DNA of 64,000 nucleotides from Pedobacter sp. AK013. GTDB lineage: Bacteria; Bacteroidota; Bacteroidia; Sphingobacteriales; Sphingobacteriaceae. A program made the position numbers and the translations under genes. The notes beneath the pieces were generated by a model that did not search any database, had not been told where the DNA came from, and saw nothing but the letters and a program-made list of their open reading frames with translations. The stretch covers positions 1-64,000 of the forward strand of contig NZ_JACHCQ010000018.1 in assembly GCF_014205835.1 (NCBI RefSeq). Direction: 5' to 3'. This document shows, one piece after another, positions 1 to 64,000 of the stretch (position 1 is the stretch's first letter; each line of letters opens with the position of its first letter).

Positions 1-94
1 CCTTTTTGCACAACAACTTCTGCTTTTTTCAAGCAACAACTCTGGGGGTCAATTTGAAATTGGCGAAAGGGGGTCAAATTTATTGGTATATGCA
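1..94. mobile_element. Terminal segment of an IS21-type insertion sequence (partial)
   Basis: Two direct copies of a GGGGGTCAA(T/A)TT block lie at about 43-54 and 69-81. Repeated blocks of this kind near the tip are typical of IS21-family ends. The segment ends in TGCA at 91-94, which read inward from the right gives the 5'-TG expected for this family. Immediately beyond it an otherwise good DUF4833 reading frame begins. The transposase genes would lie outside the window to the left, so the family assignment rests on the terminal repeats alone and is an inference. Confidence 0.5.
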
Positions 95-95
95 C

Positions 96-290
96 ATAAA
101 TTAAAGTGTTCGTATTCGGATCACGCTGGAGGTAAAACAGCATATGATCTATATTTTTAGGTGTAGGAAAACTGAGTGGGGATGGATCTTTCGACTGTGT
201 CCATGCTTGAGGTGAAAACAGGAAAAGGATTAAAACTATAATGAATGAGGTTTTAAGTAGAATGGGTAGTCTAGGTGGTGTTAAATACAT
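96..290 (-). pseudogene. DUF4833 protein, N-terminal fragment interrupted by an insertion sequence
   Basis: Reading from the ATG at 290 toward lower coordinates gives 65 codons. They encode a hydrophobic signal sequence (about residues 12-30, ending ...PQAW) and then FPTPKNIDHMLFYLQRDPNT, the opening motif I associate with the Bacteroidota DUF4833 family. Homology stops after NTLIY at position 96, exactly where IS21-like terminal repeats start. Translation would run on into the element. The family has no known function; members are exported. The gene follows the 59-residue ORF by 47 bases, so it was probably in the transcript controlled by the upstream SAM-I riboswitch. The family name is from memory of the motif and is less certain than the truncation. 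Confidence 0.55.
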
Positions 291-337
291 TTTAGGCTTG
301 TTTATTTAAAAGAGCGTTTAAAAGATTCGAGTAATTT

Positions 338-517
338 TTAGGTGTCGGTTTTGGGTTGATCATGTAGAATTTCTTCATCGATCTCATTAAGTTGTTCATT
401 ATAAAGCCGGTCTGATTCAGCCTTACAATGTTCATAATCATCTAATTTTTCACAAGAAGTGTTTCCGTGGATCTCGAAAAAATCCCTGATGGATGGATAA
501 TCAAAATAAACTGACAT
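338..517 (-). CDS. Small hypothetical protein, 59 residues, downstream of a SAM-I riboswitch
   Basis: An ATG at 517 opens a 59-codon frame ending in TAA at 338-340. The product is acidic and soluble, starting MSVYFDYPSIRDFF and containing two Cys residues (about 22 and 31), with no signal peptide or membrane segment. I do not recognise the family. It lies about 80 bases downstream of the SAM-I aptamer on the same strand and 47 bases upstream of the DUF4833 fragment. It is thus the first coding sequence of a presumed S-adenosylmethionine-controlled transcript. No Shine-Dalgarno-like site is visible, as usual in this phylum. Biased amino-acid composition and position support a real gene, but without homology it could be an untranslated leader segment. 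Confidence 0.5.
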   Translation of the reverse strand: MSVYFDYPSIRDFFEIHGNTSCEKLDDYEHCKAESDRLYNEQLNEIDEEILHDQPKTDT

Positions 518-597
518 ATTATTAAGTTTAGGTTACCAATTTTAGAGGGGATGGCCATTGATCATTCGCTGAAAACAGTTAAGAGATCTGCTTTCAA

Positions 598-697
598 ACT
601 CATCTTTTCTGCCATTGCAGAAGGAATTAGCACCTTGTTTTACGCAACAGGTTGCTAAGACATCAAAGGGCCATTCCCTACGTCTTTCTTGATAAGT
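598..697 (-). promoter_or_regulatory. SAM-I (S-box) riboswitch aptamer
   Basis: On the minus strand the sequence shows the S-box core in order: P1 strand CTTATC followed by AAGA, then GGGAATGGCCC, GATG...AGCAACC, a variable hairpin, GGTGCTAATTCC, a terminal hairpin (TTCTGC/GCAGAA), and the closing P1 strand GATGAG. P1 pairs over six to seven bases including one G-U. The aptamer binds S-adenosylmethionine and normally lowers expression of sulfur-metabolism genes. No clear terminator follows; the segment GGCCATCCCC at 547-556 could pair with GGGAATGGCC of the aptamer (669-678). The 5' edge of P1 is only about five bases past the tRNA-Cys 3' end. Confidence 0.88.
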
Positions 698-702
698 ATT
701 AG

Positions 703-773
703 ACGTCATGGACGGAATCGAACCGCCGTACTAGGTTTTGCAGACCTTTACCTAACCACTCGGCCACATGACT
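703..773 (-). tRNA. tRNA-Cys (GCA)
   Basis: The minus strand folds as a cloverleaf with anticodon GCA at 739-741 in the loop CTGCAAA, a D arm GCC/GGT, and T arm GGCGG-TTCGATT-CCGTC. The discriminator base is U, the usual tRNA-Cys identity element, and CCA is not encoded. Two oddities: base 1 A faces base 72 G, and the 27-43 pair is A-A. The gene may still work, or it may be a drifting extra copy. Its 3' end is about five bases from the SAM-I aptamer, so both probably share a transcript. Confidence 0.8.
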
Positions 774-1026
774 ATAGGTCTTTTCAATCAGGTTATTCAA
801 TCACTTTTTGAATGAGACAAAGCAAAGGTAGAAATAATAACTATATATTCTATAGAAATAGTAGTTTTTTTATAAAGTTTATGATTGTTGAGATCTTTTT
901 ATGATTTGACGGTATATTAATGTGCTACCGATTAGGTAAGCTGATCAATAATTTAATCAGATTAGATATTTGCTTTTATAATTAATATCAAAACAAATCT
1001 AAAGGGCGTATCGCGGAGGAGTTTTT

Positions 1027-2667
1027 CTATCCCAACTTCCTTCCCGTATTAATCACATTAACGCCGTTAAAACGGGTAGTGGCACTTCCGTGCGAAACTG
1101 CACTTGCCTGTCCGGGTTGACCTTTACCATCTGAAAATGTGCCTCCCAGCCTATAATCGTTTTTATCGCAACGCTGCACACAGGAATTCCAGAATTCTTG
1201 TGTATTCGCTTGGTAGGCAGCATCTTTAAGCATACCCACAATTTTACCTTCTTTAATTTCGTAAGCCAACTGCGCGCTGAACTGGAAATTGTAACGCTGT
1301 TGATCGATAGAATAGGAATTCCGACCGAACATGTAGATGCCTTTTTCTACATTTTTAATCATATCAGCAGCGCTTAAAGCCGCATGGCCAGGTGCCAATG
1401 AAACATTTGGCATCCGCTGAAACTGGATACTGTCCCAGCTATCAGCATAACAACAACCTTGCGATTCTTTTAAACCTAAAATATGTGCCTGATCGCGGAT
1501 AGTCTGGTAATTTACCAAAATCCCATCTTTAATGATGTCCCATTGGCCACATTTTACACCTTCATCATCATAACCCACCGCACCTAATGAACCTGTTTCC
1601 AGTTTATCGGCAATAATGTTCACTTCTTTGCTGCCAAAGTTGAATTTTTTTGATTCCCATTTATCCAGTGTCAGGAAACTGGTTCCGGCGTAATTGGCTT
1701 CATAACCTAAAACGCGGTCGAGCTCTGTTGGGTGACCAACAGATTCATGTATGGTTAAAAATAGGTGAGATGGATCTAAAACCAGGTCGTATTTACCAGG
1801 AGCGATTGGTTTTGCTTTTAATTTTTCGTCAACATGTACCGCAGCTTCACGCACATCTTCGAGGATATCGTAACGTTTCTTGTACATCGTAACCGGACCA
1901 CCTTTTATTTTTTCTTCGTCTTTTGGTTTCAAATATTCAAAACCCATACCCATTGGTGCGCTTAAGGCATTTCTGGTTTCGAACTTACCGCTGGCCGCAT
2001 CCGTTTTGGTTAGGGTAAAGGTTGGCCATATTCTGTGGATATCCTGATCGATATAAGAACCATCGGTAGAAGCAAAATATTTTTGCTCATTGATCATAAA
2101 GAGATTGGAACTGATGTACTTTGCACCACCTTTCATCGCCTCACTGTTTACTTTTAAGAGGAGATCAACTTTATCGGCAATGGGTACTTCAAAGGCATTA
2201 ATTTCAACTGGTGTTTTCCAGCTTACTTCGCCATATCCTTTTTGTGCTGCCAATTGCACAGGCTCTTCCATCAGTTTTGAGTTTCCTTTGGCAATGGCTA
2301 CGGCAGCCTCGGCAGCTTTTGCAATACTGGCATTATCCAGGTTGTTGGTTGCTGCGAAACCCCAGCTTCCGTTGGCAATAACGCGGACACCTAAACCATA
2401 CGATTCGGAATTAGAGATGTTTTCGACCCTGGTTTCTTTCGTGGCCACTACCTGATTTAAATACCGTCCAATACGCACATCGGCATACGTTGCACCTTTG
2501 CTTTTTGCTGCGTTGAGCGCAACATCGGCCATTTTTTTCTTGAGGGCAACATCAACGGGCGTTAAAGATTCTTCAACAGAAATAATTTTGCCAAAGGCAG
2601 GGATGTTGGGCATCATGCTGGCACCAAGGCCAACACCTGTCATGTATAGAAAATCTCTTCTTCTCAA
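1027..2667 (-). CDS. TldD-family metalloprotease (second paralogue), Tat-like N-terminus
   Basis: This 546-residue protein belongs to the TldD/PmbA family, whose TldD subunit is a zinc protease acting with TldE on small unfolded peptides. The zinc motif HExxxH is present as H307-E308...H312 in TIHESVGHPTELDR. The C-terminal half has the family's glycine-rich ATTRFNGVNVINTGRK ending. The N-terminus MRRRDFLYMTGVGLG looks like a twin-arginine export signal, unlike the cytoplasmic E. coli TldD. The start codon is TTG at 2665-2667, the only candidate that keeps this N-terminus, with a stop 33 bases upstream. It is closely similar to the 544-residue paralogue at 4136-5770 and is separated from the TldE gene by a palindromic element, so it may be a later duplicate. 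Export is an inference. Confidence 0.88.
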   Translation of the reverse strand: MRRRDFLYMTGVGLGASMMPNIPAFGKIISVEESLTPVDVALKKKMADVALNAAKSKGATYADVRIGRYLNQVVATKETRVENISNSESYGLGVRVIANGSWGFAATNNLDNASIAKAAEAAVAIAKGNSKLMEEPVQLAAQKGYGEVSWKTPVEINAFEVPIADKVDLLLKVNSEAMKGGAKYISSNLFMINEQKYFASTDGSYIDQDIHRIWPTFTLTKTDAASGKFETRNALSAPMGMGFEYLKPKDEEKIKGGPVTMYKKRYDILEDVREAAVHVDEKLKAKPIAPGKYDLVLDPSHLFLTIHESVGHPTELDRVLGYEANYAGTSFLTLDKWESKKFNFGSKEVNIIADKLETGSLGAVGYDDEGVKCGQWDIIKDGILVNYQTIRDQAHILGLKESQGCCYADSWDSIQFQRMPNVSLAPGHAALSAADMIKNVEKGIYMFGRNSYSIDQQRYNFQFSAQLAYEIKEGKIVGMLKDAAYQANTQEFWNSCVQRCDKNDYRLGGTFSDGKGQPGQASAVSHGSATTRFNGVNVINTGRKLG

Positions 2668-2695
2668 TTTTTTGATTTTTTTGTTTATAAAAAAT

Positions 2696-2809
2696 CGTCA
2701 TTTCGACTGTAGCTGCCGATTTTTTATCGGTAGCGAAATGGAGAAATCTATTTAAAGAGATTTACTGGTATAGATCTCTCCATTCCGTTGCACTTCAGTC
2801 GAGATGACG
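2696..2809. repeat. Palindromic intergenic element (GTCATT type)
   Basis: Outer arms CGTCATTTCGACT (2696-2708) and AGTCGAGATGACG (2797-2809) are inverted repeats, and inner arms AATGGAGAAATCT / AGATCTCTCCATT also pair. It fills most of the gap between tldE and the second tldD gene. It resembles other elements in this window that begin with GTCATT. A role as transcription end or mRNA stabiliser is possible but not shown. Confidence 0.75.
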
Positions 2810-2816
2810 ACACTAG

Positions 2817-4133
2817 TTAAACTGCATCTGATAACGAGGTAAACGTAAAATCGCGGATTTTCATTGGTGGAATCAACCCACTTCCCGTTCTCACCGGTTT
2901 ACCTAAAGCTTCCACATTGTTGAGCATAATTACCGGACTTTCGTTAAACCTGAAATTCTTGATCGGGAATTTAATTTCGCCGTTTTCGATGTAAAAAGTA
3001 CCATCACGGGTTAATCCGGTAAGTAATAATGTTTGTGGGTCTACCGAACGGATATACCAGAAACGGGTAACCAAAATGCCTTTTTCAGTGCTCTTAATGA
3101 GATCTTCCAAAGATTGTGTTCCTCCTTCTATGATCATGCTGCGGCTAAAAGGAAGTGGTTGAACATTTTTCTGTGCAGCCCAATATCTCGAATAAGATAG
3201 GTTTTTCACTATTCCTTTTTCAACCCATTGTGTTCTTTTTACTGGTAAACCTTCGCCTGTGAATGTCGAAGACGGGATTTCAGTATTCATTGGATCAGAA
3301 TAGATATTTACGTTTTCTGAGAACAATTGCTCGCCTAAACGAGTACCACCACCTTTTTTGCTCATAAAGCTCCGGCCTTCGTCAGCACTTCTGGCATCAA
3401 AACCCCTAAACATGTTGCCGATAATATCGCTGGCTGCGAGTGGTTCTAAAATAACAGTATATTTTCCGGGTTCGATGGCTTTTGCACCTGCAGAACCATT
3501 TGCTTTGCTTGCTGCAATTTTGCTAAGTGCCAGCGTATCCATTTTATCGAGGTCATTAAAGCCCTGCTCAACGTAGCCTGATCCTGTTCCTTGCTTGTTT
3601 CTAACAGTTACCGAAAAAGAAACATCGGTACCTTTATTATAGGCGAACAAACCTTTAGAATTCATGATCGCGTTAAAACGGGTTGAGTTTTCCAAGAAAC
3701 CAGCAGCATCTAAACCAGCTGCTTTTGATACACTTAAACTTTTTCCTACCATTTCGGCCCTGGTATCAGGTGTCATGGCGGCAGTTTTAGCATTGTATGT
3801 ATTCGATTCTGCAAAAGTCTGCGGGCCTAATGGAGGCATAAACTCAGGGTTTTCTGGTGCCAGCATGGCCAGTTCTTCTGCTCTTTTTACCACTTTTTGC
3901 AAAGAGGCATCATCAAATTCGTTAATAGTAGCTGTACCTGTTTTTTTACCAAAAGTGGAGCTTACCCCTAAACTCATGGTGCTGATCTGACCTGCTGTAG
4001 AAACAGCGTTACGGGCATAACGGATATTCCCGCCATCAGAACCGTTTAAACCTACTTCGCAGAAATCGGCTTTCGAATAACCGATTACTTTTTTTAATAT
4101 CGCTTGGGCTTCTTCTTTACTTAATATGGCCAT
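2817..4133 (-). CDS. TldE/PmbA-family protein (partner subunit of TldD)
   Basis: The 438-residue product matches the TldE (PmbA) half of the TldD/TldE heterodimer, the subunit that lacks the zinc-binding HExxxH motif. Family landmarks are visible: a GLNGSDGG region near the N-terminus, GFDARSADEGRSFMSKKGGG in the middle, and TRFWYIRSVDPQTLLLTGLT near residues 355-375. It starts at ATG 4133 with MAILSKEEAQ and has no signal peptide, in contrast to the Tat-like start of both neighbouring TldD proteins. It begins two bases after the stop of the upstream TldD gene (4136-5770), so the two are surely co-transcribed and probably form the complex. The mismatch in predicted location is the odd point. 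Confidence 0.88.
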   Translation of the reverse strand: MAILSKEEAQAILKKVIGYSKADFCEVGLNGSDGGNIRYARNAVSTAGQISTMSLGVSSTFGKKTGTATINEFDDASLQKVVKRAEELAMLAPENPEFMPPLGPQTFAESNTYNAKTAAMTPDTRAEMVGKSLSVSKAAGLDAAGFLENSTRFNAIMNSKGLFAYNKGTDVSFSVTVRNKQGTGSGYVEQGFNDLDKMDTLALSKIAASKANGSAGAKAIEPGKYTVILEPLAASDIIGNMFRGFDARSADEGRSFMSKKGGGTRLGEQLFSENVNIYSDPMNTEIPSSTFTGEGLPVKRTQWVEKGIVKNLSYSRYWAAQKNVQPLPFSRSMIIEGGTQSLEDLIKSTEKGILVTRFWYIRSVDPQTLLLTGLTRDGTFYIENGEIKFPIKNFRFNESPVIMLNNVEALGKPVRTGSGLIPPMKIRDFTFTSLSDAV

Positions 4134-4135
4134 AA

Positions 4136-5770
4136 TTATATTTTTCTTGCTGTATTAATAACATTAACTCCATTAAACCGGGTAGTGGCACTGCCATGCG
4201 AAACGGCACTGCTTTGTGAAGGTTGACCTTTTCCATCATTAAAAGAGCCGCCTAAACGGTAATCGCTTTCATCGCAAATAGCATTACAGGAGTTCCAGAA
4301 CTCTTGAGTATTAGCCTGATAAGCCACATCGTTAAGCATGCCTACAATTTTACCTTCCTTAATTTCGTAGAAAATCTGTCCACCGAACTGGAAATTGTAA
4401 CGCTGCTGATCGATAGAAAAACTTCCATCACCAATGATGTAAATGCCTTTTTCAACATTTTTGATCATATCATCAACACTTAGTTTTTCTTTACCTGGTT
4501 GTAACGAAACATTTGGCATGCGTTGGAACTGAACATCATCCCAGCCCTGCGAATAACAGCAGCCATTGGATTCCGTTAAACCGATAATGTGTGCCTGATC
4601 GCGGATGGCCTGATAACTTACCAATAAGCCGTCTTTGATCAGATCCCATTTCTTGCATTTTACACCCTCATCATCATAACCCACAGCACCTAAAGAACCT
4701 ACCTGGGTTTTATCGGCTACAATATTTACTTTATCACTGCCAAACTTGAATTTTTTTGATTCCCATTTATCTAAAGTAAGGAAACTGGTACCTGCATAAT
4801 TGGCTTCGTAACCTAAAACACGGTCTAATTCTGTCGGGTGACCAACAGATTCGTGGATGGTTAACCAAAGGTGAGAAGGATCTAAAACCAGATCGTATTT
4901 ACCTGGCTCAACCGATTTTGCCTTTACTTTTTCTGTTGCTACACGGGCGGCTTCTTTTACATCTTCCAGCATGTCGTAACGGCCTTTATAACGGGTTACA
5001 ATGCCGGTAACCTTATCTTCAGGGCGGGCATGCATATATTCATAACCTTTGCCAGAGGGCGCGCTTAATGAATTACGTGTTTTAAATTTACCCGATTCGC
5101 GGTCAACTTTGGTTACGTTAAAAGTTGGATAAATGCGGTGAATATCCTGATCAATGTAAGAACCATCGGTAGAAGCGAAGTATTTCTGCTCGTTAACGGC
5201 AAAAATAACGGAGTTTATAAAGTTGGCCCCATTTTGCATAGCCACATCGTTCACGTTTAAAAGCAGGTCTACTTTTTCCTTTACCGGAACTTCGAAGGCG
5301 TTAATTTCGATAGGTGTTTTCCAGCTTACTTCGCCATAACCTTTTTGAGGGGCCAGTTGAATTGGCTCGCCCTGTATTTTAGCATTTGCTTTTGCAACAG
5401 CAACTGCTTGTTCGGCTGCTTTGGCAATAGCATCTTTAGTTACATTGTTTGTAGCTGCGAAGCCCCAACAGCCATTGGCTAAAACACGGATACCTACACC
5501 ATACGATTCGGTATTGGCAACACCTTGAACACGTTTTTCGCGGGTGGCAACAAATTGGTTCAAATAACGCCCAATGCGGATGTCGGCATAAGTTGCGCCT
5601 TTCGATTTTGCTGCATTTAAAGCAACATCAGCCAGCTCCTTTTTAATTTTTACATCTACTCCATCTAAGGCCTGTAAAGGGTCTATTGGAGTTCCGAATG
5701 CAGAAAGATCGGGCAGGAGCAGGGCACCCATACCCATTCCGGATAAGTAGAGGAAGTCTTTTCTTTTCAA
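4136..5770 (-). CDS. TldD-family metalloprotease (first paralogue)
   Basis: A 544-residue TldD-type zinc protease. The HExxxH motif is H306-E307...H311 in TIHESVGHPTELDR, and the C-terminus ends ATTRFNGVNVINTARKI as in its paralogue. Long stretches are near-identical to the protein encoded at 1027-2667. The N-terminus MKRKDFLYLSGMGMGALLL is a basic-plus-hydrophobic leader like the paralogue's but with KRK in place of RRR, so Tat recognition is less certain. The start is TTG at 5768-5770, and the conserved leader shared with the paralogue supports this choice. It is the promoter-proximal gene of the tldD-tldE pair. Known TldD/TldE complexes mature ribosomal peptides and cleave unfolded peptides; no peptide precursor is recognisable here. 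Confidence 0.9.
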   Translation of the reverse strand: MKRKDFLYLSGMGMGALLLPDLSAFGTPIDPLQALDGVDVKIKKELADVALNAAKSKGATYADIRIGRYLNQFVATREKRVQGVANTESYGVGIRVLANGCWGFAATNNVTKDAIAKAAEQAVAVAKANAKIQGEPIQLAPQKGYGEVSWKTPIEINAFEVPVKEKVDLLLNVNDVAMQNGANFINSVIFAVNEQKYFASTDGSYIDQDIHRIYPTFNVTKVDRESGKFKTRNSLSAPSGKGYEYMHARPEDKVTGIVTRYKGRYDMLEDVKEAARVATEKVKAKSVEPGKYDLVLDPSHLWLTIHESVGHPTELDRVLGYEANYAGTSFLTLDKWESKKFKFGSDKVNIVADKTQVGSLGAVGYDDEGVKCKKWDLIKDGLLVSYQAIRDQAHIIGLTESNGCCYSQGWDDVQFQRMPNVSLQPGKEKLSVDDMIKNVEKGIYIIGDGSFSIDQQRYNFQFGGQIFYEIKEGKIVGMLNDVAYQANTQEFWNSCNAICDESDYRLGGSFNDGKGQPSQSSAVSHGSATTRFNGVNVINTARKI

Positions 5771-5942
5771 TTGGTTGAATTTAGTTAGTTTACGATTTCA
5801 ATATAGCCAAATTATATGGCGAAAAGTGGAAAATGATTATAACATTTTAGTTTCAATGCCAAAAAAGGAGATGTTTTTTCTATTCAGGTGTTTTTAGCTA
5901 TAAATAGACTGTGGCAAACACAGGTATTTTGTTTTTTTCGTT

Positions 5943-6055
5943 GTCATTCTGAACGCAGTGAAGAATCTTTTATAACATCACTCTCTGATGCTTGCAATTA
6001 TATCCTCAATCGGTATTCCATCGGTTAAGGATCCTTCACTGCGTTCAGGATGATA
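5943..6055. repeat. Palindromic intergenic element (GTCATT type)
   Basis: Left arm GTCATTCTGAACGCAGTGAAG (5943-5963) is mirrored by CTTCACTGCGTTCAGGATGAT (about 6034-6054), over 20 paired bases with one or two mismatches. It sits between two genes transcribed in the same direction (membrane protein ending at 6070, tldD starting at 5770). The sequence GTCATTCTGAACGCAGTGAAGAATC is a widespread interspersed motif in Bacteroidota intergenic DNA. Function unknown; it could end transcription of the upstream operon. Confidence 0.75.
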
Positions 6056-6069
6056 GCAAAACGATTTAT

Positions 6070-7848
6070 TTAAACCGCCAAAATCCTCGCTTCGAACCAT
6101 AAAAAGGTAGCGGCGATTAAGAATCCGGTAAAAAACCACCAGATCGAAATCTCTTCTTCAATAACAGTATCTGTTAATTTGTTTTTGGCTTCATTAGTAT
6201 TCAGGTTTTTAATAAACTGATGTGTCCCATTCAGCTTTTGCTGATTTTTGAGCGTTTCCCAATCAGTTTTTTTATAGATGTATACTGGCCCGATGGTTTG
6301 ATTCAACGCTAAGTTAGCCCAGCCTGATTTTTGCGGCCAATAGAAAGCATCCCATTGAAAGGGAAGCTCCATGTTTTGCCTTGGACTGAGTAAAATACTG
6401 TCGATTTTTAATATTGGTATCTGGTTTGATTCGGCCAGATCGGCAATAATCCTCATTTTTTGGCTAATAACAGGGAATTGAGGAATAATGTTTACAGCCT
6501 GAATGTCGTTTCTTTTTCTTGCTGCATTGGCCAAAAGTTTAGCCCAATAAGTTGCATAATCTATTTTTTGTCCTGAAAGTAACCAATTGTATGTAGAAGA
6601 AAGCGTAGAAACTAATACTTTGCCATATCCATTGATGCTGCTATTTACTACTATTTTTCCACTTACATCAACAATTAGGGGCTGATCACTTTGGTTCGAC
6701 TTTAAAAATAACGCCTGTTCAACAGGTAAGGGACTAAACTTGAAATAATCTTCCTTTAGGCTCAACGGTTTGCCTTTTAAAACTGGAGCTTCAAAACGGG
6801 TAAATTTACCACTAAGTGTGGTCGAGGCTTTTACATTCGCAACCCTGATCAACAATCCCATTCCATTATTAACAGCAAGATCTATTGATGATCTTTCGCT
6901 AGGGCTAATAGCGGCAAATTCTTCTTCATCAATAATCAGGATATCAAATTTTTTTAAAGATGATGTATTGATCTGGTTAAGGTTTATACTATCTGTGTTG
7001 AGGAAATCGAAAGCATATTTATTTTTGCTGATCTGACTTCTGAAAGCCAATGGATATTGATTTTCGTACAGCCAGTTTTTTAAAAATTTATATTCGAAAT
7101 CGGGAAAAGAAGCCAAGATTAAAACTTTCATCGGCGCTTGGTCGCCAACTTGTACAGGAACCGGCTCCTTTGCCAGGGTATCCGTTTTTTGTAAAGAAAT
7201 TAATTCGTAAACAGCTTTCCCTGTTTGTTTTGGGGTAGTTTTAAAGGAGAAAGCTTTGCTCAATTTTGCTTCAATAACGATAGAATCTACCGTTTTACCT
7301 AAGCCTTTAAGCAAAAGTTTGACAGATTCATTGCCCGAATTTTGATAAGTGCCCTGAACCTGCAATAATTCGGTAGTTTTTGATTTGGCCGGCCAATTGA
7401 CAGCGATTATACCTCTGGGGTTTGCAGAAGGGTGGAAAGTGACCTGGTACCCTTTTAGCTGCTCCAATTCGGTTGTATTTAATCCGTATCCGTAAACATT
7501 CAGCTTCCTGATGTTGGGATTCGATTTTAAGAAATAAGAAAGATCAGGAATATGTATGGTCTTCGTATTTTTTAACTCTAGAGATGAAAGTGTATATTTC
7601 TTTCCTTTTAAGCTGGCAATTGAATCAAGATTGGTGCCTTCGGTAAGTAAAATAATCTCATCTGTGTTTTGTGGTACATGTGTTTCAAACTTGATCGGTA
7701 CAATTAAAAAGATAAAACAGCACACAGCAATGATGTTGGCGAAAATACGCCAAATTAACCTTGCTTTATTTGCCCTGCGGATTTCTTTATAGAGCAAAAA
7801 AGCCAATAAAACAAATCCAACCAGAATAGCGATGTATTTAAATTCCAT
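6070..7848 (-). CDS. Membrane protein of a MoxR/Bat-type operon, GATase-like middle domain
   Basis: I do not recognise a named family for this 592-residue protein. Two membrane segments lie at the N-terminus (about 4-18 and 32-50) and one near the C-terminus (WWFFTGFLIAATFLWFEARI, about 568-587), leaving a large extracytoplasmic part. Around residues 240-340 it has MKVLILASFPDFEYKFLK and then DILIIDEEEF, a pattern like the glutamine-amidotransferase-like domains found in bacterial Bat/VWA membrane proteins. It starts two bases after the preceding gene's stop and is last in the MoxR-DUF58-BatA operon, which suggests a structural role in the same membrane complex. No catalytic Cys-His pair is evident. 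Confidence 0.7.
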   Translation of the reverse strand: MEFKYIAILVGFVLLAFLLYKEIRRANKARLIWRIFANIIAVCCFIFLIVPIKFETHVPQNTDEIILLTEGTNLDSIASLKGKKYTLSSLELKNTKTIHIPDLSYFLKSNPNIRKLNVYGYGLNTTELEQLKGYQVTFHPSANPRGIIAVNWPAKSKTTELLQVQGTYQNSGNESVKLLLKGLGKTVDSIVIEAKLSKAFSFKTTPKQTGKAVYELISLQKTDTLAKEPVPVQVGDQAPMKVLILASFPDFEYKFLKNWLYENQYPLAFRSQISKNKYAFDFLNTDSINLNQINTSSLKKFDILIIDEEEFAAISPSERSSIDLAVNNGMGLLIRVANVKASTTLSGKFTRFEAPVLKGKPLSLKEDYFKFSPLPVEQALFLKSNQSDQPLIVDVSGKIVVNSSINGYGKVLVSTLSSTYNWLLSGQKIDYATYWAKLLANAARKRNDIQAVNIIPQFPVISQKMRIIADLAESNQIPILKIDSILLSPRQNMELPFQWDAFYWPQKSGWANLALNQTIGPVYIYKKTDWETLKNQQKLNGTHQFIKNLNTNEAKNKLTDTVIEEEISIWWFFTGFLIAATFLWFEARILAV

Positions 7849-7850
7849 AT

Positions 7851-9983
7851 CTATTTGCCGGCTTTGTTGAGGTTATTAAAATAGTTTTGATACAATGTCG
7901 TGGCTGGGCTGGTACTTTGTATTTGTGGTTTGGCCTGTTCGGTATTGATCATATTTTGTATGGCTTGTTGAACCAGATCAATATCGTTGATTATCAGTTT
8001 ATTGGTTGTGCTTAACTTTCTTAAACTACTCAGGGCGCTTAAATAAGTGGAAGGATGATCTGCTGCTGAACCAATCATATATTTCTCTGTTTCGCTGAGT
8101 AAGTATTGATCTTGCTCGCTGAATTTTTTGCCCGTTTTTCTGCTTTCCAACAAGGCGAGAGCCGCTTTTAAAGAAGCTGTCCTTTTTTCTTTTTGCTCAA
8201 ACGACATTTTCTGTACTGGTTGTGTAATCTTGTCCAGTTCTCCGCTTAAGCGTTTTTCAGGTTTTAGCGCAGCCGTTTTTACGGTAGTTTTAGCCACATA
8301 AGCCCGAGATTTTTGCTGCAGGTCTTTGAGTAACCTCAGCGCTTTATATTCGTAAGGTAATGCTTCCTGGGGTTTGTAAGTTCTCAAACGAAGTTCTGCA
8401 TTCCACATCTCAGTTAAAACCGCCTTTAACTGCGCCTTCATTTCCGGCTCAAAAAAGGTGGCATCTTCAGCAATATCATGTTTGTGCGCATATTTATCCA
8501 TAATGGTGGTCACATCACCAAACTTTTCGATCCCACTTTTGTGCTCAGCATGTTCATCGTGGTCATCATGATCGCCCCCAATTTCAGTTTCGTTTTCTTC
8601 ACCTAAAAACTGCCCGTAACGTAATCTTAATAACTTTTGATCAATACCTAAGTCATTACTTCTGTTTTTAAATGCCTGAGCAGGTATTGATGATTGTTCT
8701 TTCAATAATTTCTCGGTATCAATAATGATCTGCCTTTCACTCCTGAAATACTCCGGAACCAGGTTAACGCCATTGGTCATGCCAGCTAAACTCATTAATT
8801 CGGCAGTATCTACGATGGAAACAAAATAAACATCAGAGCGGCTAGATTGACCATGGTTATCCATTGCTTTGATGAAAAAGTAAAGCTCATCGCCCGGTTT
8901 CATGCCAAGGCTTTTTAAATCGATTAATTTGGTAAGTGCAATGCTTTTTTTGTTGTTGAAATTGGTGTTGAAAGAAAGCTTTTTCTCGGTAAAACTCACA
9001 CCTTCACCTTTGCCACTGGCCATGGTTGCAGATATAAAAGCATCATTGATGCCGTAGTCATCAGTAAGTGATACATTCAGGTTAATTTTTTGGGGCTGAC
9101 CGATATCAATTGTTGTGTGTTGCTTGGGTTGCGTAATTTTAATTGTAATAGGTAAATCGGGAATGATCTCGATCTGGTAGAGATCTGATTTTTTACCATC
9201 CAGATCTAATTGATAAAAACCTGATTTGTTGACGGTTTTACTGTAGTCCCATTGTGTGTGTGATGCGCTTAAGGCTTTTAGTGAAACAACTTCGTTATCG
9301 TTAAAGATGATTTTCAGTTTTTTAATGCCAATGTTCGTTTCTATTTTCCAGTTTACTTTGGCACCTGTTTCTGCAGTAATCGTAAATTGCTTTTGTTTAC
9401 GCTCGCTTTTTTGAGTGTAGGCAGGCGGAATGATGGTTGCGCTGAAATCGGAAATTTCTGCCGGAATATTTTCCTTAACTGCTGGAATCTGACTTGCCTT
9501 TTCGTGAAAATTTAAAGGTTCATTTTTATGCAAGGAAATTTGGCTGATACCAATGCTGATGAGCAATCCTACAAGAAGGATAACCAAGCCCAAATATAAT
9601 TTCTTTGCTGGTTCTTTTGGCTGTGGTAGACTAGTGAGGATATTTTCAATCTTATTTCGTTGTAATTGTTGTAATATCGATAATTCAAGCTCATTCTTGA
9701 GTAGCAGATCAGCACTTTCTTCCAATTCAGGATACTGGTTGTTTACAAATCTCGAAACATCATGGTCGGTGGTTTTCCAAATGGGTTTACTGAATAAAAG
9801 AATAGCCAGAACAATAGGAAAAACCAGCGCAAAAAGCCATGGCGAAAAATGCAATAGATATACTGCAATGGCCGATAAAACCAAGGCTATGGCTAAAGCA
9901 ATTGCTAAGGTGCTAATCAGGTAAAAGCTAATCCACTTTTTCCTGAGGTTACTGATCCAATTTTGTCCTTCAGCTCTTAACAT
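7851..9983 (-). CDS. DUF4175-like membrane-anchored protein
   Basis: From the ATG at 9983 this is a 710-residue protein: MLRAEGQNW, two adjacent membrane helices (about 20-65), a third at about 130-150, then a large periplasmic part with beta-rich repeats and a helical, Lys/Glu/Gln-rich C-terminal third. It resembles the DUF4175-type proteins annotated in Bacteroidota next to BatA genes; I am moderately sure. A frame extends upstream to a TTG at 10025, but the ATG overlapping the previous gene's end by 14 bases is the better start. A short His/Asp-rich stretch (HDDHDEHAEH, about residue 470) stands out and could bind metal. The following gene begins two bases after its stop. Confidence 0.7.
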   Translation of the reverse strand: MLRAEGQNWISNLRKKWISFYLISTLAIALAIALVLSAIAVYLLHFSPWLFALVFPIVLAILLFSKPIWKTTDHDVSRFVNNQYPELEESADLLLKNELELSILQQLQRNKIENILTSLPQPKEPAKKLYLGLVILLVGLLISIGISQISLHKNEPLNFHEKASQIPAVKENIPAEISDFSATIIPPAYTQKSERKQKQFTITAETGAKVNWKIETNIGIKKLKIIFNDNEVVSLKALSASHTQWDYSKTVNKSGFYQLDLDGKKSDLYQIEIIPDLPITIKITQPKQHTTIDIGQPQKINLNVSLTDDYGINDAFISATMASGKGEGVSFTEKKLSFNTNFNNKKSIALTKLIDLKSLGMKPGDELYFFIKAMDNHGQSSRSDVYFVSIVDTAELMSLAGMTNGVNLVPEYFRSERQIIIDTEKLLKEQSSIPAQAFKNRSNDLGIDQKLLRLRYGQFLGEENETEIGGDHDDHDEHAEHKSGIEKFGDVTTIMDKYAHKHDIAEDATFFEPEMKAQLKAVLTEMWNAELRLRTYKPQEALPYEYKALRLLKDLQQKSRAYVAKTTVKTAALKPEKRLSGELDKITQPVQKMSFEQKEKRTASLKAALALLESRKTGKKFSEQDQYLLSETEKYMIGSAADHPSTYLSALSSLRKLSTTNKLIINDIDLVQQAIQNMINTEQAKPQIQSTSPATTLYQNYFNNLNKAGK

Positions 9984-11340
9984 AATTCGGTTTTTTTCTG
10001 AATGATAAAATACGTTCGGTAACAAAAATCAATAAAGCAGCTATCCAGAATAAAGTTCCAAGCGCTTCATTTTGAGTTGTTCTTATAGCCGATTCGGCTC
10101 TGTTGGACTGAAAGGCATTTTTTTGCCCGTCTGATAAACGTCGTTGATCGGCAGGGTTGTCTTCGAAACCAAAATCTGCTGAATTTTCCGCTCTGATTAC
10201 AATGGGCATCATTGCTTTCACAAATACACCATCCCAAACCAATTCGTTCCACTGCGGATTAAACCGGCTATAAAAATGGAATATAGTTAGATTGTTTACC
10301 TTTTCGCTGGCTAAGATTGCATTTCCGAAACCGTCAGTCCATATTTTTTTAGCTCCATTTATTGGAACAGTTCTTTTACTCAATTTAATATGACGGCCAT
10401 CTAAGTTAATAAATGAGGGTTCGGCAATTATTTTCCCATTTTCATATTGAAATAGAGCTCCACTCGGTGCAATTGAAGATTTGAAGTTTGTAGCTACTGC
10501 ATCACTTGATAACCAAAAACCAATATCTATTTTCCCCGAAGCAGGGTTAATGACGATTTTTCGCTTTGTAAAGTTGCCAATGGCTTTTAAAGCCGCAATG
10601 AGATATTTTCCATCCGCAGTTCCAGAAGTTTGATGTATGGCGATGTTTATCGGTGCCTCATCTCCCGAATTTAAAGTTTGGTATGCGGTATTGGACGGAT
10701 TAGATTTTGCTTCATATTTCTTTCCTGCATATTCGGCAATCCAGCTGCTAATCGTATCGGTTTCGGTTAATGCAATATATTTCAATTGATAGTTAATAAT
10801 TGGCAGTTCGTTACCAAAATGGCTTAAACGCCGATCGGCAAAAAGATAAACGTTCGTACCTGCCGGAACAAAATGATTAGCTGCACTTAATAAAGCGTTA
10901 TAACTTAGGCTGTTAGTCTTTTTTGCTTGATTATCGGTAGTATCTTTTAAGTTTAATGGAGTAAAACCAAGATTAAAATCATGGATTTCGTAACCCTTTT
11001 TTAGCAACGAATCGATCGTTTTTTTATTCGAATTAAAAACCTGTTGAAAAGTAGCTTTATCAGCTAAAATCCATCCATTTTTACTCTTACCCGAAATAAT
11101 TTTTTTTAGGTAAGGCCGCGCCAGAAGAAGTGCCAGCAATGCCAAAAGCAAACAGCGTAATAACAATAATAGCCAATCGTTAATTTTAAAGCTTTTTGAG
11201 CTTGCCCTCGAGCTTTCGCCAAGCAGTGCAATGCTACCAATCTTAATGGTTTTGCCCTGTTTAACATTCCACAAGTGGATAATGAGCGGAACAATTAATC
11301 CTGCAAGTGCCAATAAACCTATGGGAGATAAAAAATGCAC
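9970..11340 (-). CDS. BatA-like (aerotolerance regulator N-terminal domain) membrane protein
   Basis: The 456-residue protein begins MHFLSPIGLLALAGLIVPLI, the signature start of the BatA N-terminal domain, with a second membrane segment at about 55-77 (WLLLLLRCLLLALLALLLARP) and a final one near the C-terminus (about 428-445, ALGTLFWIAALLIFVTERI). The middle resembles a degenerate von Willebrand A fold, with no full MIDAS motif that I can see. The start codon is GTG at 11338-11340, three bases past the DUF58 stop. The C-terminus overlaps the next gene by 14 bases. In Bacteroidota such proteins sit with MoxR and DUF58 partners and are linked to envelope stress or aerotolerance, but their mechanism is unknown. 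Confidence 0.82.
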   Translation of the reverse strand: MHFLSPIGLLALAGLIVPLIIHLWNVKQGKTIKIGSIALLGESSRASSKSFKINDWLLLLLRCLLLALLALLLARPYLKKIISGKSKNGWILADKATFQQVFNSNKKTIDSLLKKGYEIHDFNLGFTPLNLKDTTDNQAKKTNSLSYNALLSAANHFVPAGTNVYLFADRRLSHFGNELPIINYQLKYIALTETDTISSWIAEYAGKKYEAKSNPSNTAYQTLNSGDEAPINIAIHQTSGTADGKYLIAALKAIGNFTKRKIVINPASGKIDIGFWLSSDAVATNFKSSIAPSGALFQYENGKIIAEPSFINLDGRHIKLSKRTVPINGAKKIWTDGFGNAILASEKVNNLTIFHFYSRFNPQWNELVWDGVFVKAMMPIVIRAENSADFGFEDNPADQRRLSDGQKNAFQSNRAESAIRTTQNEALGTLFWIAALLIFVTERILSFRKKPNYVKS

Positions 11341-11343
11341 CGT

Positions 11344-12231
11344 TTAAATTCTAAGTTTACTTCTTTGTTTTAAAAAATCTCTTAAGGCCTGGTCTAAAGG
11401 TTCGTCAGTACAAATGGTTCGGTAGAAAATTCTTCTGTCGAGCATTTTAACTCTTGTTTCCTCTAAATAAGTTGCGAGTTTACTTTTATAATCCTCTCTG
11501 GCTTTTTCCTGGTCGATCTGAATGATTTCGCCTGTTTCTAAGTCCTCAAAAGTGCTATACCCTTTAAAATCAAGATCGAGTTCATTTCTTGATACCACAT
11601 GAAAAACAACAATTTCGTGTCGCAGTGTATTTAAAGTATCCAGCAATTTAATAATCTCTTCATCACTTTGATAAAGGTCGGTCACAAAAATGAGCAATTC
11701 GCGTTTTTGAGTGCCAGCAAATAATTCTTTATAATGGATAGGTTTGGTAAAATTTCCTTCAGGGTTAATCTGCTCCAACTGATAAAATAACCTGGCCAAA
11801 TGCTGGTAGTCCTGCTTGGCCGCCATAGAAAATATGCCAGAATTTTTCAGTACATATAAACCAATGGCATCGCCCTGTAAATTTGCGAGATAGGCCAGTG
11901 AGGCGCCGATATAGCGTGCATATTCTATTTTGGTAAAATCGCCATCGCTATGGTTCATTGAGGCACTGGCATCTATTAATATTCGAATGGCAATATTGGT
12001 TTCCACTTCCGATTCACGGATGTAGTAGCGGTCGGAGCGGGCAAACATTTTCCAATCGAGTGAGCGTAGATCATCACCAGGCTGGTAACTTCTGTATTGG
12101 CTAAACTCCAAGCCCGGGCCCTTTACCGTACTTTTATTAATGCCGTTCATAAACCCGTCAACCGTCATTTTAGCTGATAAGGAGAGGTCTTTAATGGCCA
12201 TCAATATTTTCGGATCCAGTAGTTTTTGCAT
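11344..12231 (-). CDS. DUF58 domain protein of MoxR operon
   Basis: A 295-residue soluble protein with the DUF58 hallmark, FSQYRSYQPGDDLRSLDWKM, around residues 43-62, followed by a VWA-like region with DASASMN (a DxSxS metal-site motif, residues about 89-95) and FVTDLYQ. DUF58 proteins are partners of MoxR AAA+ ATPases. The ATG at 12231 overlaps the MoxR stop by one base (TGATG), which marks translational coupling; one extra TTG codon upstream is possible but unlikely. It is followed by the BatA-like gene after three bases. The protein probably links the ATPase to the membrane subunits. Family assignment is firm; the cellular role is not established. Confidence 0.9.
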   Translation of the reverse strand: MQKLLDPKILMAIKDLSLSAKMTVDGFMNGINKSTVKGPGLEFSQYRSYQPGDDLRSLDWKMFARSDRYYIRESEVETNIAIRILIDASASMNHSDGDFTKIEYARYIGASLAYLANLQGDAIGLYVLKNSGIFSMAAKQDYQHLARLFYQLEQINPEGNFTKPIHYKELFAGTQKRELLIFVTDLYQSDEEIIKLLDTLNTLRHEIVVFHVVSRNELDLDFKGYSTFEDLETGEIIQIDQEKAREDYKSKLATYLEETRVKMLDRRIFYRTICTDEPLDQALRDFLKQRSKLRI

Positions 12232-13277
12232 CAAATGTTCGCTTTTGGTTTCGAAATAGCTCTAATTAATTCATCAGTTACTTTATCTGACGAAACATTT
12301 TCTGCTTCGGCTTTAAAATTCATTAATACCCTATGGCGCAATACCGGGTAAGCCATGGCTTGTAAATCTTCCATGATCACTGCATATCTGCCTTTAAATA
12401 AGGCTCTTGCTTTTGCCGTCAAAATTAGCGCTTGTCCAGCACGTGGGCCTGCACCCCAACGTACCCATTCTTTTACGAAACTTACAGCGGTGGTATCTGG
12501 GCGTGTAGCACGGATCATTTCGATTACATAAGTAATCAAATCATCACTAATACTTACTTCACGTGTAATGGCCTGTAATTCTTTGATTTCTTCAGCACCA
12601 ATAATGGGGTTGATTACTGCTTTTTTACTACCTGTTGTACTGCTTAAAATCTGTGTTTCTTCGGCTGCCGTTGGGTAACCGATTTTGATGTACAAAAGAA
12701 AACGGTCTAATTGTGCTTCTGGCAGGGGGTAGGTTCCGGCCTGTTCAATCGGGTTTTGGGTAGCCAGGATAAAAAATGGCCGATCTAAAGGGTAAGTTTG
12801 CCCGCCATAAGTTACTTCAAATTCCTGCATGGCTTCCAATAAAGCCGATTGGGTTTTTGGAGGAGTTCTATTCACCTCATCGGCCAGAATAATATTGGCA
12901 AATAATGGCCCTTTGTTAAATTTAAAGAAACGTTTTCCGGTTACATGGTCTTCTTCCAGTATTTCGGTACCAACAATATCAGTGGGCATTAAATCGGGCG
13001 TAAACTGGATTCTTCTGAAAGAAAGATCCAAAGCCTGCGACATGGTTCTCACCATTAAAGTTTTCGCTAAACCTGGTACACCTTCCAGTAAACAGTGTCC
13101 GCCGGCCATTAATGCAATCAGCATTTCTTCAATGATCACATCTTGACCCACAATTACTTTCTGTATTTCGCTTTTTAACAGGGAGATCTTATCGATCAAT
13201 ATTTTTAGGTTGCTTTCTGAACGATCCAAAACGGTTGATTTTTTAGTATAACGATATTGTGCTTCAATATAGCGCAT
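12231..13277 (-). CDS. MoxR-family AAA+ ATPase
   Basis: A 348-residue AAA+ ATPase. Walker A is GVPGLAKT (about residues 69-76), Walker B is ILADEVNR (about 129-136) followed by TPPKTQSALLEAMQE, and sensor 1 is ATQNP. The C-terminal lid domain is present. These are diagnostic of the MoxR family, which acts as a chaperone-like partner of DUF58 and VWA proteins. It is the first gene of a tight five-gene minus-strand operon. The ATG at 13275-13277 (MRYIEAQ) is used here; the divergent DUF4159 gene begins about 100 bases away, so the promoters of both lie in that gap. Confidence 0.93.
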   Translation of the reverse strand: MRYIEAQYRYTKKSTVLDRSESNLKILIDKISLLKSEIQKVIVGQDVIIEEMLIALMAGGHCLLEGVPGLAKTLMVRTMSQALDLSFRRIQFTPDLMPTDIVGTEILEEDHVTGKRFFKFNKGPLFANIILADEVNRTPPKTQSALLEAMQEFEVTYGGQTYPLDRPFFILATQNPIEQAGTYPLPEAQLDRFLLYIKIGYPTAAEETQILSSTTGSKKAVINPIIGAEEIKELQAITREVSISDDLITYVIEMIRATRPDTTAVSFVKEWVRWGAGPRAGQALILTAKARALFKGRYAVIMEDLQAMAYPVLRHRVLMNFKAEAENVSSDKVTDELIRAISKPKANI

Positions 13278-13378
13278 ATTGGCAGATAGTTTTAGTTCTA
13301 TGGAAAGAATATCAAAAAATTTACAAGATTTTTTGGATAAAAAATCTAAATAATAAAAAATGAAGGTAATTTTAGGCT

Positions 13379-14008
13379 GTGCGAAGAGCTAAATTTACAT
13401 TTGCGAGGTTAAAATATAATTCGGGAGACTGGGATACCGATCAGCGTATGCCTTCTAATCTGTTAAATTCTTTATTGGAGTATACCACTATTCCGTTAGA
13501 TGAAGAAGAGAAAATTGTAGAATTGAGCAGCCGAGATTTATTTAAATACCCTTTTTGTTATTTAAGTGGACACAAACTGGTTCAATTTACACAGCAGGAA
13601 GCCGTCAATTTTAAAACCTACGTGCACAACGGGGGCTTTGTTTTTGTAGATGATTGCAACCACGATATTGATGGTTTATTTGCCCGCTCGTTCGAAACTC
13701 AGATGAGTAACCTTTTTGGCCCTCAGGCTTTGAAGAAAATCCCCAATAACCATGGCATTTATAGTTCTTTCTTTAAGTTTGAGAAAGGCCCACCTACAAC
13801 TTCTTTCGAGCTAAACGGCTGGGGTGATGATCTGGTGCACGATTACCTGAAAGCAATTACTGTTAACAACAGAATAGGGGTGTTGTACAGCAATAAAGAT
13901 TACGGTTGCGAGTGGGATTACGATTTCAGAAACAAGCGTTTTTTGGCAGAGGATAATACCAAATTCGGGGTAAATATTATCCTTTACGCGATGGGCATAA
14001 ACAGTTAG
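13379..14008 (+). CDS. DUF4159 domain protein
   Basis: The 209-residue product carries the DUF4159 pattern: FTFARLKYNSGDWDTDQRMP at the N-terminus, YPFCYLSGHKLVQFT in the middle, and NGGFVFVDDCNHD, which recalls a glutamine-amidotransferase-like fold. No signal peptide is visible; many relatives have one. The start must be GTG at 13379, because a stop (TAG) lies two codons upstream in frame. A short ATG frame at 13361 ends after ten codons in another frame, so a lost N-terminal leader is conceivable. It diverges from the MoxR operon. Genes of this family often sit with TldD and MoxR/Bat clusters in this phylum, which fits a shared but unknown role. Confidence 0.8.
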   Translation: MRRAKFTFARLKYNSGDWDTDQRMPSNLLNSLLEYTTIPLDEEEKIVELSSRDLFKYPFCYLSGHKLVQFTQQEAVNFKTYVHNGGFVFVDDCNHDIDGLFARSFETQMSNLFGPQALKKIPNNHGIYSSFFKFEKGPPTTSFELNGWGDDLVHDYLKAITVNNRIGVLYSNKDYGCEWDYDFRNKRFLAEDNTKFGVNIILYAMGINS

Positions 14009-14031
14009 CAATTGGTAATTTTCTTTTTGTG

Positions 14032-14055
14032 CTGTCAGATGGTACCATCTGACAG
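14032..14055. repeat. Perfect 24-base palindrome
   Basis: CTGTCAGATGGT followed by its exact complement ACCATCTGACAG, with no loop, 24 bases after the DUF4159 stop codon. A 20-base relative with three changes occurs at 49591-49610. It may mark an intergenic repeat or a protein-binding site. A loop-free palindrome is a poor terminator. Confidence 0.7.
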
Positions 14056-14131
14056 GTTGAAACCATTCATTAACTAAACTGAAAAGCAGCAGGTGGTAAA
14101 CAACTACCGCTATGCTTATTATGTTTTTTTA

Positions 14132-14205
14132 TTAACCATATAAGATATTTAAGAACATGAAAGTGCATTGAGCTTATATGAACCTTCAATGTCTTATATG
14201 GTTAA
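14132..14205. repeat. Imperfect palindromic element with TTAACCATATAAGA ends
   Basis: Outer arms TTAACCATATAAGA (14132-14145) and TCTTATATGGTTAA (14192-14205) pair over about 13 bases, enclosing a partly self-complementary core with ATTGAGCTTATATG. It lies in the gap between the DUF4159 gene and the Lrp gene, two convergent genes. The rest of this 320-base gap shows no gene. It resembles small interspersed repeats of the phylum; mobility is not shown. Confidence 0.65.
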
Positions 14206-14328
14206 AAAGCAATTGTATTGTTTATGTGGTTACCTCTGATTGCCATACACTTATTTTACCATCTAAGTTGCTTGAGTTCATCAATTAACCGATCAACAGC
14301 ATTAATAATAACTAATGAACCAATACAC

Positions 14329-14796
14329 CTAAAGTGCGTAAGCCGTTTCGGCCTTCGATTGATTAAGTACTAAAAAACTCTGTATATTTCCAACATAAGC
14401 CAGCGCGCCTATATTGTCTCTCAGAAAATTGTTATAAGAAACCATATCGGGCATGGCAACTTTAAGCATAAAATCGAAATGACCAGTAAGGTGGTAACAC
14501 TCCATTACCTCGGGGTATTTCTCCATTTCAGTCTTGAATGCGCTTACAATATCCTCTGAATGCATGGTAAGTTGAATGTGCGGAAAGGCTATAAAATGCG
14601 ACCTCAGTTTATCAATATCTACAATGGCAACTGTTGATTTGATGTAGCCGTTTGCCCGCAGTTTTTTAATACGCTCTACAATATTGGTCATACTTTTCCT
14701 AAGCTTTCCCGAAACTTCTTTATAGGTTAATAATCCGTCATGTTGTAAAAGATTTAGGATTTGGATATCTGTCTGATCAACTTTTTGAGGTTGCAT
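14329..14796 (-). CDS. Lrp/AsnC-family transcriptional regulator
   Basis: A 155-residue DNA-binding regulator. Residues about 5-60 form a winged helix-turn-helix (DIQILNLLQHDGLLTYKEVS ... MTNIVERIKKLRANGYI), and residues about 70-150 form the RAM effector-binding fold with the family motif VMECYHLTGHFDFMLKV. Such proteins sense amino acids or related small molecules and often control their own gene. It diverges from serC across 323 bases. Two copies of a 13-base motif (TACTTAGTGTATA) lie upstream, the nearer six bases before the start codon, which fits autoregulation. Whether serC is also a target is an inference from position. Confidence 0.92.
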   Translation of the reverse strand: MQPQKVDQTDIQILNLLQHDGLLTYKEVSGKLRKSMTNIVERIKKLRANGYIKSTVAIVDIDKLRSHFIAFPHIQLTMHSEDIVSAFKTEMEKYPEVMECYHLTGHFDFMLKVAMPDMVSYNNFLRDNIGALAYVGNIQSFLVLNQSKAETAYAL

Positions 14797-14801
14797 GTAA
14801 A

Positions 14802-14915
14802 TACTTAGTGTATAATTGTTTCTATTTTGTTCGCTTTTGTAAAGCCTAAAAATAATTAAAATAAGGTATATTTATTTAATTTATTCTTGTTAATTAAAAA
14901 TGTACTTAGTGTATA
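14802..14915. promoter_or_regulatory. Two copies of TACTTAGTGTATA, candidate Lrp-family operators
   Basis: The identical 13-mer occurs at 14802-14814 and 14903-14915, in the same orientation, 101 bases apart. The first copy abuts the Lrp/AsnC start codon. The motif has partial dyad symmetry (TACnCTnnGTA on the other strand). Lrp-family proteins bind several sites and wrap DNA, so spaced repeats in the intergenic region shared with serC are plausible binding sites. No binding data. Confidence 0.5.
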
Positions 14916-15119
14916 TATTACAATAATGGCTGGGATTATGGAGTGTAAATAAAAATTATATTCTGTCATCTTATTTTCTTGATATACCAAACCAAATTTT
15001 TAGGATGTTTAGGGTTTTCCAAAAAATAATTTTTACCAAAAAAATGGGTTGTTGCGGTATAATTTGCTTAATTACTGATCTTTACACTGTAATTAATTTA
15101 ACCGAATATTATTTTTCTC

Positions 15120-16217
15120 ATGCATAAAAAACACAACTTTGGTGCCGGTCCATGCATATTGCCGTCATCTGTAATGGAGCAAGCTGCTCAGGCCGTAATT
15201 AATTGGGGAGGGATGGGTTTGTCTATTTTAGAAGTGTCTCATCGGTCGCCAGAATTTGAAGATGTGGTGCTTAAAACCCAGCTTTTGGTTCGCGAGTTAT
15301 TGTCTGTTCCAGATCACTATGCTGTGCTTTTTTTACAGGGCGGGGCAAGTACACAATTTGCTATGGTTCCAATGAATTTTTTGAGTGCAGGAAAAAAAGC
15401 TGCTTATCTCGATACCGGGTATTTCGCACAGAAAGCCCTTAAAGAAGCCAAATTATTTGGTGAAGTAGAAATTGTAGCTTCTTCGAAAGATAAAGATTAT
15501 GCTTATATCCCAGTTGAGTTTAATAACGATAAGCAAGCTGCGTACCTGCATTGTACTTCAAATAATACGATTGAGGGGACAGAAATATTCGATTTTTCTA
15601 CTGCAGGTGCCCCGTTGATATGCGATATGTCATCAGATATTTTTTCAAGAGAAATTAATATCACCGATTTTGATCTGATCTATGCGGGTGCCCAAAAGAA
15701 TATGGGACCTGCAGGAATGACACTGGTTATTGCTAAAAATGAATTTATTAATCAGGCAAAAAAAGAAATTCCATCTATGATGGATTATCGGATATTCCGC
15801 GATAATATGAGTATGTACAATACACCGCCTGTTTTTTCTATTTATGTAGCCATGCTTAATTTATTGTGGCTTAAAGATCAAGGTGGCGTAAGTGGGATAG
15901 CGCAAAAAAATATAGAAAAGGCAAAATTATTATACGCTGAAATAGACCGAAATCCACTTTTTTATGGTACAGCCGATGTTGAGCATCGCTCTCGAATGAA
16001 TGTTACTTTCTTAGCCATTAATAAGGATGTAGAGGCCGAGTTCTTAAAATTTGCGGCTAACCTGGGAATTGTAGGCATAAAAGGCTACAGAACAGTAGGC
16101 GGATTTAGGGCTTCACTTTACAATGCGCTCCCACTATCGAGTGTTGAAGTATTGGTTAATGCCATGGCCAGTTTTGAAAAAGCATACAGTGATAAAATTG
16201 TTCTTGAACTCGAATAA
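15120..16217 (+). CDS. serC: Phosphoserine aminotransferase
   Basis: The 365-residue protein is a class-V aminotransferase that converts 3-phosphohydroxypyruvate and glutamate to phosphoserine in serine synthesis (and can serve pyridoxal-phosphate synthesis). The N-terminus HNFGAGPCILPSSVMEQAA and GMGLSILEVSHRSPEF are SerC signatures. The PLP lysine is K193 in YAGAQKNMGPAGMT, and the substrate-phosphate region HRSRMNVTF is present. Length agrees with the family (about 360). The start ATG at 15120 fits. It is followed after 11 bases by a DUF1015 gene. In many Bacteroidota serA lies between these two, but it is absent here. The Lrp/AsnC gene upstream may regulate it. Confidence 0.95.
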   Translation: MHKKHNFGAGPCILPSSVMEQAAQAVINWGGMGLSILEVSHRSPEFEDVVLKTQLLVRELLSVPDHYAVLFLQGGASTQFAMVPMNFLSAGKKAAYLDTGYFAQKALKEAKLFGEVEIVASSKDKDYAYIPVEFNNDKQAAYLHCTSNNTIEGTEIFDFSTAGAPLICDMSSDIFSREINITDFDLIYAGAQKNMGPAGMTLVIAKNEFINQAKKEIPSMMDYRIFRDNMSMYNTPPVFSIYVAMLNLLWLKDQGGVSGIAQKNIEKAKLLYAEIDRNPLFYGTADVEHRSRMNVTFLAINKDVEAEFLKFAANLGIVGIKGYRTVGGFRASLYNALPLSSVEVLVNAMASFEKAYSDKIVLELE

Positions 16218-16228
16218 TCTGTTAAACG

Positions 16229-17344
16229 ATGATAAAAATCTCTCCGTTAAAGGCACTACAGCCAGGTAAAGATATCTTTGATCTGATGATTTCTGATCAG
16301 GTAAACGGTAAGGTGCATAAAAATGAGCAGCTTTCGTTTGAAGACCTGCTCAATTTATTCGGATGCCCTTTGGATGACCGGCCTGCTATTTATGTTTACG
16401 AGTTCCGCAGCGAATTTGGTATAATGAGGGGGATTTGGGCAGCTACCGATCTCTCCCAAACACCGGAAAATGCAATTAAAAGGCACGAAGAAACCGTATC
16501 GTCGAAAGTAGAATCGCTTAAAATAGACCGGAAAAGTAAAACAACGCAAAAATCTCCAATCTTATTGGTACATAAAAAAGATAAAGCTTTAGATGCGCTT
16601 ATCGATTTTGTGGTACGCACGCGTAAACCTCTGGCAAGCGAGTGGTCGCAGATGGAACATTTTCTTTATCAAGTATTGGAAGAAGATGTTATTGAAAAGT
16701 TTGTTGAAGAATTTATGAAGCTTCAGGCGGTTTACCTTGCCGATGGCCATCATCGTTTGGAAGCAGCCTGTTCGCTGCAAAAAAGTATTCCCCAGCAGAT
16801 CAGTTCGCTATTTGTTTCTGCCGATGTAATTTCTATAGGTGCCTTTCATAGGGTCGTTTTGGGGGTAGATATTTCTTACTCATTGTTGATGGAAAAACTG
16901 AAACAGTATTATTATATCTCAAAAATCCCCAATAACAAAGCTTATAAACCAGATCGGAAGAATAGGTTAGGCCTTTTTTTTAAAGGCGAATGGTACCAAC
17001 TGGATTTAAACGAAGCTTCTATTGCATTGTGTGATGTACCAGATACGGTGATTTTACAAGATAAAATCCTTTCAGCTGTGCTGGGTATCAATAAACCGAA
17101 GGAAGACGACAGGCTTATCTGCTATCCGGATTGCAAATGGTCTGAATTTCTTGCTGAGCTTGATCGTGATGAAAATTCGATCGGCTTTTCTCTTTTTCCA
17201 ATGACAGCAGAGGCTTTTATTACTGCTGCAGAAAAAGCTGAATTTTTGCCGCCCAAATCTACATGGATAGCGCCTAAGGTTCCTCAGGGGTTTATGGCGA
17301 GTAGTGCGGTGGCTATCATGGCAAAGGGTGAACGGGTAAATTAA
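16229..17344 (+). CDS. DUF1015 family protein
   Basis: A 371-residue soluble protein of the DUF1015 family (related to the HTH-containing SerC-linked proteins of Bacteroidota). Visible landmarks are ISPLKALQPG at the start, RPAIYVYEF, a central YLADGHHRLEAA motif (about residues 169-180) typical of the family and recalling ParB/Srx-type nucleotide folds, and LCDVPDTVILQDKILS. It begins 11 bases after serC and is surely in the same operon. Function unknown. Close linkage to serine synthesis suggests a role in serine or phosphoserine metabolism; a serine kinase-like activity is a speculation based on the GHHR motif. Family call is strong. Confidence 0.85.
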   Translation: MIKISPLKALQPGKDIFDLMISDQVNGKVHKNEQLSFEDLLNLFGCPLDDRPAIYVYEFRSEFGIMRGIWAATDLSQTPENAIKRHEETVSSKVESLKIDRKSKTTQKSPILLVHKKDKALDALIDFVVRTRKPLASEWSQMEHFLYQVLEEDVIEKFVEEFMKLQAVYLADGHHRLEAACSLQKSIPQQISSLFVSADVISIGAFHRVVLGVDISYSLLMEKLKQYYYISKIPNNKAYKPDRKNRLGLFFKGEWYQLDLNEASIALCDVPDTVILQDKILSAVLGINKPKEDDRLICYPDCKWSEFLAELDRDENSIGFSLFPMTAEAFITAAEKAEFLPPKSTWIAPKVPQGFMASSAVAIMAKGERVN

Positions 17345-17369
17345 TGGTTAAACCTATAAAACAAACGAT

Positions 17370-17516
17370 ATGTTTGATTTCGATTTAGAAAGCATAGCGC
17401 AGATTGGGGCTACTTTTCTGATAATTGCCTTCTTTTTGGTGGCTTTATACAAAAAGCGACTTAAGGTAAACAAGAAAAAAAGTGATGAAGAGCAGGATTA
17501 TTTACATTGGCTCTAA
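17370..17516 (+). CDS. Small single-pass membrane protein, 48 residues
   Basis: An ATG at 17370 opens a 48-codon frame ending TAA at 17514-17516. The product begins MFDFDLESIAQIG, has one membrane helix (about residues 11-26, ATFLIIAFFLVALY), then a basic segment KKRLKVNKKK and an acidic tail. This is the usual layout of small inner-membrane proteins with a cytoplasmic basic anchor. It follows the DUF1015 gene by 25 bases, so it is likely the last gene of the serC operon. I recognise no family. The residual gap to 17661 shows no other gene. Confidence 0.6.
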   Translation: MFDFDLESIAQIGATFLIIAFFLVALYKKRLKVNKKKSDEEQDYLHWL

Positions 17517-17661
17517 AACTGTTAGATTGAATTTGGGGTGTAGGCTTTTTGTTACGGTAAACGAATTTAATTTGATAGGTAGGTTGATTATAGCAATTTG
17601 AATATAGTTAAATTTTATACTTTTGGGTTATTGAAATTTACAATTTAACCCGATATATTTT

Positions 17662-18453
17662 ATGAAAATACTTTTTAGAGTTTGTATACTTTCTGTTTTA
17701 ATCTGTTCATCTATACTGGCAAGTGCCCAAACCGTTACCTTAGATTATTTTTTTAATCGCGAAATCCGAAAAGATAAACAGGGTAAAGAAGTACGTTTTC
17801 ATTATCTGTGGAGTGAGCAGGCCATGAGTGGCTTTTCTATTTTTGGCAGTGCATTTAAAAAAGAAGGATTTAAATTAGATTCGCTTGAAATAGCACCAAC
17901 ATTGGCCAATTTAAAAGGGAGTGATGTTTACTTAATTGTAGATCCCGATCGTCCGAAAGAAAATCCTAAACCGAATTACATAGAGGCTAATCATATTGCT
18001 GCAATTTCTGCTTGGGTAAAGCAGGGGGGCATATTAGTAATGTTTGCCAATGATAGTGCGAATGTAGAATTACTACATTTTAATAAACTGGCCAATGTGT
18101 TCGGCATGCATTTTACCAACGAAATGCAGAACCATGTAATTGATGATGAGCATTTTGAAGATGGCGGCATTGTGATCAAAAACAATCCGGTGTTTAAAAC
18201 AGCCAAAAAAATATTCATGAAAGACATCTGCTCAATCGATACCAAAAACGGTGCAAAACCGGTATTGAAAAATGCAGCTGGTGCAACGGTTATTGCCACT
18301 GCCAAATTTGGCAAAGGAAATGTAATTGCCATTGCCGATCCATGGTTGTACAATGAATATGTAAACGGCCGTTTGCCAAAAGAAATGGGCTTTGAAAACG
18401 ATAAAGCTGCTGTAGATCTCGTAAAGTGGTTAAAAAGCCTTACCCGGAAATAG
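17662..18453 (+). CDS. Secreted DUF4350-like (GATase-like fold) protein
   Basis: A 263-residue protein with a clear signal peptide (MKILFRVCILSVLI...SILASAQ, cleavage after about residue 23). The mature part resembles the DUF4350 / glutamine-amidotransferase-like domain seen attached to glycoside hydrolases and unsaturated glucuronyl hydrolases: YLIVDPDRPKENP, then ISAWVKQGGILVMFANDSAN, and GKGNVIAIADPWLYNEYVNG near the C-terminus. The catalytic Cys of true amidotransferases is not apparent, so it may bind rather than hydrolyse ligands. The gene stands alone and its stop abuts the stop of the convergent DUF1543 gene. The domain call is by pattern and moderately certain. Confidence 0.6.
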   Translation: MKILFRVCILSVLICSSILASAQTVTLDYFFNREIRKDKQGKEVRFHYLWSEQAMSGFSIFGSAFKKEGFKLDSLEIAPTLANLKGSDVYLIVDPDRPKENPKPNYIEANHIAAISAWVKQGGILVMFANDSANVELLHFNKLANVFGMHFTNEMQNHVIDDEHFEDGGIVIKNNPVFKTAKKIFMKDICSIDTKNGAKPVLKNAAGATVIATAKFGKGNVIAIADPWLYNEYVNGRLPKEMGFENDKAAVDLVKWLKSLTRK

Positions 18454-19017
18454 TTAAAGATTATCTAGCTTAAAATAGCCTAAATGAATTTCATCTTCAG
18501 GTAAATCGCCTGAAGATGTTTTTATTTCGATATGGTATTTTTGTTTCGATTCTTCGCTTAAAATATCTTCAATTTTATAAATATCATCTACATCAATACC
18601 ATACTTTTCATCAATGTGGGCATTGGCGCCTTTTATTGAATTGGTTTTAAAGAATACCGTTTTCTTTGCTTCTTGTATAGCCTTAGCCCTTTCATCATGT
18701 ACGGATAAAACAATATAATGTTGTTCGTATAGCTGGTTCGATTGATAGCCCCCAAGGTTGATAAAGAATAATTTATGTAGCGATGGTGGCGTATGCTCAT
18801 CCCTTAACTTAATACTGATTTTGTAATCATCAACTTTGGTTACTTCCCGCCAGCCATCTATGTGGATACTGGCTCCTGCCTCTGGCCAAAATGCTTTAAT
18901 TTCGGGCACAAGATCTTTTAGCGAATGGGCAATGCCGAAAAAATAGTCGTGCTGTTCTACATTTCGTTTTGGGGCTTTTGAGCCCAGTAAAAGCATATAT
19001 AGATTTAAATCGTTCAT
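18454..19017 (-). CDS. DUF1543 domain protein
   Basis: A 187-residue cytoplasmic protein. The beginning LNLYMLLLGSKAPKRNVEQHD and the repeated halves with FFGIAHSLKDLVPEIKAFWP and LFFINLGGYQ match the DUF1543 family, whose members consist of two similar units of unknown function. A second half starts near residue 98 (QHYIVLSVHDERAKAIQEAK). No signal peptide. It starts at ATG 19017 and stops exactly next to the stop codon of the convergent secreted protein. No operon partner. Function unknown. Confidence 0.8.
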   Translation of the reverse strand: MNDLNLYMLLLGSKAPKRNVEQHDYFFGIAHSLKDLVPEIKAFWPEAGASIHIDGWREVTKVDDYKISIKLRDEHTPPSLHKLFFINLGGYQSNQLYEQHYIVLSVHDERAKAIQEAKKTVFFKTNSIKGANAHIDEKYGIDVDDIYKIEDILSEESKQKYHIEIKTSSGDLPEDEIHLGYFKLDNL

Positions 19018-19393
19018 TATTATGGTTAATCGGTTAATTGTTGGAATTGGTTAATTGTCTCGAACCGCTCAATGTCAGTTACCAGACCGATTAATAGCCA
19101 TTGGTTTATTGGCCATGTCCTCCTGATTATTCAAAACTTACTCATTAATCCCTAACAACATTAATCAGAATTGGTTTGTGATCTTCTTCTTTTAAACGCA
19201 GAAGACACAAGGGAGGGACGCGGGAACACAAAGGTGGGCACATTGAATTCCTCTGTATAACAAACTGCGAAAAAATATTCAAAGCACTTCATCATCTGGC
19301 TTACATTTTCAATCAATTTAAAACAATTTTGCCTTTTTAAGATTATATGTCCTGACGGGTTATAATATGCTAAATAAAACGCATCAAGAATAG
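19018..19393. other. Intergenic region without recognised gene
   Basis: This gap lies between the divergent DUF1543 and FAD-protein genes. It contains several TTAATCGGTTAA- and GGTTAATT-like short repeats near 19025-19060 and a purine-rich stretch at about 19198-19235, but no ORF with coding character, no RNA gene and no clear terminator. Promoters for both genes must be here; I cannot place them with confidence. Confidence 0.5.
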
Positions 19394-21094
19394 ATGAACT
19401 TAACTACTGCAAAAAAAAGAATTGCCATTATCGGTGGAGGACCAAGTGGACTTTTCATGTATAAAAGATTAATTGAATCTAAAGCCACCAACTTCGAAAT
19501 AGAGATATTCGAACGTAAAGATTATTTAGGAGCAGGAATGCCTTATAGTAGTGAAGGCGCAAATGTAGAACATATCACTAATGTATCGGATAATGAAATT
19601 CCGATTATATTCAACTCTATTGAAGATTGGGTGAAAATTGCACCAAAAGAAATTTTAAAAAGATTTAATATCAACGAAGAAAAATTTAATGAATATAAGG
19701 TATTACCTCGATTGTTTTTTGGCGAATATCTTTCTGCACAGTTTAAGTTATTAAAAGAAGCTGCAGAAAATAAAGGGATTAAAACCAATGTACATTTAAA
19801 TTGTGTGGTAGAAGATATTATCGATTTTCCTGACAGTGACCGAGCAGCCATATGTTTAAAGGGGCTACCTAAAACCTATTTCGACCAGGTTATTATTTGT
19901 ATCGGCCACAATTGGCCAAAGAAGTACGAAGGTCGCATTCCCAAATATTTCGATTCGCCTTACCCGCCAAAAAAGCTTTTAGTTAAACTTCATCATCCGG
20001 TTGGGATTATGGGCTCGTCGTTAACAGCTATTGATGCAATAAGAACATTGGCCCGGCAAAACGGAAAGTTTGAGGAAGAGGCGGATGGGACTTACCGTTA
20101 TCATTTAGCGAGCGAGGGATTTAAAGTTGTAATGCATTCGCGTAGTGGCTTGTTGCCTGCTATCCGCTTTCACCTGGAAGATTCGCATTTAGGAAAGGAA
20201 GAAACGCTGGGTAAAGCCGAAATTAAGGAGAATATGGCCGAGAACGGAGGTTTTTTATCATTGGATTTTGTGTTTGAAAAGAATTTCAAGGAAATGTTTA
20301 TTAAAAAAGATCCAGCATTTTATGAGCAGATCAAAAATATGAACCTGGAAGAATTTGTTCAGGCCATGATGGCTTTCAGGGAAAAATTAGAACCTTTCGA
20401 TCTTTTTAAGAAGGAATATGAAGAGGCTGAAAAATCTATAGAAAAGCGAAAATCTATTTATTGGAAAGAAGCCTTGGCTGTTTTAAGTTTTTCGATGAAT
20501 TATCCTGCCAAGTACCTTTCTGCCGAAGATATGGAACGGCTACAAAAGATATTAATGCCGCTAATTTCTATCGTAATCGCGTTTGTACCCCAAAGCTCGT
20601 GCAGAGAATTATTGGCACTGCACGATGCTGGTGTGTTGAGTATTGTTGCCGTTGGGGATGACGCAGACCTTAAACCCTTAGAAACCGGTGGCGCAGATTA
20701 TCATTACAGGCTAGGTGAAAAGAAGGTTACCGTTCACTTCGATACCTTTATTAATTGTGTTGGTCAGCCACATCTTTCTTTCGATGATTTTCCCTTTAAA
20801 AGCTTAATTAACAATGGAACGCTTAGTCGGGCAAAATTGCAGTTCCAGTCTGCCCGGCGCGGAAAGGAAGAAATGAAACATAACGATTTGGTGACAAAAC
20901 AGGGCAATAATTACTTTTTAACTGTACCCGGTATTACGATCAACGATTATTTTCAGGTAGTTGATGAAGCGGGGCGGGTAAATAAAAGAATCTATATGAT
21001 GGCTGTTCCGTATATTGGTGGCTATAATCCCGATTATTCTGGTATCGATTTTTGCGAAGCAGCGTCAGAGGCGGTGTTAAAGTGTATTTTTTAG
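19394..21094 (+). CDS. FAD/NAD(P)-binding protein (NAD_binding_9 type)
   Basis: The 566-residue protein opens with a dinucleotide-binding motif, RIAIIGGGPSGLFMYKRL (GxGxxG at about residues 14-19), and EIEIFERKDYLGAGMPYS, typical of the FAD-NAD(P)-binding family related to HcaD-like and MSMEG-type flavoproteins. A second motif, PVGIMGSSLTAIDAIRTL (about 202-219), fits the NADPH site, and FINCVGQPH near residue 455 matches the flavin-contact region. Likely a soluble flavin-dependent oxidoreductase; the substrate is unknown. It is a single gene with its own promoter region and is followed by the 929-base control region of the glycan locus. No signal peptide. Confidence 0.82.
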   Translation: MNLTTAKKRIAIIGGGPSGLFMYKRLIESKATNFEIEIFERKDYLGAGMPYSSEGANVEHITNVSDNEIPIIFNSIEDWVKIAPKEILKRFNINEEKFNEYKVLPRLFFGEYLSAQFKLLKEAAENKGIKTNVHLNCVVEDIIDFPDSDRAAICLKGLPKTYFDQVIICIGHNWPKKYEGRIPKYFDSPYPPKKLLVKLHHPVGIMGSSLTAIDAIRTLARQNGKFEEEADGTYRYHLASEGFKVVMHSRSGLLPAIRFHLEDSHLGKEETLGKAEIKENMAENGGFLSLDFVFEKNFKEMFIKKDPAFYEQIKNMNLEEFVQAMMAFREKLEPFDLFKKEYEEAEKSIEKRKSIYWKEALAVLSFSMNYPAKYLSAEDMERLQKILMPLISIVIAFVPQSSCRELLALHDAGVLSIVAVGDDADLKPLETGGADYHYRLGEKKVTVHFDTFINCVGQPHLSFDDFPFKSLINNGTLSRAKLQFQSARRGKEEMKHNDLVTKQGNNYFLTVPGITINDYFQVVDEAGRVNKRIYMMAVPYIGGYNPDYSGIDFCEAASEAVLKCIF

Positions 21095-21174
21095 TGGATA
21101 ACACAAGTGCTGCAGCAAATACAATGATAATTTATGAAATCAATTAGTGTTATTCCTACAAAAAAATACATCAT

Positions 21175-21187
21175 GTAAACGGTTTAC
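21175..21187. promoter_or_regulatory. GTAAACGGTTTAC palindrome, candidate operator
   Basis: A near-perfect 13-base palindrome about 80 bases after the FAD-protein stop. It is similar in form to LacI/GalR-family operators but differs in the core (ACGGT instead of ACGT) from the CAAACGTTTG sites further on. Could bind the same or another regulator. Confidence 0.35.
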
Positions 21188-21363
21188 GGACTATTTTTTT
21201 CAAGATTATAAACAATAGTTTTTTTGAAAAGTAGTTATTGGGCTAATGTTGATTTTTTTAATTGAATTAAGCTAAAACTACTTAAAAATAGTATATAAAA
21301 ATAAAACTTTTCTAATGAAAAAAAAGCCTTCAGGTGGATTAAATGTAGTTTTTAGAAAAAAAA

Positions 21364-21373
21364 CAAACGTTTG
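21364..21373. promoter_or_regulatory. CAAACGTTTG operator, LacI-family type (site 1)
   Basis: A perfect 10-base palindrome in the context AAACAAACGTTTGCGCTTAA, the classic core of LacI/GalR-family operators. It lies about 650 bases before the first susC gene. The same core plus the flanking GCG recurs at 21629 and 41199, upstream of both units of the glycan locus. No LacI-family gene is in the window. Confidence 0.6.
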
Positions 21374-21584
21374 CGCTTAATTTCTGGTATGTCTTTTTTT
21401 AGTTACAGATTTTAGAAAAAATGTATGGTATTTCTGGGTATGGGCTGAGCCCAAATATGATTCTATAACCATAATTTTAGTCACGTACCAAACTATCATT
21501 TAAAGCTTTCTGCTTAACAGTTATTTGTTACTGGAATATTATTCAGAAAATTATCAGAAATTACCAGATTAATACTGCTGTTCA

Positions 21585-21626
21585 ATGCGTATAACCCTGT
21601 GTAGCTTACTTCTTACGCATTTTTTT
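21585..21626 (+). terminator. Candidate intrinsic terminator or attenuator upstream of the susC operon
   Basis: ATGCGTA (21585-21591) pairs with TACGCAT (21614-21620) and is followed at once by seven T residues. The loop is 22 bases. It sits just before the operator at 21629, so it could end transcripts from the FAD-protein gene or serve in control of the glycan operon. The stem is short, so the call is tentative. Confidence 0.35.
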
Positions 21627-21628
21627 AA

Positions 21629-21640
21629 GCAAACGTTTGC
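21629..21640. promoter_or_regulatory. GCAAACGTTTGC operator, LacI-family type (site 2)
   Basis: Perfect 12-base palindrome with extended symmetry (TTAAGCAAACGTTTGCGTTAA). It lies about 385 bases before the first susC start and 256 bases after site 1, a spacing compatible with looping or with two start sites. An A-rich tract follows at 21645-21659. A simple AAT-rich low-complexity stretch occupies about 21749-21790. Confidence 0.65.
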
Positions 21641-21896
21641 GTTAAGAAAAAAAAAAAAACACCTCCCTTAATATATACCTTGCATTACCAAATATTAATG
21701 AGCCGATATTTTATTTTAGTATTACGAGCAAAAAGAATCTTGCCAACTAGCAAGACAATAAATAATAAATAATAAATAAAATAACAAAATACACCTCTAA
21801 CCAAGGTACTTAACAAACAAGCAAACAAAAACTAATCATTCTTATGCAATATAGGTTGCTTAAGAATTAATATTAATCAACTCTAAACCACATTCC

Positions 21897-21980
21897 ATGA
21901 TCAAAAATTTTACTTTTTGTCTAGTGGCATTGCTATGCCCAAAAATCCCAAATCGAAGTAACTTCTTAGCGGCATTTTAA
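21897..21980 (+). other. 27-codon ORF in the susC leader, possible signal-peptide relic
   Basis: ATG at 21897 to TAA at 21980. The product begins MIKNFTFCLVALLCPKIPN, which resembles a signal sequence. It ends 43 bases before the susC start. It could be a leader peptide, a remnant of a former N-terminus, or chance. No conservation evidence is available here. Confidence 0.2.
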
Positions 21981-22023
21981 CAATCGAATTACTTTTTAAC
22001 AAAAAACTTAATTAAACAATAAA

Positions 22024-25017
22024 ATGGTTAAAATTTACACAAGCATTTGTTTTGCCTTGTTTTTATCTGTTTTTGGATTTCAATCTTCATATGCCAATGG
22101 GGCATTGATTAAGAGGATCAACAGCAGCTATTCTGCCTTTCAGCAAGATACCTCAAAATCTAAGAAAGATTTATCCGCTAATGTTGTAAAAACAGATACA
22201 ATCGGGCAGATGATAAGGGCGTTGCAAAAATTTAAAACAGTGCGCGATACGGTGAACATCCGTTCGTCGGCACCAGTTCCAAACCTGTCGTTACAGCAGA
22301 TTATTAAAGGCAATTTGGCTGGGGTTTATGTTCAGGAACCGAACGGAGAACCTGGAACCGAGCAAAGTATGATTATACAAGGTACATCGGGCTTACTGTT
22401 TAATAAAAAAGATATTTACGCTTTACAGCCAGCTATCTACTTAAACGGGGTGCCTTTGGTGGCTGATAACCCGTTTGCCTTCGATGTGCAGAAATATGAT
22501 TACAACAGGATTGGCCCTGCAACTAATTTACTCTCACAAATAAATATTAATAACATACAGTCGATTACGGTAATTAAAGATCCATTCGAACTGGCTAAGT
22601 TGGGTCCTAATGCAGCTAACGGAGCAATTTATATTACCACCAAAAATGCCAGGGCTGGTCTTAGAGATATTAGCCTTAACGCCTATTTTGGCTATGTAAC
22701 CGCTCCAAAGGTAAATACCATTAATGGGGTTTACGAAAATAATTTCAGAAGCCAGTTTTATAAAAAATATAACCCTACCGGCAGTCCGGCTTCTTATTTA
22801 CGAGATTCTACCAATGTGGCCTATTTCGGTCCCTCAAACTGGACAGATTTGTATTATCAGAATACCCCGACTTTTTCTGCTGATTTAGGGATTACCGGAG
22901 GTACAGAAAGGGCAAATTTCAGATTTTTTGGTTCGGGAACCAAAAATGCCGGAAATGCAGATAATACCAGTATTGACCGCTATAATTTGTTTTTCGGTAT
23001 CAATATGGCTCCTTTTAAATGGCTTACTGTGTCGAGTACAGTAAATACTGCCCGTTTAGATCGTACCAGAAACAAAAGTTTACGTGATCGTTTTGCAGAA
23101 ACACGTTATATACCCGATTTAAGTAGTCCGCTTTCTCCAAACGCGGAATCGTACGCCACATATTTAATTCAAAATGATAGAAATGTAGATAACAACCGTT
23201 CTACAGTATTAAATGGAAACCTGACCTTAAGTGCGAAGGTGAATAAATTTGTAATCTCTACTACAGGTTTGTTTAATTACAACGAGGGGATCAGGGATTA
23301 TTTTGTACCATCAACCTTGCTGGCGGGTATCAGTTATATTTCTAACTATTTTGGTTATAGCCAAAGGGTTTCACTCAACAACAGTATTAGCTACAGATAT
23401 GATATCAATAAAAATCATGCTGTTGATTTTGAAGTTGGACAGAGCTTACAGGGCGATACCTACAAATATAATTATGCAAGAGCCTATAATGGCCCGAATG
23501 ATTATGTTAAACTGACTTTTGTGGATGGTAATCCAACCAAGGATGGAGCTGATAATCCGGATTACCTCAACGTACTATCTAACGGCGATTTTTATGTATT
23601 CAGGTATATAGATAAGGAGCGTAATAATTTAATGTCGTTTTATGGATCGGCAAAATATGCTTATAAAAGCCTGTTTACTTTTAGTGCCTTATTGAGAAGA
23701 GATGGTACCTCTAATGGACAGCCAGATAGCCGATGGGTTACTACTCCGGCATTTAATGCCAACTGGAACTTAAAAGAACAGTTTTTAAAAGGTAACAGCG
23801 TAATTGATGCATTACATTTAAGTGCAGGCTGGGGAAGAACTTTAAGGGTTTTCCAGGATGATCGGTTTGCTGCAGGACCACAGTACCGTTCAGAAAATGG
23901 ATGGGAAGAAGAACCCACTATTCCGGGTTATGGAGGGCTATTAGGTATTAACCGTCCATACAATAGTGGTTTTATTGGCTATAATCTCAGCCTGCCCTAT
24001 GCCGATCGCACGAGTGTAACTTTAGACGTATCGTTTTTAAACAGTCGCATCAATGCTGCGGTAACAGCTTATAACCGTGAAGATAAAAACAGCGTAATCG
24101 GATTACCTGTAGCCGTTGAAACAGGTTATTCTACCCAATATAAATCGGGGATGGATATCAATAACAAAGGAGTAGAATTTTTGGTTAGCGGTGCGGTGCT
24201 GCAACAACACAATGGTTTAACCTGGAATACCGGACTAAACATAAGCTATAACAAAAATAAACTTTCGGCATTACCAGAGGGCTTAAACGAATTAATTTAC
24301 CAGAACGACAATAAGTTACAGATAGGTAAATCGGTGGGCAGTTATTGGTTATACACCAACCAGGGTATTTATAACAGCGATGCGGAAGTACCTGCTGGCA
24401 GAACTTTTAACGGAATTCCATTAAAAGCCGGCGATCCTAAATGGGTTGATTATAATAATGATAACCGTATCGATAGTAAAGACAAGGTATTAACCGGAGA
24501 TAGGTTGCCAAAATTTTTAGGTGGCTGGAACAATACCATAGCTTACAAAAACTTCGATTTAAACTTCAATTTTATTTTTGCTGCGGGACAAAAGGCCATT
24601 AACCAATATGAGGCAACCCGTTACGGTTTTGTGAACCGCGAGGCTGGAAACGATATTAATTCGGTTAAAGAAGTTTCTTCATGGCAATCTTTCGATAACG
24701 AGAAAAACTACCCGGTATATAATCCATGGAGCCCGGTAGATGCTTACCGTACCGATCAGGATCTGTTTTTAGAAAGTGCTTCTTATGTGAAATTAAGATC
24801 GGTTACCCTGGGTTACGATTTTAGTAAAACAGGTTTATTCAAAAAAGCCGGCGGAAAAATCAGAAAAGCTTATTTATATGCTACAGCTTTAAACGTATTT
24901 ACACTGACCGATTTTTCGGGTGTTGATCCAGAACTGATCAATTACAATGGAATATACGACGGTGCCAATATCACCATCCCACGAACATTTGTTTTAGGCC
25001 TCAAACTCGATTTATAA
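22024..25017 (+). CDS. SusC/RagA-family TonB-linked outer membrane transporter (first pair)
   Basis: A 997-residue outer-membrane protein with signal peptide (cleavage near YAN, residue 25). A plug domain follows at about residues 85-205 (LQQIIKGNLAGVYVQEPNGE ... IQSITVIKDPFELAKLGPNA), then a large beta-barrel ending in FVLGLKLDL with a terminal aromatic/hydrophobic strand. The N-terminal carboxypeptidase-D-like domain usual in SusC proteins is missing; a short linker takes its place. SusC transports oligosaccharides or glycopeptides through the outer membrane with TonB energy, capped by SusD. It is the first gene of an eleven-gene operon, 17 bases before susD. Two LacI-type operators lie in the 929-base upstream region. 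Confidence 0.92.
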   Translation: MVKIYTSICFALFLSVFGFQSSYANGALIKRINSSYSAFQQDTSKSKKDLSANVVKTDTIGQMIRALQKFKTVRDTVNIRSSAPVPNLSLQQIIKGNLAGVYVQEPNGEPGTEQSMIIQGTSGLLFNKKDIYALQPAIYLNGVPLVADNPFAFDVQKYDYNRIGPATNLLSQININNIQSITVIKDPFELAKLGPNAANGAIYITTKNARAGLRDISLNAYFGYVTAPKVNTINGVYENNFRSQFYKKYNPTGSPASYLRDSTNVAYFGPSNWTDLYYQNTPTFSADLGITGGTERANFRFFGSGTKNAGNADNTSIDRYNLFFGINMAPFKWLTVSSTVNTARLDRTRNKSLRDRFAETRYIPDLSSPLSPNAESYATYLIQNDRNVDNNRSTVLNGNLTLSAKVNKFVISTTGLFNYNEGIRDYFVPSTLLAGISYISNYFGYSQRVSLNNSISYRYDINKNHAVDFEVGQSLQGDTYKYNYARAYNGPNDYVKLTFVDGNPTKDGADNPDYLNVLSNGDFYVFRYIDKERNNLMSFYGSAKYAYKSLFTFSALLRRDGTSNGQPDSRWVTTPAFNANWNLKEQFLKGNSVIDALHLSAGWGRTLRVFQDDRFAAGPQYRSENGWEEEPTIPGYGGLLGINRPYNSGFIGYNLSLPYADRTSVTLDVSFLNSRINAAVTAYNREDKNSVIGLPVAVETGYSTQYKSGMDINNKGVEFLVSGAVLQQHNGLTWNTGLNISYNKNKLSALPEGLNELIYQNDNKLQIGKSVGSYWLYTNQGIYNSDAEVPAGRTFNGIPLKAGDPKWVDYNNDNRIDSKDKVLTGDRLPKFLGGWNNTIAYKNFDLNFNFIFAAGQKAINQYEATRYGFVNREAGNDINSVKEVSSWQSFDNEKNYPVYNPWSPVDAYRTDQDLFLESASYVKLRSVTLGYDFSKTGLFKKAGGKIRKAYLYATALNVFTLTDFSGVDPELINYNGIYDGANITIPRTFVLGLKLDL

Positions 25018-25034
25018 AATATACCATTATTGAT

Positions 25035-26633
25035 ATGAAATATTCTAATTATAAAATTAGTATCTACAGGTCGGTCAGCCTAGTGCTAATACTAACTGTG
25101 GTTGGTATGGGCAATTTCTCCTGTAAGAAAATTGATGATGTACAATCAACAAGATTAGCTACTGAAGAAAGTAACTGGAAAACGCTGGAAGATGCCCGCG
25201 CAAACTTACTTTCGGTATATGGCCTGATGCGTTCGGCTACCGTTTCTGATAACACCCATTGGTTAATGGGCGATTTACGCCAGGGCGATTTTCAGATCAC
25301 CAACCGGGCAGATCTTAAATCTATTGTTACGGGACAGTTAAATGCGCAATATCCTGTAATTAACAGAATTACCAACTGGCGCAGGTTTTATGCTGTAGTT
25401 AATGCTGCGAGTTTATTTATCGAGCGCTCTAAGCAGATTATCCCGTTAGATTCCCGTTATACTCAGATAAACAATAATGTAGATGTTGCACAGGCCAGAA
25501 TATTAAGGGCTTTTGCTTATTTCTATATGGTAAGAATCTGGGGAGATGTGCCTTTGTTAACCTCATCGCACGATGGCGATTTTGTACAGTTGCCAAGAAC
25601 CACTAAAGAAAAAGTTTTACAGTTTGCCACGGCCGAACTATTGGCTGCGGCACAGGTAGTACCTTTTAAATATGGTGGTGATGACCCTATTTTACCTGGC
25701 CTTTATTATGGTGCTGGCTGGGCAAGCTGGAACGGAAACATTTTTACCCGCTTATCGGCCTATATTATTTTGGCCCACATTGCAGCTTGGCAGGGCAATT
25801 ACCTGGATGCGGCCACTTATTCAAAATTTGTGTTGGATAACTATACCAAATCTAATGGAAGTGGCTCGAACGGAATTGTTTACTTGGATATGGATGCCCT
25901 TACCGAGAACGTAAATTATTATAGTCCATTTGCTTTTAAACGCGCAACGGTGCTGGTTGGTTTTCCTTTTGAGGCAGGTAATGGTCTATCAACCGCAAAC
26001 GGCCACATTGAGCAATTAACCCTGGCATCGCCCTTTATCCCTAAAACACAGCCCGAAATGTTTGTACCAAAGGATAGTATTCTTAAAATATTTACCGATC
26101 CTGGAGATTTAAGGTTTAGCATTAACCCTTTAACCGGATTATACCGGACAAATTATTTTTACAACTTTCCTTCAGAGCAGCCCATTTTTAATAAGATCAA
26201 AGTGATTTACACGGCTCAAACTTCTGGTAACTTAACCCTGTTCAGTTCTACCATGCTTTTTAGCCGCATCGAGGAAATTACTTTGCTTAGGGCCGAGGCT
26301 TGTGCCGTATTGGGTCAGCGTGATGAAGCCATTTCGGCACTGAACAAAGCAGCCAATTTAAGAGGAACGGTTACTTATAACCCTGCATCAGGTAAAGATT
26401 TGGTTGATGCCATTTTTGAAGAACGCAGAAGGGAGTTAATGGGTGAAGGCTGGAGATGGTACGACATCGTACGTTACAACAGGCTTAAAAATGCTACCGG
26501 TACCTTCATTAAGAAAAATGGTCAATCACTTACATTCACGCAGTTTGAGCGTGCTGGAGGTATTTACTGGCCGGTATCTCAAGATGTAATCAATGCAAAT
26601 CCATCGGTTACCCAAAACCCATACTGGCAATAA
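25035..26633 (+). CDS. SusD/RagB-family surface lipoprotein (first pair)
   Basis: A 532-residue lipoprotein whose lipobox cysteine is C30 (GNFSCKKIDD). SusD landmarks include the helical TPR-like core with ARILRAFAYFYMVRIWGDVPL (about residues 155-176) and the C-terminal AIFEERRRELMGEGWRWYDIVRY region, followed by YWPVSQDVINANPSVTQNP. SusD proteins cap SusC and bind glycans at the cell surface. The gene starts 17 bases after susC and is followed after 14 bases by a FAS1 lipoprotein gene. The ligand cannot be read from sequence; the neighbouring galactosidases and M60 peptidases suggest a glycoprotein glycan. Confidence 0.93.
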   Translation: MKYSNYKISIYRSVSLVLILTVVGMGNFSCKKIDDVQSTRLATEESNWKTLEDARANLLSVYGLMRSATVSDNTHWLMGDLRQGDFQITNRADLKSIVTGQLNAQYPVINRITNWRRFYAVVNAASLFIERSKQIIPLDSRYTQINNNVDVAQARILRAFAYFYMVRIWGDVPLLTSSHDGDFVQLPRTTKEKVLQFATAELLAAAQVVPFKYGGDDPILPGLYYGAGWASWNGNIFTRLSAYIILAHIAAWQGNYLDAATYSKFVLDNYTKSNGSGSNGIVYLDMDALTENVNYYSPFAFKRATVLVGFPFEAGNGLSTANGHIEQLTLASPFIPKTQPEMFVPKDSILKIFTDPGDLRFSINPLTGLYRTNYFYNFPSEQPIFNKIKVIYTAQTSGNLTLFSSTMLFSRIEEITLLRAEACAVLGQRDEAISALNKAANLRGTVTYNPASGKDLVDAIFEERRRELMGEGWRWYDIVRYNRLKNATGTFIKKNGQSLTFTQFERAGGIYWPVSQDVINANPSVTQNPYWQ

Positions 26634-26647
26634 TCAATCAGAAGATC

Positions 26648-27325
26648 ATGAAAAAGAAATTATATAATAAGTACAGCCTATTGTTGCTAATAGCCGTAAT
26701 GGGTATTTATTTAAGCGGCTGCAAAAAAAACGATTCTCCTTATTACGATTATACCAATACGGTACAAACATTTAAGGGAACCGCAGTGGATTATTTAAAA
26801 TCGAAGCCCAACACTTTTGATTCCCTGCTTTTGGTATTGGACCGTTTCCCTTTTTTGAAGGATTCTTTAACCAATCAGAAAGTAACCCTGTTTGCACCAG
26901 TAAACGAAAATTTTGCTGCATCGGTTAAATATTTAAATCAAACGAGAAAAGCGGAAGGAAAAGCACCTATTTATTTAAGTACTGCAGATCCGTTGGAACT
27001 GGCATTTATGCTTTCGAAATATATTATAAGGGGAAACTTAACATCCGCTGCCTATGCCAGTACGGTTGATGGCATTTCGGTAACAACTGTAGCTTCTAAT
27101 TATCCTATGCATGTTAAAGCCCTACAGGCAAATGCATCAGGTTTTGTAGGTGGAGGTGCCACAACACTCGAATACAGTGATATGTACGGCTCAACCATTA
27201 GGCTCAACTGGGTAACCACCAATACCAACGCCATTAACATCAAAACCAATAATGCAACCATAAACATTTTAACCCCGCTGCACAATTTTGGGTTTGATGA
27301 ATTTACATACAGATTAGACCAATAG
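26648..27325 (+). CDS. FAS1 (fasciclin) domain lipoprotein (first)
   Basis: A 225-residue lipoprotein with lipobox cysteine C25 (YLSGCKKNDS). One FAS1 domain covers about residues 45-222: VTLFAPVNENFAASVKYL is the H1-type motif, and NATINILTPLHNFGFDEF occupies the place of the conserved H2 motif. FAS1 domains mediate adhesion or ligand binding. The gene lies between susD and a DUF5007-like gene, and a second FAS1 gene occupies the same relative place after the second susD. That repeated position suggests a surface accessory protein of the SusC/D complex. Binding partner unknown. Confidence 0.8.
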   Translation: MKKKLYNKYSLLLLIAVMGIYLSGCKKNDSPYYDYTNTVQTFKGTAVDYLKSKPNTFDSLLLVLDRFPFLKDSLTNQKVTLFAPVNENFAASVKYLNQTRKAEGKAPIYLSTADPLELAFMLSKYIIRGNLTSAAYASTVDGISVTTVASNYPMHVKALQANASGFVGGGATTLEYSDMYGSTIRLNWVTTNTNAINIKTNNATINILTPLHNFGFDEFTYRLDQ

Positions 27326-27329
27326 CCTT

Positions 27330-28376
27330 ATGAAGATGAAAACTAAAAAATACTTTCTTAGTGTAGCTATAATCCTATCAGGCATGATGCTCGTATTGGT
27401 ATCGTGTAAGAAAAATTTACCGGATAATAGATTGTCTATCGCTAACGATAGCCAGTACACACAATATTTATATCAGCCTACTTTGGGTAGAAATACCTTA
27501 TTTACCAACAATTTTGCCTATGGTAACTCGAGCAGGCCTTTGGATTTTAAAATTGTGAATATGCGCACCTTTGGTGGCGAGCCTGCTCCTGAACTTACCA
27601 AACTGTATCCTGTTAAGGTATGGAAAACGGCTTATGATGGTACTGAAAAATCGCTGGCCGAAATTGAGGCCAAACGTGTAATCGAAAACCATCCGTTGTT
27701 TGAAGTACGTCCGCATTCCGGTGAGTTTTTAATGTGGGCAGAAGCCAATTCCAACATGATTAAAGCACAACCAGATTCGGGTTATGTTTTTGATGTCGAA
27801 ATGTCGAATACTGGTGGAAGGAAATATTTCCAGAATTTCCGCCTTAGCCCGTTGCGAGAACGCCCTTACGAGCCTTCACCATTAGATCCCATAACCGGAC
27901 AGGGAACATCAACCTCGGTTAGCCCTGCTGGTTTATTTATTACCGGTACAAGAACCAATCAGTTCTTATCATCGAGCGATGTAGCCGTGGTGTTTAACAA
28001 ACTGCCAAAAGGATTGCCGGGCTATTCCGGGCATAGCATCAGTTTCAAATTTATAGATACACTGGCACAAGCCATCGATCCAAATAAGTTCGCTTTAACC
28101 GATTGGGGCAATTTGGTACATGGTTTCAATATGGTAAAAGATGGAACCAAAGTGAAGTTTGATGTGGCTTATCCCATCCCTTTAACCGCATACCCTACAA
28201 AATATACCACAACAGATGGTGCTGCGGCAAGGGTAGTGTTTAGGTTCGACAGGCAGGCTTTTGGTGCAGTTTTACTCCACTGTTATATCGCCTTAAATTT
28301 CAAGATTTACGAGGAGGGGGATTGGGAAATTATCTTTCAGTTCAAGAACGACAAACCAAAATTTGATAACGACTGA
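27330..28376 (+). CDS. DUF5007-like lipoprotein
   Basis: A 348-residue lipoprotein, lipobox cysteine C26 (LVLVSCKKNL). The early part, PDNRLSIANDSQYTQYLYQP, and TLGRNTLFTNNF resemble DUF5007 proteins, which in Bacteroidota accompany SusC/D and FAS1 genes. Beyond that the sequence is beta-rich with no catalytic motif. It probably sits at the cell surface as a ligand-binding accessory (a SusE/F-like place in the operon). The start ATG at 27330 lies four bases after the FAS1 stop. Its TGA overlaps the ATG of the second susC by one base, so translation is coupled. The family call is by partial resemblance and context. Confidence 0.55.
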   Translation: MKMKTKKYFLSVAIILSGMMLVLVSCKKNLPDNRLSIANDSQYTQYLYQPTLGRNTLFTNNFAYGNSSRPLDFKIVNMRTFGGEPAPELTKLYPVKVWKTAYDGTEKSLAEIEAKRVIENHPLFEVRPHSGEFLMWAEANSNMIKAQPDSGYVFDVEMSNTGGRKYFQNFRLSPLRERPYEPSPLDPITGQGTSTSVSPAGLFITGTRTNQFLSSSDVAVVFNKLPKGLPGYSGHSISFKFIDTLAQAIDPNKFALTDWGNLVHGFNMVKDGTKVKFDVAYPIPLTAYPTKYTTTDGAAARVVFRFDRQAFGAVLLHCYIALNFKIYEEGDWEIIFQFKNDKPKFDND

Positions 28377-31300
28377 TGAAACAAACTAAATCCAAACAAA
28401 ACATATTTCCAATGAAGTATTTTTACAGCATAGTAATTTTATTGATTTTTGGTTTGCATAATCTCGCCCTGGCACAACAGCAAATTGCAGTTACAGGTAC
28501 AGTTTACGATGGCGAATCGAAAAAGAAAGAAACCATGCCCGGCGTAAGCATTTTAAGTGCTGGTAGGGTTTTGGGCCAAACCGATGGTGATGGACATTAC
28601 AGGGTTACTGTAGCATCAAATGCAGAAATTACCTTTAAATATTTAAGTTATGTTACACAAACCGTTAAGGTAAATGGAAGAACTACCATTAACCTTACTT
28701 TACAGGGCGATAATGCTACCCTTAAAGAAGTTACTGTTACTGCAGGTTATCAGACCAAAACCAGAACTTTATCTACAGGTTCTACCGTAAGCATCTCGGG
28801 TAAAGATATTCAGGGGCAGCCTGCAAGTGATATTATGTCACTTTTACAAGGTAAAGTCGCCGGTCTTAACATTCAGAATAATACCGGTGCACCTGGTTTT
28901 AGAGGGTCTATTACCCTGCGTGGTATTTCTAATATCAACGTATCAGGTTCTGGAAGTTCGAGTTTCTTAACCCCAACTTCGCCATTGTTTGTAATTGATG
29001 GTGTACCTGTTGATGACAATACCAATTATTCGTACGGTTTTCAACAGGCAGGTCCAGGTGTATCACCTATCTCACAGATCCCGCCAGAGGATATTGAAGA
29101 CATTACCACGTTGAAAGATGCTGCAGCTACCTCGTTATACGGATCGAGAGGAGCTTATGGGGTTATTTTAGTAACCACCAAGCGCGGTAATTCTAAAATT
29201 CCGGTAGTGCGTTATACAGGTGCATCCTTTTTTTCAATGGTTCCTCAATTGCGCAGTGTTATTGGAGGTAAAGGCGAACGGATGTTGCGGATCAATCAGA
29301 TTCTGCAAAATGATACCAGTTATAATCACGCGATAGATTTGGTCAATTATAATCCCATTTTAGCTGATAGTCTGAATGCTTACTTTAATAACTCTACCGA
29401 TTGGCAATCTTATTTTTACAGGAATACTTTCAATCAAACCCATAATGTAAGCATTTCGGGCGGTGATGTAGCATTTAACTATAAAGTAGGTTTAGGGGCT
29501 TATGATGAAACCGGAATCCAGGAGAATACGGGGTATTCGAGGTATAACCTTAACATGAATATGCAATACAATCCTACACCTAAATTTAAGTTATATGGTC
29601 AGTTGCAAAATTCAATCCAAAAACAACAGGTTGGCAGTGGTAATGGTTTCTTAAATAGTGGTTTAGCCACAACAGGACAGGCCTCAAGCCTATTGCCTTC
29701 ACCATCGCTTTTCTCTTCTCAAAGTGGGGTGTTGGCACAGTTACAAACCGATAACGATAATAAATCATTACAAACTTTTGCAACCATCAATGCAGAATAT
29801 GAACTTTTTAAGAATTTTAGGATAGCTACTTTCTTAAATTATACCAATAGCACCGGTACTAAAGACAATTTTTCACCGGCAGCGTTAAACGGAAATCAAT
29901 CCAAATATTATACGTATAACGATCGGGCAACCAAGTTGTACAACCGTAACCAGTTCTCTTATGTATACGGTTTAAAAGATGCAGCTGGGGAAGATTCTCA
30001 TACGTTTAACTTATTTGCCTTTACTGAGATCAACTCGAGCTTTTTTAAAGCCGATGCTATTTTGAACGAAAGAGGAGTTAACGATCAATTAAGAGGACCT
30101 TTAACCAATATGACCGATTACCTGACCTCTCTGGGCGGAACTATTGATTATAACGATGCCCGGAGTGTAGCTTTTGCAGGTGCATTTTCTTATAACTACA
30201 AACAAAAATATGTATTGGATTTTAACTATCGTTTAGATGCCAATTCGGCCAATGGCGAAAATGCCCGCTATGTTGCCAATCCATCCATTGCATTAAAGTG
30301 GAACTTTAACAAAGAAAAGTTTTTGCAAAATGTAAAATGGGTTGATTATGCCGATATCCGTTTAAGTTATGGTTCTAACATACAGCCTGTAGGTGGGGTT
30401 TTTGATGCCTATGGTAAATATGTAGGAGGAAACCGTTATAATAATGCCAATTCTATCATATTGGATCTAAAAAGGTTGCCAAATTTAGATTTACAGCCTA
30501 CAAGGGCAACCACTTATAATGCTGGCGTTGATTTTAGCTTGTTCCAAAACCGTTTTTCATTCGTTTTTGATACCTATTACAAACAAAATGATAATATTTT
30601 CAGATACAAGGATATTTCAAGTGCCAATTCATTCGAAACGGTTGCATCTAACGAAATCAGTAATGTAAACTACGGATGGGAATTTCAAGCAACCGCTCGC
30701 CCATTAAACCCTACAAGTCCATTTAAGTGGACCATATCAGGAAACTTGGCCATCAACAGAGAAATTTTGGCACAATTGCCTGATAATTTAAGAGATCTTA
30801 TTTATTATGATAAAGCCTTAGGTCAGGATACTTATTATCGCTTAGGTACCAACTCCTTATCTAACTACCTATACAACACAAAGGGAGTTTATTCTACCAA
30901 TGCCCAGGTTCCGGTTGATCCAAATACAGGTTTGCCTTACCGCGTAGGAGGTACCGGTCGTTTGAATTATTTTAGGGCAGGTGATCCTATTTTTACCGAT
31001 CTGGATGGAAATTATGTACTTGATGGTAATGATAGGGTGATTGCCGGTAATTCACAGCCGCAGATAACAGGAGGTTTTTACTCCTACCTGCAATGGAAAA
31101 ACTGGAGTATAGAGGTGAACACTTCCTTTACCCTGGTTCGTGATATTATTAATAACCCATTAGGTAAGCAATTACAGAACTATAGTAATTTTCAGTTCGC
31201 GAGTTTGGTGCCGCTTGACCAGCTGAACTACTGGAGTGCACCTGGCCAGAATGCCACTTATGCCAATCCTTTAGATTTTGTCCGTGCACGTATTATTGAT

Positions 31301-31567
31301 CCTTTCAGGTTAAACCAAACGGCATTTCAGGAAGATGGCTCTTACTTTAAGTTAAACTCGATTAAAGTGTATTACATCTTTGATAAGAAATTTACCAGCA
31401 GGTTCGGGATGAACAGGGTAAGTATTAATGCTACTGCCGCAAATCTTGGCTTTATTACACGCTACTCTGGGCCAAATCCTGAAAATGTGACCAGCTTGGG
31501 TAGAGATGACTCAGGAGGTTATCCTTCGCCAAAGCAGTTTACATTAGGTTTAAACATTGAGTTTTAA
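28376..31567 (+). CDS. SusC/RagA-family TonB-linked outer membrane transporter (second pair)
   Basis: A 1063-residue transporter of the full SusC type. A signal peptide is followed by a carboxypeptidase-D-like domain (about 35-115: VTGTVYDGESKKKETMPGVS), a plug domain with LKEVTVTAGYQTK, PLFVIDGVPVDD and IEDITTLKDAAATSLYGSRG, and a barrel ending FTLGLNIEF. It differs clearly from the first SusC, which lacks the carboxypeptidase-D-like domain, so the two pairs are not a recent duplication and may take different ligands. The first ATG overlaps the previous stop by one base; an internal ATG at 28412 (MKYFYSIVILL) gives a better signal peptide and may be the true start. Confidence 0.93.
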   Translation: MKQTKSKQNIFPMKYFYSIVILLIFGLHNLALAQQQIAVTGTVYDGESKKKETMPGVSILSAGRVLGQTDGDGHYRVTVASNAEITFKYLSYVTQTVKVNGRTTINLTLQGDNATLKEVTVTAGYQTKTRTLSTGSTVSISGKDIQGQPASDIMSLLQGKVAGLNIQNNTGAPGFRGSITLRGISNINVSGSGSSSFLTPTSPLFVIDGVPVDDNTNYSYGFQQAGPGVSPISQIPPEDIEDITTLKDAAATSLYGSRGAYGVILVTTKRGNSKIPVVRYTGASFFSMVPQLRSVIGGKGERMLRINQILQNDTSYNHAIDLVNYNPILADSLNAYFNNSTDWQSYFYRNTFNQTHNVSISGGDVAFNYKVGLGAYDETGIQENTGYSRYNLNMNMQYNPTPKFKLYGQLQNSIQKQQVGSGNGFLNSGLATTGQASSLLPSPSLFSSQSGVLAQLQTDNDNKSLQTFATINAEYELFKNFRIATFLNYTNSTGTKDNFSPAALNGNQSKYYTYNDRATKLYNRNQFSYVYGLKDAAGEDSHTFNLFAFTEINSSFFKADAILNERGVNDQLRGPLTNMTDYLTSLGGTIDYNDARSVAFAGAFSYNYKQKYVLDFNYRLDANSANGENARYVANPSIALKWNFNKEKFLQNVKWVDYADIRLSYGSNIQPVGGVFDAYGKYVGGNRYNNANSIILDLKRLPNLDLQPTRATTYNAGVDFSLFQNRFSFVFDTYYKQNDNIFRYKDISSANSFETVASNEISNVNYGWEFQATARPLNPTSPFKWTISGNLAINREILAQLPDNLRDLIYYDKALGQDTYYRLGTNSLSNYLYNTKGVYSTNAQVPVDPNTGLPYRVGGTGRLNYFRAGDPIFTDLDGNYVLDGNDRVIAGNSQPQITGGFYSYLQWKNWSIEVNTSFTLVRDIINNPLGKQLQNYSNFQFASLVPLDQLNYWSAPGQNATYANPLDFVRARIIDPFRLNQTAFQEDGSYFKLNSIKVYYIFDKKFTSRFGMNRVSINATAANLGFITRYSGPNPENVTSLGRDDSGGYPSPKQFTLGLNIEF

Positions 31568-31578
31568 AAATTAGACAG

Positions 31579-33120
31579 ATGAAAAATACAACATACATAA
31601 TTCTGATTGCTGCACTGGTTTTTACTGCCCTTGGCTGCAAAAAATTTCTGAATGTAACACCAATTGAGGCTCAGAGTGGGAATAACTTTTGGAAAACCCG
31701 TGAAGATGTAGAGGGATTTACCAATGGAATTTACTCTCGGTTAAAATCAAAAGTGGCAGGTACACCAACCTTCTTTAACAATGATGACCGGGCATTCTTC
31801 CCGGCATTAGAAATGAGGGGCAATAAGGTTGCCATAGGAAGCTTAAGTAACGATGGCGCTAATACTTTTCTTGCCCTTACAAGCAATAACATGAAATTCC
31901 TCATTGCCAGTTCCGGTCGGTTTAATGGCATGATGAAAAACATCATGAGCTGGAAAGAATGGTACGATGTAGTTGCTGCGGCCAACATCCTATACTTCGA
32001 AGTTGACAAAGTGCCTTCATCAAGTTTATCTGATGCCGATAAAAAACGCTATAAAGCAGAGGCCGTATTTTTGCGCAACCTCAGCTACATGTTTATCTGT
32101 AAATTGTTCGGTGATGCCATTTATTATACAGATGCTTATCACAGTACTCCACAGGGCAGAACCCCGCAAGTAACCGTATTGAACAAGTGTATCGAAGATA
32201 TGACTGTAGCAAAAAATGATCTGCCTACTTTCTATAACGATGCCACATCTAACGGTTTCAGGCCTACAAGAGCATCGGCAGTTGCACTGTTAATGCATTT
32301 AAACATGTGGGCTGCAGCATGGGATACCGGGGTGAAAACCAAATATTACGATGCGGTAAAAACATTGTCCACAGAACTGGATACTTACAGTAATTATAAG
32401 ATACTGCCCATTACTCCAGCCAATACCCTTAAAATTTTTAAAGGAAGAAGTTCTGAAAACCTGTTCGGTATTTTACAGGATTTTAACTATGGAGAAGGAT
32501 TTTCTTTACCTGCAAGTTTATCGTATTACTTGTCGCATTACCCATATCAGGGCAATGTAACCAAAACGCAAAGTTCTATAGCTTATTCAACCGATTATAT
32601 CCGTAAACTTTATCCTCCGGGATCTCCAGATGCAAGGATAACCACCTGGTTTGAAAACTATGATGCTCAGGGCGGAGCGTTTCAGTTTAAAAAATTCGCA
32701 AATATTTATTCAACCGGATCGGGCAGCGCAATATCCATCACGAGTGATGATAGTGCCATCATTTTCAGGTTACCTGACTGCTATTTGTTAACTGCTGAAG
32801 CACTTGCAGAGCTTGGCGACGAAAGTGGAGCAAGAGATTTTGCAAACAGGGTAACTGTAGCCGCCAATGCTCCACTGATTACGCAAAGCGGGCAGGATTT
32901 AAAAGATGAAATATATAAAGAAAGATGCAGGGAGCTAATTGGCGAAGGACAGTTCTTTTTCGATCTGGTAAGAACAAAACGGGTGTTGAATTCTGATTTC
33001 ACCAACGCACCTATATCGGTAGCTAACCTAAATGCAGGTGCCTGGACATGGCCACTTACCATTACTACTGCCGAGCGCAGTGCAAACCCAGGTTTAATTG
33101 GTAATAATTTTTGGAACTAA
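31579..33120 (+). CDS. SusD/RagB-family surface lipoprotein (second pair)
   Basis: A 513-residue lipoprotein with lipobox cysteine C20 (FTALGCKKFL). The sequence NNFWKTREDVEGFTNGIYSR, the core AEAVFLRNLSYMFICKLFGD and the C-terminal EIYKERCRELIGEGQFFFDLVRTKR are SusD family marks; it ends with IGNNFWN, as many SusD proteins do. It forms the outer lid of the second SusC. It starts 11 bases after that gene and is followed within five bases by the second FAS1 gene. Ligand unknown. Confidence 0.93.
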   Translation: MKNTTYIILIAALVFTALGCKKFLNVTPIEAQSGNNFWKTREDVEGFTNGIYSRLKSKVAGTPTFFNNDDRAFFPALEMRGNKVAIGSLSNDGANTFLALTSNNMKFLIASSGRFNGMMKNIMSWKEWYDVVAAANILYFEVDKVPSSSLSDADKKRYKAEAVFLRNLSYMFICKLFGDAIYYTDAYHSTPQGRTPQVTVLNKCIEDMTVAKNDLPTFYNDATSNGFRPTRASAVALLMHLNMWAAAWDTGVKTKYYDAVKTLSTELDTYSNYKILPITPANTLKIFKGRSSENLFGILQDFNYGEGFSLPASLSYYLSHYPYQGNVTKTQSSIAYSTDYIRKLYPPGSPDARITTWFENYDAQGGAFQFKKFANIYSTGSGSAISITSDDSAIIFRLPDCYLLTAEALAELGDESGARDFANRVTVAANAPLITQSGQDLKDEIYKERCRELIGEGQFFFDLVRTKRVLNSDFTNAPISVANLNAGAWTWPLTITTAERSANPGLIGNNFWN

Positions 33121-33125
33121 TAGAT

Positions 33126-33875
33126 ATGATGATGAAAAAGAATTATAAAACACTGCTGTTTTTAATAGTCTGCGTATTATCGGTTTTAACCGGCTGTAAA
33201 AAATACTATATAGAAACAGGGGTACATGAAGCAAAATATAATGGCAATATTATGCAGTACATGGAAGAAAAGAAGCCGTTTTTCGATTCAACCCTAACCG
33301 TAATCAAATTAGCTGGCCTGGCCGATGTGATCAGCAAAGAGAACATCACATTTTTTGCACCGCCTAGCGGGTCGATATTTAAATCTGTTAAGGGTTTAAA
33401 TATTAGGTTGAGAGCAGCTGGTAAAGATACCGTTTCTCAATTATCGCAAATAAAACCTGAAGTATGGAAGAATATATTATCACAATATATATTTAAAGGT
33501 AGTAACCGCTTAAAAGATTATCCTCAGCGCGATACTTTATCTTACCTCGCTTTTCCTGGTCAGGGTTATACCTCTTATAGCGGCAGGATTATGAATATTG
33601 GGGTGATTTTTAATGATGCAGTGGTGTATAGTGATAAAGGCGAAGAACTTTCGCGGGTAGCTTATGCAGGTTACCGCCAGTTGTACCTGGCTTATATTCC
33701 CGATCTGTCCAACCCTCAGGTGGCATTAGTGAATATTCCGATTGCTACTTCAGATATTCAGCCCACCAATGGCGTTTTGCATGTGCTCACCAAGATCAGG
33801 CATAATTTCGGGTTTAACACCAATGTTTTTATCGAGCAGGCCATATCCGCGGGTATTAATCCACCAACAAAATAG
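33126..33875 (+). CDS. FAS1 (fasciclin) domain lipoprotein (second)
   Basis: From the ATG at 33126 the product has 249 residues with lipobox cysteine about C24 (SVLTGCKKYY). The frame extends upstream to an ATG at 33111 inside susD, but three tandem ATG codons at 33126-33134 just before the basic signal peptide start MKKNYK are better. A FAS1 domain fills about residues 45-245: ITFFAPPSGSIFKSVKGL and TNGVLHVLTKIRHNFGFN are its conserved ends. It is the positional partner of the FAS1 lipoprotein at 26648-27325 but shares only the fold-level pattern. Probably a surface accessory of the second SusC/D pair. Confidence 0.78.
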   Translation: MMMKKNYKTLLFLIVCVLSVLTGCKKYYIETGVHEAKYNGNIMQYMEEKKPFFDSTLTVIKLAGLADVISKENITFFAPPSGSIFKSVKGLNIRLRAAGKDTVSQLSQIKPEVWKNILSQYIFKGSNRLKDYPQRDTLSYLAFPGQGYTSYSGRIMNIGVIFNDAVVYSDKGEELSRVAYAGYRQLYLAYIPDLSNPQVALVNIPIATSDIQPTNGVLHVLTKIRHNFGFNTNVFIEQAISAGINPPTK

Positions 33876-33905
33876 CTCTATTATCTCATTCATAAATTGA
33901 ATAAA

Positions 33906-35591
33906 ATGTTAACTAACATAAAATATAAATTTAAGCTGATTTTGTTCTGGGCAATATGCTTAACAACAGCTTTAATTTCTTGCAAAAAGGAAAAGGGCCT
34001 GGGCGAAGATCCTTATGCTGGAGGTAAGAAACCATTAGATCTCACTTTCGTTTCCAAAACAATCGAACCGGATGTAGTAAATGCCGGAGATGTTTTAACA
34101 GTAAGGGTAAAAGGCCTGAGTAAATACATTAACGATTTTAAAGTATATGTAAATGAAATAGAAGCGGAAGTGGTTACTGCATCTACCAACGATAGTACCT
34201 TAACTTTCAAAGTTCCGTTAACAGCCAGTACGGGCAGTATGTGGATTACTTCACAGGGGCAAAGCTTTTTCGGACCGATTGTTAAAGTTGGTGGTAAAGT
34301 GAGTGTTGACGCCAGCTGGAAAGTGATTAACGGCGCAACAAATAACAGTAACAATGGCTTTAGCCTTAGTACCATATACGATATTGAGGCTTTACCTGGT
34401 GGCAACTATTTTCTGGGGGGTGCCTTTAACGACTTTGAATTAAATGGAACTGAAAAACTGCCTATTGGTGGTATCGCGCAGATTTTAGGCAATGGCGCTT
34501 ATTCTACGAGCGGCGTTAATTTTGGAAAAGGAGCAGGTGGTGCCGATAAATCGATCTATTCTATTACCCGCATCCCAACCGGATCACAAGCGGGTAAATA
34601 CATCATTGGTGGTAGTTTTACCAGCTTTAACTCTACACGCATCAACCGCCAGACTTTGAATAATGTGGCCCGCTTAAATAGCAATGGAACATTAGATAGT
34701 CTGATCCTCAGGAATGTAATTAATCCTAAACCTCAGGAAACCTATAAAAATGGCGATACCGTTTCAGCCTTTAATGCGGGTGTTGACGGGTTTGTTAGAA
34801 AAACCTTTGTATTTAATGAGCAGGTTTACCTTGTGGGTAACTTTAATAACTACAAGCGTATGTATTTACCAAACTCCAGTTATGACGAAAAAGTGTACGA
34901 TTATACACGGATGCGCCAGGTGGTAAGGGTAAATATGGATGGTACGATGGATTCTACTTTCCATTATAACAAATCGACCCGTCAAAGTGCAATAGGCGCT
35001 AACGGCGTAATTTTAGATGCCATGATGCAGAATGATGGAAAGCTGATCTTGGTGGGTACATTTAGTACTTTTAATGGCATACAGGCCAACAGAATTGTAA
35101 GATTAAACCTTGATGGCAGTGTAGATAACAGCTTTAATGCAGGTTCTGGTGCCAATAGCGACATTATCTCAATCAGGTATAACGCTAACACGAATAAAAT
35201 CGTAATAGGAGGTACTTTTACCAGTTTTAATGGTAAACCGGCTTCTGGTATTAACCTGTTAAATGCTGATGGCTCTAATGTAACAACCTTTACCGGTCAG
35301 CCCATTACCGGGGGTATTACCAATTTTGTGGGTCAGCTTAACAATGGGAAAATTATTGTAAGCGGTTCCTTTAATAAATATGGCGACTACCTGCGCCAGG
35401 GTTTTATGGTGTTAGAAGCCAATGGCCAGCTAGCTGTAGGATATAACAATACCGGTGGTTTTCAGGGCGCAATTTACGATATGGTAGAAACTTCAACCGC
35501 CACGGGTTCGCAGGTAATTTTTGTGGGCGATATCCTTCGTTTTAATGGTGTCTTACCACACAATATCATGCGCCTAAATTTTGCTAATTGA
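33906..35591 (+). CDS. IPT/DUF5008 plus delta-60-repeat (propeller) lipoprotein
   Basis: From ATG 33906 the protein has 561 residues (a TTG three codons upstream is also possible). Lipobox cysteine is about C26 (TALISCKKEK). After it comes an IPT/TIG-like immunoglobulin fold (about 45-125; EPDVVNAGDVLTVRVKGL), matching DUF5008, then a series of delta-60-type repeats such as GGSFTSFN, VRLNLDGSVDNSFNAGSG and GGTFTSFNGKP, expected to form a beta-propeller. Similar proteins are surface glycan-binding proteins in SusC/D operons. It lies downstream of the second FAS1 gene in the operon. No catalytic residues are seen; a binding role is inferred. Confidence 0.75.
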   Translation: MLTNIKYKFKLILFWAICLTTALISCKKEKGLGEDPYAGGKKPLDLTFVSKTIEPDVVNAGDVLTVRVKGLSKYINDFKVYVNEIEAEVVTASTNDSTLTFKVPLTASTGSMWITSQGQSFFGPIVKVGGKVSVDASWKVINGATNNSNNGFSLSTIYDIEALPGGNYFLGGAFNDFELNGTEKLPIGGIAQILGNGAYSTSGVNFGKGAGGADKSIYSITRIPTGSQAGKYIIGGSFTSFNSTRINRQTLNNVARLNSNGTLDSLILRNVINPKPQETYKNGDTVSAFNAGVDGFVRKTFVFNEQVYLVGNFNNYKRMYLPNSSYDEKVYDYTRMRQVVRVNMDGTMDSTFHYNKSTRQSAIGANGVILDAMMQNDGKLILVGTFSTFNGIQANRIVRLNLDGSVDNSFNAGSGANSDIISIRYNANTNKIVIGGTFTSFNGKPASGINLLNADGSNVTTFTGQPITGGITNFVGQLNNGKIIVSGSFNKYGDYLRQGFMVLEANGQLAVGYNNTGGFQGAIYDMVETSTATGSQVIFVGDILRFNGVLPHNIMRLNFAN

Positions 35592-35617
35592 TCAATATAG
35601 TTTCAAATATAAAAGAG

Positions 35618-37351
35618 ATGAAAAAAGGATTTACATTAACAGCAACCTTTAAATACTTTGGCCTTTGCCTGGTATTTGGACTATTCCTTATGGCCACAGG
35701 GTGTAATAAGGATTTTGAAAATACATTGCCACAAAATTTCAGAAACGATACGTTAGGTTTAGGGGCCGGTAAAAAGGTACTTTATATTGTTTTGGATGGT
35801 GTAACTGGTGCCGCGATAAAAGCGCTAGCACCTACTAACCTGGCTCAGATTAATGCCAAAGCCACCTATACTTACGAAGGCTTGGCTGATAACAAATATA
35901 ACGTAATTACCAATGCATCGGCCTGGACAACCATGTTAACCGGTTACGACTATACCAAACACAATGTAACCAGCGAAGATTTTTCTGGTTTAAATCTGCA
36001 AACCACGCCTACAATTTTCACGAGGATTAAAAGTTCGCTCAATAATGCAAGAACGGTTTCAATTGCCTCGACTACGGTTTTTAATGATAAACTGGCAGGT
36101 GATGCAACAATAAAACAAAATGTAACAGATGATGCTGCCGTAAAAACCGGCGTGGTTACCGAGTTAACCAGTAACAATCCATCAATGGTAGTGGCACAGT
36201 TTCACAGTGCTGAAACTGCCGGAGCAGCTAATGGCTATACCGCCGCTACACCTGCTTATGCGGCCGCTATAAAAAACATAGATGGTTACATAGGGGAAAT
36301 ATTAACAGCGCTAAAAGCCAGAAAGGGATATGCCGGAGAGAACTGGTTGGTGGTAATTGCTTCAAATAAAGGTGGCGGTCCATCTGGTGGTACACCGGGG
36401 TCAAATATTTTTAATGATGTTTCGCGAAATGCTTATATCGCTTTTTATAATCCCCGCTTTTCGTCGGTATTGATTTCACAGCCAGATCCCAACAGCTATC
36501 CATTTGTAGGTACGGGCCCTCGTTTTATCGCAACAACCAATTCTAATGTTACCGCTATTCAGAACAATACCGCGATTGGTAATTTTGGTACCACAGGTGA
36601 TTTTACCTTTATGTTCAAATTTAGGGATGATTATGGGCAGGCAAATTATTACCCTATGTTTTTGGCCAAAAGAAATGCTTTTAACTCGGTTTCGTCAACA
36701 GGATGGGGCTTTCTGTTCGGTGCAAACTCCGCGCAGTTAGATTGGGGCGGTACTCCACGCCCTGGTTTTGGTATTGATATCCGTGATGGACGCTGGCACA
36801 CTGTAGCCTTTACCATTGGTGTATTAAACGGTGTAAGAACACTCACTTTATATGTTGATGGGCTAACCAGGTACTCAGGATCTATAAACGGAAGAAATAT
36901 AGATAACAACACTCCACTCCGGTTAGGTGGTGATATAGGAACTGATGGCAATACACAAAGCAATCTCTTAATCAGAGATGTAGCCTTATTTAACGTAGCC
37001 ATGTCTGCAACCGATGTTGCTGCTATTATGAGAACGCAAATTAAATCGAGTACGCCGTTTTATAACAATTTGCTTGGTTTTTGGCCAGGAAATGAAACAA
37101 GTGGCACCGCAATGTTAGATCAATCAGGCAAAGGAAATAATTTTACTTATAGCAGTAATGTAACATTTACTGGTTTTGAAGAGATTTCGCCGAACATCTC
37201 GCCCGATATTTCTCCTGCGGCTTACCTTTCTGTACCTAACGGAGTTGATATTCCACTACTCATTTACAATTGGTTAAATATTGCTGTTTCTCCTCAATGG
37301 GGCTTAACAGGCAGGTTGTATATCCCAACTGTATCATTACCGACTAATTAA
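35618..37351 (+). CDS. Alkaline-phosphatase-superfamily-like lipoprotein with LamG domain (degenerate)
   Basis: From ATG 35618 the protein has 577 residues; the frame runs upstream to a TTG but this ATG precedes the signal sequence, lipobox cysteine C29 (LMATGCNKDF). Residues about 48-260 resemble alkaline phosphatase/phosphodiesterase folds: LYIVLDGVTG, ASAWTTMLTG and DGYIGEILTALKARKGYAGE. The normal metal histidine motif near ASNKGGG reads Lys where its paralogue (39339-41042) has SNHGG, and the nucleophile position is Asn. It is thus probably not a phosphatase. Residues about 315-480 form a LamG/concanavalin-like domain (WHTVAFTIGVLNG, LTLYVDGLTRYSG), then a DUF4983-like C-terminus. Likely a glycan- or protein-binding surface protein. 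Confidence 0.7.
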   Translation: MKKGFTLTATFKYFGLCLVFGLFLMATGCNKDFENTLPQNFRNDTLGLGAGKKVLYIVLDGVTGAAIKALAPTNLAQINAKATYTYEGLADNKYNVITNASAWTTMLTGYDYTKHNVTSEDFSGLNLQTTPTIFTRIKSSLNNARTVSIASTTVFNDKLAGDATIKQNVTDDAAVKTGVVTELTSNNPSMVVAQFHSAETAGAANGYTAATPAYAAAIKNIDGYIGEILTALKARKGYAGENWLVVIASNKGGGPSGGTPGSNIFNDVSRNAYIAFYNPRFSSVLISQPDPNSYPFVGTGPRFIATTNSNVTAIQNNTAIGNFGTTGDFTFMFKFRDDYGQANYYPMFLAKRNAFNSVSSTGWGFLFGANSAQLDWGGTPRPGFGIDIRDGRWHTVAFTIGVLNGVRTLTLYVDGLTRYSGSINGRNIDNNTPLRLGGDIGTDGNTQSNLLIRDVALFNVAMSATDVAAIMRTQIKSSTPFYNNLLGFWPGNETSGTAMLDQSGKGNNFTYSSNVTFTGFEEISPNISPDISPAAYLSVPNGVDIPLLIYNWLNIAVSPQWGLTGRLYIPTVSLPTN

Positions 37352-37368
37352 CTTTAAATATTGATAAA

Positions 37369-39327
37369 ATGAAATTTAATCAATTAACTAAAATATTTGG
37401 CCTGTCTCTTTTAGTAGCATTCACTGCTTGTAAAAAGTATGGCTATGAGGTTCCGGATGGATATCCAGACAATTCGCAGAATGTAGCTGAAGGAACCATT
37501 GATACCAACATGAAACTGATCGATAAATCGATGTATGCCAAGGCAAGGGTATTTCCCGGTTTGGTAGATCAATCAGAGCCAAGGGTAAAAGATGCACAGT
37601 TTACATTGGATCTGAATTTTACCGATCAGACTGCGCAAAATTTAAGGATTTCTGTTGCTCCATCACCACAATATAGTACCGGTTATTATGCTGCTCCGGG
37701 TGAGTTGATCAAACTTGTGGTTCCGGCAGGGGTTGATGGTTTAACCGTACAGATTGGTGCACATACCGATAACCTGGCCGGTAAATTTCCACTGCTGCGC
37801 GATCCGGTAATCTATAACAGAAAAAAACTGGTTTCCGGGGTAAACTATATCCGTAATCTCTACGGTGGTCATATTTACATTTTGGCTACTTTCGCTTATG
37901 CCAACCCGGTTACTTTTACCATTACAGGCGCTGTGGTATCGCCCGATTTTATTTTGGGACAAACCAGCGATGTCGATTGGGTAGCTAAAGTTAAAGCTTC
38001 ACAAGTGCCATGGTTAGAGTTAAGGGCTAAAAGTGTTATTTTCACCATTCCCAGGGATAAGGTAATCGCTACTTTTAATTCAAGCGAGCCTTTTACCAAT
38101 CCTACAGCGGTATTTACTAGGTGGAACGATGTTTTCGATCTCGACTATAACGCATGGATGGGTTTATCAGATAATGCGGCCGATATTAGAGACCGTAGCC
38201 CGCAAAGCCAATGGCGGGGAATACTTGATATTCAGCTGAGTTTAGGCTATGGCCACTCGGGTTTTCCTTTCGTAGGTTTAAACGATTCTTACTGGTTTGC
38301 CAGTTTTACCAGCTTAAATTCAATCACTACCAGTTCGGGCCAGTGGGGTACCTATCATGAGTTTGGACACAACTGTCAACAGCCAAATGTATGGAGCTGG
38401 AGTACTTTGGGCGAAACCACCAACAACCTGTTCAGTTTTAAAGTGGCCAATAGGATTGGGGCCAACTACAATATTCTACATCCTGCAGTATCCAGTGGTT
38501 TCCCTAAAGCGATTGCCTATGCTAGTGGAACAGGAACCAAAAATTTTGATACAGATGCAGCTATGAATACGGTAGATGAGGCGCCATTTATGAAAATGAC
38601 CCCTTTTGTACAAATTTTCGAAAAATATGGCTACGGTGCAATGACCTATTTATATACAGAGGCCCGTCATGCCGACCGTTTAAATACTAACGATGTTACC
38701 AAACATAATTTTGTATACGAAAAGCTATCAGATTACACCAAAACCGACTTATCACCATTTTTCGGTGCATGGGGAATTTTAATCAGTGACGCAGTAGTAG
38801 CAAAAGTAAATGCCAAATATCCGCTGTTAAAAACAGCTTTATGGACCTATAATCCGCTAAACAAAACAGGTGGTACGGGTACAATTACTTACAATACCAC
38901 TGTGGTATCGGTAAGTTCGGTTCAATCTGGTGATGGTACAACTGCTGCCCTGGTTGATGGTGTTGTTTCTGCAGCATCTTACTGGCATTCAAACTATGGA
39001 ACAGCAACCTCTACAAACACATTGGGCTATCCCATCAATATTGTTTTAGGTACTGGATCACCGGTTCCTATAGCAGTTAAAGGTGTAACTTTTGCCCAAA
39101 GGCAAAATAATAGCGGTGGTTACGTAAAAGATGTAGAAATATTTACCAGTACCGATAATGTGAATTATGTGAGTGTGGGCACCACAACTTTACCACAAAA
39201 TACTTCAGTTTATAATTTTAACTTCCCTGGAGGTAACGTGAGTGCCAAGTTTGTAAAAGTGGTGATTAAAAGCGGTGTAAGTTCCGTTTATGCCAACTTA
39301 TCAGAGTGTAACCTTATTAAACCTTAA
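37369..39327 (+). CDS. M60-like (enhancin-type) metallopeptidase lipoprotein with C-terminal F5/8-like domain
   Basis: A 652-residue lipoprotein (lipobox cysteine C21, VAFTACKKYG). The zinc site HExxH is H330-E331...H334 in GTYHEFGHNCQQPNVW, with the third ligand probably E349 (STLGETTNN), the gluzincin spacing of M60 peptidases. An N-terminal beta-domain about 60-200 precedes it, and residues about 515-650 look like a discoidin/F5/8 carbohydrate-binding fold (ALVDGVVSAASYWHSNYG). M60 enzymes of host- or environment-associated bacteria cut O-glycosylated proteins such as mucins and need the glycan for recognition. It lies between two phosphatase-like/LamG genes in the SusC/D operon. Confidence 0.85.
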   Translation: MKFNQLTKIFGLSLLVAFTACKKYGYEVPDGYPDNSQNVAEGTIDTNMKLIDKSMYAKARVFPGLVDQSEPRVKDAQFTLDLNFTDQTAQNLRISVAPSPQYSTGYYAAPGELIKLVVPAGVDGLTVQIGAHTDNLAGKFPLLRDPVIYNRKKLVSGVNYIRNLYGGHIYILATFAYANPVTFTITGAVVSPDFILGQTSDVDWVAKVKASQVPWLELRAKSVIFTIPRDKVIATFNSSEPFTNPTAVFTRWNDVFDLDYNAWMGLSDNAADIRDRSPQSQWRGILDIQLSLGYGHSGFPFVGLNDSYWFASFTSLNSITTSSGQWGTYHEFGHNCQQPNVWSWSTLGETTNNLFSFKVANRIGANYNILHPAVSSGFPKAIAYASGTGTKNFDTDAAMNTVDEAPFMKMTPFVQIFEKYGYGAMTYLYTEARHADRLNTNDVTKHNFVYEKLSDYTKTDLSPFFGAWGILISDAVVAKVNAKYPLLKTALWTYNPLNKTGGTGTITYNTTVVSVSSVQSGDGTTAALVDGVVSAASYWHSNYGTATSTNTLGYPINIVLGTGSPVPIAVKGVTFAQRQNNSGGYVKDVEIFTSTDNVNYVSVGTTTLPQNTSVYNFNFPGGNVSAKFVKVVIKSGVSSVYANLSECNLIKP

Positions 39328-39338
39328 CTCTCACTATT

Positions 39339-41042
39339 ATGAAAACAAACCATAAAATATACAACATACTGCTTTGTGTTTGCGCAATAGGCCTATTAAC
39401 ATATTCCGGATGTAAAAAATATGCTAATCCACCGGCAATTTACGAAGACCTAAAGCCACTCTCTGCCGGGCAGCGTAAAATTTTGGTCATCAGCATCGAC
39501 GGACTAACAGGTTCAGAACTGCAGACTGTTGCACCAACCAACATTACAACCCTGCAAAAGAACGCTAAATATTCTTATAATACATTAAAAACAGCATCTG
39601 ATGCAGCAGGGTGGGTATCGATGTTAACCGGTACAAGTTTCGTGAAACACCAGATCAGTACTGATAACTTTGAGCGTGCAGCGGGTTCAGGTGTTGATGA
39701 ACATGCCCCTATTGTATCTTATCGTAATGTATTTGATTATATAACGCAGTATAAATCGGTAAAAACGGCTTTCGTTACCCCGTGGGCTAATTTGCGGAAT
39801 TATATGAAAAATGCAGATTTTGCACCTGTTGTAGCCACTGATATAGCCGTTAAAGACAGTACGGTGAGCATTCTAAATAGCCAAACCGGTTTGGGTACCA
39901 TATTTGTAAACTTCAGAGAAGTTGAAGCCGCTGGCGCTAATGGAGGTTATGTAGCTACTAATGATAACTATAAAAATGCCATAGTAAAAGCCGATGAATA
40001 TGTGGGTAATATTTTAACCGCTTTAAAAGCAAGAAAAAATTATGCAAACGAAGATTGGCTGGTAATATTAACCAGTAATCATGGTGGTAGCAGTGCAAAC
40101 CCAACAAATGGTTTTACCTTGGTTTACAATCCTGCTTTTAAACCATTTGAGTTAAAAAAATCAGGTTTTAATCCTGTGCTTTTTAGCACCAATACTTCAA
40201 GGGCGGTTACACCAAACGATAATGGCCTCTATGATGTGGGCGATACCAAAAGCATTACCGTTCAAATGGAAACCAAATTCAACAGTACTAATGTATATTA
40301 CCCAACATTTTTTGGTAAGAGTACAAATTTAAATGGGAGCACCATTACTGGCTGGCAATGGGGACATTATGGCGATCAATTTTCAGTTACTGTTGGAGGG
40401 TCAGCAAATGGTGGTAGTGGAAAATTACAGGTAAATACAACAACAGCACCCGGAACTGATTGGCATACTTTAACCATGAGTATCAATACTACAGTGAATG
40501 CGCAAGGTGCAGCCAGTGCCAGAACGCTTAAATTGTATGTAGATGGTAATTTGGAAGCAACGAGTGATATCTTAAGTAGAAAAAGCTTAACAACAACCGA
40601 AGTGTTAAGGGTAGGGCATAGAACGGGCGACTCTGATACGCCGACACCGTTTTATGGAGCTAACCTTGCATTTTTTAATGTGGCTTTAAGCGACGCCGTT
40701 ATTAAGGCAAATGTTGGTCTTAAAGACATTACCAAGCACCCTAATTATAATAATTTAGTAGGCTTTTGGCCAATGGATGAGGGAACAGAAGGTACGTTTT
40801 TCAATAAGGCTCCTGTTGGTTACAACATGTCGCTTTCTGGTGTTTATAACTGGGCTAATTTGGGTAATGCTTATCCTCCAGGAACAACACCAGAGCCGAT
40901 AACATCATCATTGTCTATCCCATCAACAGTAAGTGATGTATCTGCTTTAACTTTGTATTGGATGAAGATTAATATCCTGCCTGATTTCGGTTTCGATGGT
41001 AAACCTTACCTTAAAAACTTTGAATTAGAATTTTTAAAATAG
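39339..41042 (+). CDS. Alkaline-phosphatase-superfamily-like lipoprotein with LamG domain (second copy)
   Basis: A 567-residue paralogue of the protein at 35618-37351. Lipobox cysteine C25 (TYSGCKKYAN). The phosphatase-like region has ILVISIDGLTGSELQTVAPT, GWVSMLTG and VILTSNHGGSSANPTNG. It keeps the His that the first copy lost, but the usual nucleophile Thr/Ser position is Asp and the usual metal Asp of the DHG motif is Asn, so activity is doubtful. The LamG-like domain (about 290-450) includes WHTLTMSINT and LKLYVDGNLEATSD, and ends with a DUF4983-like tail. Last gene of the long operon, followed by a terminator 20 bases on. Confidence 0.72.
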   Translation: MKTNHKIYNILLCVCAIGLLTYSGCKKYANPPAIYEDLKPLSAGQRKILVISIDGLTGSELQTVAPTNITTLQKNAKYSYNTLKTASDAAGWVSMLTGTSFVKHQISTDNFERAAGSGVDEHAPIVSYRNVFDYITQYKSVKTAFVTPWANLRNYMKNADFAPVVATDIAVKDSTVSILNSQTGLGTIFVNFREVEAAGANGGYVATNDNYKNAIVKADEYVGNILTALKARKNYANEDWLVILTSNHGGSSANPTNGFTLVYNPAFKPFELKKSGFNPVLFSTNTSRAVTPNDNGLYDVGDTKSITVQMETKFNSTNVYYPTFFGKSTNLNGSTITGWQWGHYGDQFSVTVGGSANGGSGKLQVNTTTAPGTDWHTLTMSINTTVNAQGAASARTLKLYVDGNLEATSDILSRKSLTTTEVLRVGHRTGDSDTPTPFYGANLAFFNVALSDAVIKANVGLKDITKHPNYNNLVGFWPMDEGTEGTFFNKAPVGYNMSLSGVYNWANLGNAYPPGTTPEPITSSLSIPSTVSDVSALTLYWMKINILPDFGFDGKPYLKNFELEFLK

Positions 41043-41061
41043 TAGTTAGTTTAGTTAGTGG

Positions 41062-41096
41062 AACCCTTGCCGCCGGAGGTGGCAAAGGGTTTTTTC
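41062..41096 (+). terminator. Intrinsic terminator of the SusC/D operon
   Basis: AACCCTTGCCGCC pairs with GGTGGCAAAGGGTT (one bulge, one G-T pair) and is followed by a run of T residues at 41090-41095. It begins 20 bases after the stop of the last gene in the eleven-gene operon and separates it from the GH2 unit. Confidence 0.85.
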
Positions 41097-41198
41097 CGTT
41101 TTGGCTATTTGTATTTAGAATTTTTGCAAAGGAAATTTGATGGCTCTTAAGCCTATTTTAATCTGATCATTTAACTTCTCGGTAACATATTTAAAACT

Positions 41199-41208
41199 CA
41201 AACGTTTG
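41199..41208. promoter_or_regulatory. CAAACGTTTG operator, LacI-family type (site 3)
   Basis: Perfect palindrome in the context ACTCAAACGTTTGCGCTAAA, sharing CAAACGTTTGCGCT with the site at 21364. It lies 73 bases before the GH2 gene, a normal operator distance, and links this unit to the SusC/D operon as one regulon. Confidence 0.65.
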
Positions 41209-41281
41209 CGCTAAAACATTTTTACTATTATCACCCAATCATCAGTAATTTGGAGCAACAAACCAAAATCATACACACAGA

Positions 41282-44200
41282 ATGAAGCGAAAATTAACCA
41301 TTTTATTTACATCATTATTTATTGTCGGGCAAATCAGCGCGCAAGATCTGCCCTCCGAACTGCAAACCCCCGAAGTGGTTTCGGTAAACCGTTTGCCTAT
41401 GCGGGCATCAGCTTTTGCTTTCGAAAACCAAGATTTAGCAACGAAAAGGGCTAAAGAAAAATCAGAATATTTTTTATCATTAAATGGTAACTGGAAGTTT
41501 AACTGGGTAAAAGATCCACGTAAAAGACCAACAGATTTTTATAAAGTAGATTTCGACGATAAAACATGGGATAATTTTAAAGTGCCCGCCAACTGGGAAG
41601 TAAATGGTTACGGATTACCAATTTATGTAAACCAACCTTACGAATTTGCCGGTAGGCAGTTAACCGGAGCACGGATGAATCCGCCTTTCGATATTCCGGC
41701 AGATAACAATCCGGTAGGTTCTTACCGCAAAAAAATCAATATTCCGGCCAATTGGGGCGATAAACAAGTGTTTATCAGCTTAGGAGCAGTTAAATCGGCT
41801 TTTTACATTTGGGTAAATGGTAAAAAAGTGGGGTACAGCGAAGATAGTAAGCTGGCTGCCGAATTTGATATTACCAAATATGTAAAACCGGGCGAAAATA
41901 CAATTGCCCTACAGGTATACCGTTGGAGCGATGGCAGTTATTTAGAGTGCCAGGATATGTGGCGCATTTCGGGTATAGAACGCGAAGTATATCTTTATGC
42001 TACGCCAAAACTTGATATCCGCGATTTTAAAGTGGTGGGTACACTTGATGCGAGTTATACCAAAGGACTTTTAAATGTGGATTTAGCCGTTCAGAATTAT
42101 AAAATAGATCAACGTACCAACCACAGCCGTCCCGATAGTTTTTATGTAGCGCTTGATCTGGTTGATGCTAAAGGCAATAATGTTTGGAAAGAAGCAACCA
42201 AACTGCAAAAAGTACTGGGCAATTATAAAACCGATCTGGCTTTTAAGGCGCAGATTAGTAATGTAAAAAACTGGTCGGCAGAAATTCCTTATTTATATAC
42301 GCTTTACATCACTTTAAAAGATAAAAACAATAAAATAATCGAGGTAATTCCACAACGTGTGGGTTTCCGTTCGGTAGAAATTAAGGGCAGCGATTTGTTG
42401 GTTAACGGTAAACGCGTGTTTTTAAAGGGTGTAAACAGGCACGAACACAATGCTACACAGGGCCATACTTTAACCCATGCCGATATGGAAAAAGATATGG
42501 AAATGATGAAAAAACTAAATGTAAATGCAGTGCGTCATTCTCATTATCCGCCCGATCCCTATTGGATGGAACTTTGCGATGAATACGGTTTATATGTAAT
42601 TGATGAAGCCAATATCGAATCGCATGGCCGTTATTATAGTTTGGAAACTACTTTCGCCAACGATAAACAATGGCGTATTCCTCATCTTGAGCGCATTACA
42701 CGTATGTATGAGCGTGATAAAAATCATGCTTCGGTAATCACCTGGTCGTTAGGTAACGAAGCCGGCAACGGGGTTAACTTTTATGAAGCTTACGAATGGT
42801 TAAAAGCCAAAGATTTCCGTCCGGTACAGTATGAAAGGGCAGAAAATGATTTCAATACGGATATGATTGTGCCGCAATACCCTTCACCAAATTATTTGCC
42901 ACGTTATTCGAAACAGGAAAAAGAAACCCGTCCGTTTATCATGAGCGAGTATGCGCACATTATGGGTAATAGCTTGGGTAATTTTAAAGAATATTGGGAT
43001 GCCATTGAGAGCAATCCTAAACTGCAGGGCGGTTTTGTGTGGGAATGGATTAATCAGGCAATTGATACTGTTAAAAACGGTAAACGCATTATGGCTTATG
43101 GTGGCGATTTTCCGTTAAGCGGTCCTGTTGACGAAAACTTTAGCGACAACGACTTTTGTGTTAAAGGTGTAGTAACGGCATACCGGGGAATGACACCAAT
43201 GGCGGTTGAGCTTAAAAAAGTACATCAGTATATTAAAACTACTTTTAATGGTACCAACCAGATTAATGTAAACAATAGCTATTTCTTTAAAGATATTAGT
43301 AATGTACAGTTAAACTGGGAGTTGGTTGAGGATGGTCAGGTTGTACAAACGGGAGTGGTAAACGACCTGAACGTAGGGCCGCGCCAAAACCAAACGCTAA
43401 ACATTCCGTTTAATACGAAATATACTGCAGGTAAAGAATATTTCTTAAACGTTCGCTACCGTTTGAAAAATGCGGAGCCATTTTTAGAAAAGGGTTACGA
43501 AATTGCTTACGAGCAGATTGCGCTGGCTGGTGCGCCTAAGGCTAATATTTATACCGCTGGCAAAAAAGTTTTAAAAGTTGAACAAACTGCAGATAAAGCT
43601 GTGGTTAAAGGAAGCGATTTTACAATTACTTTCGATTTAACTAAAGGAAGATTAATAAGCTACGTTTCTAAAGGACAAGAATTATTAACATCAGGTCCAC
43701 AGCCCGGTTTTTACCGTGCACCGACCGACAACGATATCGGCGCAGGCTTAAATACAAAACTACGCATGTGGCGAAATGTATATCAGGATAATGATGCAGC
43801 TAATATCAAATCTACTGTAAATTCAACCGCTGATAGCTTTACGCTCACGGTTAAATCATCGTTATTAAAAAGTGATGCAGAAACTACTCAGCAATTTACT
43901 GTGCTGGCCGATGGTACCGTTAAGGTTGATAATCAATTTAAGGCAATAACTGGTAATTATAAAAGCCTGATGCGCATCGGTAACGATTTGCAGTTAAAAA
44001 ATGATTACAGCAATATCCAATGGTATGGACGTGGTCCGGGCGAAAACTATGTAGACAGGAAAACAGCTTCATTAATTGGTACGTATAAATCAACGGTTGC
44101 AGATCAGTATTTCCCTTATGCGCGCCCACAAGAAAGTGGTAATAAAACTGATGTGCGTTGGGTAGCTTTCAGCAATAAAGCTGGCAGGGGGGTACGTTTC

Positions 44201-44446
44201 GAATTTGCCGATCAGCTATTGAGTTTTAATGCATTGCCTTATGCAGTTGAGGACTTAGATCCGGAAGCAGAGAAAAAACAATACCACTCTGGCGAACTGG
44301 TAAAACGAAACCAGGTTTATGTGCACATGGATATGCAGCAATTAGGTGTTCAGGGGATAGATAGCTGGGGTTCTATGCCATTAATCCAGTATCAAATTCC
44401 TTTCAAAGATTACCAGTATAGCTATTACATCAAACCGATTAAATAA
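41282..44446 (+). CDS. GH2 beta-galactosidase (LacZ-type), secreted
   Basis: A 1054-residue glycoside hydrolase family 2 enzyme with signal peptide (MKRKLTILFTSLFIVGQISAQ start, cleavage about 20). Domains in order: sugar-binding jelly roll (about 60-230; FKVPANWEVNGYGLPIY), immunoglobulin-like, TIM barrel (about 370-670), and C-terminal beta-galactosidase small chain (about 780-1050; GPQPGFYRAPTDNDIG). The acid/base is E493 in SLGNEAGNG and the nucleophile E556 in MSEYAHIMGNS. Full LacZ layout and length. It removes terminal beta-galactose, probably in the periplasm. First gene of the second unit of the locus, with an operator 73 bases upstream. Confidence 0.94.
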   Translation: MKRKLTILFTSLFIVGQISAQDLPSELQTPEVVSVNRLPMRASAFAFENQDLATKRAKEKSEYFLSLNGNWKFNWVKDPRKRPTDFYKVDFDDKTWDNFKVPANWEVNGYGLPIYVNQPYEFAGRQLTGARMNPPFDIPADNNPVGSYRKKINIPANWGDKQVFISLGAVKSAFYIWVNGKKVGYSEDSKLAAEFDITKYVKPGENTIALQVYRWSDGSYLECQDMWRISGIEREVYLYATPKLDIRDFKVVGTLDASYTKGLLNVDLAVQNYKIDQRTNHSRPDSFYVALDLVDAKGNNVWKEATKLQKVLGNYKTDLAFKAQISNVKNWSAEIPYLYTLYITLKDKNNKIIEVIPQRVGFRSVEIKGSDLLVNGKRVFLKGVNRHEHNATQGHTLTHADMEKDMEMMKKLNVNAVRHSHYPPDPYWMELCDEYGLYVIDEANIESHGRYYSLETTFANDKQWRIPHLERITRMYERDKNHASVITWSLGNEAGNGVNFYEAYEWLKAKDFRPVQYERAENDFNTDMIVPQYPSPNYLPRYSKQEKETRPFIMSEYAHIMGNSLGNFKEYWDAIESNPKLQGGFVWEWINQAIDTVKNGKRIMAYGGDFPLSGPVDENFSDNDFCVKGVVTAYRGMTPMAVELKKVHQYIKTTFNGTNQINVNNSYFFKDISNVQLNWELVEDGQVVQTGVVNDLNVGPRQNQTLNIPFNTKYTAGKEYFLNVRYRLKNAEPFLEKGYEIAYEQIALAGAPKANIYTAGKKVLKVEQTADKAVVKGSDFTITFDLTKGRLISYVSKGQELLTSGPQPGFYRAPTDNDIGAGLNTKLRMWRNVYQDNDAANIKSTVNSTADSFTLTVKSSLLKSDAETTQQFTVLADGTVKVDNQFKAITGNYKSLMRIGNDLQLKNDYSNIQWYGRGPGENYVDRKTASLIGTYKSTVADQYFPYARPQESGNKTDVRWVAFSNKAGRGVRFEFADQLLSFNALPYAVEDLDPEAEKKQYHSGELVKRNQVYVHMDMQQLGVQGIDSWGSMPLIQYQIPFKDYQYSYYIKPIK

Positions 44447-44456
44447 TATAGGTGGT

Positions 44457-44487
44457 TCGTCATTCCCAATCAAGTTAGGAATGACGA
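44457..44487. terminator. Short palindromic hairpin (GTCATT type), possible terminator
   Basis: CGTCATTCC (44458-44466) pairs with GGAATGACG (44478-44486) in the 84-base gap between the GH2 and GH27 genes. No T-run follows, so it may act as a processing or stabilising stem rather than a terminator. Related in its outer bases to the other palindromic elements. Confidence 0.5.
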
Positions 44488-44530
44488 CCTTTCTCTTAAA
44501 GAATTGAAGAACTTTCTAACCAAAACAAAA

Positions 44531-45733
44531 ATGAGACTTGTCAAAATATGCTTTGTGCTGTTATTATTCACTCAGGCGGCATTAGCACAGGAAACCAAAT
44601 TGGCTGCAACGCCACCAATGGGCTGGATGAGCTGGAACATCATGTCAGAAAACCCGAATGAAAAAGATATTAAAGAAATGGCCGATGCGATGATTAGTAG
44701 CGGGATGGTAAAGGCAGGTTATCAGTATATTTTTTTAGATGATTGCTGGCAGGGCGGTCGCGATAATAAAAACAATATGATTGCCGATCCTAAGAAATTC
44801 CCTTCGGGTATTAAAGCACTGGCCGATTATCTGCATAGCAAAGGAATGAAACTCGGCATTTATTCGGATGCTGCTCCTTTAACCTGTGGCGGTTATACGG
44901 CAAGCTTAAATTTCGAAGATCAGGATGCTAAAACCTTTGCATCGTGGGGAATAGATTACCTGAAATACGATTATTGCAATGCACCAGAGGATGTGGAAAC
45001 CGCTAAAAAACGATATGGTAAAATGGCACAGGCATTACGCAAATCGGGTAGAGAAATTTTGCTGGGTATTTGCGAATGGGGACCACGCGAGCCTTGGAAA
45101 TGGGGTGCACAGGTTGGTGGACAAAGCTGGCGTACTACTTACGATATCAGGGATAAATGGTTGGATATAGAAGGTAAAGGAGGTGTTGGCATTTATAATG
45201 TGGTTGATAAAATGGCCGGATTGGCCAGCTTTTCAGGCCCTGGTAAATGGAACGATGGCGATATGTTGGTAGCTGGTTTACACGGCGTAAAGGGCCCTTC
45301 ATCTGGATTTAAAGGCATAGGTTGTACAAAAGCCGAATACCAGAGCCAAGTGAGCTTGTACAGCATGCTCAACTCGCCACTATATGCCAGTTGCGATATC
45401 CGTAAAATGGATAATGAAACCAAAACCATTTTTACAAACGAAGAAGTAATCGCATTAAACCAGGATACCTTGGGTAAACAGGCCGAAAGAAAAATTAAAA
45501 CCGATACCTGGGACGTTTTTGTTCGCCCTTTAGCCAATGGAGATTTCGCCATTGCGATTTTAAATAAATCGGCGTCTGCCCAAAATGCAAAAATAAACTT
45601 TGCCGAATTAGGACTTACTGATAAATATGAGATCAGGGATTTATGGCAACATCAAGTAACGGGCAAAAATAATAAGTGGAATGGTGAAGTAACTGCGCAC
45701 GAAACAAAGCTTTTCCGCCTAAAAAAAGTATAA
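44531..45733 (+). CDS. GH27 alpha-galactosidase, secreted
   Basis: From ATG 44531 the product has 400 residues with a signal peptide (MRLVKICFVLLLF ... ALAQ). The frame extends to a TTG at 44504, but the ATG fits the leader. GH27 features: TPPMGWMSWN at the mature N-terminus, FLDDCWQGG, nucleophile D147 in YLKYDYCNAP, acid/base D205 in WRTTYDIRD, and GPGKWNDGDMLV. The C-terminal beta-sandwich (about 300-400) is present. It releases terminal alpha-linked galactose (or, in some members, N-acetylgalactosamine) from glycans. It lies between the beta-galactosidase and an M60 peptidase, suiting stepwise trimming of galactose-capped O-glycans. Confidence 0.93.
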   Translation: MRLVKICFVLLLFTQAALAQETKLAATPPMGWMSWNIMSENPNEKDIKEMADAMISSGMVKAGYQYIFLDDCWQGGRDNKNNMIADPKKFPSGIKALADYLHSKGMKLGIYSDAAPLTCGGYTASLNFEDQDAKTFASWGIDYLKYDYCNAPEDVETAKKRYGKMAQALRKSGREILLGICEWGPREPWKWGAQVGGQSWRTTYDIRDKWLDIEGKGGVGIYNVVDKMAGLASFSGPGKWNDGDMLVAGLHGVKGPSSGFKGIGCTKAEYQSQVSLYSMLNSPLYASCDIRKMDNETKTIFTNEEVIALNQDTLGKQAERKIKTDTWDVFVRPLANGDFAIAILNKSASAQNAKINFAELGLTDKYEIRDLWQHQVTGKNNKWNGEVTAHETKLFRLKKV

Positions 45734-45761
45734 CACCTAAATAACAACAAACTAAACACAA

Positions 45762-47270
45762 ATGAAATCACTATTATCTCTGGCATTAGTAGCAGCTGGC
45801 TTAACCACCTTTGCTCAGGATGCAGTAAAAAATCCGGCAACAATTGTCATTACACCACAACATACCCTTTCAAAAAACGATACGGTATTTAGAAAAGCAA
45901 TTGCCAAATGGAGTGATGAAACTTTAAAAAGCACCGATTATAAAAATATTAAAGCACAACCATCAGCTGATGTTTTTCCAGGTGCAGTTAAAACGGGCTT
46001 TCAGTTTATAAATAAAACGGTTAGTATCGAACATAAAAAAATGGCCGATAGTTTAGTGTCAATTGTCTCAACACTAGGGTATTCCGGTTATGATAATGCC
46101 ACCATGTACAGTACAGGTTTATATGCAAAAGCGGGTGAGTATATAGAAATTGATGTACCCAAAAACACCAATGTAAACGAACTTGAAGTTCAGATTGGTA
46201 CGCATAGCGATCGCCTAAACTATTGGGTAGCAGGCAAGGAAGATTGGCGTAGGATGCCAATTATAACCAAAAAACAGCAATTGGTAATTGGAAAAAACAG
46301 ATTGACCTCACCTTTCGGTGGCCTGATTTATATCGATATTAAACCTAAGGCCGAAAGTAGAAAAATTGATTTCAAAATCAGCCATGCGGTAGCAGCTCCG
46401 CTTTTTGTATTGGGCAAGAGCACACAAAGCGACTGGGAGAACCAATTAAAAAGCAATAAAGCACCCTGGGGTGAAATGGCGACCGAAAATGTGATTTTAA
46501 CCTTGCCTGATAGTGTTTTGCAAACCATCAAAAATCCTGAAGAAGTATTAAAACTATGGGATTTGGTTGTGCTTGGAGAGCTGGATCTGGCTAATATGCC
46601 AGCACCATTTTACAGGGCACAACGGATGGTACCCGATGAGCATATTGGCGGAGGGTACATGCACAGTGGTTATCCGATCATGATCCACCATTCGCCCTCA
46701 AGGCACATGCTTTCTAACGAAATTATGGCTAACCCTGAGTTGTTGATGAAACCGAGTAAAGGTGGCGCAAACTGGGGCTTTTTCCACGAGATAGGCCATA
46801 ATATGCAAAACCTGAACTGGGTTTTTGGCGGTACTACCGAGGTGAGCAATAACTTCTTTTCGCTATACATGTTCGATAGGCTGATGGGCGGAAGAGATGA
46901 TTCGCACACAGGCGTATCAAGTGCTAACACGCAAAAAATGATGAAAAAATATTTTGCAGAAGGTCCTAGCTACGAAAAATGGAAAAACGATCCTTTTTTG
47001 GGTTTGATCATGTTCCGCCAAATGCAAGAAGGTTTTGGATGGGAAAGTTTCAAGACATTTTTTAAAGAATACCAAAAAATAGGGCCAAGTATTGGCAGGT
47101 TAAATGACCAGCAAAAGCGCGATTTATGGGTAAAAACGTATTCTAATGTGGTAAAAAGAAACTTAGCGCCATTTTTTAATACCTGGGGTGTAGGTATAAG
47201 TGAAGAAATGCAGAAAGAGCTGAGCGGACTTCGTGCCTGGAAACCTTATAATTTTCCACCGATAAACTAG
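45762..47270 (+). CDS. M60-like metallopeptidase, secreted (second copy)
   Basis: A 502-residue protein with a signal peptide (MKSLLSLALVAAGLTTFAQ). The zinc site is H342-E343...H346 in WGFFHEIGHNMQNLNW with probable third ligand E360 (GGTTEVSNN). The preceding beta-domain contains EVQIGTHSDRLNYW, the same arrangement as in the lipoprotein M60 enzyme (VQIGAHTDNLAGKF). It lacks the C-terminal F5/8-like module and the lipobox of that relative, so it is probably periplasmic or released. It starts 28 bases after the GH27 gene and ends the second unit. Substrate inferred to be an O-glycosylated peptide. Confidence 0.87.
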   Translation: MKSLLSLALVAAGLTTFAQDAVKNPATIVITPQHTLSKNDTVFRKAIAKWSDETLKSTDYKNIKAQPSADVFPGAVKTGFQFINKTVSIEHKKMADSLVSIVSTLGYSGYDNATMYSTGLYAKAGEYIEIDVPKNTNVNELEVQIGTHSDRLNYWVAGKEDWRRMPIITKKQQLVIGKNRLTSPFGGLIYIDIKPKAESRKIDFKISHAVAAPLFVLGKSTQSDWENQLKSNKAPWGEMATENVILTLPDSVLQTIKNPEEVLKLWDLVVLGELDLANMPAPFYRAQRMVPDEHIGGGYMHSGYPIMIHHSPSRHMLSNEIMANPELLMKPSKGGANWGFFHEIGHNMQNLNWVFGGTTEVSNNFFSLYMFDRLMGGRDDSHTGVSSANTQKMMKKYFAEGPSYEKWKNDPFLGLIMFRQMQEGFGWESFKTFFKEYQKIGPSIGRLNDQQKRDLWVKTYSNVVKRNLAPFFNTWGVGISEEMQKELSGLRAWKPYNFPPIN

Positions 47271-47285
47271 CTGTAAAGCTTCTAA

Positions 47286-47328
47286 ACCTATGAGGTTTCC
47301 TCGACATGTTGCCATAAACTTCATAGGT
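47286..47328. repeat. Inverted repeat ACCTATGA / TCATAGGT
   Basis: Eight-base arms at 47286-47293 and 47321-47328, just after the second M60 gene. It could be a weak terminator; no T-run is present. Similar cctatgag-type arms are common in intergenic DNA of this group. Confidence 0.4.
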
Positions 47329-47386
47329 CTTAAGGGATGTAGCGTTTTTATTTTAATTCCCGTTTTAGGTTAAAAGTAAAAAAACA

Positions 47387-47779
47387 ATGAAACGGGTGCT
47401 ATTTATTTTAACCTCATTTGTACTGATAATGAGTTTGATATTGACTTGTAAAGACCGAAATGAGCCCATGCTCAACGCTGATCAGTCAGAACTGGATAGA
47501 CTTTATAAAGATATTGAAAAAACTGCGCAACAGTTTACCTGTGAAAATGCCGGCGAATGGAAATTTACTGCCATCGGATCTAAGGCTTGCGGAGGCGCCT
47601 CGAGTTATATTGCTTATTCTGTAAAAATAGATGAAAGCACTTTTCTGAAAAAGGTAGAACAATTTACCAAACTACAAGCCGATTATAATAAAAAATGGGG
47701 TGTATATTCAGATTGTGCATTGGTCATACAGCCAAAGGGAGTAACCTGCGATAATGGGAAACCTAAGTTTACGTATTAA
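47387..47779 (+). CDS. Small lipoprotein, hypothetical
   Basis: A 130-residue protein with signal sequence and lipobox-like cysteine C21 (SLILTCKDRN). The mature part has four further cysteines, in QQFTCENAG, SKACGGA, YSDCALV and VTCDNGKP, which could form two disulfides in the periplasm. The ending PKGVTCDNGKP is a pattern I have seen in small Bacteroidota lipoproteins, but I can give no family name. It stands alone after the glycan locus, on the same strand as that locus; the next gene converges. Function unknown. Confidence 0.7.
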   Translation: MKRVLFILTSFVLIMSLILTCKDRNEPMLNADQSELDRLYKDIEKTAQQFTCENAGEWKFTAIGSKACGGASSYIAYSVKIDESTFLKKVEQFTKLQADYNKKWGVYSDCALVIQPKGVTCDNGKPKFTY

Positions 47780-47829
47780 GATTTAATGTATTTCCGTTCT
47801 GACACCAATAATATTTATAACCACTTATT

Positions 47830-48698
47830 TTAATTGTCTCGAAGCGCATTTTCGAAGTATTCGGAAATGCGCGTTTTTAATGTAACAACAGTAGTTCCCT
47901 TGTTCTCAGGATCAGTTTTGCCATTCACTACAGTTTGGGCCATATCAATAAAATTCTTGCTGGCATCTGGTGTGAAACCCATTTTCTGCAGGGTTATGTT
48001 CCATTCGCTCGATGGAATTTGTTTTGCTTTAACCTCTTTATTTAATACTTTTTCAAAAGCTGCAGCTACATCGTCAGAATTTAGTTTTTCGGGTCCAACA
48101 ATTTCATAGATTTTAGATTGACTGTCTTTCATTAAAATATCAGCTGCAAATGAAGCTACATCCATCGGCGAGGCCATAGGTAAAGTTAAGTCGGTAGGGT
48201 AAAAAGTGGGTAGTATTCCGTTCTTTTTAACTTCGGGAAGCTGAGCTAACCAATTGCTATAATAATATGCAGGACGAATAAAAATCTGAGGAATTATCAG
48301 ATCTGTAAAAGCATGCTCCAGCATATACGACATTAATAAATTACCGGTCCCTTTACTGTATTGTGCACCAATCGACGATAATCCGACAACTTTTTTAATT
48401 GAAGACCGCTTAATGGCTTTATTGTAATTTTCGAGGATAGTTTTTGTTTCACCTAACACATCTTCTGTTTTTCCAGTTTCAGGTGTGTTATAGCAAAAAG
48501 GATATCGCCACCTTTAAAAGCTTCGATTAATGAATTTAAATCCATAGCATCGGCAATGGCTACTTCTGCACCTTTTTCTTTAATTACTGAAGCTTTATCG
48601 GGATGATGAACAATTGCTTTAACGTTTAATTTTTTAGCCAATAAATGATCTACAATCGCCGAACCAACCTGACCAGAAGCACCTAAGATTACGTACAT
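47830..48698 (-). pseudogene. NmrA-type NAD(P)-binding protein, frameshifted
   Basis: Two abutting frames on the minus strand together make one NmrA/SDR-type protein of about 290 residues. The first (48698-48453) has the nucleotide-binding start MYVILGASGQVGSAIVDHLL and runs to DILFAIT; the second resumes as PETGKTEDVLGETKTILENY. The join reads ATAACACACCTG where ATAACACCTG would keep the frame, so an extra AC (GT on the plus strand, about 48484-48488) breaks the gene. Such proteins are NAD(P)H-binding quinone- or redox-sensing reductases. The broken product would stop after 81 residues. A sequencing error is a possible alternative. Confidence 0.85.
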
Positions 48699-48776
48699 AA
48701 CAAAATAATTTAGTTACGAGCGTTTCTTAATCAACAAGAAAAAAGGGGCTTGGTTTATATTTTTTTGTATTTGTTA

Positions 48777-49403
48777 TTATTTGATATATTCTTTTATAAA
48801 TGCCTGAGGGTTATAAAAACGCTCGTTCAGTTGTTTGTTATTAAAAGTTAACCAGCTTGCACAGCCATAGTCATCAAATTTTTTTCTGATTTCTAAATGG
48901 AGATGATGATAATCACCTCCATATTTTTTACTTTCCTGCGGCGTAAACAATCTTGCCAGTTTCGTGTTCTGATCAACATTTTGGCCGTTGCTTACATAAA
49001 CTTCTTTAAGGTGTTTGTAAGTGGTGAACATGGTTAATCCGCCCGGTAGCTTATGTTTTACCACAACTGTACGTTGATTTTCGCCCAAATGAACAGAGCA
49101 GATTATTCCATTGGCCATGGCGTAAACATTAACCAGTTTTGCTTTAGGCTGTGCAGGATTAATATCTATAGCGGTATGGATATGCCCCTTAACATAACTA
49201 TCTCTATGATCGCCAAAAATGCTGATGATTTTGATATTGCTTATTTTTTTACGGTTAGCCACATCGAATGGGAGAAACCATTGATCGGCTGTTTTAGCAG
49301 GAGCAGCATCAGTATAATAAGGTTTCCAGCGATCGCGATCTTTTTCAATGGTAGGCGTTTCTAATAATAGTGTCGATAAAAAGATAAATAATAATGCCCT
49401 CAT
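48777..49403 (-). CDS. M23-family peptidase (LytM-like), secreted
   Basis: A 208-residue protein with a short signal sequence (MRALLFIFLSTLLLET). Zinc ligands of the M23 fold are visible: H76 and D80 in GHIHTAIDI and the HxH motif H167-L-H169 in YHHLHLEIRKK, with a conserved His in YKHLKEVYV (about 131). Compared with canonical members, the usual G at HxGxDI is replaced by T-A (HTAID). M23 enzymes cut peptidoglycan cross-bridges or act as amidase activators. It stands alone between the broken NmrA gene and the siderophore cluster. Substrate unknown. Confidence 0.83.
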   Translation of the reverse strand: MRALLFIFLSTLLLETPTIEKDRDRWKPYYTDAAPAKTADQWFLPFDVANRKKISNIKIISIFGDHRDSYVKGHIHTAIDINPAQPKAKLVNVYAMANGIICSVHLGENQRTVVVKHKLPGGLTMFTTYKHLKEVYVSNGQNVDQNTKLARLFTPQESKKYGGDYHHLHLEIRKKFDDYGCASWLTFNNKQLNERFYNPQAFIKEYIK

Positions 49404-49476
49404 CTATGTAATAATTTATAGGGCAAGATAATGCTTTTATCGACACAAACTATTTTTGTAGTTTAAAAAGTTTTGT

Positions 49477-49574
49477 CGTCATTGCGAGAAGGCTTTTTCA
49501 GCCGACGAAGCAATCTTAATGCGCTCGCTAGTAGCGATAGTTGTAAGATTGCTTCGTAACCTTGCAATTGACGA
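49477..49574. repeat. Palindromic intergenic element (GTCATT type)
   Basis: Outer arms CGTCATTGCGAG and TTGCAATTGACG are roughly inverted, and inner arms GACGAAGCAATCTTA / TAAGATTGCTTCGTAA pair almost fully. It fills the gap between the M23 gene and the IucA/IucC gene. The motif cgtcattgcgagaaggc is a common interspersed repeat in this phylum. Confidence 0.7.
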
Positions 49575-49614
49575 TTATCTTTCTTAGTGCCAGATGGTAA
49601 CATCCGACTGCACA

Positions 49615-51426
49615 TTACGTCAAAACATTTTCTTTCAAAGCCTCTGCTGCTGGATTAACCAGTGTTCCGATCAACTCCGGAACCGGAACGTCGGTGCTTT
49701 CGCTATAACCGTGGGTTAACAATCTTACACGATTGATGCAAACCCTGATAAATTCGGGTACAAACAGGTCAAATTTCTCGAATTTTGGGGCAAGTTCTGG
49801 GTTTTCTTGTTGGAATTCCAAAATTACATCTGCCACCTGACGCCAGAATTGCTTTTCATCCAATCCAACATAACTATGGAAAATGTTGCTGAGGTACCTG
49901 AAAACGGCATCAAATATCCCCGAAAGGATAAATAAAGGCGCCAATTCATCATTAATTTCCCTTAAAACATCTGCCAGATCATTCGGTAATTTTGCTTTTG
50001 ATTCTTCAGTTAGCACAATTTCTTCAACAAAATCTTTAATGATAATACGTTCTGGTATGCCGTTTTTCATCACCAAAATGGTGTTTTCGCCATGCGGACT
50101 AAAGAAAAAAGCATGTTTGTAAAAAATCCTTAACACAGGTTTTAGATAAGCCGATAAATAGGCATTTAACCAGGCTTCTGCATCCAGTTCAGATTTTTCG
50201 ATTAAGGCCTCAACCATGCTTTTACCGTTATTATCTACATATAATAGACTAGCCATGGTCATGATATTCTCACCTTCTAAAAGATAATTTTCGGCACTTT
50301 CTCGCCAGATTGCCCCTAAAAATTCCTGGTATTGATACGGAGAGCCGGGTATTTCACTGTATTGTGGATGTGTATATGCTACAGTAGCCACTTCACCCAA
50401 AAGTACCACTCGGGTGTGTTTTAAATATTCATCGCCCTGAAGCATATCTTTTGCCCACTGGGTTACCTTTGGTGCAATAGCAAGTTTTTTTGGCGAAAGT
50501 CCCCTGAAAATGGAGGTGTTTAATATAGAAATGGCGGTTTTTACATAGTGCTTTTTGGGCTCACTTACATTAAAAAAGGTACGGATGCTGTTTTGACACA
50601 TGTACTCATCATTCCCAACACCAACGGGAACAATCAATTGATGGGCAATATCATGAGCCAGTTGTAATACGATTTTATTATTCCATTGCCATTCGTGCAC
50701 AGGGATAAAGAAATAATCCTCTGGCGGTAACTGTTGTTGGGTTAATACCTGATTAAAATCGTGTACCTGTTTTAAACTGAGTTCTTCATTATAAAAAGAA
50801 AAAGGCGAAATACTTTCGATACTTTTAAATTCGGCTCTTGATTGATGTACAGCTAGCCATGCCAATTGTGTTTTTTGCGCTGCTTCTGGCGCATATTTAG
50901 CCTGATCGCTATGGTTAAAACCGATACGTCCTTTGTTAATAGTGGCCCAGGGATGTCCATCCATTTGATGTTCGATGGTTTGGTAATCGGCGTTGGCTAA
51001 TTCATCAGCTGTTAACCGGCCCTTTTCGTGGATATAAGCATCGGCGTATAGGGTATTTAATGTTTCTTCTACAAAATGGGCAAGGGTAAATGGTTTAATA
51101 CCAAAAGTTTGTTGCAGCTCGGTATAAAATGCAGGAGCATTGTTTACCGCTACACTTTCGCCATTTACAAACTTTTTGATACTCTGCTTATCGATATGCA
51201 GATAATCTAAAGCACGTTGCTGACCTGAAAAGGTATAATAAATGTCTTCAGAATCTGTAGCGAGGCGGAAACTAGTATTTCCTTGATCATCTCTATTGGT
51301 TAGTATTGGCTCCGCTAATTTTTCGTGCATCAATTCTACTATTGATTTTGCAATATAATTGAGGTTTACCTTATCCCAAATTTCTTTTTTTAAAGGTTTT
51401 ATGTGGTTGAAATTGTTGTAATTCAT
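49615..51426 (-). CDS. IucA/IucC-family NIS siderophore synthetase
   Basis: A 603-residue NRPS-independent siderophore (NIS) synthetase, which joins a carboxylic acid to a hydroxamate amine using ATP. Family motifs: MDGHPWATINKGRIGF (about residues 150-165, the phosphate-binding GHP...K.R.GF segment), FIPVHEWQWNNKIV, then the ferric-reductase-like C-terminal domain with FFSPHGENTILVMKNGIP (HGEN). It is the last gene of the minus-strand cluster, 117 bases after the hydroxylase gene, with two small palindromes in between. It resembles DesD/AlcC-type synthetases in domain order. The exact siderophore cannot be read from sequence. Confidence 0.92.
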   Translation of the reverse strand: MNYNNFNHIKPLKKEIWDKVNLNYIAKSIVELMHEKLAEPILTNRDDQGNTSFRLATDSEDIYYTFSGQQRALDYLHIDKQSIKKFVNGESVAVNNAPAFYTELQQTFGIKPFTLAHFVEETLNTLYADAYIHEKGRLTADELANADYQTIEHQMDGHPWATINKGRIGFNHSDQAKYAPEAAQKTQLAWLAVHQSRAEFKSIESISPFSFYNEELSLKQVHDFNQVLTQQQLPPEDYFFIPVHEWQWNNKIVLQLAHDIAHQLIVPVGVGNDEYMCQNSIRTFFNVSEPKKHYVKTAISILNTSIFRGLSPKKLAIAPKVTQWAKDMLQGDEYLKHTRVVLLGEVATVAYTHPQYSEIPGSPYQYQEFLGAIWRESAENYLLEGENIMTMASLLYVDNNGKSMVEALIEKSELDAEAWLNAYLSAYLKPVLRIFYKHAFFFSPHGENTILVMKNGIPERIIIKDFVEEIVLTEESKAKLPNDLADVLREINDELAPLFILSGIFDAVFRYLSNIFHSYVGLDEKQFWRQVADVILEFQQENPELAPKFEKFDLFVPEFIRVCINRVRLLTHGYSESTDVPVPELIGTLVNPAAEALKENVLT

Positions 51427-51483
51427 GGTGTTTATTTTTTTATTATGCGTTAGTCCTGGTTTGCAATCTGGACTTGTTGTACG

Positions 51484-51528
51484 CTGGATTTTAAATCCAG
51501 TGCTCAGTGTTGGGGATTAAAAATCCCC
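51484..51528. repeat. Two adjacent small palindromes between siderophore genes
   Basis: CTGGATTTTAAATCCAG (51484-51500) and GGGGATTAAAAATCCCC (51512-51528) are each 17-base palindromic hairpins with three-base loops. They could dampen read-through from the hydroxylase gene to the last synthetase gene or stabilise mRNA ends. Confidence 0.6.
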
Positions 51529-51543
51529 ACCAACATTCTCAAT

Positions 51544-52881
51544 TTAATCTTCAGATAACTGAAGCGCTGCGTTAGATAATTCATTTTCCTGTATTTCATC
51601 TGCTATGCTAAACTGCTGGAAAGCAATCCGTTTTTCTACATTATAGATTTCGAAGCCTAAAATGGCATTGATAATGGATGCATTGCGATAGGCACCCATG
51701 CCCAGATCAGGTGTCACAAATCCATGCGTATGCAGTTCCGCATTCTGAACAAAGATTTCGTTTCCGTTTACATCAATAGCATAGTTTCGTTGTACCTGAA
51801 AAAGCCCATCGGCATTGCGGGCAATACGTTCTTTAATGGAGGTTAAAAACATGGGTTCGTTGTATTTGTAACCCGTAGCCAATACCACAAAATCAGTATC
51901 TATACTAAAGTCTTTTTCACTCTCCGTATGGTAAAAATCAAGCTGATAGGAACCATTATTTTCAGTTAAATTGTTCAGTTGGCAGTTTGGCATCAGTTCG
52001 GCATTAATTTTTTCGCCATCTACGCTTAACTCATATAGCTTATCAAAAATCTGGTTAATCAGATCGAAATTTATTCCCTTAAATAATGAGTTCTGTTTAG
52101 CTAATAATTGCTTGCGTTTGGTATCACTTAGATTGTAAAAGTGGTCTACATATTCTGGAGAAGTCAGTTCCAGTGTCAATTTGGAGTATTCCATAGGGAA
52201 AAAGCGATCCGGTCGGGTAAACCATTTCAATTTTAACCCGTTTTCGGTTTCAGGTAATAAATCGTAAAAAATCTCGGCAGCACTTTGACCTGAACCTACT
52301 ATGGTGACTGTTTTTTGCTTTAAAATGCTTTCCTTAAATTTTAGGTATTCCGAAGAGTGTATTGCATTTTTATATAGGGCTGGTTTAACAAAGTCGGGTA
52401 CTTTAGGTCCCGTTCCGGTTCCGAGTACGATTTTTTTAGTCAAAATGATTTCTGTGACTCCTGTTACCTGATCTACTTTTTCTACCTGATAAACACCATT
52501 AACATAGTTTATATGGGTTACTTTTTGTCCAAACTGGCAGTTTTTCAGTTGATTGATTGCCCATTTGCAATAAGCATTGTACTCTTTGCGCAATACGAAA
52601 AAGTCTTCCCTGATGTAAAATTTATACAGGCGATCTGTTTGTTTAAGGTAGTTTAAAAAGCTGTAAGCGCTGGTTGGATCGGCCATGGTAACCAGATCAG
52701 CCATAAATGGAACCTGTAAAGTAGCATCGCTAAGCATCATGCCAGGGTGCCAGTTAAACTCGCTCGCCTGATCTAAAAACAAGGTAGATAAACTGTTGAT
52801 CGGAGCACATAAAGCCGCCAAACCTAAATTGAAGGGACCGATTCCAATCCCAACAATGTCGTATATTTTCTGTTTTTGCAT
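51544..52881 (-). CDS. Lysine/ornithine N-hydroxylase (IucD/PvdA/SidA family)
   Basis: A 445-residue flavoprotein that hydroxylates the amine of a diamine or amino acid with NADPH and oxygen in hydroxamate siderophore synthesis. FAD site: VGIGIGPFNLGLAAL (about residues 10-24). NADPH site: VTIVGSGQSAAEIFYDLL (about 198-215). Substrate/FAD motif near the C-terminus: DFVVLATGYKYNEPMF. Its ATG overlaps the stop of the fusion gene by one base (TAATG), so translation is coupled. Preceding decarboxylase in the operon suggests cadaverine or putrescine as substrate rather than free lysine or ornithine; that is an inference from the desABCD-type gene set. Confidence 0.93.
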   Translation of the reverse strand: MQKQKIYDIVGIGIGPFNLGLAALCAPINSLSTLFLDQASEFNWHPGMMLSDATLQVPFMADLVTMADPTSAYSFLNYLKQTDRLYKFYIREDFFVLRKEYNAYCKWAINQLKNCQFGQKVTHINYVNGVYQVEKVDQVTGVTEIILTKKIVLGTGTGPKVPDFVKPALYKNAIHSSEYLKFKESILKQKTVTIVGSGQSAAEIFYDLLPETENGLKLKWFTRPDRFFPMEYSKLTLELTSPEYVDHFYNLSDTKRKQLLAKQNSLFKGINFDLINQIFDKLYELSVDGEKINAELMPNCQLNNLTENNGSYQLDFYHTESEKDFSIDTDFVVLATGYKYNEPMFLTSIKERIARNADGLFQVQRNYAIDVNGNEIFVQNAELHTHGFVTPDLGMGAYRNASIINAILGFEIYNVEKRIAFQQFSIADEIQENELSNAALQLSED

Positions 52882-55340
52882 TATATCTCCTCCGTTTCAA
52901 ATTGTGCTGTTTTCATCATAGCATAAGCTTTGGCTTCCGGAAATTTGTCCCAGTACCAATCGCGGTAACAGAAAGTTAGATTGGCCATTTTATAAGGCAT
53001 TTGGATCACTTTTTCTAATTTAAAGCCTAGTCTGGTTACGAAAATGTGCATCGCACGACTTTCTACTGCCGCCTCGCCGATACATTTACCTACCTCGGGC
53101 TGTTCAAAAATGAAATCCATTAAAGCCTGGCCCGTTTCGAAACTGAATTTTTTATCTTTATCGGTAGGGGCAATCAGTAAATGCGCACCATAATCGGTAG
53201 TTAAAGCTTCATAGCAGGCACCTACACCATCCCGCATAGGCCAATAGGGTTCTATGGTAAATGTGGGTTCGTCATTTATTTCGCCAATAAAACTATGCGA
53301 TGAATCGTTGGGCAATAAAGTTCTATAGAATAGTTCTAAGCCTCTAATTGGTCCGTCCATCTTCCAGATCGGTTTCGCATGCTCCTGATTAAACCAATCA
53401 TGAACCATTTCTAGATCGCGATCAATATTAAAAGGGCGGATATTGATGGTTATATTCTCTTTGGGAAAAAACCTGCTGTATAACACCTCTTTTGTTTGTG
53501 GTTTAATCAGGTTTTCGGAAAAGAAATATTTAGATAATGGATTTGGAAACTCACGGTAAATGGCCGGATTATCGATAGGGGCACTGGCTTCATCAATATT
53601 ACAGAGGTTGGTAAGCAGGTTGCCCTTTACTTCCCAACTGCGACGGTTGATGATATAATCTACTAATCCTGTGGTATCGCTTTTTTCGAATTGCTTAAAC
53701 TCCAGATAAACAAGATCGAGCAAGGTCTTCTCATCAGCGAGGTTGTTACTTGCAATGGCATTTACCACACCTAAAATATTATTAATGAGTAAATAATAGG
53801 TGAGCTTAGGAATAATGTATTCGTTTGGTACTATCGAACCACTTTCTTCAGCAATGCTCGGATAAACCGCTTTTAATGGCTCTACTTTGCTGTCGCTAAA
53901 GAAATAACCCTGGTTATCCCTAAAATAAAATTTGGCAGGATAATAATCTTTATCCAGTTCTACCATCACATTTTGCTGATGGAACTCAAAAGCCATCCCA
54001 AAATTGTTGTAAAGGCCAATAATTGGGGCTACACAAAGGTGTAGATACTGTTTAAACCAGTTTATGGCGGTATGAGCAACTGTTTTGTTTTTGCTGATTG
54101 CGGCTTCTTCGATCAGATTTACAATTCTTGGTTTCTGGCCCAATAGCGCATCCTGGCAAAGTGCGGCTAACAAGGTAACGTTTTTTTCGGTTCCTTCTCC
54201 TTTAAACGGATTATGCCTGATGCTGATGTTAAAGCCATCAATGGTTTTACCTTTATAATTAACAGTGATAAAGGCCGGATCGGTAATAAATTCAATTTCT
54301 GGGAATTCGGTTTTGGCCGCTTTGCCGTATTCGGTTTTTAGAAGCTTACTTACATCATAGCCACGGTGAAGTTCCCGAACCAGATTAACCCTTTCTGAAT
54401 TGGTTATTTTTACATGTAATGAAAATTTAAGCATCCAATCGCTCGATGCATTATAAACCGTTCTTACCGATGATGTTGGTGTATAAAATTCTCCAAAATG
54501 CCCCAAAAAGAAAAGCAGGTTTTCTTGCTGCATTGCTTTTACAACAGGAAGAGTAAGCAGGTGTTTGGCCTCCCACGGGTGCATGGGTACCACTTTATAA
54601 TCTGGATGTTGATCCAATAAAGCAATTGTCTCCGCATTACCGCTATCTAAAAGCTCAATTCTGAAAAGATCGGTTATGTCGAAACCTTCCGCATTTTTCT
54701 CCACAATATTTTCGGCTGAGATCAGGAAATAGGCCAATTGGAATTGTCCCTGTGTTTCTGGTGAGAATTTGATAAGTTCTTCTTTATTGTTAAAACCAGA
54801 TCTGCCTTTTGGTAGGGGATGGGCGTTGTGGCCTAAAAATAAAGATTGCTCGGCCTCAATAAAACTCATTTTCGCAAAATTTGCAGGTTTGCCATTTTGC
54901 TTAAAGAAGAATAAAAATGTTTCGAGGTTTTCTACACTATTGGCTAAACGTTGTTTTACCAGATCTGCATCAATAGCAGTAAATTCTTCGGCACTGAATT
55001 GGGTAGCGAGTTCCATAAACCTGTAAATCGTGATCTGATTGATGGCATCTGTATCAATGTTCCTTTCAATTACAGGGAAATTAAACACGTGTCTGCCACT
55101 ATCGGCATAAAATTTTAAAGGTGCATATACTTCGAAGCCAATGGCTGTAAAGTCGAACCTGATATGCAAACGATTACTTGTTGTAACCAGATAATTGGCT
55201 AAGGCTTCATCATATTTAGGGATACCGGTGTAACGGCTCCAGTTAGCAAATTCTCTACAATAACTGTTTAGGAGCGCGTTAAAATTAGTTTCTTCTGAAA
55301 TCTGCTGAAGCTTGATTGAGTCTAACATATTCGTTTCCAT
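52881..55340 (-). CDS. Fusion: IucA/IucC siderophore synthetase and GNAT acyltransferase
   Basis: From ATG 55340 the product has 819 residues; a TTG at 55370 and an ATG at 55328 are alternatives, all inside the previous gene. Residues about 1-600 are an IucA/IucC domain (LFLGHNAHPLPKGRSGF, MHPWEAKHLLTLP, NNFGMAFEFHQQNVMVEL). Residues about 630-815 are an IucB/AlcB-type acyltransferase (NIRPFNIDRDLEMVHDW, HSFIGEINDEPTFTIEPYWP, MPYKMANLTFCYRDWYWDKF), which acylates the hydroxylamine. Uniting the DesC- and DesD-type activities in one chain couples two consecutive steps. It overlaps the decarboxylase gene by 56 bases and the hydroxylase gene by one. Confidence 0.9.
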   Translation of the reverse strand: METNMLDSIKLQQISEETNFNALLNSYCREFANWSRYTGIPKYDEALANYLVTTSNRLHIRFDFTAIGFEVYAPLKFYADSGRHVFNFPVIERNIDTDAINQITIYRFMELATQFSAEEFTAIDADLVKQRLANSVENLETFLFFFKQNGKPANFAKMSFIEAEQSLFLGHNAHPLPKGRSGFNNKEELIKFSPETQGQFQLAYFLISAENIVEKNAEGFDITDLFRIELLDSGNAETIALLDQHPDYKVVPMHPWEAKHLLTLPVVKAMQQENLLFFLGHFGEFYTPTSSVRTVYNASSDWMLKFSLHVKITNSERVNLVRELHRGYDVSKLLKTEYGKAAKTEFPEIEFITDPAFITVNYKGKTIDGFNISIRHNPFKGEGTEKNVTLLAALCQDALLGQKPRIVNLIEEAAISKNKTVAHTAINWFKQYLHLCVAPIIGLYNNFGMAFEFHQQNVMVELDKDYYPAKFYFRDNQGYFFSDSKVEPLKAVYPSIAEESGSIVPNEYIIPKLTYYLLINNILGVVNAIASNNLADEKTLLDLVYLEFKQFEKSDTTGLVDYIINRRSWEVKGNLLTNLCNIDEASAPIDNPAIYREFPNPLSKYFFSENLIKPQTKEVLYSRFFPKENITINIRPFNIDRDLEMVHDWFNQEHAKPIWKMDGPIRGLELFYRTLLPNDSSHSFIGEINDEPTFTIEPYWPMRDGVGACYEALTTDYGAHLLIAPTDKDKKFSFETGQALMDFIFEQPEVGKCIGEAAVESRAMHIFVTRLGFKLEKVIQMPYKMANLTFCYRDWYWDKFPEAKAYAMMKTAQFETEEI

Positions 55341-56826
55341 GTTTTTTAATGATTTTAATAATGTTTTCAATATCGCTAATGGTAGTTAGCGGGTTAAGTA
55401 GGGTAAATTTGAGGTAGAAATGATGGTTAATTTTGGTGCCTGCCACTAGGGCTTTTCCTTCATTGAACATAGATTTTTTGATGTATTGGTTCATGGCACA
55501 AATATCCAGACGCACATTTTTTGGCCGGTAACGGAAAACCAGGGCACTGACGTCTGATTCGTTCATCAGCTCAAAATCGCTGTCGAAATTTAAGCGATCG
55601 GCAATTTGTGCAGCAGTTTCTATAATCGTATCAAAATAGCCACCCAATTTGTTTCTGCCCATCATCCTGAGCGTAAACCAAAGTTTTAAGGCATCGAACC
55701 TGCGGGTGGTCTGTATCGATTTGTTTACCTGATTGGGCAAACCATCTTCATCATGATCTTTAGGATTTAAATAATCGGCATGGTGGGTAATCAGGTTAAA
55801 ATATTTTTTATCATTAACTAAAAAACCACTGCTGCTTACCGGTTGGAAGAAAGATTTATGGTAATCAACCGTAACAGAGTGGGCCAGTTCGATCCCATTC
55901 AGCAACCTCCGATATTTATCTGTTAACAATAAACCACAGCCATAAGCTGCATCAATATGAAACCAGGTATTATATTTTTTGCTGATGTAGGCAAGTTCTT
56001 TCAAAGGGTCTACATTCCCGAAATCGGTAGTACCTGCTGTGCCTACCACGGCAATAGGAATATTTCCTTGGGCAATTTCGCGCTTAATCGCGTCTTCCAA
56101 TAAAATGGTATTCATCCTAAAGCTGCGGTCAGTTTTAATCTTGATTACCGATTTTTCACCTAAACCTAAAAGGGATGCATTTTTCTGGATACTAAAGTGT
56201 GCTTTTTCGGAAACAAATATTCTGAACCTGGAAGCTTCCTGGGGTAACCCCTCTAGTTTAATGTTGTGATTTAGTGCAGTAATTGAATAATGATCGCGTG
56301 CCAATAAAAGCCCCATTAAATTGCTCTGGGTACCACCACTGGTAAAAATACCATCAGCTTTTTGGCTATAGCCAACCTGGTCGCAGGTCCATTCGATCAG
56401 TTTTTGCTCAATCAATGTCCCACCAGCACTTTGGTCCCAGGTATCAATTGACGAATTGATCGACGAGATCATCACCTCAGCAGCTATAGCCGGAATTACA
56501 ATAGGGCAGTTTAAATGGGCAATATAAGCAGGGTGGTGAAAGGCAACCGCATGATTGGTATAGAGCTGCTCTACTTCTTTAAGCAAAGCATCGTAGTTAT
56601 CATGTGTTTTTTCAAATTCAATCGAATCAAACAGTGGTCTTAACTTCGACGGCGATATGCCACTAAAGGGTTGTTGATTGTTGTTAAGGAATTTTTTTAC
56701 TGCCTGGGTAACTTTTCCTACCGCATGCAGGTATTCTGCTTCATTTTCTTGGTGAAAGATTTCCTTAGTCGGACTTTCCGTAAGGAAATCAATTAATTCA
56801 TGTTTTTCGAGGTCTGATGTAAACAT
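55285..56826 (-). CDS. PLP-dependent decarboxylase of siderophore cluster
   Basis: A 513-residue group II PLP decarboxylase (diaminobutyrate/lysine/aromatic amino acid type). The PLP lysine is about K324 in SVTVDYHKSFFQPVSSSGF; other marks are GIFTSGGTQSNLMGLLLARD, VGTAGTTDFGNVDPL and WFHIDAAYGCGLLL. It probably makes the diamine (cadaverine or putrescine) for the hydroxamate arms; 1,3-diaminopropane from diaminobutyrate is an alternative, but no aminotransferase to supply it is seen. The frame reaches a TTG at 56844, but the ATG at 56826 is preferred. It is the first gene of the four-gene operon and diverges from the TonB receptor. Confidence 0.88.
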   Translation of the reverse strand: MFTSDLEKHELIDFLTESPTKEIFHQENEAEYLHAVGKVTQAVKKFLNNNQQPFSGISPSKLRPLFDSIEFEKTHDNYDALLKEVEQLYTNHAVAFHHPAYIAHLNCPIVIPAIAAEVMISSINSSIDTWDQSAGGTLIEQKLIEWTCDQVGYSQKADGIFTSGGTQSNLMGLLLARDHYSITALNHNIKLEGLPQEASRFRIFVSEKAHFSIQKNASLLGLGEKSVIKIKTDRSFRMNTILLEDAIKREIAQGNIPIAVVGTAGTTDFGNVDPLKELAYISKKYNTWFHIDAAYGCGLLLTDKYRRLLNGIELAHSVTVDYHKSFFQPVSSSGFLVNDKKYFNLITHHADYLNPKDHDEDGLPNQVNKSIQTTRRFDALKLWFTLRMMGRNKLGGYFDTIIETAAQIADRLNFDSDFELMNESDVSALVFRYRPKNVRLDICAMNQYIKKSMFNEGKALVAGTKINHHFYLKFTLLNPLTTISDIENIIKIIKKHGNEYVRLNQASADFRRN

Positions 56827-56971
56827 TAGTTTTTCAATTTTCAAAAGGTTAAGGTTATAGGCAATAAAATACCAGGTGTTTTAAGCCGATATTTTTTATT
56901 TATAAATCTGGTTAGGTGAGAGATTAAGCGCAAGCTTTTTTTATTAATAATCACGACTGCTAAGGTATATT

Positions 56972-56995
56972 TTTATTTAGATTGATTAAAAATAA
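56972..56995. promoter_or_regulatory. TTATTTAGATTGATTAAAAATAA motif, candidate iron-regulator box (left)
   Basis: The 11-mer TTATTTAGATT at 56973-56983 begins an imperfect palindrome whose second half is AAAAATAAT. The same 11-mer occurs in inverse orientation at 57100-57110. The pair flank the divergent promoters of the siderophore operon and its receptor. Fur-type boxes in this phylum are AT-rich with TTATTTAGA-like halves, from memory; not tested. Confidence 0.45.
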
Positions 56996-57090
56996 TATTT
57001 AAAATATTTTTAACATATTGTTAGTAAGTTGTTTATATGCTTTTTTTTAAATGATTTATCGCTAGTGTAAAGAAAAAATAAGATATTTTA

Positions 57091-57111
57091 TTTGTATTTA
57101 ATCTAAATAAA
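57091..57111. promoter_or_regulatory. AATCTAAATAA motif, candidate iron-regulator box (right)
   Basis: AATCTAAATAA at 57100-57110 is the exact inverse of the left motif at 56973-56983. It ends 30 bases before the preferred receptor start codon (57141), a good place for repression. Its other half (TTTGTATTT) is imperfect. Confidence 0.45.
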
Positions 57112-57140
57112 TGATTGTTTTGTGCGAAAAAATAATTCGA

Positions 57141-59576
57141 ATGAAAAATCTATACTTAATAGTAATCCTTGTCTGTGGAGTTGTTTTAACAGGCAAAGCT
57201 CAAACCCTTACCGGAAAGGTAATAGGTGAAACCGCTCCGCTTGCGGGAGCAAATATTAAAGTTGAAAGTAACAATATTTCGACTACAACAGCTGCTGATG
57301 GTAGTTTCGAACTAAAGCTAGCCGCTGGTTCTTACCAATTACAGGTAAGTTATGTGGGGTATACAACCATTCTGCAAAAAGTGAGCTTGGTTAAAGATCA
57401 GAGCGTTAATTTAACCATTAGCCTGAGTCCAACTTCCAACATGCAGGAAGTTGTGGTGGTTTCATCACGTAAACCGACAAAAATCAGTGAAATACCAGGT
57501 ACCGTTTGGGTAGTAGATGGTGCAAAAATACAGGAGCAGGCCAGGGCAGGAATCCCACTTAAACAGACATTGGCACAATTAATTCCGAGTTTGGATGCTG
57601 GTCCGGAGGGACGTACCAATTATGGACAAAACCAACGTGGCAGAGATGCTTTGGTGATGATTGATGGTGTATCGTTAAACAGTACCCGTGGTGTAAGCCG
57701 CCAGTTCGAATCGATAGATCCTTTCAACATCGAAAGAATTGAAGTTTTATCTGGCGCAAGTGCTGTTTATGGTGGTGGTGCAACAGGTGGTATCATCAAT
57801 ATCATTACCAAGAAAGGACAAGACAGCCAGCCAAGTTTTACTACCCAGGTAGGTGTACGTAGTGGACTGAAAGAAAAAAGTGATCATGATGTGCGTGTAG
57901 CACAGGCCATTTCGGGCGGTAGCAAAGATTGGAATGGCCGTATCGGCATGGCTTTTCAAAAAAACAATGCAGCTTATGGCACAGATGGAAAACAGATTTT
58001 TACCGATATTACGCAAACAGATTTACAGTATAACCAATCGTTCGATTTTTTCGGAAGTACCGAATTTAAATTGACTGATTACCAAAAACTATTTGTGAAT
58101 GGCCAATATTACAACTCAGGCTACCGTGGCGATAAAGACCTGTTTTTAGGAACAAATTATGCTGGATTATTAGCGAATCCGGGTCTTTTAGAGATGAGAA
58201 ACGGTTACTCATCGGATGTTGATCCCAAAACAAGCAGGGCAAATATCAATGCCAACTATCAGGCAAGTGAGATTTTGGGCGGACAAACACTTTATGTACA
58301 GGCTGCTGCAAGGAGCGAACAATTTAGCTTTCACCCCTTTCCTGGAACAGCGGCAATACCTGGTGTACTTTACAGCGGGTCGTCAATCCAAAATACAAAT
58401 TACAGCGCCTTAAAACTGGTTTTGAATAAAGATTGGAACCGATTAAGTCTTACCTATGGTATCGATGCCGATAACGAAAATTTTAATGCGCAGCAAGCCT
58501 TGTTCGATAGGACAAAAGCTGCAACATCTGGCGGTTTAAACAATGCTACAGTAACCACTATTACCCGTTATCCCAACTTTAGGGTAAATGGTTTATCGGG
58601 TTTTTTACAGGCTCAGGTTAAAATAGCCAATTTTCTAACTTTATCAGGAGGTGTGCGTCAACAACGTATGTTTGTTAAAGTTGGCGATTTTGTGGGTACT
58701 ACCGCTGCTGTGCCTTTGGCTTACGGGGTGGGTAAAACCGCTACTGCTATTGCAGGTGGAGAAAACCATTATGATGTGAACCTATTAAATGGTGGTTTGG
58801 TATTTAAAATCAACACCGCCCAACAAGCTTGGGTTAATTTTTCGCAAGGATTTAACTTGGCCGATCCGGCAAAATATTACGGACAAGGTGCTTATACATT
58901 GGCAGGTACCAACTGGAATTTGGGTAACTCCATCAATGTTGCAAGTTCTCCTTTAACGGGTATCAAAACAGAACAGTACGAAGCTGGTTACCGTTACCGT
59001 ACCGGTGTATTTAATGCACAGGTAGCTGGTTTTTATGCCTTATCTGATAAAAACGTAAAAACCAATAGCACTTTCAACATTGAGGTTTATGATGAAAATG
59101 TTAGGAATTTAGGTGTTGAAGGCTCATTGTCATTAAACCTGAAAAATGGTTTCGAAGCTGGTGTAAACGGTCTGTATATTAAAACACAGAAACAAAATGC
59201 GGATGGTACATGGTCATTACAGGACGTAACTGTTGCAAGTCCGTCTAAAATTGCAGGTTATTTGGGTTATAACGGAAAAGTTTTTGGAATAAAAGCACAG
59301 GCTTTCCATTCATTTGATTCGAAAGGTTATGCTACAATCGGAAATGCTGTTGTACAAAACGAGTTAAAGGGTTTTACTACTGTTGATTTATTAGGTTCTG
59401 TGAAATTATTTACCGGAAGTTTATCATTTGGTGTACAAAACCTGTTGAACAAAAACTACCAGACTATCTGGAGTCAACGTTCGCAATTTTTATACCAATC
59501 GTTAGCTAAAAAAGAGACCTTTTATTATGCCGGCCGCGGCCGCACGTATAATTTAACATATACGCTTAATTATTAA
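57141..59576 (+). CDS. TonB-dependent siderophore receptor
   Basis: From ATG 57141 the protein has 811 residues with a signal peptide (MKNLYLIVILVCGVVLTGKAQ, cleavage near 20); an upstream in-frame ATG at 57111 would add ten residues and spoil the leader. Domains: carboxypeptidase-D-like (about 21-105; LTGKVIGETAPLAGANIKV), plug (about 110-230; EVVVVSSRKPTKISEIPGTV, DALVMIDGVSLNSTRG, IERIEVLSGASAVYGGGATG) and barrel to the C-terminal Tyr (YNLTYTLNY). The plug pattern is that of ferric-siderophore receptors rather than SusC. It diverges from the siderophore operon and should import its product. Confidence 0.92.
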   Translation: MKNLYLIVILVCGVVLTGKAQTLTGKVIGETAPLAGANIKVESNNISTTTAADGSFELKLAAGSYQLQVSYVGYTTILQKVSLVKDQSVNLTISLSPTSNMQEVVVVSSRKPTKISEIPGTVWVVDGAKIQEQARAGIPLKQTLAQLIPSLDAGPEGRTNYGQNQRGRDALVMIDGVSLNSTRGVSRQFESIDPFNIERIEVLSGASAVYGGGATGGIINIITKKGQDSQPSFTTQVGVRSGLKEKSDHDVRVAQAISGGSKDWNGRIGMAFQKNNAAYGTDGKQIFTDITQTDLQYNQSFDFFGSTEFKLTDYQKLFVNGQYYNSGYRGDKDLFLGTNYAGLLANPGLLEMRNGYSSDVDPKTSRANINANYQASEILGGQTLYVQAAARSEQFSFHPFPGTAAIPGVLYSGSSIQNTNYSALKLVLNKDWNRLSLTYGIDADNENFNAQQALFDRTKAATSGGLNNATVTTITRYPNFRVNGLSGFLQAQVKIANFLTLSGGVRQQRMFVKVGDFVGTTAAVPLAYGVGKTATAIAGGENHYDVNLLNGGLVFKINTAQQAWVNFSQGFNLADPAKYYGQGAYTLAGTNWNLGNSINVASSPLTGIKTEQYEAGYRYRTGVFNAQVAGFYALSDKNVKTNSTFNIEVYDENVRNLGVEGSLSLNLKNGFEAGVNGLYIKTQKQNADGTWSLQDVTVASPSKIAGYLGYNGKVFGIKAQAFHSFDSKGYATIGNAVVQNELKGFTTVDLLGSVKLFTGSLSFGVQNLLNKNYQTIWSQRSQFLYQSLAKKETFYYAGRGRTYNLTYTLNY

Positions 59577-59581
59577 GTGGT

Positions 59582-59668
59582 TCGTCATTCCCAATTTGAT
59601 TGGGGATCGTAATGCTATAGCTGGACTTGTAGCTTGCATTAAGATTCCCGCCTGCGCGGGAATGACGA
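59582..59668. repeat. Palindromic intergenic element (GTCATT type)
   Basis: CGTCATTCCC (59583-59592) pairs with GGGAATGACG (59658-59667), with inner partial palindromes (CCAATTTGATTGG; CCCGCCTGCGCGGG). It directly follows the TonB receptor stop. Same outer bases as the elements near 2.7, 5.9, 44.5 and 49.5 kb. Confidence 0.75.
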
Positions 59669-59673
59669 TCGCG

Positions 59674-59711
59674 TAAATAACAAATGCCCCAATATGGGCA
59701 TTTGTTATTTA
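59674..59711. terminator. Bidirectional terminator between convergent genes
   Basis: TAAATAACAAATGCCC (59674-59689) is the exact inverse of GGGCATTTGTTATTTA (59696-59711), a 16-base-pair stem with a six-base loop. The arms are A-rich on the left and T-rich on the right, so it can end transcription from both sides. The right edge includes the stop codon of the metallophosphoesterase gene (59709-59711). Confidence 0.88.
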
Positions 59712-60929
59712 CTTTCTCTTCAATGCTATAACCGTAATTTCCGGCCAGATACCAATCCGCCCTGAAAAGCCAAGGAAGCCGAAGCCTCTATTTACATTCA
59801 GATATCTTCCATTTTCAGTTTTAATGCCTGCCCAATGTTTGTAACGGTATTTCACCGGACTCCATTTAATGCCAAAGGCTTCGATACCGAATTGCATGCC
59901 GTGTGTATGCCCCGCCAGCGATAGTTGAATTTTTGAAGGATAATTTTTTACCTGTGCATCCCAATGAGAAGGATCGTGCGATAACAGTATTTTAAAATCG
60001 TCGACATTTGTATTTTGCAAAGCTTTACTTAAGTCTCCACGTTCTCCAAAACCAATTCCCCAGTTTTCTATTCCGGCCAGTATAATTTTCTCGCCATTTT
60101 TGTGCAACTCAACATGTTCATCCAATAAAAGCTTAAAGCCAAGTTCTTGATGATAAGTTTTTAACCGATCTAGGTTCTGTATTTTATCTGCTTCTGTAGG
60201 CCATTTGATATAATCGCCATAATCGTGGTTACCCAAAACCGAAAATTGTCCAAACGGAGCTTTAATCTGTGAAAAATGGCCGATGTAGGGCACAATTTCG
60301 GAGGCTGCATTATTTACCAGATCGCCTGTAAAAACAAACAGATCACTTTTTTGCGCATTAATCAGGTCAATTCCTTTTTGTACTGCTTTAGGGTTGGTAA
60401 AACTTCCGGCATGTACATCCGATATCTGCGTTAGGGTAAAACCATCAAAACTGGCAGGCAGATCATCAAAATATAAAGTGTGTTTAATTACGCGGTAAGC
60501 ATATTTCCCTTGCGTAATGCCATAAGCAAACAAGGCGATAGTTAAACAGAACATCACAAATGCAAAATATACCCAGTGATTGTTACGGCCTAAAATGTGA
60601 AAACCTTCGGGCTGAAAATTAGTCGACAAGCCAATTAGCAAGCGGTAAATATCGCCGAGAAGGAGGAAAAAAGCGAATACAAGCTCTGCACTAAAAACAA
60701 TTAAAAAAGCATGACTGATAATCTGGAAAAACCTGTTCATTCCCTGGATTCGCATCTGCTGTATGGCATAGAGTAAAGCAAAAGTTAGCCCCACAATAAA
60801 AACCCAGAAAATAGGACTGAGCCAGGTAGATTGATTGATGGCGCCCAGACCAGATAAAACATAAGCATTAAGGGCCAAAAATATGATTGCAACTGTGATG
60901 AGCGGCAATAGATTGAGTTTTCTTTTCAT
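59709..60929 (-). CDS. Membrane-bound metallophosphoesterase (calcineurin-like)
   Basis: A 406-residue protein. Four or five membrane segments occupy about residues 8-140 (including LLPLITVAIIFLALNAYVL, IFWVFIVGLTFALLYAI, WVYFAFVMFCLTIALFAY). The calcineurin-like catalytic domain follows with its metal motifs in order: SDVHAGSF (D-x-H), VFTGDLVNNA (GD), VLGNHDYGD (GNHD), LLSHDPSHW and LAGHTHGMQFG (GHTH). Such YkuE/YaeI-type enzymes act on phosphoesters at the membrane, sometimes lipid-linked sugars, so UDP-sugar or phospholipid hydrolysis is possible but unknown. The gene stands alone, converging on the siderophore receptor, and shares its bidirectional terminator. Confidence 0.9.
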   Translation of the reverse strand: MKRKLNLLPLITVAIIFLALNAYVLSGLGAINQSTWLSPIFWVFIVGLTFALLYAIQQMRIQGMNRFFQIISHAFLIVFSAELVFAFFLLLGDIYRLLIGLSTNFQPEGFHILGRNNHWVYFAFVMFCLTIALFAYGITQGKYAYRVIKHTLYFDDLPASFDGFTLTQISDVHAGSFTNPKAVQKGIDLINAQKSDLFVFTGDLVNNAASEIVPYIGHFSQIKAPFGQFSVLGNHDYGDYIKWPTEADKIQNLDRLKTYHQELGFKLLLDEHVELHKNGEKIILAGIENWGIGFGERGDLSKALQNTNVDDFKILLSHDPSHWDAQVKNYPSKIQLSLAGHTHGMQFGIEAFGIKWSPVKYRYKHWAGIKTENGRYLNVNRGFGFLGFSGRIGIWPEITVIALKRK

Positions 60930-61190
60930 TATTGAAATCTGTAATTCAGAATATGGGTAAAAATAGATTTTTAACGTTGATAAATGTTGTTCTGTTTTGT
61001 GTTGTGGTTATTTTTACGCTGGTTTGATTAATGCCACAATACAGCACCACCTCCTGCTGAACTCGTTTTAGCGTCTTTTACGGTAGGAAAGACCCTGATC
61101 CCGAAGTTTCGGGGCAGGATGATGGCCGTTTATGCAATTTGTTGTTCAATCAACTTCCTGTTGCGTATTTTATAATTTACTTTCTTTTAT

Positions 61191-61198
61191 TAGCTTTG
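61191..61198 (+). promoter_or_regulatory. TAGCTTTG, candidate -7 element for the Rrf2 gene
   Basis: Exact match to the Bacteroidota TAnnTTTG -7 element, eight bases before the ATG at 61206. Transcription would start only a few bases before the start codon, giving a nearly leaderless mRNA. A clear -33 TTTG is not found at the usual distance, so confidence is limited. Confidence 0.35.
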
Positions 61199-61205
61199 TG
61201 AGAAT

Positions 61206-61652
61206 ATGCTGTCCAAAAAAACAAAGTATGCCATAAAAGCGCTTGTTGCGCTTGGTAAAAATTTAGATAAACCACCAATGCAAATTTCTAAAATTGCAGA
61301 GGAGGAGCATATCCCGAAAAAATTCTTGGAGCAAATTCTGCTCGATCTGCGTAACGCTGGCTTTTTATACAGTAAAAAAGGTGCAGGTGGTGGGTATAGC
61401 TTAAACAAAAAGCCTGAAGAGATTTTATTGGTACATGTAATGCGGGTAACTGATGGGCCTATTGCAATGGTTCCCTGTGCAAGTTTAAATTTCTATCACA
61501 AATGTGATGAGTGCATAGATGAGAAAACATGCGGAATCAGAAGCGCTTTTATCGATGTAAGGGATGCTACGCTAAAGGTTTTAACCGAAACCAGCATTGC
61601 AGATGTAATCGGCCGTGAAGATAACCTGAAAATCGGTATCGTTAATTTATAA
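61206..61652 (+). CDS. Rrf2-family transcriptional regulator with four-cysteine cluster
   Basis: A 148-residue regulator with an N-terminal winged helix (about 1-75; TKYAIKALVALGKNL, ISKIAEEEHIPKKFLEQILL, KKGAGGGYSLNKKP). Residues C91, C100, C103 and C109 (VPCASLNFYHKC, DECIDEKTC) form a cluster that may bind an iron-sulfur centre or sense redox/cysteine status, as in IscR, NsrR and CymR relatives. It lies directly upstream of the sulfite reductase gene, ends at a strong terminator, and is therefore its own transcript. A role in control of sulfate/sulfite assimilation is an inference from position and common for Rrf2 genes in this phylum. Confidence 0.88.
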   Translation: MLSKKTKYAIKALVALGKNLDKPPMQISKIAEEEHIPKKFLEQILLDLRNAGFLYSKKGAGGGYSLNKKPEEILLVHVMRVTDGPIAMVPCASLNFYHKCDECIDEKTCGIRSAFIDVRDATLKVLTETSIADVIGREDNLKIGIVNL

Positions 61653-61740
61653 TATTTATTTTCTACATCTAATGCGTCATGCTGAATTTATTTTAGCATC
61701 TATTATGATAGGTCTTAAGCCGCTCATGTTTTAAAATATT

Positions 61741-61777
61741 AATCCCAAATTCGTTTATTGAGTTTGGGATTTTTTTT
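61741..61777 (+). terminator. Intrinsic terminator of the Rrf2 gene
   Basis: AATCCCAAA (61741-61749) pairs with TTTGGGATT (61763-61771), closed by TTC/GAG-like inner bases, and is followed by eight T residues. It ends the Rrf2 transcript 90 bases past the stop codon, so the sulfite reductase gene needs its own promoter. Confidence 0.9.
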
Positions 61778-61967
61778 GCAGATAGCAGCTTTCTGTTTCA
61801 ATTTACAATTTTCAATTGCCGGTTTTTAGCTAAATAATTAAATAATTAAAGAATTTAATTCATAGATTTCTCTCCCGATTTAACATCTTGACTGTACTTC
61901 AGTCGAAATGACGTTTCTTTTATGTAAAATTTTTTATAATAAATTACGACTATTCCTATATACTTTA

Positions 61968-61975
61968 TATATTTG
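61968..61975 (+). promoter_or_regulatory. TATATTTG, candidate -7 element for the sulfite reductase leader
   Basis: Exact TAnnTTTG match. Transcription from it would begin near 61982, giving a leader of about 150 bases that contains the Cys-rich ORF and the terminator hairpin before the start at 62136. No good -33 TTTG is seen. Confidence 0.5.
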
Positions 61976-61979
61976 GCGT

Positions 61980-62048
61980 ATGAATTTCAATTTTATACCT
62001 AACAAGTTAATCGCTATGCAAATGATGTGCTGTTGTAAAACGCAATAA
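61980..62048 (+). promoter_or_regulatory. Leader ORF with three consecutive Cys codons (candidate cysteine attenuator peptide)
   Basis: An ATG at 62016 starts MQMMCCCKTQ, with codons ATG-TGC-TGT-TGT in a row at 62025-62036, ending TAA at 62046-62048. In the same frame an ATG at 61980 would give 22 residues, but the likely transcription start is beside it, so the shorter form is more probable. It lies upstream of a sulfite reductase gene and is followed 37 bases later by a terminator hairpin. This is the arrangement of amino-acid attenuators: when Cys-tRNA is scarce the ribosome stalls at the Cys codons and the terminator does not form. The mechanism is inferred. Confidence 0.6.
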
Positions 62049-62084
62049 TAGAGGCCTACAGATAATTTTAAGTATAAAATATGG

Positions 62085-62114
62085 AATGCTTCTCGGTAAT
62101 AGGGAAGCATTTTT
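62085..62114 (+). terminator. Terminator hairpin in the sulfite reductase leader (attenuator)
   Basis: AATGCTTCTC (62085-62094) pairs with GGGAAGCATT (62102-62111), ten base pairs including one G-T and a seven-base loop, then a short T-run (62110-62114). It sits 22 bases before the start codon and 37 after the Cys-rich leader ORF. It should stop most transcripts unless an alternative fold prevents it. Confidence 0.7.
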
Positions 62115-62135
62115 AGAATAAAGCTAACAACACAT

Positions 62136-64000
62136 ATGCAAAGTTTCAGAACAGAACTCGAAAATCCGATTGTCGAGCAGGACATTATCGATTTAGAGAA
62201 TAAGATTAAAGCTTTTAGAGATGGGACCATCCACGACGAAAAGTTTAGAAGCCTCCGTTTAGCACGCGGTGTTTACGGTCAAAGACAGCCTGGTGTACAA
62301 ATGGTACGTATTAAACTGCCATTTGGTAAGATAACTTTTAAACAGTTATTGCGTATTGCCGATATTGCTGATGAGTACGGAAGTGGAAATTTACACTTAA
62401 CTACCCGCCAGGATATTCAAATTCACTATGTGAGTTTAGACCGCACACCAGAACTTTGGGCTAAATTAGAGCAGGATGATATTACGCTTCGTGAGGCTTG
62501 TGGAAATACGGTACGTAATGTAACCGCTTCTCCAAATTCTGGAATCGATGCGGAAGAACCTTTTGATGTTTCGCCTTATGCTCAAGCGGTATTTGCTTAC
62601 TTTTTGCGTAACCCGATCTGCCAGGAAATGGGTAGGAAGATTAAAATCTCCTTTTCTTCGAGTGATCGAGATACTGCGTTTAGCTACATTCACGATTTAG
62701 GTTTTATTCCTAAAATTAACGAAAAAGGCGAGCGCGGATTTAAAGTTTTGTTTGCTGGTGGTTTAGGTGCACAGCCTTTCCTTGCAAACGCCGTTCACGA
62801 ATTTTTGCCCGAAGACCAGTTAATTCCTTTTACCGAATCTGTTCTTCGCGTATTCGACCGTTATGGCGAACGTACCAACCGTAACAAAGCACGGTTAAAA
62901 TACCTGGTTCAAAAACTGGGTTTAGAAGAAGTTTTACGTTTGGTTGCCGAAGAGCGTATTGCCAACAAAGTAAAAACCTTTAAAATAGATCTTAATACTG
63001 TACCACAGCCACTCTTACCTTTAGAACAAGAATATCCTGCGGTAGAAATATTAAACGAAGCTCATTACAAACATTGGTTAGCCACCAATGTAATTGAGCA
63101 AAAACAGGCCGGATTTTATGGCGTTTACGTAAAAGTTCAGGTGGGCGATATTAAAACAGATAAAGCAAGGGCATTTGTTGATGCCATCAGGTTATATGTA
63201 GCTGATGAAATCAGGATTACGCAGAACCAGGGATTGCTGCTAAAGTTTGTGCGTAAGGAAGCATTGCCTTCATTGTATGCAGCGCTAAATAAAATTGGTT
63301 TTACCACCGCCGGATTTGATAGTTTGGCTGATATTACCACGTGTCCTGGTACCGATACCTGCAATTTGGGTATTTCCAACTCAATGACCTTGGCGGAAGT
63401 TTTGGAAGAGGTAATTTATACTGATTTCCCTGAGTTTATCTACGAGAAAAACATCAAAATCAAAATCAGTGGATGTATGAACTCTTGCGGTCAGCATGGT
63501 TTAGCTGAAATTGGTTTCCACGGAAGTTCTGTAAAGGCTGAAGGAAAAGTAGTTCCGGCAGTTCAGGTAATGTTGGGCGGTGGTACCGTAGGTAATGGTG
63601 TAGGTAGAGTTGCAGAACGTGTAATTAAAGTGCCTTCTAAAAGAGCAACGAGTGTTTTACATTTTATTTTAAATGATTTTAAAGCCAATAACCTGGAGGA
63701 TGAGAACTTTCACCAGTATTATGATAGAAAAGGTAAAGATTATTTTTATCAGTTGTTAAAACCATTGGCCGATTTAACCAATCTTAAAACAGAAGAATTT
63801 GTAGATTGGGGACATGTAGAAGAGTTTGTTACCGCAATTGGTGTGGGCGAGTGTGCCGGTGTAGTAATTGATCTGGTAGCCACCTTGTTGCTAGAGGCTG
63901 ATGAAAAATTCGATTGGGCGAAACAAAACCTGGAGAAAGCTGCTTATGCAGATGCCGTTTATCATACTTACAGCACTTTTGTAAGCGCTGCAAAATCGTT
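62136..64000 (+). CDS. Siroheme-dependent sulfite/nitrite reductase (3' end beyond window)
   Basis: The frame from ATG 62136 stays open to the window edge (621 complete codons). It has the two-fold ferredoxin-like repeats of sulfite/nitrite reductases: ARGVYGQRQPGVQMVRIKLP and GNLHLTTRQDIQIHYV at the start. The 4Fe-4S/siroheme cysteines are C403 and C409 (TTCPGTDTCNLG) and C447 and C451 (SGCMNSCGQHG). After about residue 560 comes a helical extension, HVEEFVTAIGVGECAGVVID, resembling the HEPN-like tail of Bacteroidota homologues. Sulfite to sulfide for cysteine synthesis is likelier than nitrite reduction, given the Cys-coding leader and the Rrf2 neighbour. Reductase partner genes would lie to the right. 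Confidence 0.9.
   Translation, partial: MQSFRTELENPIVEQDIIDLENKIKAFRDGTIHDEKFRSLRLARGVYGQRQPGVQMVRIKLPFGKITFKQLLRIADIADEYGSGNLHLTTRQDIQIHYVSLDRTPELWAKLEQDDITLREACGNTVRNVTASPNSGIDAEEPFDVSPYAQAVFAYFLRNPICQEMGRKIKISFSSSDRDTAFSYIHDLGFIPKINEKGERGFKVLFAGGLGAQPFLANAVHEFLPEDQLIPFTESVLRVFDRYGERTNRNKARLKYLVQKLGLEEVLRLVAEERIANKVKTFKIDLNTVPQPLLPLEQEYPAVEILNEAHYKHWLATNVIEQKQAGFYGVYVKVQVGDIKTDKARAFVDAIRLYVADEIRITQNQGLLLKFVRKEALPSLYAALNKIGFTTAGFDSLADITTCPGTDTCNLGISNSMTLAEVLEEVIYTDFPEFIYEKNIKIKISGCMNSCGQHGLAEIGFHGSSVKAEGKVVPAVQVMLGGGTVGNGVGRVAERVIKVPSKRATSVLHFILNDFKANNLEDENFHQYYDRKGKDYFYQLLKPLADLTNLKTEEFVDWGHVEEFVTAIGVGECAGVVIDLVATLLLEADEKFDWAKQNLEKAAYADAVYHTYSTFVSAAKS

Follow-up and report, generated by a model that had tools for sequence, protein, structure and literature searches.

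The trp, his, leu and ilv leader attenuators share a common design, with a leader ORF rich in codons for the product amino acid, mutually exclusive antiterminator and terminator structures, and a biosynthetic operon downstream. In the phylum Bacteroidota, the Bacteroid-trp RNA of Rfam is a predicted attenuator of the trp operon. We analysed a 64,000-nt stretch of the Pedobacter sp. AK013 genome, below called the window, in which a leader of the same general design precedes the sulfite reductase gene sir. Unlike the classical examples, it carries Cys codons, has a probably leaderless ORF behind a Bacteroidota –7 box, and stands before a sulfate-assimilation operon.

Several described leaders come closer to it. 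The uORFC-8-2 motif located before cysS in Rhodobacterales is predicted to function by ribosome-mediated attenuation (PMC8632094). It resembles the Pedobacter leader in that its short uORF has Cys codons in tandem and a hairpin with a U-run closes the motif, and differs from it in belonging to Alphaproteobacteria, in serving a cysteinyl-tRNA synthetase gene rather than a Bacteroidota sir, and in having two Cys codons (PMC8632094). Actinobacterial Cys leaders have no conserved terminator (PMC1262725), and the polycysteine leaderless ORFs of mycobacteria are described as attenuating translation (Canestrari 2020, cited in PMC13236596). The likeness, as far as these accounts go, lies in a short ORF, leaderless in mycobacteria, with a run of Cys codons near its stop and cysteine genes downstream; in contrast to the mycobacterial and actinobacterial leaders, both terminator and antiterminator are conserved here. 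Within the same phylum, leader-peptide attenuation before amino-acid operons has been hinted at for Flavobacterium psychrophilum, where no example for cysteine is given in the main text (PMC9723704). The literature searched, in which most subscription journals were absent, yielded no description of a Bacteroidota cysteine leader; the sequence-only reading had likewise remarked that such leaders are known in actinobacteria, without knowing of a described example in this phylum. An Rfam search of positions 61600–62300 returned no relevant match up to an E-value of 1. Judged from sequence comparison, the leader very probably attenuates transcription through a translating ribosome, with charged tRNA-Cys as the signal.

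The leader ORF and terminator upstream of sir

The features of the locus are collected in Table 1. The –7 box expected before the sulfite reductase gene from the sequence-only reading is present. The same reading proposed a 10-codon ORF starting at 62016; its tandem TGC-TGT-TGT codons stand, while its start is too late. The codon at 62016 is not conserved, being Lys in loci L003 (whose leader reads MNFSFIPNQLTAKQMMCCCCKTQ) and L005, and the ATG at 61980, which opens a 22-codon ORF, is the likelier start. An ATG 4 nt past the –7 box is retained in nearly all Pedobacter-type leaders; the corresponding spacing in Mucilaginibacter is mostly 7–14 nt. In the promoter map of F. psychrophilum the –7 box is given as spanning –12 to –5 (PMC9723704). 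Applied here, this position puts the A of the 61980 ATG at +1, so that the leader ORF is probably leaderless. By comparison with leaderless polycysteine ORFs, the polycysteine run is present and the 4-nt gap fits a +1 start, the start position being carried over from F. psychrophilum.

Table 1. Features of the sir leader region in the window
Feature	Position	Strand	Remarks
Rrf2-family regulator gene	61206..61652	+	Upstream of leader; adjoins promoter element
Terminator of the Rrf2 gene	61741-61771		Found by simple terminator scan
Promoter: conserved element ACGACTATTCCTATATACTTTATATATTTG with –7 box at its end	61946..61975	+	Kept before most family orthologues
–7 box TATATTTG	61968-61975	+	Bacteroidota type
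Leader peptide ORF, MNFNFIPNKLIAMQMMCCCKTQ-stop, 22 codons	61980..62048	+	Starts 4 nt past –7 box
ATG ATG	62022-62027	+	Directly before Cys codons
Predicted regulatory codons TGC TGT TGT (Cys-Cys-Cys)	62028..62036	+	
Proposed antiterminator, 5′ strand AGAGGC	62050..62055	+	Directly past leader stop codon
Proposed antiterminator, 3′ strand GCTTCT	62088..62093	+	Within terminator 5′ arm
Intrinsic terminator, 11-bp hairpin and T-run	62084..62114	+	
Assimilatory sulfite reductase sir, 696 aa	62136..64000	+	Runs past window end; NIR_SIR domains

Upstream of sulfite reductase orthologues we collected the ORFs lying no more than 30 nt from a –7 box and removed duplicates, which left 107. Tandem Cys codons occur in 70 of them, against 1.6 expected from shuffles of the same DNA. 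In a scan across the class, the pattern coding for MMCCC is frequent relative to a reversed-pattern control. Cys and Met are each enriched 3.25-fold, followed by the next residue at 1.5; the Met peak falls just before the Cys run, and the Cys codons lie about 4–10 codons ahead of the stop. Codons for the product of the operon are thus over-represented in the leaders. In several Pedobacter leaders the Cys codons are dispersed and number only one or two, as in MNQTIYNGNLMLTHCMCG. Little is conserved apart from Cys and Met: peptide length ranges from 14 to about 40 aa and the N-terminus varies freely. This argues against the ORF coding for a small Cys-rich protein with a metal- or redox-binding function that stands before sir by chance. 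Peptides rich in Cys and Met could bind metals, but a peptide function would not predict the complementarity between the terminator and the RNA past the Cys codons (see below), and we find this explanation hardly credible.

Since Met codons match Cys codons in enrichment, the earlier suggestion that they add methionine sensing is reasonable, and the attenuator perhaps also responds to Met-tRNA. A stronger version, in which the same device reads methionine in addition to cysteine or in preference to it, could draw on the equal enrichment, on the Met peak next to the Cys run, and on leaders that retain Met beside a single Cys. We regard it as unlikely, given that nearly all families have runs of Cys and not of Met (MMCCC, CCCMCCCC, MMCCCCCMM) and that Met would be read earlier in the ORF, at a greater distance from the antiterminator. 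In one Pedobacter subclade (L234, L236, L238, L241 and L264) the ORF is reduced to ends resembling LMLTHCMCG, in which Cys and Met codons alternate; such ends may reflect joint sensing of Met and Cys.

Between the leader ORF and the first structural gene lies an intrinsic terminator, in the window as in its homologues. The window hairpin, GAATGCTTCTC/GGTAATA/GGGAAGCATTT at 62084–62112, has a predicted energy of –13.6 kcal/mol; it runs into TTTTT at 62110–62114, and the sir ATG follows 21 nt downstream. A hairpin with a T-run just before the start codon had been noted in the sequence-only reading, correctly as to both elements and their place; the stem, given there as ten pairs, has 11. The T-run is five long in the window and six or more in most relatives. 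A simple terminator scan misses this hairpin, though it detects that of the Rrf2 gene, and by single-sequence folding the whole leader folds no better than shuffles (z = –0.88). Curated leaders, both from the family and from 13 others, have homologous hairpins with T-runs.

The operon downstream is ordered sir–cobA (SUMT)–(precorrin-2 dehydrogenase-like + TauE)–cysH–cysD–cysN, the later genes lying beyond the window on the same contig. NCBIfam scores of the sir product fall under the curated cut-offs, with NirA-type models on top; we call it a sulfite reductase because of the operon content. The operon is one of sulfate assimilation and siroheme cofactor supply, so that its genes (sir, SUMT, precorrin-2 dehydrogenase-like, cysH, cysD, cysN) serve the synthesis of cysteine, the amino acid proposed to be sensed. 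Inside the operon (L123, 4576–6087), the precorrin-2 dehydrogenase-like NAD-binding domain is fused to a TauE/SafE sulfite exporter domain.

Distribution of the leader among families

Of the 151 family genomes, 130 carry a sir orthologue. We examined 110 upstream regions; the nearest relatives, by named loci, are Pedobacter, and the set includes Mucilaginibacter and Olivibacter. Under a strict automatic rule, which demands an ORF with Cys-Cys followed by a terminator, 34 of the 110 family regions pass, with 0.00 expected. Of 40 orthologues that belong to the class but not to this family, 18 pass (0.02 expected), representing 13 families. As these counts share ancestry, they should be read by family and not by genome. 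Outside the class, one of four distant orthologues (L304) has an ORF containing CAACACCCCTCMMGSRC and a terminator. Upstream of the 36 long ORFs that lie wholly inside the window, a set that leaves aside sir because it runs off the end, no combination of a Cys-Cys ORF and a terminator was found. The leader is absent from one genus of the family (g16), from families f12, f52 and f4, and from some Pedobacter orthologues. Most close relatives have the Cys-run ORF and the hairpin, and the alignment across Sphingobacteriaceae, in which absence from close relatives was to count against the proposal, came out in its favour. In two loci of other families (L163 and L159), two complete units of Cys leader and terminator stand in tandem upstream of the sulfite reductase gene.

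The proposed antiterminator pairing and mechanism

Helices were searched for between the RNA past the Cys codons and the 5′ arm plus loop of the terminator. In the window, the AGAGGC/GCTTCT helix has six pairs and –7.3 kcal/mol, no better than shuffles. In 18 leaders of other families, the best helix begins mostly 4–20 nt past the last Cys-Cys and beats shuffles (Fisher's P with one leader per family, 4.5e-7). Because the family antiterminators, when compared with shuffles one at a time, were mostly weak (median P 0.17), we used swap and mask tests instead. When terminators were swapped among families, the helix lost 3.9 kcal/mol (permutation s.d. 0.79; 0 of 50,000 as low); the same swap within Pedobacter and two other genera gave no significant result. 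Neighbouring examples show matched changes in the two strands, such as CGGAAGG/CCTTCCG in L169 and CGGGAGG/CCTCCCG in L173. Mucilaginibacter leaders have a seven-pair helix at the stop codon with 89% of cells paired, against 57% or less when slid; ten cells are compensatory, with changes on both sides, compared with 4.9 ± 1.7 in shuffles and none to four when slid.

The position of the helix relative to the ribosome footprint was modelled by masking. With the last Cys codon occupied by the ribosome, the terminator 5′ arm had a mean upstream pairing of 0.54; with the stop codon occupied, the mean was 0.13. This bare comparison is confounded because the larger mask always costs pairing. We therefore replaced it by a control in which shuffled RNA was placed under the same masks: pairing dropped by 0.40 in the observed leaders and by 0.13 in the shuffled ones, and the excess was positive in 19 of 20 groups. 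For the window the contrast is small (0.36 versus 0.24), since its antiterminator is weak. Across relatives, then, the antiterminator is free when the ribosome is placed on the Cys codons and masked when it is placed on the stop codon, and in the window alone this behaviour is weak. The search for an antiterminator that had been proposed for the leader thus succeeded by shuffling, swapping and covariation among relatives, while the window's own helix is weak, and the mechanism is carried over to the window genome mainly by homology.

The predicted mechanism would run as follows. RNA polymerase would start at or beside the leader ATG, with a ribosome translating the leader peptide behind it. 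When Cys-tRNA is ample, the ribosome would reach the stop codon and cover the surrounding RNA, the 62084–62112 hairpin would form, and transcription would end before sir. Under a shortage of Cys-tRNA, the ribosome would instead halt on the Cys codons. The RNA just downstream would then be left free and would pair with the terminator's 5′ arm, and the polymerase would continue into the sulfate-assimilation operon. Of these steps, we infer the site of transcription initiation, the translation of the ORF, the stalling of the ribosome, and both termination and read-through in vivo, as well as any part that Met-tRNA may play. Codon enrichment, the terminator, the antiterminator complementarity and its position relative to the footprint, the pathway match and conservation all support, at the sequence level, the ribosome-mediated attenuation originally proposed. 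Compared with classical attenuators at the level of sequence, the leader appears to be a widespread Bacteroidota cysteine attenuator, classical in kind.

Control could instead be exerted on translation, as in the mycobacterial polycysteine leaderless ORFs, which this apparently leaderless polycysteine ORF resembles. A stalled ribosome would then alter a structure that hides the sir start, and the hairpin would mainly be part of the switch. However, the hairpin has a T-run at its end, with about 20 nt left between it and the sir ATG, distant families retain both hairpin and T-run, and actinobacterial cys leaders do without terminators (PMC1262725). We consider translation-level control quite improbable and favour transcription attenuation.

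Probable promoter control and additional Cys-run ORFs

The promoter element is found upstream of most family orthologues, whether or not the leader is present; in L012 and L014 the leader is lost and a form of the element is retained. With up to 3 mismatches, CTACTATTCCTATATACTTTATATATTTG has only two copies in its own genome, one before sir and one before a second cobA/SUMT gene. The second copy (L122, 1501–1529; G000:C18:71833–71861) precedes that SUMT gene without a leader and suggests a small regulon of the adjoining Rrf2 protein. A match resembling Flavo-1 RNA lies 3′ of the second SUMT gene (L122, 2458–2525), at 39.8 bits against a gathering score of 42. The Rrf2 protein is a likely, though unproven, regulator of the sir promoter. 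Its conserved element beside the Rrf2 gene, persisting in L012 and L014 without the leader, would fit control by this regulator only, with the hairpin an ordinary terminator and no attenuator at all. Yet a terminator placed between a promoter and its own operon, together with a Cys-coded ORF, in more than 12 families, would be pointless without control of read-through, and the Rrf2 gene is already served by a terminator of its own. Control by the regulator only is in our estimate highly improbable; we infer two layers, acting first on initiation and then by attenuation.

We also scanned the class for the MMCCC pattern. Among the 30 loci read, only leaders of sulfite reductase and of O-acetylhomoserine sulfhydrylase looked real; the remaining matches, considered as further targets, were rejected, most of them appearing inside coding sequence. 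In the Pedobacter genome itself (C2, about 171418–173200, minus strand; L124), a SAM-I riboswitch (74.7 bits) is followed directly by a Cys-run ORF ending in RSIACMCCCIL and then by the O-acetylhomoserine sulfhydrylase gene. When this locus and its relatives L125–L153 were compared, 27 of the 30 loci, the own genome included, had a recognisable SAM aptamer core and behind it an ORF whose end is rich in Cys (CMCCC, CCCC or MCCCMC, among others). These ORFs are about 40 aa long, diverge at the N-terminus and retain the Cys run. Two more distant families have MMCCCMCCCSC and MMCCCCMHGCMC before O-acetylhomoserine sulfhydrylase (L294 and L296). In the loci read, no T-run terminator follows the Cys-run ORF before this gene. 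Serial control of O-acetylhomoserine sulfhydrylase by SAM and Cys-tRNA is possible. Between the Cys-run ORF and the gene, Pedobacter loci (for example L124–L135) have an RNA-like element that is conserved, CUUCC...GGAAGGYCC(hairpin)GGRUACGC. Its short hairpin shows changes that appear compensatory, and one locus searched against Rfam gave no match for the element. A broader reading would join the two targets in a single Bacteroidota Cys/Met attenuation circuit. Sulfate assimilation would be governed by leaderless leaders coded for Cys and Met, single or in tandem, with their terminators, and O-acetylhomoserine sulfhydrylase by a SAM riboswitch and a Cys-run leader directly behind it, acting serially within one mRNA. 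We place this reading slightly on the doubtful side.

If the attenuator reading is true, it would give the sulfate assimilation of Bacteroidota a defined cysteine sensor, present in many families and unannotated in Rfam. Bacteroidota make little use of Shine-Dalgarno sites; with a leader ORF apparently placed at the first base of the mRNA, the locus would therefore provide a clean model, made by nature, of how transcription is coupled to leaderless translation.
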